Below, piece by piece: positions 1 to 64,000 of a DNA stretch of 64,000 nucleotides. Origin of the DNA: Ptiloglossa arizonensis (lineage: Eukaryota; Arthropoda; Insecta; Hymenoptera; Colletidae); the NCBI RefSeq assembly GCF_051014685.1, contig NW_027479531.1:1-64000 (forward strand), in the 5' to 3' direction. A model generated the notes under the pieces. That model saw nothing but the letters and a program-made list of their open reading frames with translations. It did no database searches and was not told the origin of the DNA. A program made the translations under genes and the position numbers. How positions within the stretch are numbered: position 1 is the first letter of the stretch; each line of letters begins with the position of its first letter.

Positions 1-3000
1 CGTTATATGTTATACGTTATACGTTACACGTTATACGTTATACGTTATACGTTGTACTTCATAGGTCTTACGTTATACGATATACATTATACGGTATACG
101 TAATGTGTAATACGTTATACGTTATACGTTATATGTTGTACGTTATACGTTATACGTTATACGTTATACGTTATACAATATACGTTATACGTTATACGTT
201 ATACGTTATACGTTATACGTTATACGTTGTACTTTATACGTTATACGTTATACGTTATAGGTTATACGTTATACGTTATACGTCATAGGTTATACGTTAT
301 ACGTTATACGTTATACGTTATACGTTATACGTTATACGTTATACGGTATACATTATACGTTATACGTTATACGTCATAGGTTATACGTTATACGTTATAC
401 GTTATACAATATACGTTATACGATATACGTTATACGTTATACGTTATACGTTATACGTTATACGTTATACGTTATACGTTATACGTTATACGTTATACGT
501 TATACGTTATATGTTATACGTTATACGTTACACGTTATACGTTATACGTTATACGTTATACTTCATAGGTCTTACGTTATACGATATACATTATACGGTA
601 TACGTAATATGTAATACGTTATACGTTATACGTTATACGTTATACTTCATAGGTCTTACGTTATACGATATACATTATACGGTATACGTAATATGTAATA
701 CGTTATACGTTATACGTTATATGTTGTACGTTATACGTTATACGTTATACGTTATACGTTATACAATATACGTTATACGTTATACGTTATACGTTATACG
801 TTATACGTTATACGTTATACGTTAAACGTTATACGTTATACGTCATAGGTTATACGTTATAAGTTATACGTTATACGGTATACGTAATATGTAATACGTT
901 AGACGTAATACGTTATACGTTATACGTTATACGTTATACGTTATATGTTATACGTTATACGTTATACGTTATACGTTATACGTTGTACTTTATACGTTAT
1001 ACGTTATACGTTATACGTTATACGTATAGATTATACGTTATACGTTATACGTTATACGTTATACGTTATACGTTATACGTTATACGTTATACGTTATACG
1101 TTATACGTTATACGTTATACGTTATACGTTATACGTTATACGTTATACGTTATACGTTATACGTTATACGTTATACGTTATACGTTATACGTTATACGTT
1201 ATACGTTATACGTTATACGTTATACGTTATACGTTATACGTTATACGTTATACGTTATACGTTATACGTTATACGTTATACGTTATACGTTATACGTCAT
1301 AGGTTATACGTTATAAGTTATACGTTATACGGTATACGTAATATGTAATACGTTAGACGTTATACGTTATACGTTATACGTTATACGTTATACGTTATAT
1401 GTTATACGTTATACGTTACACGTTATACGTTATACGTTATACGTTATACTTCATAGGTCTTACGTTATACGATATACATTATACGGTATACGTAATATGT
1501 AATACGTTATACGTTATACGTTATATGTTGTACGTTATACGTTATACGTTATACGTTATATGTTATACAATATACGTTATACGTTATACGTTATACGTTA
1601 TACGTTATACGTTATACGTTATACGTTATACGTTATACGTTATACGTTATACGTTATACGTTATACGTTATACGTTATACGTTATACGTTATACGTTATA
1701 CGTTATACGTTATACGTTATACGTCATAGGTTATACGTTATAAGTTATACGTTATACGGTATACGTAATATGTAATACGTTAGACGTTATACGTTATACG
1801 TTATACGTTATACGTTATACGTTATACGTTATACGTTATACGTTATACGTTATACGTTATACGTTATACGTTATACGTTATACGTTATACGTTATCCGTT
1901 ATACGTTATGCGTTATACGTTATACGTTATACGTTATACGTTATACGTTATACGTTATACGTTATACGTTATACGTTATACGTTATACGTTATCCGTTAT
2001 ACGTTATGCGTTATACGTTATACGTTATACGTTATACGTTATACGTTATACGTTATACGTTATACGTTATACGTTATACGTTATACGTTATACGTTATAC
2101 GTTATACGTCATAGGTTATACGTTATAAGTTATACGTTATACGGTATACGTAATATGTAATACGTTAGACGTTATACGTTATACGTTATACGTTATACGT
2201 TATACGTTATATGTTATACGTTATACGTTACACGTTATACGTTATACGTTATACGTTGTACGTCATAGGTCTTACGTTATACGATATACATTATACGGTA
2301 TACGTAATATGTAATACGTTAGACGTTATACGTTATACGTTATACGTTATACGTTATACGTTATACGTTGTACTTTATAGGTTATACGTTATACGTTATA
2401 CGTTATACGTTATACGTTATACGTTATACGTTGTACTTTATAGGTTATACGTTATACGTTATACGTTATACGTCATAGGTTATACGTTATACGTTATACG
2501 TTATACGTTGTACGTTACACGTAATACGTCATACGTTATACGTTATACGTTATACGTTATACGTTATACGTTATACGTTGTACTTTATAGGTTATACGTT
2601 ATACGTTATACGTTATACGTTATACGTTATACGTTATACGTTATACGTCATACGTTATACGTTATACGTTATACGTTATACGTTATACGTTATACGTTAT
2701 ACGTTATACGTTATACGTTATCCGTTATACGTTATGCGTTATACGTTATACGTTATACGTTATACGTTATACGTTATACGTTATACGTTATACGTTATAC
2801 GTTATACGTTATACGTAATACGTTATACGTTATACGTTATACGTTATACGTTATACGTTATACGTTATACGTTATACGTTATACGTTATACGTTATACGG
2901 TATACGTAATATGTAATACGTTAGACGTTATACGTTATACGTTATACGTTATACGTTATACGTTATATGTTATACGTTATACGTTACACGTTATACGTTA

Positions 3001-5333
3001 TACGTTATACGTTATACGTTATACGTTATACGTTATACGTTATACGTTATACCTTATACGTTATACGTTATACGTTATACGTTATACGTCATACGTTATA
3101 CGTTATACGTTATACTTCATAGGTCTTACGTTATACGATATACATTATACGGTATACGTAATATGTAATACGTTATACGTTATACGTTATATGTTGTACG
3201 TTATACGTTATACGTTATACGTTATATGTTATACAATATACGTTATACGTTATACGTTATACGTTATACGTTATACGTTATACGTTATACGTTATACGTT
3301 ATACGTTATACGTTATACGTTATACGTTATACGTTATACGTTATACGTTATACGTCATAGGTTATACGTTATACGTTATACGTTATACGTTGTACGTTAC
3401 ACGTAATACGTCATACGTTATACGTTATACGTTATACGTTATACGTTATACGTTATACGTTATACGTTGTACTTTATAGGTTATACGTTATACGTTATAC
3501 GTTATACGTTATACGTTATACGTTATACGTTATACGTTATACGTTATACGTTATACGTTATACGTTATACGTTATACGTTATACGTTATACGTTATACGT
3601 TATACGTTATACGTTATACGTTATACCTTATACGTTATACGTTATACGTTATACGTTATACGTCATACGTTATACGTTATACGTTATACTTCATAGGTCT
3701 TACGTTATACGATATACATTATACGGTATACGTAATATGTAATACGTTATACGTTATACGTTATATGTTGTACGTTATACGTTATACGTTATACGTTATA
3801 TGTTATACAATATACGTTATACGTTATACGTTATACGTTATACGTTATACGTTATACGTTATACGTTATACGTTATACGTTATACGTTATACGTTATACG
3901 TTATACGTTATACGTTATACGTTATACGTTATACGTTATACGTTATACGTTATACGTTATACGTCATAGGTTATACGTTATAAGTTATACGTTATACGGT
4001 ATACGTAATATGTAATACGTTAGACGTTATACGTTATACGTTATACGTTATACGTTATACGTTATATGTTATACGTTATACGTTACACGTTATACGTTAT
4101 ACGTTATACGTTATACTTCATAGGTCTTACGTTATACGATATACATTATACGGTATACGTAATATGTAATACGTTATACGTTATACGTTATATGTTGTAC
4201 GTTATACGTTATACGTTATACGTTATATGTTATACAATATACGTTATACGTTATACGTTATACGTTATACGTTATACGTTATACGTTATACGTTATACGT
4301 TATACGTTATACGTTATACGTTATACGTTATACGTTATACGTTATACGTTATACGTTATACGTTATACGTTATACGTTATACGTTATACGTTATACGTTA
4401 TACGTTATACGTTATACGTTATACGTTATACGTTATACGTTATCCGTTATACGTTATGCGTTATACGTTATACGTTATACGTTATACGTTATACGTTATA
4501 CGTTATACGTTATACGTTATACGTTATACGTTATACGTTATACGTTATACGTTATACGTTATACGTTATACGTTATACGTTATACGTTATATGTTATACG
4601 TTATACGTTACACGTTATACGTTATACGTTATACGTTATACTTCATAGGTCTTACGTTATACGATATACATTATACGGTATACGTAATGTGTAATACGTT
4701 ATACGTTATACGTTATACGTTATAGGTTATACGTTATACGTTATACGTCATAGGTTATACGTTATACGTTATACGTTATACGTTATACGTTATACGTTAT
4801 ACGTTATACGGTATACATTATACGTTATACGTTATACGTCATAGGTTATACGTTATACGTTATACGTTATACAATATACGTTATACGATATACGTTATAC
4901 GTTATACGTTATACGTTATACGTTATACGTTATACGTTATACGTTAAACGTTATACGTTATACGTCATAGGTTATACGTTATAAGTTATACGTTATACGG
5001 TATACGTAATATGTAATACGTTAGACGTTATACGTTATACGTTATACGTTATACGTTATACGTTATATGTTATACGTTATACGTTACACGTTATACGTTA
5101 TACGTTATACGTTATACTTCATAGGTCTTACGTTATACGATATACATTATACGGTATACGTAATATGTAATACGTTATACGTTATACGTTATATGTTGTA
5201 CGTTATACGTTATACGTTATACGTTATACGTTATACAATATACGTTATACGTTATACGTTATACGTTATACGTTATACGTTATACGTTATACGTTATACG
5301 TTATACGTTATACGTTATACGTCATAGGTTATA
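1..5333 (+). repeat. CGTTATA heptamer satellite, cassette-A-rich block
   Basis: Head-to-tail CGTTATA monomers fill this stretch with no unique sequence. Single-base variants are not random: they travel together as cassette A, about 56 bp reading CTTCATA, GGTCTTA, CGTTATA, CGATATA, CATTATA, CGGTATA, CGTAATA, TGTAATA. Good copies lie at about 1449-1504 and 3115-3170, with others near 50, 560, 645, 2265, 3690, 4116, 4640 and 5117. A companion string (CGTCATA GGTTATA CGTTATA AGTTATA ... CGGTATA CGTAATA TGTAATA CGTTAGA) recurs between them. The longest near-pure run is about 1030-1290. Plus-strand open frames here are only the periodic YTLYVIR translation. No gene, promoter or RNA is visible. Confidence 0.97.
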
Positions 5334-7420
5334 CGTTATACGTTATACGTTATACGTTGTACGTTACACGTAATACGTCATATAGTACGTTATACGTTAT
5401 ACGTTATACGTTATACGTTATACGTTATACGTTATACGTTATACGTTGTACTTTATAGGTTATACGTTATACGTTATACGTTATACGTTGTACGTTATAC
5501 AATATACGTTATACGTTATACGTTATACGTTATACGTTATACGTCATAGGTTATACGTTATACGTTATACGTTATACAATATACGTTATACGTTATACGT
5601 CATACGTTATACGTTATACGTTATACGTTATACAATATACGTTATACGTTATACGTTATACGTTATACGTTATACGGTATACGTTATACGTTATACGTTA
5701 TACGTCATAGGTTATACGTTATACGTTATACGTTATACAATATACGTTATACGTTATACGTTATACGTTATACGTTATACGTTATACGTTATACGTTATA
5801 CGTTATACGTTGTACGTTATACGTCATAGGTTATACGTTATACGTTATACGTTATACGTTGTACGTTACACGTAATACGTCATATAGTACGTTATACGTT
5901 ATACGTTATACGTTATACGTTATACGTTATACGTTATACGTTATACGTTGTACTTTATAGGTTATACGTTATACGTTATACGTTATACGTTATACGTTAT
6001 ACGTTATACGTTATACGTTATACGTTATACGTTATACGTTATACGTTATACGTTATACGTTATACGTTATACGTTATACGTTATACGTTATACGTTATAC
6101 GTTCTACGTTATACGTTATACGTTATACGTTATACGTTATACGTTATACGTTATACGTTATACGTTATGCGTTATACGTTATACGTTATACGTTATACGT
6201 TATACGTTATACGTTAAACGTTATTCGTTATACGTCATAGGTTATACGTTATAAGTTATACGTTATACGTTATACGTAATATGTAATACGTTAGACGTTA
6301 TACGTTATACGTTATACGTTATACGTTATACGTTATACGTTATATGTTATACTTTATACGTTACACGTTATACGTTATACGTTATACGTTATACGTTACA
6401 CGTTATACGTTATACGTTATACGTTATATAATACGTTATACGTTATACGTTATATAATACGTTATACGTTATACGTTATACTTCATAGGTCTTACGTTAT
6501 ACGATATACATTATACGGTATACGTAATATGTAATACGTTATACGTTATACGTTATATGTTGTACGTTATACGTTATACGTTATACGTTATACGTTATAC
6601 GTTATACGTTATACGTTATACGTTATACGTTAGACGTTATACGTTATACGTTATACGTTATACGTTATACGTTATACGTTACACGTTATACGTTATACGT
6701 TATACGTTATACGTTATACGTTATACGTTATACGTTATATGTTGTACGTTATACGTTATACGTTATACGTTATACGTTATACAATATACGTTATACGTTA
6801 TACGTTATACGTTATACGTTGTACTTTATACGTTATACGTTATACGTTATAGGTTATACGTTATACGTTATACGTATAGATTATACGTTATACGTTATAC
6901 GTTATACGTTATACGTTATACGGTATACGTTATACGTTATACGTTATACGTCATAGGTTATACGTTATACGTTATACGTTATACAATGTACGTTAAACGT
7001 TATACGTTATACGTTAAACGTTATACGTTATACGTTATACGTTATACGTTATACGTTATACGTTATACGTTATACGTCATAGGTTATACGTTATACGTTA
7101 TACGTTATACGTTGTACGTTACACGTAATACGTCATACGTTATACGTTATACGTTATACGTTATACGTTATACGTTATACGTTATACGTTATACGTTATA
7201 CGTTATACGTTATACGTTATACTTTATAGGTTATACGTTATACGTTATACGTTATACGTTATACGTTATACGTTATACGTTATACGTTATACGTTATACG
7301 TTATACGTTATACGTTATACGTTATACGTTATACGTTATACGTTATACGTTATACGTTATACGTTATACGTTATACGTTATACGTTATACGTTATACGTT
7401 ATACGTAATGCGTTATACGT
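5334..7420 (+). repeat. Variant-rich heptamer block, paralogous to about 37.1-38.7 kb and 42.1-43.7 kb
   Basis: The satellite continues, but with monomers that break the 7-bp phase. CGTCATATAGTA (12 bp, near 5377 and 5879), CGTTATATAATA (12 bp, near 6423 and 6452) and CGTATAGATTATA (13 bp, near 6872) each lose one or two bases. The same irregular monomers occur in the same order near 37172 to 38670 and again near 42161 to 43670, so the three blocks are copies of one ancestral segment. No unique sequence, gene or RNA is seen. Confidence 0.93.
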
Positions 7421-10400
7421 TATAAGTTATACGTTATACGTTATACGTCATAGGTTATACGTTATACATTATACGTTATACGTTATACGTTATACGTTAT
7501 ACGTTATACGTTATACGTCATACGTTATACGTCATACGTTATACGTCATACGTTATACGTTATACGTTATACGTTATACGTTATACGTTATACGTTATAC
7601 GTTATACGTTATACGTTATACGTTATACGTTATACGTTATACGTTATACGTTATACGTTATACGTTATACGTTATACGTTATACGTTATACGTTATACGT
7701 TATACGTTATACGTTATACGTTATACGTTATACGTTATACGTTATACGTTATACGTTACACGTTATACGTTATACGTTATACGTTATACGTTATACGTTA
7801 TACGTTATACGTTATACGTTATACGTTAAACGTTATACGTTATACGTTATACGTTATACGTTAAACGTTATACGCTATACGTTATACGTTATACGTTATA
7901 CGTTATACGTTATACGTTATACGTTATACGTTATACGTTATACGTTATACGTTATACGTTATACGTTATACGTTATACGTTATACGTTATACGCTATACG
8001 TTATACGTTATACGTTATACGTTATACGTTATGCGGTATACGTTATACGTTATACGTGTTACGTCATCCGTTATACGTTATACGTTATACGTTATACGTA
8101 ATGCGTTATCCGTTATACGTTATACGTTATCCGTTATACGTTATACGTTATACGTTACACGTTATACGTTATACGTTATACGTTATACGTTATACGTTAT
8201 ACGTTATACGTTATACGTTATACGTTATACGTTATACGTTATACGTTATACGTTATACGTTATACGTTATACGTTATACGTTATACGTTATACGTTATAC
8301 GTTATACGTTATACGTTATACGTTATACGCTATACGTTATACGTTATACGTTATACGTTATACGTTATACGTTATACGTTATACGTTATACGTTATACGT
8401 TATACGTTATACGTTATACGTTATACGTCATACGTTATACGTTATACGTTATACGTTATACGTTATACGTTATACGTTATACGTTATACGTTATACGTTA
8501 TCCGTTATACGTTATGCGTTATACGTTATACGTTATACGTTATACGTTATACGTTATACGTTATACGTTATACGTTATACGTTATACGTTATACGTAATA
8601 CGTTATACGTTATACGTTATACGTTATACGTTATACGTTATACGTTATACGTTATACGTTATACGTTATACGTTATACGTTATACGTTATACGTTATACG
8701 TTATACGTTATACGTTATACGTTATACGTTATACGTTATACCTTATACGTTATACGTTATACGTTATACGTTATACGTCATACGTTATACGTTATACGTT
8801 ATACGTTATACGTTATACGTTATACGTTATACGTTATACGTTATACGTTATACGTTATACGTTATACGTTATACGTTATACGTTATACGTTATACGTTAT
8901 ACGTTATACGTTATACGTCATAGGTTATACGTTATACGTTATACGTTATACGTTGTACGTTACACGTAATACGTCATACGTTATACGTTATACGTTATAC
9001 GTTATACGTTATACGTTATACGTTATACGTTGTACTTTATAGGTTATACGTTATACGTTATACGTTATACGTTATACGTTATACGTTATACGTTATACGT
9101 TATACGTTATACGTTATACGTTATACGTTATACGTTGAACGTTATACGTTATACGTCATAGGTTATACGTTATAAGTTATACGTTATACGGTATACGTAA
9201 TATGTAATACGTTAGACGTTATACGTTATACGTTATACGTTATACGTTATACGTTAAACGTTATACGTTATACGTCATAGGTTATACGTTATAAGTTATA
9301 CGTTATACGGTATACGTAATATGTAATACGTTAGACGTTATACGTTATACGTTATACGTTATACGTTATACGTTATACGTTATACGTTATACGTTATACG
9401 TTATACGTTATACGTTATACGTCATACGTTATACGTTATACGTTATACGTTATACGTTATACGTTATACGTTATACGTTATACGTTATACGTCATAGGTT
9501 ATACGTTATACGTTATACGTTATACGTTGTACGTTACACGTAATACGTCATACGTTATACGTTATACGTTATACGTTATACGTTATACGTTATACGTTAT
9601 ACGTTATACGTTATACGTTATACGTTATACGTTATACGTTATACGTTATACGTTATACGTTATACGTTATACGTTATACGTTATACGTTATACGTTATAC
9701 GTTATACGTTATACGTTATACGTCATACGTTATACGTTATACGTTATACGTTATACGTTATACGTTATACGTTATACGTCATAGGTTATACGTTATACGT
9801 TATACGTTATACGTTGTACGTTACACGTAATACGTCATACGTTATACGTTATACGTTATACGTTATACGTTATACGTTATACGTTATACGTTATACGTTA
9901 TACGTTATACGTTATACGTTATACTTTATAGGTTATACGTTATACGTTATACGTTATACGTTATACGTTATACGTTATACGTTATACGTTATACGTTATA
10001 CGTTATACGTTATACGTTATACGTTATACGTTATACGTTATACGTTATACGTTATACGTTATACGTTATACGTTATACGTTATACGTTATACGTTATACG
10101 TTATACGTAATGCGTTATACGTTATAAGTTATACGTTATACGTTATACGTTATACGTTATACGTCATAGGTTATACGTTATACGTTATACGTTATACGTT
10201 GTACGTTACACGTAATACGTCATACGTTATACGTTATACGTTATACGTTATACGTTATACGTTATACGTTATACGTTATACGTTATACGTTATACGTTAT
10301 ACGTTATACTTTATAGGTTATACGTTATACGTTATACGTTATACGTTATACGTTATACGTTATACGTTATACGTTATACGTTATACGTTATACGTTATAC

Positions 10401-11920
10401 GTTATAGGTTATACGTTATACGTTATACGTTATACGTTATACGTTATACGTTATACGTTATAGGTTATACGTTATACGTTATACGTATAGATTATACGTT
10501 ATACGTTATACGTTATACGTTATACGTTATACGGTATACGTTATACGTTATACGTTATACGTCATAGGTTATACGTTATACGTTATACGTTATACAATGT
10601 ACGTTAAACGTTATACGTTATACGTTATACGTTATACGATATACGTTATACGTTATACGTTATACGTTATACGTTATACGTTATACGTTATACGTCATAG
10701 GTTATACGTTATACGTTATACGTTATACGATATACGTTATACGTTATACGTTATACGTTATACGTTATACGTTATACGTTATACGTTATACGTTATACGT
10801 TATACGTTGTACTTTATACGTTATACGTTATACGTTATACGTTATACGTTATACGTTATGCGGTATACGTTATACGTTATACGTGTTACGTCATCCGTTA
10901 TACGTTATACGTTATACGTTAAACGTAATGCGTTATCCGTTATACGTTATACGTTATCCGTTATACGTTGTACGTTATACGTTACACGTTATACGTTATA
11001 CGTTATACGTTATACGTTATACGTTATACGGTATACGTAATATGTAATACGTTAGACGTTATACGTTATACGTTATACGTTATACGTTGTACGTTATATG
11101 TTATACGTTATACGTTATACGTTATACGTTATACGTTGTACTTTATACGTTATACGTTATACGTTATAGGTTATACGTTATACGTTATACGTATAGATTA
11201 TACGTTATACGTTATACGTTATACGTTATACGTTATACGGTATACGTTATACGTTATACGTTATACGTCATAGGTTATACGTTATACGTTATACGTTATA
11301 CAATGTACGTTAAACGTTATACGTTATACGTTAAACGTTATACGTTATACGTTATACGTTATACGTTATACGTTATACGTTATACGTTATACGTCATAGG
11401 TTATACGTTATACGTTATACGTTATACGTTGTACGTTACACGTAATACGTCATACGTTATACGTTATACGTTATACGTTATACGTTATACGTTATACGTT
11501 ATACGTTATACGTTATACGTTATACGTTATACGTTATACTTTATAGGTTATACGTTATACGTTATACGTTATACGTTATACGTTATACGTTATACGTTAT
11601 ACGTTATACGTTATACGTTATACGTTATACGTTATAGGTTATACGTTATACGTTATACGTTATACGTTATACGTTATACGTTATACGTTATACGTTATAC
11701 GTTATACGTTATACGTTATGCGTTATACGTTATAAGTTATACGTTATACGTTATACGTCATAGGTTATACGTTATACATTATACGTTATACGTTATACGT
11801 TATACGTTATACGTTATACGTTATACGTTATACGTTATACGTTATACGTTATACGTCATACGTTATACGTTATACGTTATACGTTATACGTTATACGTTA
11901 TACGTTATACGTTATACGTT
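7421..11920 (+). repeat. CGTTATA satellite left of the retrozyme
   Basis: The heptamer array runs uninterrupted to the left edge of the retrozyme. It holds early isolated copies of cassette B (GTGTTACGTCATCCG near 8057 and 10882). About 7440-9050 matches the variant order of about 14130-15730. Variants at 9527-10110 recur at 13533-14116 (offset 4006). From about 11087 the order equals that at 18117 onwards (offset 7030; checked at the irregular CGTATAGATTATA monomer, 11190 against 18220, and at the CGTCATA monomer near 11854 against 18884). No gene is seen. Confidence 0.95.
11917..11920. repeat. Left target-site duplication of the retrozyme (CGTT)
   Basis: CGTT directly precedes the element, and CGTT directly follows it at 12936-12939. 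The flanking satellite makes a 4-bp match likely in one phase in seven by chance alone. Support comes from the empty paralogue at about 18950: the satellite on the two sides of the element is displaced by 1019 bp, which equals 1015 bp of element plus 4 bp of duplication. A 5-bp duplication (ACGTT) with a 1014-bp element gives the same total. Confidence 0.75.
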
Positions 11921-11984
11921 TTTGGCGGCGCTAAATTAAAGTATGTGAGGAAGGAGAGAACGGAGATATAAGGAAGTGGGGATA

Positions 11985-12053
11985 AGCGTTTCATCCCGGG
12001 CCTGCTAGTGGACTCGTCAGTAAGGCATCCTAGCAGGCCCTGCCTTATACGCC
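11985..12053 (-). ncRNA. Type III hammerhead self-cleaving ribozyme (3' LTR copy)
   Basis: Read on the minus strand. Stem III is 12053-12049 with 11989-11985 (GGCGU with ACGCU: four canonical pairs and one G-U). The cleavage triplet is GUA, with cleavage expected between 12048 and 12047. Stem I is UAAGGC (12047-12042) with GCCUUA (12026-12021), six perfect pairs. The invariant CUGACGA lies at 12020-12014. Stem II is GUCC (12013-12010) with GGAU (11996-11993), and the invariant GAAA lies at 11992-11989. Stem III is the open end, which makes this type III. All core residues are present. Oddities are a G-U closing pair at 10.1-11.1, where G-C is usual, GUA in place of the commoner GUC, and loops I and II that are complementary over 11 nt. 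This copy would make the 3' end of the monomer RNA. Confidence 0.9.
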
Positions 12054-12081
12054 GGGACATTGGAAGATCGGTAAGAGGTCG

Positions 12082-12089
12082 TATATATA
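12082..12089 (-). promoter_or_regulatory. TATA box in the 3' LTR
   Basis: TATATATA, in an otherwise GC-rich context, starts 41 nt upstream of the hammerhead cleavage site on the minus strand. With an RNA polymerase II start about 30 nt downstream, transcription would begin near 12059, just before stem III. This copy could drive transcription leftwards into the satellite. Confidence 0.6.
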
Positions 12090-12176
12090 GCGATCGGAGC
12101 AGGTACGGGAACTTGCGGGAAACGGTTGGTGGTGAGTTTCCCTCTGGTGGCAAGCGTGGGTAGTGCCGCCACATAA

Positions 12177-12183
12177 CCCCCTT
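12177..12183 (-). promoter_or_regulatory. Polypurine tract (PPT) of the retrozyme
   Basis: AAGGGGG on the minus strand is separated by TTA from the TGTGGCGGC start of the 3' LTR. A purine run just inside the 3' LTR primes plus-strand DNA synthesis in LTR elements. The three-base gap and the short length make it a modest example, but it is the only purine run at this edge. Confidence 0.7.
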
Positions 12184-12670
12184 GCCAGTGGTAAACGATA
12201 CTTTGAAGTTCCGTCCTGATGTCCCAGTGGCGTAGGTATTTGTTCCGTAGTTCGGTTTGTCACAACAGGCACAGGAGGAGGTTGTCCAGAGCGGTGGAAG
12301 AGAAGAATGCTTCTTTTTCGAAGTAAGGCCCAGCTGCTGTCGATTGCGGAATACGCGTGGCGAGCATCGTTTGCTCAAGCCGCGTTTTCGCTTGTTGTCC
12401 GACGTTGATGCGTGCGCGTACCAGTATTTATGAAACGCATCGGTGTGGTCGGTGAATAATGTCGACAAAGCTGCCTGCTGTCCTCCTGGGGTTGATCCTG
12501 ATGGTTAGCCGGGAGTATAGCGTCCGTGTCGTCGCTGGCAGGTTGAGGAGTCAACCCTCGGAGAGGGGGATTAACGAAAATCGGCCTTTACGTTGCGTTC
12601 CTTCCATCGTCTTGTGCTGCACCTGTACTGCTGCTGCGCTGTTGTCCAGAAGGTTGCGTTGGTTCTTAGA

Positions 12671-12681
12671 CGGGGTCACCA
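12671..12681 (-). promoter_or_regulatory. Primer binding site (PBS), complementary to a tRNA 3' end
   Basis: TGGTGACCCCG begins one base inside the 5' LTR. The opening TGG pairs with a tRNA CCA tail. The 11 bases pair with a tRNA ending CGGGGUCACCA, which is how animal tRNA-Trp ends as I remember it; pairing does not continue beyond base 11. It is not the initiator-Met type (TGGTATCAGAGC) usual in plant retrozymes. The host tRNA is not known from this window. Confidence 0.78.
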
Positions 12682-12746
12682 CTTTGGCGGCGCTAAATTA
12701 AAGTATGTGAGGAAGGAGAGAACGGAGATATAAGGAAGTGGGGATA

Positions 12747-12815
12747 AGCGTTTCATCCCGGGCCTGCTAGTGGACTCGTCAGTAAGGCATCCTAGCAGGC
12801 CCTGCCTTATACGCC
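12747..12815 (-). ncRNA. Type III hammerhead self-cleaving ribozyme (5' LTR copy)
   Basis: The sequence equals the 3' LTR copy shifted by 762. Stem III is 12815-12811 with 12751-12747. Cleavage is after the GUA triplet, between 12810 and 12809. Stem I is 12809-12804 with 12788-12783, CUGACGA is at 12782-12776, stem II is 12775-12772 with 12758-12755, and GAAA is at 12754-12751. It lies only about ten bases after the expected transcription start, so the ribozyme would trim a very short leader and make the 5' end of the monomer RNA. Confidence 0.9.
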
Positions 12816-12843
12816 GGGACATTGGAAGATCGGTAAGAGGTCG

Positions 12844-12851
12844 TATATATA
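12844..12851 (-). promoter_or_regulatory. TATA box in the 5' LTR (main retrozyme promoter)
   Basis: TATATATA lies 41 nt upstream of the 5' hammerhead cleavage site. The predicted start is near 12821, just before stem III of the ribozyme. A minus-strand transcript from here would cover the whole element, including the second ribozyme in the left LTR. Confidence 0.65.
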
Positions 12852-12935
12852 GCGATCGGAGCAGGTACGGGAACTTGCGGGAAACGGTTGGTGGTGAGTT
12901 TCCCTCTGGTGGCAAGCGTGGGTAGTGCCGCCACA

Positions 12936-12939
12936 CGTT
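12936..12939. repeat. Right target-site duplication of the retrozyme (CGTT)
   Basis: CGTT matches the four bases left of the element (11917-11920). After it the satellite resumes in a phase shifted by 4 relative to the left side once the 1015-bp element (exactly 145 times 7) is removed. That is the shift a 4-bp duplication predicts. Confidence 0.75.
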
Positions 12940-15833
12940 ATACGTTATACGTTATACGTTATACGTTATACGTTATACGTTATACGTTATACGTTATACG
13001 TTATACGTTATACGTTATACGTTATACGTTATACGTTATACGTTATACGTTATACGTTATACGTTATACGTTATACGTTATACGTTATACGTTATACGTT
13101 ATACGTTATACGTTATACGTTATACGTTATACGTTATACGTTAAACGTTATACGTTATACGTCATAGGTTATACGTTATAAGTTATACGTTATACGGTAT
13201 ACGTAATATGTAATACGTTAGACGTTATACGTTATACGTTATACGTTATACGTTATACGTTAAACGTTATACGTTATACGTCATAGGTTATACGTTATAA
13301 GTTATACGTTATACGGTATACGTAATATGTAATACGTTAGACGTTATACGTTATACGTTATACGTTATACGTTATACGTTATACGTTATACGTTATACGT
13401 TATACGTTATACGTTATACGTTATACGTCATACGTTATACGTTATACGTTATACGTTATACGTTATACGTTATACGTTATACGTTATACGTTATACGTCA
13501 TAGGTTATACGTTATACGTTATACGTTATACGTTGTACGTTACACGTAATACGTCATACGTTATACGTTATACGTTATACGTTATACGTTATACGTTATA
13601 CGTTATACGTTATACGTTATACGTTATACGTTATACGTTATACGTTATACGTTATACGTTATACGTTATACGTTATACGTTATACGTTATACGTTATACG
13701 TTATACGTTATACGTTATACGTTATACGTCATACGTTATACGTTATACGTTATACGTTATACGTTATACGTTATACGTTATACGTCATAGGTTATACGTT
13801 ATACGTTATACGTTATACGTTGTACGTTACACGTAATACGTCATACGTTATACGTTATACGTTATACGTTATACGTTATACGTTATACGTTATACGTTAT
13901 ACGTTATACGTTATACGTTATACGTTATACTTTATAGGTTATACGTTATACGTTATACGTTATACGTTATACGTTATACGTTATACGTTATACGTTATAC
14001 GTTATACGTTATACGTTATACGTTATACGTTATACGTTATACGTTATACGTTATACGTTATACGTTATACGTTATACGTTATACGTTATACGTTATACGT
14101 TATACGTTATACGTAATGCGTTATACGTTATAAGTTATACGTTATACGTTATACGTCATAGGTTATACGTTATACATTATACGTTATACGTTATACGTTA
14201 TACGTTATACGTTATACGTTATACGTCATACGTTATACGTCATACGTTATACGTCATACGTTATACGTTATACGTTATACGTTATACGTTATACGTTATA
14301 CGTTATACGTTATACGTTATACGTTATACGTTATACGTTATACGTTATACGTTATACGTTATACGTTATACGTTATACGTTATACGTTATACGTTATACG
14401 TTATACGTTATACGTTATACGTTATACGTTATACGTTACACGTTATACGTTATACGTTATACGTTATACGTTATACGTTATACGTTATACGTTATACGTT
14501 ATACGTTAAACGTTATACGTTATACGTTATACGTTATACGTTAAACGTTATACGCTATACGTTATACGTTATACGTTATACGTTATACGTTATACGTTAT
14601 ACGTTATACGTTATACGTTATACGTTATACGTTATACGTTATACGTTATACGTTATACGTTATACGTTATACGTTATACGCTATACGTTATACGTTATAC
14701 GTTATACGTTATACGTTATGCGGTATACGTTATACGTTATACGTGTTACGTCATCCGTTATACGTTATACGTTATACGTTATACGTAATGCGTTATCCGT
14801 TATACGTTATACGTTATCCGTTATACGTTATACGTTATACGTTACACGTTATACGTTATACGTTATACGTTATACGTTATACGTTATACGTTATACGTTA
14901 TACGTTATACGTTATACGTTATACGTTATACGTTATACGTTATACGTTATACGTTATACGTTATACGTTATACGTTATACGTTATACGTTATACGTTATA
15001 CGTTATACGCTATACGTTATACGTTATACGTTATACGTTATACGTTATACGTTATACGTTATACGTTATACGTTATACGTTATACGTTATACGTTATACG
15101 TTATACGTCATACGTTATACGTTATACGTTATACGTTATACGTTATACGTTATACGTTATACGTTATACGTTATACGTTATCCGTTATACGTTATGCGTT
15201 ATACGTTATACGTTATACGTTATACGTTATACGTTATACGTTATACGTTATACGTTATACGTTATACGTTATACGTAATACGTTATACGTTATACGTTAT
15301 ACGTTATACGTTATACGTTATACGTTATACGTTATACGTTATACGTTATACGTTATACGTTATACGTTATACGTTATACGTTATACGTTATACGTTATAC
15401 GTTATACGTTATACCTTATACGTTATACGTTATACGTTATACGTTATACGTCATACGTTATACGTTATACGTTATACGTTATACGTTATACGTTATACGT
15501 TATACGTTATACGTTATACGTTATACGTTATACGTTATACGTTATACGTTATACGTTATACGTTATACGTTATACGTTATACGTTATACGTCATAGGTTA
15601 TACGTTATACGTTATACGTTATACGTTGTACGTTACACGTAATACGTCATACGTTATACGTTATACGTTATACGTTATACGTTATACGTTATACGTTATA
15701 CGTTGTACTTTATAGGTTATACGTTATACGTTATACGTTATACGTTATACGTTATACGTTATACGTTATACGTTATACGTTATACGTTATACGTTATACG
15801 TTATACGTTATACGTTATACGTTATACGTTATA
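12936..15833 (+). repeat. CGTTATA satellite right of the retrozyme
   Basis: The heptamer array resumes immediately. The first 200 bp are almost pure CGTTATA up to the TAAACG variant at about 13142. After that the variant order matches both the block left of the element (9527 against 13533) and copies near 20671 and 29208. About 14718-15640 matches 30358-31282 closely (offset 15640) and 8031-8969 in part. No gene or RNA is seen. Confidence 0.95.
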
Positions 15834-18800
15834 CGTCATAGGTTATACGTTATAAGTTATACGTTATACGGTATACGTAATATGTAATACGTTAGACGTT
15901 ATACGTTATACGTTATACGTTATACGTTATACGTTATATGTTATACGTTATACGTTACACGTTATACGTTATACGTTATACGTTATACTTCATAGGTCTT
16001 ACGTTATACGATATACATTATACGGTATACGTAATATGTAATACGTTATACGTTATACGTTATATGTTGTACGTTATACGTTATACGTTATACGTTATAT
16101 GTTATACAATATACGTTATACGTTATACGTTATACGTTATACGTTATACGTTATACGTTATACGTTATACGTTATACGTTATACGTTATACGTTATACGT
16201 TATACGTTATACGTTATACGTTATACGTTATACGTTATACGTTATACGTTATACGTTATACGTTATACGTTATACGTTATACGTTATACGTTATACGTTA
16301 TACGTTATACGTTATACGTTATCCGTTATACGTTATCCGTTATACGTTATGCGTTATACGTTATACGTTATACGTTATACGTTATACGTTATACGTTATA
16401 CGTTATACGTTATACGTTATACGTTATACGTTATACGTTATACGTTATACGTTATACGTTATACGTTATACGTTATACGTTATACGTTATACGTTATACG
16501 TTATACGTTATACGTTATACGTTATACGTTATATGTTATACGTTATACGTTACACGTTATACGTTATACGTTATACGTTATACTTCATAGGTCTTACGTT
16601 ATACGATATACATTATACGGTATACGTAATGTGTAATACGTTATACGTTATACGTTATATGTTGTACGTTATACGTTATACGTTATACGTTATACGTTAT
16701 ACGTTCTACTTTATACGTTATACGTTATACGTTATAGGTTATACGTTATACGTTATACGTCATAGGTTATACGTTATACGTTATACGTTATACGTTATAC
16801 GTTATACGTTATACGTTATACGGTATACATTATACGTTATACGTTATACGTCATAGGTTATACGTTATACGTTATACGTTATACAATATACGTTATACGA
16901 TATACGTTATACGCTATACGTTATACGTTATACGTTATACGTTATACGTTATACGTTAAACGTTATACGTTATACGTCATAGGTTATACGTTATAAGTTA
17001 TACGTTATACGGTATACGTAATATGTAATACGTTAGACGTTATACGTTATACGTTATACGTTATACGTTATACGTTATATGTTATACGTTATACGTTACA
17101 CGTTATACGTTATACGTTATACGTTATACTTCATAGGTCTTACGTTATACGATATACATTATACGGTATACGTAATATGTAATACGTTATACGTTATACG
17201 TTATATGTTGTACGTTATACGTTATACGTTATACGTTATACGTTATACAATATACGTTATACGTTATACGTTATACGTTATACGTTATACGTTATACGTT
17301 ATACGTTAAACGTTATACGTTATACGTCATAGGTTATACGTTATAAGTTATACGTTATACGGTATACGTAATATGTAATACGTTAGACGTTATACGTTAT
17401 ACGTTATACGTTATACGTTATACGTTATATGTTATACGTTATACGTTATACGTTATACGTTATACGTTGTACTTTATACGTTATACGTTATACGTTATAG
17501 GTTATACGTTATACGTTATACGTATAGATTATACGTTATACGTTATACGTTATACGTTATACGTTATACGGTATACGTTATACGTTATACGTTATACGTC
17601 ATAGGTTATACGTTATACGTTATACGTTATACAATGTACGTTAAACGTTATACGTTATACGTTATACGTTATACGATATACGTTATACGTTATACGTTAT
17701 ACGTTATACGTTATACGTTATACGTTATACGTTATACGTCATAGGTTATACGTTATACGTTATACGTTATACGATATACGTTATACGTTATACGTTATAC
17801 GTTATACGTTATACGTTATACGTTATACGTTATACGTTATACGTTGTACTTTATACGTTATACGTTATACGTTATACGTTATACGTTATACGTTATGCGG
17901 TATACGTTATACGTTATACGTGTTACGTCATCCGTTATACGTTATACGTTATACGTTAAACGTAATGCGTTATCCGTTATACGTTATACGTTATCCGTTA
18001 TACGTTGTACGTTATACGTTACACGTTATACGTTATACGTTATACGTTATACGTTATACGGTATACGTAATATGTAATACGTTAGACGTTATACGTTATA
18101 CGTTATACGTTATACGTTGTACGTTATATGTTATACGTTATACGTTATACGTTATACGTTATACGTTGTACTTTATACGTTATACGTTATACGTTATAGG
18201 TTATACGTTATACGTTATACGTATAGATTATACGTTATACGTTATACGTTATACGTTATACGTTATACGGTATACGTTATACGTTATACGTTATACGTCA
18301 TAGGTTATACGTTATACGTTATACGTTATACAATGTACGTTAAACGTTATACGTTATACGTTAAACGTTATACGTTATACGTTATACGTTATACGTTATA
18401 CGTTATACGTTATACGTTATACGTCATAGGTTATACGTTATACGTTATACGTTATACGTTGTACGTTACACGTAATACGTCATACGTTATACGTTATACG
18501 TTATACGTTATACGTTATACGTTATACGTTATACGTTATACGTTATACGTTATACGTTATACGTTATACTTTATAGGTTATACGTTATACGTTATACGTT
18601 ATACGTTATACGTTATACGTTATACGTTATACGTTATACGTTATACGTTATACGTTATACGTTATAGGTTATACGTTATACGTTATACGTTATACGTTAT
18701 ACGTTATACGTTATACGTTATACGTTATACGTTATACGTTATACGTTATGCGTTATACGTTATAAGTTATACGTTATACGTTATACGTCATAGGTTATAC

Positions 18801-21800
18801 GTTATACATTATACGTTATACGTTATACGTTATACGTTATACGTTATACGTTATACGTTATACGTTATACGTTATACGTTATACGTCATACGTTATACGT
18901 TATACGTTATACGTTATACGTTATACGTTATACGTTATACGTTATACGTTATACGTTATACGTTATACGTTATACGTTATACGTTATACGTTATACGTTA
19001 TACGTTATACGTTATACGTTATACGTTATACGTTATACGTTATACGTTATACGTTATACGTTATACGTTATACGTTATACGTTATACGTTATACGTTATA
19101 CGTTATACGTTATACGTTATACGTTATACGTTATACGTTATACGTTATACGTTAAACGTTATACGTTATACGTCATAGGTTATACGTTATAAGTTATACG
19201 TTATACGGTATACGTAATATGTAATACGTTAGACGTTATACGTTATACGTTATACGTTATACGTTATACGTTAAACGTTATACGTTATACGTCATAGGTT
19301 ATACGTTATAAGTTATACGTTATACGGTATACGTAATATGTAATACGTTAGACGTTATACGTTATACGTTATACGTTATACGTTATACGGTATACGTTAT
19401 ACGTTATACGTTATACGTCATAGGTTATACGTTATACGTTATACGTTATACAATGTACGTTAAACGTTATACGTTATACGTTAAACGTTATACGTTATAC
19501 GTTATACGTTATACGTTATACGTTATACGTTATACGTTATACGTCATAGGTTATACGTTATACGTTATACGTTATACGTTGTACGTTACACGTAATACGT
19601 CATACGTTATACGTTATACGTTATACGTTATACGTTATACGTTATACGTTATACGTTATACGTTATACGTTATACGTTATACGTTATACGTTATACTTTA
19701 TAGGTTATACGTTATACGTTATACGTTATACGTTATACGTTATACGTTATACGTTATACGTTATACGTTATACGTTATACGTTATACGTTATAGGTTATA
19801 CGTTATACGTTATACGTTATACGTTATACGTTATACGTTATAAGTTATACGTTATACGTTATACGTCATAGGTTATACGTTATACATTATACGTTATACG
19901 TTATACGTTATACGTTATACGTTATACGTTATACGTTATACGTTATACGTTATACGTTATACGTTATACGTTATACGTTATACGTTATACGTTATACGTT
20001 ATACGTTATACGTCATACGTTATACGTTATACGTTATACGTTATACGTTATACGTTATACGTTATACGTTATACGTTATACGTTATACGTTATACGTTAT
20101 ACGTTATACGTTATACGTTATACGTTATACGTTATACGTTATACGTTATACGTTATACGTTATACGTTATACGTTATACGTTATACGTTATACGTTATAC
20201 GTTATACGTTATACGTTATACGTTATACGTTATACGTTATACGTTATACGTTATACGTTATACGTTATACGTTATACGTTAAACGTTATACGTTATACGT
20301 CATAGGTTATACGTTATAAGTTATACGTTATACGGTATACGTAATATGTAATACGTTAGACGTTATACGTTATACGTTATACGTTATACGTTATACGTTA
20401 AACGTTATACGTTATACGTCATAGGTTATACGTTATAAGTTATACGTTATACGGTATACGTAATATGTAATACGTTAGACGTTATACGTTATACGTTATA
20501 CGTTATACGTTATACGTTATACGTTATACGTTATACGTTATACGTTATACGTTATACGTTATACGTCATACGTTATACGTTATACGTTATACGTTATACG
20601 TTATACGTTATACGTTATACGTTATACGTTATACGTCATAGGTTATACGTTATACGTTATACGTTATACGTTGTACGTTACACGTAATACGTCATACGTT
20701 ATACGTTATACGTTATACGTTATACGTTATACGTTATACGTTATACGTTATACGTTATACGTTATACGTTATACGTTATACGTTATACGTTATACGTTAT
20801 ACGTTATACGTTATACGTTATACGTTATACGTTATACGTTATACGTTATACGTTATACGATATACGTCATACGTTATACGTTATACGTTATACGTTATAC
20901 GTTATACGTTATACGTTATACGTCATAGGTTATACGTTATACGTTATACGTTATACGTTGTACGTTACACGTAATACGTCATACGTTATACGTTATACGT
21001 TATACGTTATACGTTATACGTTATACGTTATACGTTATACGTTATACGTTATACGTTATACGTTATACTTTATAGGTTATACGTTATACGTTATACGTTA
21101 TACGTTATACGTTATACGTTATACGTTATACGTTATACGTTATACGTTATACGTTATACGTTATACGTTATACGTTATACGTTATACGTTATACGTTATA
21201 CGTTATACGTTATACGTTATACGTTATACGTTATACGTTATACGTTATACGTAATGCGTTATACGTTATAAGTTATACGTTATACGTTATACGTCATAGG
21301 TTATACGTTATACATTATACGTTATACGTTATACGTTATACGTTATACGTTATACGTTATACGTCATACGTTATACGTCATACGTTATACGTCATACGTT
21401 ATACGTTATACGTTATACGTTATACGTTATACGTTATACGTTATACGTTATACGTTATACGTTATACGTTATACGTTATACGTTATACGTTATACGTTAT
21501 ACGTTATACGTTATACGTTATACGTTATACGTTATACGTTATACGTTATACGTTATACGTTATACGTTACACGTTATACGTTATACGTTATACGTTATAC
21601 GTTATACGTTATACGTTATACGTTATACGTTATACGTTAAACGTTATACGTTATACGTTATACGTTATACGTTAAACGTTATACGCTATACGTTATACGT
21701 TATACGTTATACGTTATACGTTATACGTTATACGTTATACGTTATACGTTATACGTTATACGTTATACGTTATACGTTATACGTTATACGTTATACGTTA

Positions 21801-23572
21801 TACGTTATACGTTATACGTTATACGTTATACGTTATACGTTATACGTCATAGGTTATACGTTATAAGTTATACGTTATACGGTATACGTAATATGTAATA
21901 CGTTAGACGTTATACGTTATACGTTATACGTTATACGTTATACGTTATATGTTATACGTTATACGTTACACGTTATACGTTATACGTTATACGTTATACT
22001 TCATAGGTCTTACGTTATACGATATACATTATACGGTATACGTAATATGTAATACGTTATACGTTATACGTTATATGTTGTACGTTATACGTTATACGTT
22101 ATACGTTATATGTTATACAATATACGTTATACGTTATACGTTATACGTTATACGTTATACGTTATACGTTATACGTTATACGTTATACGTTATACGTTAT
22201 ACGTTATACGTTATACGTTATACGTTATACGTTATACGTTGTACGTTATATGTTATACGTTATACGTTATACGTTATACGTTATACGTTGTACTTTATAC
22301 GTTATACGTTATACGTTATAGGTTATACGTTATACGTTATACGTATAGATTATACGTTATACGTTATACGTTATACGTTATACGTTATACGGTATACGTT
22401 ATACGTTATACGTTATACGTCATAGGTTATACGTTATACGTTATACGTTATACAATGTACGTTAAACGTTATACGTTATACGTTAAACGTTATACGTTAT
22501 ACGTTATACGTTATACGTTATACGTTATACGTTATACGTTATACGTTATACGTTATACGTTATACGTTATACGATATACGTCATACGTTATACGTTATAC
22601 GTTATACGTTATACGTTATACGTTATACGTTATACGTCATAGGTTATACGTTATACGTTATACGTTATACGTTGTACGTTACACGTAATACGTCATACGT
22701 TATACGTTATACGTTATACGTTATACGTTATACGTTATACGTTATACGTTATACGTTATACGTTATACGTTATACGTTATACTTTATAGGTTATACGTTA
22801 TACGTTATACGTTATACGTTATACGTTATACGTTATACGTTATACGTTATACGTTATACGTTATACGTTATACGTTATACGTTATACGTTATACGTTATA
22901 CGTTATACGTTATACGTTATACGTTATACGTTATACGTTATACGTTATACGTTATACGTTATACGTTATACGTTATACGTAATGCGTTATACGTTATAAG
23001 TTATACGTTATACGTTATACGTCATAGGTTATACGTTATACATTATACGTTATACGTTATACGTTATACGTTATACGTTATACGTTATACGTCATACGTT
23101 ATACGTCATACGTTATACGTCATACGTTATACGTTATACGTTATACGTTATACGTTATACGTTATACGTTATACGTTATACGTTATACGTTATACGTTAT
23201 ACGTTATACGTTATACGTTATACGTTATACGTTATACGTTATACGTTATACGTTATACGTTATACGTTATACGTTATACGTTATACGTTATACGTTACAC
23301 GTTATACGTTATACGTTATACGTTATACGTTATACGTTATACGTTATACGTTATACGTTATACGTTAAACGTTATACGTTATACGTTATACGTTATACGT
23401 TAAACGTTATACGCTATACGTTATACGTTATACGTTATACGTTATACGTTATACGTTATACGTTATACGTTATACGTTATACGTTATACGTTATACGTTA
23501 TACGTTATACGTTATACGTTATACGTTATACGTTATACGTTATACGTTATACGTTATACGTTATACGTTATA
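15834..23572 (+). repeat. Higher-order satellite unit, copy 1 (7739 bp)
   Basis: This is a segment of heptamers whose order of variant monomers is repeated in the next 8.3 kb. It starts with the CGTCATA-GGTTATA-CGTTATA-AGTTATA string at 15834, which recurs at 23573 and 31852. Internal landmarks in the same order are cassette A (about 15988, 16584 and 17129), cassette B near 17920, and the irregular CGTATAGATTATA monomer near 18220. The point equivalent to the retrozyme insertion is 18947-18950, and it is empty. No unique sequence is present. Confidence 0.88.
18947..18950. other. Empty paralogue of the retrozyme insertion site
   Basis: Satellite landmarks left of the retrozyme align here with offset 7030 (11854 to 18884). 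Landmarks right of it align with offset 6011 (13141 to 19152). The 1019-bp difference is the element plus 4 bp. A single CGTT stands here where the filled copy has two. Confidence 0.8.
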
Positions 23573-26500
23573 CGTCATAGGTTATACGTTATAAGTTATA
23601 CGTTATACGGTATACGTAATATGTAATACGTTAGACGTTATACGTTATACGTTATACGTTATACGTTATACGTTATATGTTATACGTTATACGTTACACG
23701 TTATACGTTATACGTTATACGTTATACTTCATAGGTCTTACGTTATACGATATACATTATACGGTATACGTAATATGTAATACGTTATACGTTATACGTT
23801 ATATGTTGTACGTTATACGTTATACGTTATACGTTATATGTTATACAATATACGTTATACGTTATACGTTATACGTTATACGTTATACGTTATACGTTAT
23901 ACGTTATACGTTATACGTTATACGTTATACGTTATACGTTATACGTTATACGTTATACGTTATACGTTATACGTTATACGTTATACGTTATACGTTATAC
24001 GTTATACGTTATACGTTATACGTTATACGTTATACGTTATACGTTATCCGTTATACGTTATCCGTTATACGTTATGCGTTATACGTTATACGTTATACGT
24101 TATACGTTATACGTTATACGTTATACGTTATACGTTATACGTTATACGTTATACGTTATACGTTATACGTTATACGTTATACGTTATACGTTATACGTTA
24201 TACGTTATACGTTATACGTTATACGTTATACGTTATACGTTATACGTTATACGTTATATGTTATACGTTATACGTTACACGTTATACGTTATACGTTATA
24301 CGTTATACTTCATAGGTCTTACGTTATACGATATACATTATACGGTATACGTAATGTGTAATACGTTATACGTTATACGTTATATGTTGTACGTTATACG
24401 TTATACGTTATACGTTATACGTTATACGTTCTACTTTATACGTTATACGTTATACGTTATAGGTTATACGTTATACGTTATACGTCATAGGTTATACGTT
24501 ATACGTTATACGTTATACGTTATACGTTATACGTTATACGTTATACGGTATACATTATACGTTATACGTTATACGTCATAGGTTATACGTTATACGTTAT
24601 ACGTTATACAATATACGTTATACGATATACGTTATACGCTATACGTTATACGTTATACGTTATACGTTATACGTTATACGTTAAACGTTATACGTTATAC
24701 GTCATAGGTTATACGTTATAAGTTATACGTTATACGGTATACGTAATATGTAATACGTTAGACGTTATACGTTATACGTTATACGTTATACGTTATACGT
24801 TATATGTTATACGTTATACGTTACACGTTATACGTTATACGTTATACGTTATACTTCATAGGTCTTACGTTATACGATATACATTATACGGTATACGTAA
24901 TATGTAATACGTTATACGTTATACGTTATATGTTGTACGTTATACGTTATACGTTATACGTTATACGTTATACAATATACGTTATACGTTATACGTTATA
25001 CGTTATACGTTATACGTTATACGTTATACGTTAAACGTTATACGTTATACGTCATAGGTTATACGTTATAAGTTATACGTTATACGGTATACGTAATATG
25101 TAATACGTTAGACGTTATACGTTATACGTTATACGTTATACGTTATACGTTATATGTTATACGTTATACGTTATACGTTATACGTTATACGTTGTACTTT
25201 ATACGTTATACGTTATACGTTATAGGTTATACGTTATACGTTATACGTATAGATTATACGTTATACGTTATACGTTATACGTTATACGTTATACGGTATA
25301 CGTTATACGTTATACGTTATACGTCATAGGTTATACGTTATACGTTATACGTTATACAATGTACGTTAAACGTTATACGTTATACGTTATACGTTATACG
25401 ATATACGTTATACGTTATACGTTATACGTTATACGTTATACGTTATACGTTATACGTTATACGTCATAGGTTATACGTTATACGTTATACGTTATACGAT
25501 ATACGTTATACGTTATACGTTATACGTTATACGTTATACGTTATACGTTATACGTTATACGTTATACGTTGTACTTTATACGTTATACGTTATACGTTAT
25601 ACGTTATACGTTATACGTTATGCGGTATACGTTATACGTTATACGTGTTACGTCATCCGTTATACGTTATACGTTATACGTTAAACGTAATGCGTTATCC
25701 GTTATACGTTATACGTTATCCGTTATACGTTGTACGTTATACGTTACACGTTATACGTTATACGTTATACGTTATACGTTATACGGTATACGTAATATGT
25801 AATACGTTAGACGTTATACGTTATACGTTATACGTTATACGTTGTACGTTATATGTTATACGTTATACGTTATACGTTATACGTTATACGTTGTACTTTA
25901 TACGTTATACGTTATACGTTATAGGTTATACGTTATACGTTATACGTATAGATTATACGTTATACGTTATACGTTATACGTTATACGTTATACGGTATAC
26001 GTTATACGTTATACGTTATACGTCATAGGTTATACGTTATACGTTATACGTTATACAATGTACGTTAAACGTTATACGTTATACGTTAAACGTTATACGT
26101 TATACGTTATACGTTATACGTTATACGTTATACGTTATACGTTATACGTCATAGGTTATACGTTATACGTTATACGTTATACGTTGTACGTTACACGTAA
26201 TACGTCATACGTTATACGTTATACGTTATACGTTATACGTTATACGTTATACGTTATACGTTATACGTTATACGTTATACGTTATACGTTATACTTTATA
26301 GGTTATACGTTATACGTTATACGTTATACGTTATACGTTATACGTTATACGTTATACGTTATACGTTATACGTTATACGTTATACGTTATAGGTTATACG
26401 TTATACGTTATACGTTATACGTTATACGTTATACGTTATACGTTATACGTTATACGTTATACGTTATACGTTATGCGTTATACGTTATAAGTTATACGTT

Positions 26501-29500
26501 ATACGTTATACGTCATAGGTTATACGTTATACATTATACGTTATACGTTATACGTTATACGTTATACGTTATACGTTATACGTTATACGTTATACGTTAT
26601 ACGTTATACGTCATACGTTATACGTTATACGTTATACGTTATACGTTATACGTTATACGTTATACGTTATACGTTATACGTTATACGTTATACGTTATAC
26701 GTTATACGTTATACGTTATACGTTATACGTTATACGTTATACGTTATACGTTATACGTTATACGTTATACGTTATACGTTATACGTTATACGTTATACGT
26801 TATACGTTATACGTTATACGTTATACGTTATACGTTATACGTTATACGTTATACGTTATACGTTATACGTTATACGTTAAACGTTATACGTTATACGTCA
26901 TAGGTTATACGTTATAAGTTATACGTTATACGGTATACGTAATATGTAATACGTTAGACGTTATACGTTATACGTTATACGTTATACGTTATACGTTAAA
27001 CGTTATACGTTATACGTCATAGGTTATACGTTATAAGTTATACGTTATACGGTATACGTAATATGTAATACGTTAGACGTTATACGTTATACGTTATACG
27101 TTATACGTTATACGGTATACGTTATACGTTATACGTTATACGTCATAGGTTATACGTTATACGTTATACGTTATACAATGTACGTTAAACGTTATACGTT
27201 ATACGTTAAACGTTATACGTTATACGTTATACGTTATACGTTATACGTTATACGTTATACGTTATACGTCATAGGTTATACGTTATACGTTATACGTTAT
27301 ACGTTGTACGTTACACGTAATACGTCATACGTTATACGTTATACGTTATACGTTATACGTTATACGTTATACGTTATACGTTATACGTTATACGTTATAC
27401 GTTATACGTTATACTTTATAGGTTATACGTTATACGTTATACGTTATACGTTATACGTTATACGTTATACGTTATACGTTATACGTTATACGTTATACGT
27501 TATACGTTATAGGTTATACGTTATACGTTATACGTTATACGTTATACGTTATACGTTATACGTTATACGTTATACGTTATACGTTATACGTTATGCGTTA
27601 TACGTTATAAGTTATACGTTATACGTTATACGTCATAGGTTATACGTTATACATTATACGTTATACGTTATACGTTATACGTTATACGTTATACGTTATA
27701 CGTTATACGTTATACGTTATACGTTATACGTCATACGTTATACGTTATACGTTATACGTTATACGTTATACGTTATACGTTATACGTTATACGTTATACG
27801 TTATACGTTATACGTTATACGTTATACGTTATACGTTATACGTTATACGTTATACGTTATACGTTATACGTTATACGTTATACGTTATACGTTATACGTT
27901 ATACGTTATACGTTATACGTTATACGTTATACGTTATACGTTATACGTTATACGTTATACGTTATACGTTATACGTTATACGTTATACGTTATACGTTAA
28001 ACGTTATACGTTATACGTCATAGGTTATACGTTATAAGTTATACGTTATACGGTATACGTAATATGTAATACGTTAGACGTTATACGTTATACGTTATAC
28101 GTTATACGTTATACGTTAAACGTTATACGTTATACGTCATAGGTTATACGTTATAAGTTATACGTTATACGGTATACGTAATATGTAATACGTTAGACGT
28201 TATACGTTATACGTTATACGTTATACGTTATACGTTATACGTTATACGTTATACGTTATACGTTATACGTTATACGTTATACGTCATACGTTATACGTTA
28301 TACGTTATACGTTATACGTTATACGTTATACGTTATACGTTATACGTTATACGTCATAGGTTATACGTTATACGTTATACGTTATACGTTGTACGTTACA
28401 CGTAATACGTCATACGTTATACGTTATACGTTATACGTTATACGTTATACGTTATACGTTATACGTTATACGTTATACGTTATACTTTATAGGTTATACG
28501 TTATACGTTGTACGTTATACGTTATACGTTATACGTTATACGTTATACGTTATACGTTATACGTTATACGTTATACGTTATAGGTTATACGTTATACGTT
28601 ATACGTTATACGTTATACGTTATACGTTATACGTTATACGTTATACGTTATACGTTATACGTTATGCGTTATACGTTATAAGTTATACGTTATACGTTAT
28701 ACGTCATAGGTTATACGTTATACATTATACGTTATACGTTATACGTTATACGTTATACGTTATACGTTATACGTTATACGTTATACGTTATACGTTATAC
28801 GTCATACGTTATACGTTATACGTTATACGTTATACGTTATACGTTATACGTTATACGTTATACGTTATACGTTATACGTTATACGTTATACGTTATACGT
28901 TATACGTTATACGTTATACGTTATACGTTATACGTTATACGTTATACGTTATACGTTATACGTTATACGTTATACGTTATACGTTATACGGTATACGTAA
29001 TATGTAATACGTTAGACGTTATACGTTATACGTTATACGTTATACGTTATACGTTATACGTTATACGTTATACGTTATACGTTATACGTTATACGTTATA
29101 CGTCATACGTTATACGTTATACGTTATACGTTATACGTTATACGTTATACGTTATACGTTATACGTTATACGTCATAGGTTATACGTTATACGTTATACG
29201 TTATACGTTGTACGTTACACGTAATACGTCATACGTTATACGTTATACGTTATACGTTATACGTTATACGTTATACGTTATACGTTATACGTTATACGTT
29301 ATACGTTATACGTTATACGTTATACGTTATACGTTATACGTTATACGTTATACGTTATACGTTATACGTTATACGTTATACGTTATACGTTATACGATAT
29401 ACGTCATACGTTATACGTTATACGTTATACGTTATACGTTATACGTTATACGTTATACGTCATAGGTTATACGTTATACGTTATACGTTATACGTTGTAC

Positions 29501-31851
29501 GTTACACGTAATACGTCATACGTTATACGTTATACGTTATACGTTATACGTTATACGTTATACGTTATACGTTATACGTTATACGTTATACGTTATACGT
29601 TATACTTTATAGGTTATACGTTATACGTTATACGTTATACGTTATACGTTATACGTTATACGTTATACGTTATACGTTATACGTTATACGTTATACGTTA
29701 TACGTTATACGTTATACGTTATACGTTATACGTTATACGTTATACGTTATACGTTATACGTTATACGTTATACGTTATACGTTATACGTTATACGTAATG
29801 CGTTATACGTTATAAGTTATACGTTATACGTTATACGTCATAGGTTATACGTTATACATTATACGTTATACGTTATACGTTATACGTTATACGTTATACG
29901 TTATACGTCATACGTTATACGTCATACGTTATACGTCATACGTTATACGTTATACGTTATACGTTATACGTTATACGTTATACGTTATACGTTATACGTT
30001 ATACGTTATACGTTATACGTTATACGTTATACGTTATACGTTATACGTTATACGTTATACGTTATACGTTATACGTTATACGTTACACGTTATACGTTAT
30101 ACGTTATACGTTATACGTTATACGTTATACGTTATACGTTATACGTTATACGTTAAACGTTATACGTTATACGTTATACGTTATACGTTAAACGTTATAC
30201 GCTATACGTTATACGTTATACGTTATACGTTATACGTTATACGTTATACGTTATACGTTATACGTTATACGTTATACGTTATACGTTATACGTTATACGT
30301 TATACGTTATACGTTATACGCTATACGTTATACGTTATACGTTATACGTTATACGTTATGCGGTATACGTTATACGTTATACGTGTTACGTCATCCGTTA
30401 TACGTTATACGTTATACGTTATACGTAATGCGTTATCCGTTATACGTTATACGTTATCCGTTATACGTTATACGTTATACGTTACACGTTATACGTTATA
30501 CGTTATACGTTATACGTTATACGTTATACGTTATACGTTATACGTTATACGTTATACGTTATACGTTATACGTTATACGTTATACGTTATACGTTATACG
30601 TTATACGTTATACGTTATACGTTATACGTTATACGTTATACGCTATACGTTATACGTTATACGTTATACGTTATACGTTATACGTTATACGTTATACGTT
30701 ATACGTTATACGTTATACGTTATACGTTATACGTTATACGTCATACGTTATACGTTATACGTTATACGTTATACGTTATACGTTATACGTTATACGTTAT
30801 ACGTTATACGTTATCCGTTATACGTTATGCGTTATACGTTATACGTTATACGTTATACGTTATACGTTATACGTTATACGTTATACGTTATACGTTATAC
30901 GTTATACGTAATACGTTATACGTTATACGTTATACGTTATACGTTATACGTTATACGTTATACGTTATACGTTATACGTTATACGTTATACGTTATACGT
31001 TATACGTTATACGTTATACGTTATACGTTATACGTTATACGTTATACGTTATACCTTATACGTTATACGTTATACGTTATACGTTATACGTCATACGTTA
31101 TACGTTATACGTTATACGTTATACGTTATACGTTATACGTTATACGTTATACGTTATACGTTATACGTTATACGTTATACGTTATACGTTATACGTTATA
31201 CGTTATACGTTATACGTTATACGTTATACGTCATAGGTTATACGTTATACGTTATACGTTATACGTTGTACGTTACACGTAATACGTCATACGTTATACG
31301 TTATACGTTATACGTTATACGTTATACGTTATACGTTATACGTTATACGTTGTACTTTATAGGTTATACGTTATACGTTATACGTTATACGTTATACGTT
31401 ATACGTTATACGTTATACGTTATACGTTATACGTTATACGTTATACGTTATACGTTATACGTTATACGTTATACGTTATACGTTATACGTTATACGTTAT
31501 ACGTTATACGTTATACCTTATACGTTATACGTTATACGTTATACGTTACACGTCATACGTTATACGTTATACGTTATACTTCATAGGTCTTACGTTATAC
31601 GATATACATTATACGGTATACGTAATATGTAATACGTTATACGTTATACGTTATATGTTGTACGTTATACGTTATACGTTATACGTTATATGTTATACAA
31701 TATACGTTATACGTTATACGTTATACGTTATACGTTATACGTTATACGTTATACGTTATACGTTATACGTTATACGTTATACGTTATACGTTATACGTTA
31801 TACGTTATACGTTATACGTTATACGTTATACGTTATACGTTATACGTTATA
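23573..31851 (+). repeat. Higher-order satellite unit, copy 2 (8279 bp)
   Basis: The variant-monomer landmarks of 15834-23572 recur in order: cassette A near 23727, 24311 and 24857, cassette B near 25645, and the CGTATAGATTATA monomer near 25945. Offsets are 7739 at the start and 7725 from 17079/24804 onwards, so two monomers were lost or gained between. The copy is longer because it holds an internal 1120-bp tandem duplication (about 25950-27070 and 27070-28190). Empty equivalents of the retrozyme site are at 26672-26675 and 27792-27795. Confidence 0.87.
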
Positions 31852-34800
31852 CGTCATAGGTTATACGTTATAAGTTATACGTTATACGGTATACGTAGTA
31901 TGTAATACGTTAGACGTTATACGTTATACGTTATACGTTATACGTTATACGTTATATGTTATACGTTATACGTTACACGTTATACGTTATACGTTATACG
32001 TTATACTTCATAGGTCTTACGTTATACGATATACATTATACGGTATACGTAATATGTAATACGTTATACGTTATACGTTATATGTTGTACGTTATACGTT
32101 ATACGTTATACGTTATATGTTATACAATATACGTTATACGTTATACGTTATACGTTATACGTTATACGTTATACGTTATACGTTATACGTTATACGTTAT
32201 ACGTTATACGTTATACGTTATACGTTATACGTTATACGTTATACGTTATACGTTATACGTTATACGTTATACGTTATACGTTATACGTTATACGTTATAC
32301 GTTATACGTTATACGTTATACGTTATACGTTATACGTTATACGTTATCCGTTATACGTTATCCGTTATACGTTATGCGTTATACGTTATACGTTATACGT
32401 TATACGTTATACGTTATACGTTATACGTTATACGTTATACGTTATACGTTATACGTTATACGTTATACGTTATACGTTATACGTTATACGTTATACGTTA
32501 TACGTTATATGTTATACGTTATACGTTACACGTTATACGTTATACGTTATACGTTATACTTCATAGGTCTTACGTTATACGATATACATTATACGGTATA
32601 CGTAATGTGTAATACGTTATACGTTATACGTTATATGTTGTACGTTATACGTTATACGTTATACGTTATACGTTATACGTTCTACTTTATACGTTATACG
32701 TTATACGTTATAGGTTATACGTTATACGTTATACGTCATAGGTTATACGTTATACGTTATACGTTATACGTTATACGTTATACGTTATACGTTATACGGT
32801 ATACATTATACGTTATACGTTATACGTCATAGGTTATACGTTATACGTTATACGTTATACAATATACGTTATACGATATACGTTATACGCTATACGTTAT
32901 ACGTTATACGTTATACGTTATACGTTATACGTTAAACGTTATACGTTATACGTCATAGGTTATACGTTATAAGTTATACGTTATACGGTATACGTAATAT
33001 GTAATACGTTAGACGTTATACGTTATACGTTATACGTTATACGTTATACGTTATATGTTATACGTTATACGTTACACGTTATACGTTATACGTTATACGT
33101 TATACTTCATAGGTCTTACGTTATACGATATACATTATACGGTATACGTAATATGTAATACGTTATACGTTATACGTTATATGTTGTACGTTATACGTTA
33201 TACGTTATACGTTATACGTTATACAATATACGTTATACGTTATACGTTATACGTTATACGTTATACGTTATACGTTATACGTTAAACGTTATACGTTATA
33301 CGTCATAGGTTATACGTTATAAGTTATACGTTATACGGTATACGTAATATGTAATACGTTAGACGTTATACGTTATACGTTATACGTTATACGTTATACG
33401 TTATATGTTATACGTTATACGTTATACGTTATACGTTATACGTTGTACTTTATACGTTATACGTTATACGTTATAGGTTATACGTTATACGTTATACGTA
33501 TAGATTATACGTTATACGTTATACGTTATACGTTATACGTTATACGGTATACGTTATACGTTATACGTTATACGTCATAGGTTATACGTTATACGTTATA
33601 CGTTATACAATGTACGTTAAACGTTATACGTTATACGTTATACGTTATACGATATACGTTATACGTTATACGTTATACGTTATACGTTATACGTTATACG
33701 TTATACGTCATAGGTTATACGTTATACGTTATACGTTATACGATATACGTTATACGTTATACGTTATACGTTATACGTTATACGTTATACGTTATACGTT
33801 ATACGTTATACGTTGTACTTTATACGTTATACGTTATACGTTATACGTTATACGTTATACGTTATGCGGTATACGTTATACGTTATACGTGTTACGTCAT
33901 CCGTTATACGTTATACGTTATACGTTAAACGTAATGCGTTATCCGTTATACGTTATACGTTATCCGTTATACGTTGTACGTTATACGTTACACGTTATAC
34001 GTTATACGTTATACGTTATACGTTATACGTTATACGGTATACGTAATATGTAATACGTTAGACGTTATACGTTATACGTTATACGTTATACGTTGTACGT
34101 TATATGTTATACGTTATACGTTATACGTTATACGTTATACGTTGTACTTTATACGTTATACGTTATACGTTATAGGTTATACGTTATACGTTATACGTAT
34201 AGATTATACGTTATACGTTATACGTTATACGTTATACGTTATACGGTATACGTTATACGTTATACGTTATACGTCATAGGTTATACGTTATACGTTATAC
34301 GTTATACAATGTACGTTAAACGTTATACGTTATACGTTAAACGTTATACGTTATACGTTATACGTTATACGTTATACGTTATACGTTATACGTTATACGT
34401 CATAGGTTATACGTTATACGTTATACGTTATACGTTGTACGTTACACGTAATACGTCATACGTTATACGTTATACGTTATACGTTATACGTTATACGTTA
34501 TACGTTATACGTTATACGTTATACGTTATACGTTATACGTTATACTTTATAGGTTATACGTTATACGTTATACGTTATACGTTATACGTTATACGTTATA
34601 CGTTATACGTTATACGTTATACGTTATACGTTATACGTTATAGGTTATACGTTATACGTTATACGTTATACGTTATACGTTATACGTTATACGTTATACG
34701 TTATACGTTATACGTTATACGTTATGCGTTATACGTTATAAGTTATACGTTATACGTTATACGTCATAGGTTATACGTTATACATTATACGTTATACGTT

Positions 34801-37112
34801 ATACGTTATACGTTATACGTTATACGTTATACGTTATACGTTATACGTTATACGTTATACGTCATACGTTATACGTTATACGTTATACGTTATACGTTAT
34901 ACGTTATACGTTATACGTTATACGTTATACGTTATACGTTATACGTTATACGTTATACGTTATACGTTATACGTTATACGTTATACGTTATACGTTATAC
35001 GTTATACGTTATACGTTATACGTTATACGTTATACGTTATACGTTATACGTTATACGTTATACGTTATACGTTATACGTTATACGTTATACGTTATACGT
35101 TATACGTTATACGTTATACGTTATACGTTAAACGTTATACGTTATACGTCATAGGTTATACGTTATAAGTTATACGTTATACGGTATACGTAATATGTAA
35201 TACGTTAGACGTTATACGTTATACGTTATACGTTATACGTTATACGTTAAACGTTATACGTTATACGTCATAGGTTATACGTTATAAGTTATACGTTATA
35301 CGGTATACGTAATATGTAATACGTTAGACGTTATACGTTATACGTTATACGTTATACGTTATACGTTATATGTTATACGTTATACGTTACACGTTATACG
35401 TTATACGTTATACGTTATACTTCATAGGTCTTACGTTATACGATATACATTATACGGTATACGTAATATGTAATACGTTATACGTTATACGTTATATGTT
35501 GTACGTTATACGTTATACGTTATACGTTATACGTTATACAATATACGTTATACGTTATACGTTATACGTTATACGTTATACGTTATACGTTAAACGTTAT
35601 ACGTTATACGTCATAGGTTATACGTTATAAGTTATACGTTATACGGTATACGTAATATGTAATACGTTAGACGTTATACGTTATACGTTATACGTTATAC
35701 GTTATACGTTATATGTTATACGTTATACGTTATACGTTATACGTTATACGTTGTACTTTATACGTTATACGTTATACGTTATAGGTTATACGTTATACGT
35801 TATACGTATAGATTATACGTTATACGTTATACGTTATACGTTATACGTTATACGGTATACGTTATACGTTATACGTTATACGTTATACGTCATAGGTTAT
35901 ACGTTATACGTTATACGTTATACAATGTACGTTAAACGTTATACGTTATACGTTATACGTTATACGTTATACGTTATACGTTATACGTTATACGTTATAC
36001 GTTATACGTCATAGGTTATACGTTATACGTTATACGTTATACGTTGTACGTTACACGTAATACGTCATACGTTATACGTTATACGTTATACGTTATACGT
36101 TATACGTTATACGTTATACGTTATACGTTATACGTTATACGTTATACTTTATAGGTTATACGTTATACGTTATACGTTATACGTTATACGTTATACGTTA
36201 TACGTTATACGTTATACGTTATACGTTATACGTTATACGTTATACGTTATACGTTATACGTTATACGTTATACGTTATACGTTATACGTTATACGTTATA
36301 CGTTATACGTTATACGTTATACGTTATACGTTATACGTTATACGTTATACGTTATACGTTATACGTTATACGTTATACGTTATACGTTATACGTTATACG
36401 TTATACGTTATACGTTATACGTTATACGTTATACGTCATAGGTTATACGTTATACGTTATACGTTATACGTTGTACGTTACACGTAATACGTCATACGTT
36501 ATACGTTATACGTTATACGTTATACGTTATACGTTATACGTTATACGTTATACGTTATACGTCATAGGTTATACGTTATACGTTATACAATATACGTTAT
36601 ACGTTATACGTTATACATTATACGTTATACGTTATACGGTATATGTTATACGTTATACGTTATACGTCATAGGTTATACGTTATACGTTATACGTTATAC
36701 GTTATACGTTATACGTTATACGTTATACGTTATACGTTATACGTTATACGTTATACGTTATACGTTATACGTTATACGTTATACGTTATACGTTATCCGT
36801 TATACGTTATACGTCATAGGTTATACGTTATACGTTATACGTTACACAATATACGTTAAACGTTATACGTTATACTTTATAAGTTATACGTTATACGTTA
36901 TACGTTATACGTTATACGTTATACGTTATACGTTATACGTTATACGTTATACGGTATACGTTATACGTTATACGTTATACGTTATACGTCATAGGTTATA
37001 CGTTATACGTTATACGTTATACAATATACGTTATACGTTATACGTTATACGTTATACGTTATACGTTATACGTTATACGTTATACGTTATACGTTATACG
37101 TTATACGTTATA
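31852..37112 (+). repeat. Higher-order satellite unit, copy 3 (partial)
   Basis: The unit starts again at 31852 (offset 8279 from copy 2) and follows the same landmark order to about 35340 (33055, 33813 and 34093 match 24804, 25569 and 25842). The retrozyme site equivalent at 34923-34926 is empty. After that the order changes: a further cassette A lies at about 35420, then a near-pure run of some 280 bp at 36155-36435, then a transition to the 5.0-kb duplicated block. No unique sequence is present. Confidence 0.85.
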
Positions 37113-40100
37113 CGTCATAGGTTATACGTTATACGTTATACGTTATACGTTGTACGTTACACGTAATACGTCATATAGTACGTTATACGTTATACGTTAT
37201 ACGTTATACGTTATACGTTATACGTTATACGTTATACGTTGTACTTTATAGGTTATATGTTATACGTTATACGTTATACGTTGTACGTTATACAATATAC
37301 GTTATACGTTATACGTTATACGTTATACGTTATACGTTATACGTTATACGGTATACATTATACGTTATACGTTATACGTCATAGGTTATACGTTATACGT
37401 TATACGTTATACAATATACGTTATACGTTATACGTTATACGTTATACGTTATACGGTATACGTTATACGTTATACGTTATACGTCATAGGTTATACGTTA
37501 TACGTTATACGTTATACAATATACGTTATACGTTATACGTTATACGTTATACGTTATACGTTATACGTTATACGTTATACGTTATACGTTGTACGTTATA
37601 CGTCATAGGTTATACGTTATACGTTATACGTTATACGTTGTACGTTACACGTAATACGTCATATAGTACGTTATACGTTATACGTTATACGTTATACGTT
37701 ATACGTTATACGTTATACGTTATACGTTGTACTTTATAGGTTATACGTTATACGTTATACGTTATACGTTATACGTTATACGTTATACGTTATACGTTAT
37801 ACGTTATACGTTATACGTTATACGTTATACGTTATACGTTATACGTTATACGTTATACGTTATACGTTATACGTTATACGTTCTACGTTATACGTTATAC
37901 GTTATACGTTATAGGTTATACGTTATACGTTATACGTTATACGTTATGCGTTATACGTTATACGTTATACGTTATACGTTATACGTTATACGTTAAACGT
38001 TATTCGTTATACGTCATAGGTTATACGTTATAAGTTATACGTTATACGTTATACGTAATATGTAATACGTTAGACGTTATACGTTATACGTTATACGTTA
38101 TACGTTATACGTTATACGTTATATGTTATACTTTATACGTTACACGTTATACGTTATACGTTATACGTTATACGTTACACGTTATACGTTATACGTTATA
38201 CGTTATATAATACGTTATACGTTATACGTTATATAATACGTTATACGTTATACGTTATACTTCATAGGTCTTACGTTATACGATATACATTATACGGTAT
38301 ACGTAATATGTAATACGTTATACGTTATACGTTATATGTTGTACGTTATACGTTATACGTTATACGTTATACGTTATACGTTATACGTTATACGTTATAC
38401 GTTATACGTTATACGTTAGACGTTATACGTTATACGTTATACGTTATACGTTATACGTTATACGTTACACGTTATACGTTATACGTTATACGTTATACGT
38501 TATACGTTATACGTTATACGTTATATGTTGTACGTTATACGTTATACGTTATACGTTATACGTTATACAATATACGTTATACGTTATACGTTATACGTTA
38601 TACGTTGTACTTTATACGTTATACGTTATACGTTATAGGTTATACGTTATACGTTATACGTATAGATTATAAGTTATACGTTATACGTTATACGTTATAC
38701 GTTATACGGTATACGTTATACGTTACACGTAATACGTTACACGTTATACGTTATACGTTATACGCTATACGTTATACGTTATACGTTATACGTTATACGT
38801 TATACGTTATGCGGTATACGTTATACGTTATACGTGTTACGTCATCCGTTATACGTTATACGTTATACGTTATACGTAATGCGTTATCCGTTATACGTTA
38901 TACGTTATCCGTTATACGTTATACGTTATACGTTATACGTTATACGTTATACGTTATACGTTATACGTTATACGTTATACGTTATACGTTATACGTTACA
39001 CGTAATACGTTACACGTTATACGTTATACGTTATACGCTATACGTTATACGTTATACGTTATACGTTATACGTTATACGTTATGCGGTATACGTTATACG
39101 TTATACGTGTTACGTCATCCGTTATACGTTATACGCTATACGTTATACGTAATGCTTTATCCGTTATACGTTATACGTTATCCGTTATACGTTATACGGT
39201 ATACGTTACACGTTATACGTTATACGTTATACGTTATACGTTATACGTTATACGTTATACGTTATACGTTATACGTTATACGTTATACGTTATACGTTAT
39301 ACGTTATACGTTATACGTTATACGTTATACGTTATACGTTATACGTTATACGTTATACGTTATACGTTATACGTTATACGTTATACGTTATACGTTATGC
39401 GTTAAACGTTATACGTTATACGTTATACGTTATACGTTATACGTTATACGTTATACCTTATACGTTATACGTGATACGTTATACGTTATACGTTATACGT
39501 TATACGTTATACGTTATACGTTATACGTTATTCGTTATACGTTATACGTTATGCGTTATACGTTATACCTTATACGTTATACGTTTTACGTTATATGTTA
39601 TGCGTTATACGTTATACGTTATACGTTATACGTTATACGTTATACGTTATACGTTATACGTTATACGTTAAACGTTATACGTTATACGTTATACGTTATA
39701 CGTTATGCGGTATACGTTATACGTTATACGTGTTACGTCATCCGTTATACGTTATACGTTATACGTTATACGCAATGCGTTATCCGTTATACGTTATACG
39801 TTATCCGTTATACGTTATACGTTATACGTTACACGTTATACGTTACACGTTATACGTTATACGTTATACGTTATACGTTATACGTTATACGTTATACGTT
39901 ATACGTTATACGTTATACGTTATACGTTATACGTTATTCGTTATACGTTATACGTTGTACGTTATACGTTATACGTTATACGTTATACGTTATACGTTAT
40001 ACGTTATACGTTATACGTTATACGTTATACGTTATACGTTATACGTTATACGTTATACGTTATACGTTATATGTTATACGTTATACGTTAAACGTTATAC

Positions 40101-42102
40101 GTTATACGTTATACGTTATACGTTATACGTTATACGTTATGCGGTATACGTTATACGTTATACGTGTTACGTCATCCGTTATACGTTATACGTTATACGT
40201 TATACGCAATGCGTTATCCGTTATACGTTATACGTTATCCGTTATACGTTATACGTTATACGTTACACGTTATACGTTATACGTTATACGTTATACGTTA
40301 TACGTTATACGTTATACGTTATACGTTATACGTTATACGTTATACGTTATACGTTATACGTTATACGTTATACGTTATACGTTATACGTTATACGTTATA
40401 CGTTATACGTTATACGTTATACGTTATACGTTATACGTTATACGTTACACGTTATACGTTACACGTTATACGTTATACGTTATACGCTATACGTTATACG
40501 TTATACGTTATACGTTATACGTTATGCGGTATACGTTATACGTTATACGTGTTACGTCATCCGTTATACGTTATACGTTATACGTTATACGTAATGCGTT
40601 ATCCGTTATACGTTATACGTTATCCGTTATACGTTATACGTTATACGTTACACGTTATACGTTATACGTTATACGTTATACGGTATACGTTATACGTTAT
40701 ACGTGTTACGTCATCCGTTATACGTTATACGTTATACGTTATACGTAATGCTTTATCCGTTATACGTTATACGTTATCCGTTATACGTTATACGGTATAC
40801 GTTACACGTTATACGTTATACGTTATACGTTATACGTTATACGTTATACGTTATACGTTATACGTTATACGTTATACGTTATACGTTATACGTTATACGT
40901 TATACGTTATACGTTATACGTTATACGTTATACGTTATACGTTATACGTTATACGTTATACGTTATACGTTATACGTTATACGTTATACGTTAAACGTTA
41001 TACGTTATACGTTATACGTTATACGTTATACGTTATACGTTATACCTTATACGTTATACGTTATACGTTATACGTTATACGTTATACGTTATACGTTATA
41101 CGTTATACGTTATACGTTATGCGTTATACGTTATACGTTATGCGTTATACGTTATACGTTATACGTTATGCGTTATACGTTATACGTTATGCGTTATACG
41201 TTATACCTTATACGTTATACGTTTTACGTTATATGTTATGCGTTATACGTTATACGTTATACGTTATACGTTATACGTTATACGTTATACGTTATACGTT
41301 AAACGTTATACGTTATACGTTATACGTTATACGTTATGCGGTATACGTTATACGTTATACGTGTTACGTCATCCGTTATACGTTATACGTTATACGTTAT
41401 GCGGTATACGTTATACGTTATACGTGTTACGTCATCCGTTATACGTTATACGTTATACGTTATACGCAATGCGTTATCCGTTATACGTTATACGTTATCC
41501 GTTATACGTTATACGTTATACGTTACACGTTATACGTTACACGTTATACGTTATACGTTATACGTTATACGTTATACGTTATACGTTATACGTTATACGT
41601 TATACGTTATACGTTATACGTTATACGTTATTCGTTATACGTTATACGTTGTACGTTATACGTTATACGTTATACGTTATACGTTATACGTTATACGTTA
41701 TACGTTATACGTTATACGTTATACGTTATACGTTATACGTTATACGTTATACGTTATATGTTATACGTTATACGTTAAACGTTATACGTTATACGTTATA
41801 CGTTATACGTTATACGTTATACGTTATGCGGTATACGTTATACGTTATACGTGTTACGTCATCCGTTATACGTTATACGTTATACGTTATACGCAATGCG
41901 TTATCCGTTATACGTTATACGTTATCCGTTATACGTTATACGTTATACGTTACACGTTATACGTTATACGTTATACGTTATACGTTATACGTTATACGTT
42001 ATACGTTATACGTTATACGTTATACGTTATACGTTATACGTTATACGTTATACGTTATACGTTATACGTTATACGTTATACGTTATACGTTATACGTTAT
42101 AC
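37113..42102 (+). repeat. 5.0-kb tandem duplication of satellite, copy 1
   Basis: Landmarks recur in 42103-47050 at offsets of 4989 (37172 against 42161, and 37727 against 42716), then 4996 (38605/43601, 38834/43830, 39595/44591), then 5003 (41238/46241). Steps of 7 show single-monomer gains. The first 1.6 kb resembles 5334-7420. From about 38700 cassette B takes over. No unique sequence is present. Confidence 0.88.
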
Positions 42103-45100
42103 GTCATAGGTTATACGTTATACGTTATACGTTATACGTTGTACGTTACACGTAATACGTCATATAGTACGTTATACGTTATACGTTATACGTTATACGT
42201 TATACGTTATACGTTATACGTTATACGTTGTACTTTATAGGTTATACGTTATACGTTATACGTTATACGTTGTACGTTATACAATATACGTTATACGTTA
42301 TACGTTATACGTTATACGTTATACGTTATACGTTATACGGTATACATTATACGTTATACGTTATACGTCATAGGTTATACGTTATACGTTATACGTTATA
42401 CAATATACGTTATACGTTATACGTTATACGTTATACGTTATACGGTATACGTTATACGTTATACGTTATACGTCATAGGTTATACGTTATACGTTATACG
42501 TTATACAATATACGTTATACGTTATACGTTATACGTTATACGTTATACGTTATACGTTATACGTTATACGTTATACGTTGTACGTTATACGTCATAGGTT
42601 ATACGTTATACGTTATACGTTATACGTTGTACGTTACACGTAATACGTCATATAGTACGTTATACGTTATACGTTATACGTTATACGTTATACGTTATAC
42701 GTTATACGTTATACGTTGTACTTTATAGGTTATACGTTATACGTTATACGTTATACGTTATACGTTATACGTTATACGTTATACGTTATACGTTATACGT
42801 TATACGTTATACGTTATACGTTATACGTTATACGTTATACGTTATACGTTATACGTTATACGTTATACGTTCTACGTTATACGTTATACGTTATACGTTA
42901 TACGTTATACGTTATACGTTATACGTTATACGTTATGCGTTATACGTTATACGTTATACGTTATACGTTATACGTTATACGTTAAACGTTATTCGTTATA
43001 CGTCATAGGTTATACGTTATAAGTTATACGTTATACGTTATACGTAATATGTAATACGTTAGACGTTATACGTTATACGTTATACGTTATACGTTATACG
43101 TTATACGTTATATGTTATACTTTATACGTTACACGTTATACGTTATACGTTATACGTTATACGTTACACGTTATACGTTATACGTTATACGTTATATAAT
43201 ACGTTATACGTTATACGTTATATAATACGTTATACGTTATACGTTATACTTCATAGGTCTTACGTTATACGATATACATTATACGGTATACGTAATATGT
43301 AATACGTTATACGTTATACGTTATATGTTGTACGTTATACGTTATACGTTATACGTTATACGTTATACGTTATACGTTATACGTTATACGTTATACGTTA
43401 TACGTTAGACGTTATACGTTATACGTTATACGTTATACGTTATACGTTATACGTTACACGTTATACGTTATACGTTATACGTTATACGTTATACGTTATA
43501 CGTTATACGTTATACGTTATATGTTGTACGTTATACGTTATACGTTATACGTTATACGTTATACAATATACGTTATACGTTATACGTTATACGTTATACG
43601 TTGTACTTTATACGTTATACGTTATACGTTATAGGTTATACGTTATACGTTATACGTATAGATTATAAGTTATACGTTATACGTTATACGTTATACGTTA
43701 TACGGTATACGTTATACGTTACACGTAATACGTTACACGTTATACGTTATACGTTATACGCTATACGTTATACGTTATACGTTATACGTTATACGTTATA
43801 CGTTATGCGGTATACGTTATACGTTATACGTGTTACGTCATCCGTTATACGTTATACGTTATACGTTATACGTAATGCGTTATCCGTTATACGTTATACG
43901 TTATCCGTTATACGTTATACGTTATACGTTATACGTTATACGTTATACGTTATACGTTATACGTTATACGTTATACGTTATACGTTATACGTTACACGTA
44001 ATACGTTACACGTTATACGTTATACGTTATACGCTATACGTTATACGTTATACGTTATACGTTATACGTTATACGTTATGCGGTATACGTTATACGTTAT
44101 ACGTGTTACGTCATCCGTTATACGTTATACGCTATACGTTATACGTAATGCTTTATCCGTTATACGTTATACGTTATCCGTTATACGTTATACGGTATAC
44201 GTTACACGTTATACGTTATACGTTATACGTTATACGTTATACGTTATACGTTATACGTTATACGTTATACGTTATACGTTATACGTTATACGTTATACGT
44301 TATACGTTATACGTTATACGTTATACGTTATACGTTATACGTTATACGTTATACGTTATACGTTATACGTTATACGTTATACGTTATACGTTATACGTTA
44401 AACGTTATACGTTATACGTTATACGTTATACGTTATACGTTATACGTTATACCTTATACGTTATACGTGATACGTTATACGTTATACGTTATACGTTATA
44501 CGTTATACGTTATACGTTATACGTTATTCGTTATACGTTATACGTTATGCGTTATACGTTATACCTTATACGTTATACGTTTTACGTTATATGTTATGCG
44601 TTATACGTTATACGTTATACGTTATACGTTATACGTTATACGTTATACGTTATACGTTATACGTTAAACGTTATACGTTATACGTTATACGTTATACGTT
44701 ATGCGGTATACGTTATACGTTATACGTGTTACGTCATCCGTTATACGTTATACGTTATACGTTATACGCAATGCGTTATCCGTTATACGTTATACGTTAT
44801 CCGTTATACGTTATACGTTATACGTTACACGTTATACGTTACACGTTATACGTTATACGTTATACGTTATACGTTATACGTTATACGTTATACGTTATAC
44901 GTTATACGTTATACGTTATACGTTATACGTTATTCGTTATACGTTATACGTTGTACGTTATACGTTATACGTTATACGTTATACGTTATACGTTATACGT
45001 TATACGTTATACGTTATACGTTATACGTTATACGTTATACGTTATACGTTATACGTTATACGTTATATGTTATACGTTATACGTTAAACGTTATACGTTA

Positions 45101-47050
45101 TACGTTATACGTTATACGTTATACGTTATACGTTATGCGGTATACGTTATACGTTATACGTGTTACGTCATCCGTTATACGTTATACGTTATACGTTATA
45201 CGCAATGCGTTATCCGTTATACGTTATACGTTATCCGTTATACGTTATACGTTATACGTTACACGTTATACGTTATACGTTATACGTTATACGTTATACG
45301 TTATACGTTATACGTTATACGTTATACGTTATACGTTATACGTTACACGTTATACGTTATACGTTATACGTTATACGTTATACGTTATACGTTATACGTT
45401 ATACGTTATACGTTATACGTTATACGTTATACGTTATACGTTACAGGTTATACGTTACACGTTATACGTTATACGTTATACGCTATACGTTATACGTTAT
45501 ACGTTATACGTTATACGTTATGCGGTATACGTTATACGTTATACGTGTTACGTCATCCGTTATACGTTATACGTTATACGTTATACGTAATGCGTTATCC
45601 GTTATACGTTATACGTTATCCGTTATACGTTATACGTTATACGTTACACGTTATACGTTATACGTTATACGTTATACGGTATACGTTATACGTTATACGT
45701 GTTACGTCATCCGTTATACGTTATACGTTATACGTTATACGTTATACGTAATGCTTTATCCGTTATACGTTATACGTTATCCGTTATACGTTATACGGTA
45801 TACGTTACACGTTATACGTTATACGTTATACGTTATACGTTATACGTTATACGTTATACGTTATACGTTATACGTTATACGTTATACGTTATACGTTATA
45901 CGTTATACGTTATACGTTATACGTTATACGTTATACGTTATACGTTATACGTTATACGTTATACGTTATACGTTATACGTTATACGTTATACGTTAAACG
46001 TTATACGTTATACGTTATACGTTATACGTTATACGTTATACGTTATACCTTATACGTTATACGTTATACGTTATACGTTATACGTTATACGTTATACGTT
46101 ATACGTTATACGTTATACGTTATGCGTTATACGTTATACGTTATGCGTTATACGTTATACGTTATACGTTATGCGTTATACGTTATACGTTATGCGTTAT
46201 ACGTTATACCTTATACGTTATACGTTTTACGTTATATGTTATGCGTTATACGTTATACGTTATACGTTATACGTTATACGTTATACGTTATACGTTATAC
46301 GTTAAACGTTATACGTTATACGTTATACGTTATACGTTATGCGGTATACGTTATACGTTATACGTGTTACGTCATCCGTTATACGTTATACGTTATACGT
46401 TATGCGGTATACGTTATACGTTATACGTGTTACGTCATCCGTTATACGTTATACGTTATACGTTATACGCAATGCGTTATCCGTTATACGTTATACGTTA
46501 TCCGTTATACGTTATACGTTATACGTTACACGTTATACGTTACACGTTATACGTTATACGTTATACGTTATACGTTATACGTTATACGTTATACGTTATA
46601 CGTTATACGTTATACGTTATACGTTATTCGTTATACGTTATACGTTGTACGTTATACGTTATACGTTATACGTTATACGTTATACGTTATACGTTATACG
46701 TTATACGTTATACGTTATACGTTATACGTTATACGTTATACGTTATACGTTATATGTTATACGTTATACGTTAAACGTTATACGTTATACGTTATACGTT
46801 ATACGTTATACGTTATACGTTATGCGGTATACGTTATACGTTATACGTGTTACGTCATCCGTTATACGTTATACGTTATACGTTATACGCAATGCGTTAT
46901 CCGTTATACGTTATACGTTATCCGTTATACGTTATACGTTACACGTTATACGTTATACGTTATACGTTATACGTTATACGTTATACGTTATACGTTATAC
47001 GTTATACGTTATACGTTATACGTTATACGTTATACGTTATACGTTATACG
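42103..47050 (+). repeat. 5.0-kb tandem duplication of satellite, copy 2
   Basis: This is the second copy of the preceding block, starting at the same GTCATAGG string and 12-bp CGTCATATAGTA monomer. It holds the last clear cassette A of the window (about 43250-43310). The right boundary is diffuse, because beyond about 47 kb the cassette-B blocks are related to one another in several registers. Confidence 0.83.
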
Positions 47051-50000
47051 TTATACGTTATACGTTATACGTTATACGTTATACGTTATACGTTATACGT
47101 TATACGTTATACGTTATACGTTATACGTTATACGTTATACGTTATACGTTATACGTTATACGTTATACGTTATACGTTATACGTTATACGTTATACGTTA
47201 TACGTTATACGTTATACGTTAAACGTTATACGTTATACGTTATACGTTATACGTTATACGTTATACGTTATACCTTATACGTTATACGTTATACGTTATA
47301 CGTTATACGTTATACGTTATACGTTATACGTTATACGTTATACGTTATGCGTTATACGTTATACGTTATGCGTTATACGTTATACCTTATACGTTATACG
47401 TTTTACGTTATATGTTATGCGTTATACGTTATACGTTATACGTTATACGTTATACGTTATACGTTATACGTTATACGTTAAACGTTATACGTTATACGTT
47501 ATACGTTATACGTTACGCGGTATACGTTATACGTTATACGTGTTACGTCATCCGTTATACGTTATACGTTATACGTTATACGCAATGCGTTATCCGTTAT
47601 ACGTTATACGTTATCCGTTATACGTTATACGTTATACGTTACACGTTATACGTTACACGTTATACGTTATACGTTATACGTTATACGTTATACGTTATAC
47701 GTTATACGTTATACGTTATACGTTATACGTTAAACGTTATACGCTATACGTTATACGTTATACGTTATACGTTATACGTTATACGTTATACGTTATACGT
47801 TATACGTTATACGTTATACGTTATACGTTATACGTTATACATTATACGTTATACGTTATACGTTATACGTTAAACGTAATGCGTTATCCGTTATACGTTA
47901 TACGTTATCCGTTATACGTTATACGTTATACGTTATACGTTACACGTTATACGTTATACGTTATACGTTATACGTTATACGTTATACGTTATACGTTATA
48001 CGTTATACGTTAAACGTTATACGTTATACGTTATACGTTATACGTTATGCGGTATACGTTATACGTTATACGTGTTACGTCATCCGTTATACGTTATACG
48101 TTATACGTTATACGTAATGCGTTATCCGTTATACGTTATACGTTATCCGTTATACGTTATACGTTATACGTTATACGTTATACGTTATACGTTATACGTT
48201 ATACGTTATACGTTATACGTTATACGTTATACGTTATACGTTATACGTTATACGTTATACGTTATACGTTATACGTTATACGTTATACGTTATACGTTAT
48301 ACGTTATACGTTATGCGTTATACGTTATGCGTTATACGTTATACGTTATACGTTATACGTTATACGTTATACGTTATACGTTATACGTTATACGTTATAC
48401 GTTATACGTTACACGTAATACGTTACACGTTATACGTTATACGTTATACGCTATACGTTATACGTTATACGTTATACGTTATACGTTATACGTTATGCGG
48501 TATACGTTATACGTTATACGTGTTACGTCATCCGTTATACGTTATACGTGTTACGTCATCCGTTATACGTTATACGTTATACGTTATACGTAATGCGTTA
48601 TCCGTTATACGTTATACGTTACCCGTTATACGTTATACGTTATACGTTATACGTTATACGTTATACGTTATACGTTATACGTTATACGTTATACGTTATA
48701 CGTTATACGTTATACGTTACACGTAATACGTTACACGTTATACGTTATACGTTATACGCTATACGTTATACGTTATACGTTATACGTTATACGTTATACG
48801 TTATGCGGTATACGTTATACGTTATACGTGTTACGTCATCCGTTATACGTTATACGTTATACGTTATACGTAATGCTTTATCCGTTATACGTTATACGTT
48901 ATCCGTTATACGTTATACGGTATACGTTACACGTTATACGTTATACGTTATACGTTATACGTTATACGTTATACGTTATACGTTATACGTTATACGTTAT
49001 ACGTTATACGTTATACGTTATACGTTATACGTTATACGTTATACGTTATACGTTATACGTTATACGTTATACGTTATACGTTATACGTTATACGTTATAC
49101 GTTATACGTTATACGTTAAACGTTATACGTTATACGTTATACGTTATACGTTATACGTTATACGTTATACCTTATACGTTATACGTGATACGTTATACGT
49201 TATACGTTATACGTTATACGTTATACGTTATACGTTATACGTTATGCGTTATACGTTATACGTTATGCGTTATACGTTATACCTTATACGTTATACGTTT
49301 TACGTTATATGTTATGCGTTATACGTTATACGTTATACGTTATACGTTATACGTTATACGTTATACGTTATACGTTAAACGTTATACGTTATACGTTATA
49401 CGTTATACGTTATACGTTATGCGGTATACGTTATACGTTATACGTGTTACGTCATCCGTTATACGTTATACGTTATACGTTATACGCAATGCGTTATCCG
49501 TTATACGTTATACGTTATCCGTTATACGTTATACGTTATACGTTACACGTTATACGTTACACGTTATACGTTATACGTTATACGTTATACGTTATACGTT
49601 ATACGTTATACGTTATACGTTATACGTTATACGTTATACGTTATACGTTATACGTTATTCGTTATACGTTATACGTTGTACGTTATACGTTATACGTTAT
49701 ACGTTATACGTTATACGTTATACGTTATACGTTATACGTTATACGTTATACGTTATACGTTATACGTTATACGTTATACGTTATATGTTATACGTTATAC
49801 GTTAAACGTTATACGTTATACGTTATACGTTATACGTTATACGTTATACGTTATGCGGTATACGTTATACGTTATACGTGTTACGTCATCCGTTATACGT
49901 TATACGTTATACGTTATACGCAATGCGTTATCCGTTATACGTTATACGTTATCCGTTATACGTTATACGTTATACGTTACACGTTATACGTTATACGTTA

Positions 50001-53000
50001 TACGTTATACGTTATACGTTATACGTTATACGTTATACGTTATACGTTATACGTTATACGTTATACGTTATACGTTATACGTTATACGTTATACGTTATA
50101 CGTTATACGTTATACGTTATACGTTATACGATATACGTTATACGTTATACGTTACCCGTTATACGTTACACGTTATACGTTATACGTTATACGCTATACG
50201 TTATACGTTATACGTTATACGTTATACGTTATACGTTATACGTTATGCGGTATACGTTATACGTTATACGTGTTACGTCATCCGTTATACGTTATACGTT
50301 ATACGTTATACGTAATGCGTTATCCGTTATACGTTATACGTTATCCGTTATACGTTATACGTTATACGTTACACGTTATACGTTATACGTTATACGTTAT
50401 ACGTTATACGTTATACGTTATACGTTATACGTTATACGTTATACGTTATACGTTATACGTTATACGGTATACGTTATACGTTATACGTGTTACGTCATCC
50501 GTTATACGTTATACGTTATACGTTATACGTAATGCTTTATCCGTTATACGTTATACGTTATCCGTTATACGTTATACGGTATACGTTACACGTTATACGT
50601 TATACGTTATACGTTATACGTTATACGTTATACGTTATACGTTATACGTTATACGTTATACGTTATACGTTATACGTTATACGTTATACGTTATACGTTA
50701 TACGTTATACGTTATACGTTATACGTTATACGTTATACGTTATACGTTATACGTTATACGTTATACGTTATACGTTATACGTTATACGTTAAACGTTATA
50801 CGTTATACGTTATACGTTATACGTTATACGTTATACGTTATACCTTATACGTTATACGTTATACGTTATACGTTATACGTTATACGTTATACGTTATACG
50901 TTATACGTTATACGTTATGCGTTATACGTTATACGTTATGCGTTATACGTTATACCTTATACGTTATACGTTTTACGTTATATGTTATGCGTTATACGTT
51001 ATACGTTATACGTTATACGTTATACGTTATACGTTATACGTTATACGTTAAACGTTATACGTTATACGTTATCCGTTATACGTTATACGTTATACGTTAC
51101 ACGTTATACGTTACACGTTATACGTTATACGTTATACGTTATACGTTATACGTTATACGTTATACGTTATACGTTATACGTTATACGTTATACGTTATAC
51201 GTTATTCGTTATACGTTGTACGTTGTACGTTATACGTTATACGTTATACGTTATACGTTATACGTTATACGTTATACGTTATACGTTATACGTTATACGT
51301 TATACGTTATACGTTATACGTTATACGTTATATGTTATACGTTATACGTTAAACGTTATACGTTATACGTTATACGTTATACGTTATACGTTATACGTTA
51401 TGCGGTATACGTTATACGTTATACGTGTTACGTCATCCGTTATACGTTATACGTTATACGTTATACGCAATGCGTTATCCGTTATACGTTATACGTTATC
51501 CGTTATACGTTATACGTTATACGTTACACGTTATACGTTATACGTTATACGTTATACGTTATACGTTATACGTTATACGTTATACGTTATACGTTATACG
51601 TTATACGTTATACGTTATACGTTATACGTTATACGTTATACGTTATACGTTATACGTTATACGTTATACGTTATACGTTATACGTTATACGTTACACGTT
51701 ATACGTTACACGTTATACGTTATACGTTATACGCTATACGTTATACGTTATACGTTATACGTTATACGTTATACGTTATACGTTATAAGTTATACGTTAT
51801 ACGTTATACGTTATACGTTATACGTTAAACGTTATACGTTATACGTTATACGTTATACGTTATACGTTATACCTTATAGGTTATACGTTATACGTTATAC
51901 GTTATACGTTATACGTTATACGTTATACGTTATGCGTTATACGTTATACGTTATGCGTTATACGTTATACCTTATACGTTATACGTTTTACGTTATACGT
52001 TATGCGTTATACGTTATACGTTATACGTAATGCGTTATCCGTTATACGTTATACGTTATCCGTTATACGTTATACGTTATACGTTACACGTTATACGTTA
52101 CACGTTATACGTTATACGTTATACGTTATACGTTATACGTTATACGTTATACGTTATACGTTATACGTTATACGTTATACGTTATACGTTATACGTTATA
52201 CGTTATACGTTATACGTTATACGTTATACGTTATACGTTATGCGGTATACGTTATACGTTATACGTGTTACGTCATCCGTTATACGTTATACGTTATACG
52301 TTATACGCAATGCGTTATCCGTTATACGTTATACGTTATCCGTTATACGTTATACGTTATACGTTACACGTTATACGTTATACGTTATACGTTATACGTT
52401 ATACGTTATACGTTATACGTTATACGTTATACGTTATACGTTATACGTTATACGTTATACGTTATACGTTATACGTTATACGTTATACGTTATACGTTAT
52501 ACGTTATACGTTATACGTTATACGTTATACGTTATACGTTACACGTTATACGTTACACGTTATACGTTATACGTTATACGCTATACGTTATACGTTATAC
52601 GTTATACGTTATACGTTATGCGGTATACGTTATACGTTATACGTGTTACGTCATCCGTTATACGTTATACGTGTTACGTCATCCGTTATACGTTATACGT
52701 TATACGTTATACGTAATGCGTTATCCGTTATACGTTATACGTTATCCGTTATACGTTATACGTTATACGTTATACGTTATACGTTATACGTTATACGTTA
52801 TACGTTATACGTTATACGTTATACGTTATACGTTACACGTAATACGTTACACGTTATACGTTATACGTTATACGCTATACGTTATACGTTATACGTTATA
52901 CGTTATACGTTATACGTTATGCGGTATACGTTATACGTTATACGTGTTACGTCATCCGTTATACGTTATACGTTATACGTTATACGTAATGCTTTATCCG

Positions 53001-56000
53001 TTATACGTTATACGTTATCCGTTATACGTTATACGGTATACGTTACACGTTATACGTTATACGTTATACGTTATACGTTATACGTTATACGTTATACGTT
53101 ATACGTTATACGTTATACGTTATACGTTGTACGTTATACGTTATACGTTATACGTTATACGTTATACGTTATACGTTATACGTTATACGTTATACGTTAT
53201 ACGTTATACGTTATACGTTATACGTTATACGTTAAACGTTATACGTTATACGTTATACGTTATACGTTATACGTTATACGTTATACCTTATACGTTATAC
53301 GTGATACGTTATACGTTATACGTTATACGTTATACGTTATACGTTATACGTTATACGTTATGCGTTATACGTTATACGTTATGCGTTATACGTTATACCT
53401 TATACGTTATACGTTTTACGTTATATGTTATGCGTTATACGTTATACGTTATACGTTATACGTTATACGTTATACGTTATACGTTATACGTTAAACGTTA
53501 TACGTTATACGTTATACGTTATACGTTATACGTTATGCGGTATACGTTATACGTTATACGTGTTACGTCATCCGTTATACGTTATACGTTATACGTTATA
53601 CGCAATGCGTTATCCGTTATACGTTATACGTTATCCGTTATACGTTATACGTTATACGTTACACGTTATACGTTACACGTTATACGTTATACGTTATACG
53701 TTATACGTTATACGTTATACGTTATACGTTATACGTTATACGTTATACGTTATACGTTATACGTTATACGTTATTCGTTATACGTTATACGTTGTACGTT
53801 ATACGTTATACGTTATACGTTATACGTTATACGTTATACGTTATACGTTATACGTTATACGTTATACGTTATACGTTATACGTTATACGTTATACGTTAT
53901 ATGTTATACGTTATACGTTAAACGTTATACGTTATACGTTATACGTTATACGTTATACGTTATACGTTATGCGGTATACGTTATACGTTATACGTGTTAC
54001 GTCATCCGTTATACGTTATACGTTATACGTTATACGCAATGCGTTATCCGTTATACGTTATACGTTATCCGTTATACGTTATACGTTATACGTTACACGT
54101 TATACGTTATACGTTATACGTTATACGTTATACGTTATACGTTATACGTTATACGTTATACGTTATACGTTATACGTTATACGTTATACGTTATACGTTA
54201 TACGTTATACGTTATACGTTATACGTTATACGTTATACGTTATACGATGTACGTTATACGTTATACGTTACCCGTTATACGTTACACGTTATACGTTATA
54301 CGTTATACGCTATACGTTATACGTTATACGTTATACGTTATACGTTATGCGGTATACGTTATACGTTATACGTGTTACGTCATCCGTTATACGTTATACG
54401 TTATACGTTATACGTAATGCGTTATCCGTTATACGTTATACGTTATCCGTTATACGTTATACGTTATACGTTATACGTTATACGTTATATGTTATACGTT
54501 ATACGTTAAACGTTATACGTTATACGTTATACGTTATACGTTATACGTTATACGTTATGCGGTATACGTTATACGTTATACGTGTTACGTCATCCGTTAT
54601 ACGTTATACGTTATACGTTATACGCAATGCGTTATCCGTTATACGTTATACGTTATCCGTTATACGTTATACGTTATACGTTACACGTTATACGTTATAC
54701 GTTATACGTTATACGTTATACGTTATACGTTATACGTTATACGTTATACGTTATACGTTATACGTTATACGTTATACGTTATACGTTATACGTTATACGT
54801 TATACGTTATACGTTATACGTTATACGTTATACGTTATACGTTATACGTTATACGTTATACGTTATACGTTACACGTTATACGTTACACGTTATACGTTA
54901 TACGTTATACGCTATACGTTATACGTTATACGTTATACGTTATACGTTATGCGGTATACGTTATACGTTATACGTGTTACGTCATCCGTTATACGTTATA
55001 CGTTATACGTTATACGTAATGCGTTATCCGTTATACGTTATACGTTATCCGTTATACGTTATACGTTATACGTTACACGTTATACGTTATACGTTATACG
55101 TTATACGTTATACGTTATACGTTATACGTTATACGTTATACGTTATACGTTATACGTTATACGTTATACGTTATACGTTATACGTTATACGTTATACGTT
55201 ATACGTTATACGTTATACGTTATACGTTATACGTTAAACGTTATACGTTATACGTTATACGTTATACGTTATACGTTATACCTTATACGTTATACGTTAT
55301 ACGTTATACGTTATACGTTATACGTTATACGTTATACGTTATGCGTTATACGTTATACGTTATGCGTTATACGTTATACCTTATACGTTATACGTTTTAC
55401 GTTATACGTTATGCGTTATACGTTATACGTTATACGTAATGCGTTATCCGTTATACGTTATACGTTATCCGTTATACGTTATACGTTATACGTTACACGT
55501 TATACGTTACACGTTATACGTTATACGTTATACGTTATACGTTATACGTTATACGTTATACGTTATACGTTATACGTTATACGTTATACGTTATACGTTA
55601 TACGTTATACGTTATACGTTATACGTTATACGTTATACGTTATGCGGTATACGTTATACGTTATACGTGTTACGTCATCCGTTATACGTTATACGTTATA
55701 CGTTATACGCAATGCGTTATCCGTTATACGTTATACGTTATCCGTTATACGTTATACGTTATACGTTACACGTTATACGTTATACGTTATACGTTATACG
55801 TTATACGTTATACGTTATACGTTATACGTTATACGTTATACGTTATACGTTATACGTTATACGTTATACGTTATACGTTATACGTTATACGTTATACGTT
55901 ATACGTTATACGTTATACGTTATACGTTATACGTTATACGTTACACGTTATACGTTACACGTTATACGTTATACGTTATACGCTATACGTTATACGTTAT

Positions 56001-59000
56001 ACGTTATACGTTATACGTTATGCGGTATACGTTATACGTTATACGTGTTACGTCATCCGTTATACGTTATACGTTATACGTTATACGTAATGCGTTATCC
56101 GTTATACGTTATACGTTATCCGATATACGTTATACGTTATACGTTACACGTTATACGTTATACGTTATACGTTATACGGTATACGTTATACGTTATACGT
56201 GTTACGTCATCCGTTATACGTTATACGTTATACGTTATACGTAATGCTTTATCCGTTATACGTTATACGTTATCCGTTATACGTTATACGGTATACGTTA
56301 CACGTTATACGTTATACGTTATACGTTATACGTTATACGTTATACGTTATACGTTATACGTTATACGTTATACGTTATACGTTATACGTTATACGTTATA
56401 CGTTATACGTTATACGTTATACGTTATACGTTATACGTTATACGTTATACGTTATACGTTATACGTTATACGTTATACGTTATACGTTATACGTTATACG
56501 TTAAACGTTATACGTTATACGTTATACGCTATACGTTATACGTTATACGTTATACCTTATACGTTATACGTTATACGTTATACGTTATACGTTATACGTT
56601 ATACGTTATACGTTATACGTTATACGTTATGCGTTATACGTTATACGTTATGCGTTATACGTTATACCTTATACGTTATACGTTTTACGTTATATGTTAT
56701 GCGTTATACGTTATACGTTATACGTTATACGTTATACGTTATACGTTATACGTTATACGTTATACGTTATGCGTTATACGTTATACGTTATACGTTATAC
56801 GTTATACGTTATACGTTATACGTTATACGTTATACGTTATACGTTATACGTTACACGTAATACGTTACACGTTATACGTTATACGTTATACGCTATACGT
56901 TATACGTTATACGTTATACGTTATACGTTATACGTTATGCGGTATACGTTATACGTTATACGTGTTACGTCATCCGTTATACGTTATACGTTATACGTTA
57001 TACGTAATGCGTTATCCGTTATACGTTATACGTTATCCGTTATACGTTATACGTTATACGTTATACGTTATACGTTATACGTTATACGTTATACGTTATA
57101 CGTTATACGTTATACGTTATACGTTACACGTAATACGTTTCACGTTATACGTTATACGTTATACGCTATACGTTATACGTTATACGTTATACGTTATACG
57201 TTATACGTTATGCGGTATACGTTATACGTTATACGTGTTACGTCATCCGTTATACGTTATACGTTATACGTTATACGTAATGCTTTATCCGTTATACGTT
57301 ATACGTTATCCGTTATACGTTATACGGTATACGTTACACGTTATACGTTATACGTTATACGTTATACGTTATACGTTATACGTTATACGTTATACGTTAT
57401 ACGTTATACGTTATACGTTATACGTTATACGTTATACGTTATACGTTATACGTTATACGTTATACGTTATACGTTATACGTTATACGTTATACGTTATAC
57501 GTTATACGTTATACGTTATACGTTATACGTTAAACGTTATACGTTATACGTTATACGTTATACGTTATACGTTATACGTTATACCTTATACGTTATACGT
57601 GATACGTTATACGTTCTACGTTATACGTTATACGTTATACGTTATACGTTATACGTTATGCGTTATACGTTATACGTTATGCGTTATACGTTATACCTTA
57701 TACGTTATACGTTTTACGTTATATGTTATGCGTTATACGTTATACGTTATACGTTATACGTTATACGTTATACGTTATACGTTATACGTTAAACGTTATA
57801 CGTTATACGTTATACGTTATACGTTATGCGGTATACGTTATACGTTATACGTGTTACGTCATCCGTTATACGTTATACGTTATACGTTATACGCAATGCG
57901 TTATCCGTTATACGTTATACGTTATCCGTTATACGTTATACGTTATACGTTACACGTTATACGTTACACGTTATACGTTATACGTTATACGTTATACGTT
58001 ATACGTTATACGTTATACGTTATACGTTATACGTTATACGTTATACGTTATACGTTATTCGTTATACGTTATACGTTGTACGTTATACGTTATACGTTAT
58101 ACGTTATACGTTATACGTTATACGTTATACGTTATACGTTATACGTTATACGTTATACGTTATACGTTATACGTTATACGTTATATGTTATACGTTATAC
58201 GTTAAACGTTATACGTTATACGTTATACGTTATACGTTATACGTTATACGTTATGCGGTATACGTTATACGTTATACGTGTTACGTCATCCGTTATACGT
58301 TATACGTTATACGTTATACGCAATGCGTTATCCGTTATACGTTATACGTTATCCGTTATACGTTATACGTTATACGTTACACGTTATACGTTATACGTTA
58401 TACGTTATACGTTATACGTTATACGTTATACGTTATACGTTATACGTTATACGTTATACGTTATACGTTATACGTTATACGTTATACGTTATACGTTATA
58501 CGTTATACGTTATACGTTATACGTTATACGTTATACGTTATACGTTATACGTTATACGTTACACGTTATACGTTACACGTTATACGTTATACGTTATACG
58601 CTATACGTTATACGTTATACGTTATACGTTATACGTTATGCGGTATACGTTATACGTTATACGTGTTACGTCATCCGTTATACGTTATACGTTATACGTT
58701 ATACGTAATGCGTTATCCGTTATACGTTATACGTTATCCGTTATACGTTATACGTTATACGTTACACGTTATACGTTATACGTTATACGTTATACGTTAT
58801 ACGTTATACGTTATACGTTATACGTTATACGTTATACGTTATACGTTATACGTTATACGGTATACGTTATACGTTATACGTGTTACGTCATCCGTTATAC
58901 GTTATACGTTATACGTTATACGTAATGCTTTATCCGTTATACGTTATACGTTATCCGTTATACGTTATACGGTATACGTTACACGTTATACGTTATACGT

Positions 59001-62000
59001 TATACGTTATACGTTATACGTTATACGTTATACGTTATACGTTATACGTTATACGTTATACGTTATACGTTATACGTTATACGTTATACGTTATACGTTA
59101 TACGTTATACGTTATACGTTATACGTTATACGTTATACGTTATACGTTATACGTTATACGTTATACGTTATACGTTAAACGTTATACGTTATACGTTATA
59201 CGTTATACGTTATACGTTATACGTTATACCTTATACGTTATACGTTATACGTTATACGTTATACGTTATACGTTATACGTTATACGTTATACGTTATACG
59301 TTATGCGTTATACGTTATACGTTATGCGTTATACGTTATACCTTATACGTTATACGTTTTACGTTATATGTTATGCGTTATACGTTATACGTTATACGTT
59401 ATACGTTATACGTTATACGTTATACGTTATACGTTAAACGTTATACGTTATACGTTATACGTTATACGTTATGCGGTATACGTTATACGTTATACGTGTT
59501 ACGTCATCCGTTATACGTTATACGTTATACGTTATACGCAATGCGTTATCCGTTATACGTTATACGTTATCCGTTATACGTTATACGTTATACGTTACAC
59601 GTTATACGTTACACGTTATACGTTATACGTTATACGTTATACGTTATACGTTATACGTTATACGTTATACGTTATACGTTATACGTTATACGTTATACGT
59701 TATTCGTTATACGTTATACGTTGTACGTTATACGTTATACGTTATACGTTATACGTTATACGTTATACGTTATACGTTATACGTTATACGTTATACGTTA
59801 TACGTTATACGTTATACGTTATACGTTATATGTTATACGTTATACGTTAAACGTTATACGTTATACGTTATACGTTATACGTTATACGTTATACGTTATG
59901 CGGTATACGTTATACGTTATACGTGTTACGTCATCCGTTATACGTTATACGTTATACGTTATACGCAATGCGTTATCCGTTATACGTTATACGTTATCCG
60001 TTACACGTTATACGTTATACGTTACACGTTATACGTTATACGTTATACGTTATACGTTATACGTTATACGTTATACGTTATACGTTATACGTTATACGTT
60101 ATACGTTATACGTTATACGTTATACGTTATACGTTATACGTTATACGTTATACGTTATACGTTATACGTTATACGTTATACGTTATACGTTATACGTTAT
60201 ACGTTATACGTTACACGTTATACGTTACACGTTATACGTTATACGTTATACGCTATACGTTATACGTTATACGTTATACGTTATACGTTATGCGGTATAC
60301 GTTATACGTTATACGTGTTACGTCATCCGTTATACGTTATACGTTATACGTTATACGTAATGCGTTATCCGTTATACGTTATACGTTATCCGTTATACGT
60401 TATACGTTATACGTTACACGTTATACGTTATACGTTATACGTTATACGTTATACGTTATACGTTATACGTTATACGTTATACGTTATACGTTATACGTTA
60501 TACGTTATACGTTATACGTTATACGTTATACGTTATACGTTATACGTTATACGTTATACGTTATACGTTATACGTTATACGTTATACGTTATACGTTATA
60601 CGTTAAACGTTATACGTTATACGTTATACGTTATACGTTATACGTTATACCTTATACGTTATACGTTATACGTTATACGTTATACGTTATACGTTATACG
60701 TTATACGTTATGCGTTATACGTTATACGTTATGCGTTATACGTTATACCTTATACGTTATACGTTTTACGTTATACGTTATGCGTTACACGTTATACGTT
60801 ACACGTTATACGTTATACGTTATACGTTATACGTTATACGTTATACGTTATACGTTATACGTTATACGTTATACGTTATACGTTATACGTTATACGTTAT
60901 ACGTTATACGTTATACGTTATACGTTATACGTTATACGTTATACGTTATACGTTATACGTTATACGTTAAACGTTATACGTTATACGTTATACGTTATAC
61001 GTTATACGTTATACGTTATACCTTATACGTTATACGTTATACGTTATACGTTATACGTTATACGTTATACGTTATACGTTATACGTTATACGTTATGCGT
61101 TATACGTTATACGTTATGCGTTATACGTTATACCTTATACGTTATACGTTTTACGTTATATGTTATGCGTTATACGTTATACGTTATACGTTATACGTTA
61201 TACGTTATACGTTATACGTTATACGTTAAACGTTATACGTTATACGTTATACGTTATACGTTATGCGGTATACGTTATACGTTATACGTGTTACGTCATC
61301 CGTTATACGTTATACGTTATACGTTATACGTTATACGTTATACGTTATACGTTATACGTTATACGTTATACGTTATACGTTATACGTTATACGTTATACG
61401 TTATACGTTATACGTTATACGTTATGCGTTATACGTTATACGTTATACGTTATACGTTATACGTTATACGTTACACGTAATACGTTACACGTTATACGTT
61501 ATACGTTATACGCTATACGTTATACGTTATACGTTATACGTTATACGTTATGCGGTATACGTTATACGTTATACGTGTTACGTCATCCGTTATACGTTAT
61601 ACGTTATACGTTATACGTAATGCGTTATCCGTTATACGTTATACGTTATCCGTTATACGTTATACGGTATACGTTACACGTTATACGTTATACGTTATAC
61701 GTTATACGTTATACGTTATACGTTATACGTTATACGTTATACGTTATACGTTATACGTTATACGTTATACGTTATACGTTATACGTTATACGTTATACGT
61801 TATACGTTATACGTTATACGTTATACGTTATACGTTATACGTTATACGTTATACGTTATACGTTATACGTTATACGTTATACGTTATACGTTATACGTTA
61901 TACGTTATACGTTATACGTTAAACGTTATACGTTATACGTTATACGTTATACGTTATACGTTATACGTTATACCTTATACGTTATACGTTATACGTTATA

Positions 62001-64000
62001 CGTTATACGTTATACGTTATACGTTATACGTTATACGTTATACGTTATACGTTATGCGTTATACGTTATACGTTATGCGTTATACGTTATACCTTATACG
62101 TTATACGTTTTACGTTATATGTTATGCGTTATACGTTATACGTTATACGTTATACGTTATACGTTATACGTTATACGTTATACGTTAAACGTTATACGTT
62201 ATACGTTATACGTTATACGTTATGCGGTATACGTTATACGTTATACGTGTTACGTCATCCGTTATACGTTATACGTTATACGTTATACGCAATGCGTTAT
62301 ACGTTATACGTTATACGTTATACGTTATACGTTATACGTTATACGTTATACGTTATACGTTATACGTTATACGTTATACGTTATACGTTATACGTTATAC
62401 GTTATATGTTAAACGTTATACGTTAAACGTTATACGTTATACGTTATACGTTATACGTTATACGTTATACGTTATGCGGTATACGTTATACGTTATACGT
62501 GTTACGTCATCCGTTATACGTTATACGTTATACGTTATACGCAATGCGTTATCCGTTATACGTTATACGTTATCCGTTATACGTTATACGTTATACGTTA
62601 CACGTTATACGTTATACGTTATACGTTATACGTTATACGTTATACGTTATACGTTATACGTTATACGTTATACGTTATACGTTATACGTTATACGTTATA
62701 CGTTATACGTTATACGTTATACGTTATACGTTATACGTTATACGTTATACGTTATACGTTATACGTTATACGTTATACGTTACACGTTATACGTTACACG
62801 TTATACGTTACACGTTATACGTTATACGTTATACGCTATACGTTATACGTTATACGTTATACGTTATACGTTATGCGGTATACGTTATACGTTATACGTG
62901 TTACGTCATCCGTTATACGTTATACGTTATACGTTATACGTAATGCGTTATCCGTTATACGTTATACGTTATCCGTTATACGTTATACGTTATACGTTAC
63001 ACGTTATACGTTATACGTTATACGTTATACGTTATACGTTATACGTTATACGTTATACGTTATACGTTATACGTTATACGTTATACGTTATACGTTATAC
63101 GTTATACGTTATACGTTATACGTTACACGTAATACGTTACACGTTATACATTATACGTTATACGCTATACGTTATACGTTATACGTTATACGTTATACGT
63201 TATACGTTATACGTTATACGTTATACGTTATACGTTATACGTTAAACGTTATACGTTATACGTTATACGTTATACGTTATACGTTATACCTTATACGTTA
63301 TACGTTATACGTTATACGTTATACGTTATACGTTATACGTTATACGTTATGCGTTATACGTTATACGTTATGCGTTATACGTTATACCTTATACGTTATA
63401 CGTTTTACGTTATACGTTATGCGTTATACGTTATACGTTATACGTAATGCGTTATACGTTATACGTTATACGTTATCCGTTATACGTTATACGTTATACG
63501 TTTAACGTTATACGTTACACGTTATACGTTATACGTTATACGTTATACGTTATACGTTATACGTTATACGTTATACGTTATACGTTATACGTTATACGTT
63601 ATACGTTATACGTTATACGTTATACGTTATACGTTATACGTTATACGTTATACGTTATACGTTATACGTTATACGTTATACGTTATACGTTACACGTAAT
63701 ACGTTACACGTTATACATTATACGTTATACGCTATACGTTATACGTTATACGTTATACGTTATACGTTATGCGGTATACGTTATACGTTATACGTGTTAC
63801 GTCATCCGTTATACGTTATACGTTATACGTTATACGTAATGCGTTATCCGTTATACGTTATACGTTATCCGTTATACGTTATACGGTATACGTTACACGT
63901 TATACGTTATACGTTATACGTTATACGTTATACGTTATACGTTATACGTTATACGTTATACGTTATACGTTATACGTTATACGTTATACGTTATACTTTA
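47051..64000 (+). repeat. CGTTATA satellite dominated by cassette B
   Basis: Cassette B (CGGTATA, two CGTTATA, CGTGTTA, CGTCATC, some CGTTATA, CGTAATG, CGTTATC, CGTTATA, CGTTATA, CGTTATC, then CGTTACA) recurs every few hundred bases to the end. Its sub-variants (GTAATGC against GCAATGC, CGTTATC against CTTTATC) define families. Shorter tandem duplications are nested: 4116 bp (49309/53425, 49676/53792, 49878/53994) and 1645 bp (57723/59368, 57826/59471, 58278/59923). A TTATACCTTATACG variant and a GTTTTACGTTATATGTTATGCG string mark sub-blocks. The array runs off the window. No gene, RNA or unique sequence is seen. Confidence 0.95.

Follow-up and report, generated by a model that had tools for sequence, protein, structure and literature searches.

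The window analysed here, a stretch of 64,000 nucleotides from the genome of the bee Ptiloglossa arizonensis, harbors at positions 11921-12935 a 1015-bp LTR element (sense strand minus) which is probably an LTR retrozyme of an insect, replicating by hammerhead self-cleavage through a circular unit, moved by a Gypsy helper and copied in a way that mixes LTRs. The anatomy of the element, the fold and conservation of its hammerhead, its mobility, a chimera with a Gypsy element and the mixed LTRs can be read directly from genomic sequence. In the relevant passages of the retrozyme literature, LTR retrozymes are placed in (flowering) plants (PMC4918200, PMC7761336, PMC7229834, PMC11722881), whereas animal retrozymes are described as carrying a type I hammerhead and lacking LTR, PBS and PPT (PMC7761336, PMC7229834, PMC11722881). 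An abundant and recently active insect LTR retrozyme would break the division drawn in those passages between plant LTR and animal non-LTR elements, and it suggests that hammerheads can be acquired by LTR elements more than once. Additionally, the insect host offers an animal for assaying retrozyme circles, the chimera constitutes physical evidence for the identity of the retrotransposon that moves a retrozyme (for plants, passages of PMC4918200 derive the helper from small shared boxes), and mixed LTRs in single insertions allow genome data to be used for testing which RNA template is copied.

Anatomy of the element and its hammerheads

According to TRF, the 7-bp satellite (CGTTATA)n covers the whole 64-kb window (1-64000), and the element at 11921-12935 is its sole interruption. 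Both LTRs are exactly 253 bp long and enclose an interior of 509 bp. An earlier sequence-only reading had described identical 253-bp LTRs buried in a 7-bp satellite, equipped with PBS and PPT and devoid of coding domains, all of which was borne out (253/509/253, zero differences between the LTRs). The 5' LTR (12683-12935, minus strand) begins with TGTGGCGGC and ends with GCCGCCAAA, and the 3' LTR is located at 11921-12173 (minus strand). The interior (12174-12682, minus strand) is non-coding and without Pfam match. Just inside the 5' LTR it carries the primer-binding site TGGTGACCCCG (12671-12681, minus strand), which is of tRNA-Trp type and which we take to be the complement of the eukaryotic tRNA-Trp 3' end; the polypurine tract AAGGGGGTTA (12174-12183, minus strand) abuts the 3' LTR and has a counterpart in Gypsy. 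A TATA-like box TATATATA, the putative promoter of the element, lies 34 nt ahead of the predicted cleavage site in the 5' LTR (12844-12851, minus strand) and is found with the same sequence in the 3' LTR (12082-12089, minus strand). The duplicated target site CGTT is visible on the left (11917-11920) as a 4-nt shift of the satellite phase and on the right (12936-12939), where the phase restarts by 4 bases; CGTT on both sides with a phase offset of 4 nt is what a 4-bp duplication is expected to look like. The CGTTATA satellite was also seen at the left end of contig C3 (L050) and, among 40 copies with flanks inspected, around 10.

The GC content of the element is 53.7%. Its longest minus-strand frame, 199 aa from stop to stop (11905-12504), gave no match in a Pfam search at E≤1, and in 20 of 54 interiors the length relative to 509 bp breaks this frame. 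ARAGORN detected no tRNA gene in the window; likewise, at the level of whole tRNA genes (ARAGORN) and of Rfam families at gathering score, no tRNA- or 5S-derived LTR sequence was seen there. A reading of the element as one with a tRNA promoter, as in Helenus, was set aside.

Each LTR contains on the minus strand a type III hammerhead motif of the form GCGU-A-UAAGGCA-loop-UGCCUUA-CUGACGA-GUCC-loop-GGAU-GAA-ACGC, comprising a stem III of 4-5 bp, a stem I of 7 bp, a stem II of 4 bp, CUGACGA, GAAA and GUA. Alignment to RF00008 and a descriptor (three stems, core, NUH) agree on its location at 12748-12814 in the 5' LTR and at 11986-12052 in the 3' LTR, both on the minus strand, which upholds the earlier claim of a full type III hammerhead in each LTR. 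The predicted cleavage sites, 12810/12809 and 12048/12047, delimit a hammerhead-to-hammerhead unit of 762 nt. In the window, the descriptor recognizes just these two sites. On random sequence generated by a first-order Markov model with the composition of the element it matched once in 478 Mb (one strand), and not at all when stem I was at least 7 and stem II at least 4 bp.

One test proposed in the sequence-only reading went against it as worded, since a hammerhead hit above the Rfam threshold had been asked for and, at gathering score, Rfam returned no match on the element. RF00008 aligns end to end with the hammerhead, but its score of 22.8 bits (E 0.041) stays below the cut-off of 48.5; the two 13-nt loops may depress this score. 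Nevertheless, the sub-threshold score is judged to be outweighed by the other hammerhead evidence because of the rarity of the descriptor, the conservation within the LTR and a count of 694 genome matches against none, as detailed below. The genome-wide scan with RF00008 was discarded as uninformative: no match at E≤10 was obtained among the 68 of 95232 candidates scored, and at the same loose threshold 7 of 14 control genomes also gave matches, none of them above the cut-off.

The hammerhead is the most conserved segment of the LTR. Its motif was present within few differences in every one of the 94 LTR rows from the window and 39 loci, with an intact core in 92 of them; the loci outside the window contribute 92 LTRs, among which 10 variants occur. 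For the 66 distinct sequences among these 92 LTRs, the mismatch rate amounts to 0.0022 in the hammerhead, 0.0081 in the LTR upstream of it and 0.129 downstream (hammerhead vs upstream, Fisher p 1.6e-5 with related cells counted as independent). Across the genome, the stem-II half of the motif gave 694 matches compared with 0 for a reversed control pattern. Among the matches listed, 54 lie on contig C1, namely 19 pairs 759-773 bases apart, read as complete elements, and 16 singles, read as solo LTRs or damaged copies. Viral contigs, when scanned for the stem-II motif, yielded no match, and the pattern CTGANGAGNNC...GNNCGAAAC yielded 33 matches vs 4 in the control, several of them chance-like. 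Separately, three matches to a loose hammerhead pattern with a spacing of 202 bp were seen at G000:C1:23896760-23897192, where a tandem repeat may match the pattern by chance.

Within their 13 nt, loops I and II are perfectly complementary to each other over 11 nt, a length reached by none of 20000 shuffles. In the 5' LTR, complement and alignment place the loop I half at 12792-12802 and the loop II half at 12760-12770 (both minus strand). This complement could serve as a tertiary contact of the hammerhead, and an 11-bp loop-loop helix is longer than the five- and six-pair pseudoknots described in the passages of PMC3088659, which report assays on such pseudoknots and predict pseudoknots in about 40% of hammerheads. 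The minimum-energy fold of the single strand is a competing 11-bp hairpin and not the hammerhead (-23.0 kcal/mol, as compared with -12.2 when the hammerhead stems are formed without loop-loop helix), and single-strand structure prediction was for this reason rejected as direct hammerhead support. The predicted 762-nt circle likewise shows the hairpin form, and its circular fold (z -5.0 vs 40 dinucleotide shuffles) is compatible with a circular RNA.

Divergent relatives were collected with patterns avoiding the main motif. In these, the loop helix forms with 10/10 pairs in L082, 10/11 in L083 and 9/10 in L079, values matched by 0, 11 and 116 of 2000 shuffles, respectively, while loop pairing is weak in the relics L081, L084 and L085; by eye, the complement is 11/11 in L089 and 7/7 in L093. 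Pairs were counted in 13 chosen sequences, consisting of seven main-family variants together with L079, L082, L083, L089, L090 and L091. Ten of the 11 loop-helix pairs were 96.9% paired and the 11th 84.6%, figures that are favored by leaving out the main-family variants L020, L044 and the second of L039 as well as the divergent L080, L081, L084, L085, L086, L092 and L093 (decay, truncation, doubtful alignment); L087 and L088 are main-family copies. The loop helix includes three two-sided changes (G-C to A-U, C-G to U-A and U-A to C-G), stem III shows one (C-G to U-A in 1/13) and stem II exchanges G-U for G-C in 4/13. When partners were slid by 1-3 columns, 30-37% of cells paired, compared with 92.6% for the structure, and among 500 shuffles 18 reached the covariation score and 33 the percentage paired. 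Hence, covariation lends the loop-loop helix modest support, not proof. At G000:C11:9941900-9942010 (L093), a divergent motif resembling a hammerhead has a separate loop complement, UUGCUGG/CCAGCAA, and may represent a second retrozyme lineage.

Copies in the genome and mixed LTRs

The search for other copies in the host genome that had been suggested earlier delivered 54 matches when 40 of its 890 candidates were scored. In 38 of 40 rows (window plus 39 loci), repeats of 4 or 5 bp flank the copy, the exceptions being L031, which lies in satellite and has 3 bp, and L043, the chimera described below; for the ten rows that sit in the 7-bp satellite, the duplication was judged by phase. Copies are spread over many contigs, including the 36-Mb contig C1, with matching target duplications. 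Some share flanks (L036/L038/L039 and L044/L046) and were probably duplicated together with the satellite. In 9 of 31 two-LTR loci, window included, the LTRs do not differ at all. Identical LTRs, hundreds of hammerhead matches and 4-bp duplications at unrelated sites all speak for the recent mobility that had been ascribed to the element.

In classical LTR retrotransposition, both LTRs of one insertion come out alike. Greedy clustering of the segment downstream of the hammerhead, however, assigned different U5 types to the two ends in 12 of the 31 two-LTR loci and the same type in 19, and all nine multimers were mixed (uniform multimers, 0/9). The mates in the 12 mixed loci differ after the hammerhead at at least 13 positions in seven cases and at 4-7 positions in five; summed over the 31 loci, 167 differences fall after the hammerhead, 11 upstream and 8 within it. 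This U5 segment (LTR sense 189-246, L009-L047) is hypervariable and mosaic-looking, the rest of the LTR being nearly constant, and the same greedy clustering resolves 22 U5 types in 94 LTRs. In the multimer L040, units 1 and 3 are identical, while the interior of unit 2 is 33 substitutions apart. Certain U5 types recur at unrelated loci, e.g. L017, L032, L034 and L043, which argues for exchange rather than mutation alone. Mixed LTRs would fit circular or concatemeric RNA templates with jumps between circles, and a circular-template model has been proposed for plant retrozymes in passages of PMC4918200; alternatively, gene conversion or later mutation could have generated them.

A Gypsy element fused to the retrozyme

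On contig C86 (575757-581531), a retrozyme LTR-interior-LTR is joined at its PBS to gag-pol and the 3' LTR of a Gypsy element. The joint is followed by TGGTGAACCCGACGTGATC, a gag frame, a pol frame of 1054 aa, a PPT and an unrelated LTR of 560 bp. A single CTTC duplication encloses the whole chimera, and its removal restores the 177-bp satellite at 114 of 118 positions without gaps. A joint at a shared PBS inside one duplication is expected of plus-strand transfer between co-packaged templates. The fusion was observed as L043 1890-2601 and L052 1-4000, in the 177-bp satellite.

Across the genome, the Gypsy LTR is matched 43 times, and several of these matches form pairs 4744 bp apart. One copy followed at both ends (L058, L057) possesses a 560-bp LTR on each side, PBS, PPT and CAAC flanks, and CTGANGA was absent from the four Gypsy LTRs inspected. 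The Gypsy PBS TGGTGAACCCGACGTGATC, presumably a tRNA-Trp match, is of the same type as the retrozyme PBS, with TGGTGA in common and CCCG with one difference before the two diverge. Likewise, the Gypsy PPT end CACTGGTAAGGGGGTGA/TGTAGCGGC parallels CACTGGCAAGGGGGTTA/TGTGGCGGC of the retrozyme, CACTGGYAAGGGGGTKA/TGTRGCGGC being common to both. In comparison with the Gypsy pieces of C86, the retrozyme interior shares the PPT end only, plus short chance-level matches. The gag frame includes CWYHDTYGNRAHRCQQPC (CHCC motif), DUF7041 and a sub-threshold match to a Ty3 capsid, and the pol frame comprises RT, RNase H and integrase (Pfam) with DTGS and YLDD motifs. Among the best 120 of 6304 RT matches, the highest identities to named sequences are those of bees (Xylocopa 76%, Megalopta 75%, Lasioglossum 73%) and unnamed sequences reach up to 76%; the top bit scores in this set belong to longer, less similar proteins, among them some from a tapeworm, a pseudoscorpion and a nematode.

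According to passages of PMC2582038, a CHCC motif and a tRNA-Trp PBS are the marks of CsRn1 elements, and the element described there has a 4-bp duplication. The CX2HX9CX3C gag motif, the tRNA-Trp-type PBS and the 4-bp duplication of the present Gypsy resemble this Ty3/gypsy clade as described there, and by gag motif, PBS type and duplication length it appears CsRn1-like. The retrozyme, in contrast, codes nothing recognizable, and its LTR is unrelated except at the ends. Based on one chimera, the shared PBS type and the shared PPT end, this CsRn1-like Gypsy or close kin is the likely helper moving the retrozyme.

Proposed replication, rival explanations and known relatives

From these data, we infer a route from transcription start and cleavage to the 762-nt circle, the tRNA primer and the copying mechanism. 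The TATA-bearing LTR would drive a transcript with one hammerhead per LTR, and each hammerhead would cut itself after GUA, releasing a 762-nt unit which would then be circularized. Within CsRn1-like Ty3/gypsy particles, tRNA-Trp would prime reverse transcription on this unit, and the Gypsy integrase would insert the retrozyme cDNA, making the 4-bp duplication. LTRs copied from successive passes or from different templates would result in two unlike LTRs or in mixed tandem units. By means of the 11-bp loop-loop helix, the RNA may switch between a cleaving state and a closed hairpin formed in the circle. A broader proposal, held tentatively and somewhat short of an even chance, is that insect LTR retrozymes arose independently, from a hammerhead LTR and a CsRn1-like Gypsy, and replicate via circular templates with frequent jumps; heteromeric insertions and the retrozyme-helper fusion would then, with equal caution, be genomic records of this mechanism.

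Several rival explanations have to be weighed against this retrozyme route. An ordinary hymenopteran TRIM moved by classical linear-RNA retrotransposition, its hammerhead intact yet without a role in replication, is improbable. TRIMs that combine 4-bp duplications with a Gypsy-type PBS are already known from Hymenoptera (passages of PMC3532108 and PMC10886601), and the same LTR type stands at both ends in 19 of 31 two-LTR insertions; however, a hammerhead without a part in replication is hard to reconcile with the fact that no other LTR segment is as conserved, cutting by the hammerheads of both LTRs would strip the terminal R repeats needed for classical strand transfer (as set out in PMC4918200), and mixed LTRs within intact duplications are not expected of the classical route. 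Less probable still is that the conserved feature is the 11-bp loop I/loop II hairpin, kept as a structural or packaging signal next to an incidental hammerhead core. While this hairpin is the minimum-energy fold, such a signal leaves unexplained why the core is complete, with GAAA, NUH and all three stems, the changes C-G to U-A in stem III (1/13) and G-U to G-C in stem II (4/13) keep the hammerhead paired, and long loop-loop pairing suits hammerheads, given the pseudoknot predictions in PMC3088659.

As to the helper, the C86 fusion might stem from post-insertion recombination of a retrozyme with a Gypsy copy and would then be silent on the matter. Insertions of both families do occur in one and the same satellite of 177 bp, and certain copies have flanks in common, as though the satellite had been amplified along with them. 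Still, this origin seems unlikely, since one CTTC duplication surrounds the fusion and the empty site is restored gap-free, the joint sits at the partly shared PBS, the site of plus-strand transfer, and the common PPT end provides independent evidence for the helper. Plant or other contamination of the assembly, which the description of LTR retrozymes from plants might bring to mind, can practically be dismissed: copies with matching target duplications occur in many contigs including the 36-Mb C1, one copy is fused to a Gypsy with bee sequences as its nearest named relatives by identity (best 120 of 6304 matches), and C1 ends in the aculeate telomere repeat. The right end of this contig reads (TTAGGTCTGGG)n, a repeat reported from many aculeate Hymenoptera in PMC10632776; together with the bee-like Gypsy, it points to an aculeate host, most likely a bee. 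In the same set of contig ends (L049, L051), the right end of C3 resembles a degenerate relative of this repeat.

The architecture of LTR-interior-LTR with hammerheads, PBS, PPT and 4-bp duplication, recognized from the outset as that of a retrozyme, is the ground on which the element is filed as an LTR retrozyme of a new sort. In the open-access papers covered, as represented by titles, abstract starts and passages, no insect LTR retrozyme was recognized. LTR retrozymes of plants, as described by Cervera et al. (2016; PMC4918200) and in the review PMC7761336, are alike in their type III hammerhead LTRs and non-coding interior, and passages of PMC4918200 add PBS, PPT, 4-bp duplication and the occurrence of monomers and multimers, as well as PBS/PPT and terminal boxes in common with a Ty3-gypsy element of otherwise different LTRs. 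The 509-bp interior falls in the reported LTR-retrozyme range of 300-700 bp, and the LTR of 253 bp is shorter than the 300-400 bp reported in plants. Differences lie in the insect host, the CsRn1-like helper, the 11-bp loop-loop complement, the helper chimera and the mixed LTRs within insertions; of the terms chimer-, recombin-, template switch and pseudoknot, none occurs in the main text of PMC4918200. The unusual PBS pointed out in the sequence-only reading is a further difference, TGGTGACCCCG being of tRNA-Trp type as compared with tRNA-Met in plant retrozymes, a trait taken as belonging to plant retrozymes and not as defining for LTR retrozymes.

Metazoan non-LTR retrozymes (Cervera and de la Peña 2020, PMC7229834) share the animal host, the hammerhead and the expected small circular RNA, but as described in passages of that paper they have a type I hammerhead, units of about 170-400 nt, a GC content below 50% and longer duplications and are devoid of LTR, PBS and PPT. 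The present element, in contrast, combines a type III hammerhead with a 762-nt unit, 53.7% GC, LTR, PBS, PPT and a 4-bp duplication. PbTRIM (PMC3532108) and Helenus (PMC10886601) are, in the passages concerned, likewise small non-coding hymenopteran LTR elements with 4-bp duplications and a tRNA-type PBS. Compared at the level of text, the main text on PbTRIM of ants lacks the words hammerhead and ribozyme, and that on Helenus mentions them once only, in a cited title. The Helenus LTR is described there as having tRNA-derived sequence, whereas ARAGORN found no tRNA gene in the window; tRNA-Trp is among the primers of Helenus of Hymenoptera. Being small and non-coding with PBS and PPT, the element also falls under the definition of a TRIM, its 1015 bp slightly exceeding the 1000 bp given in PMC10886601.
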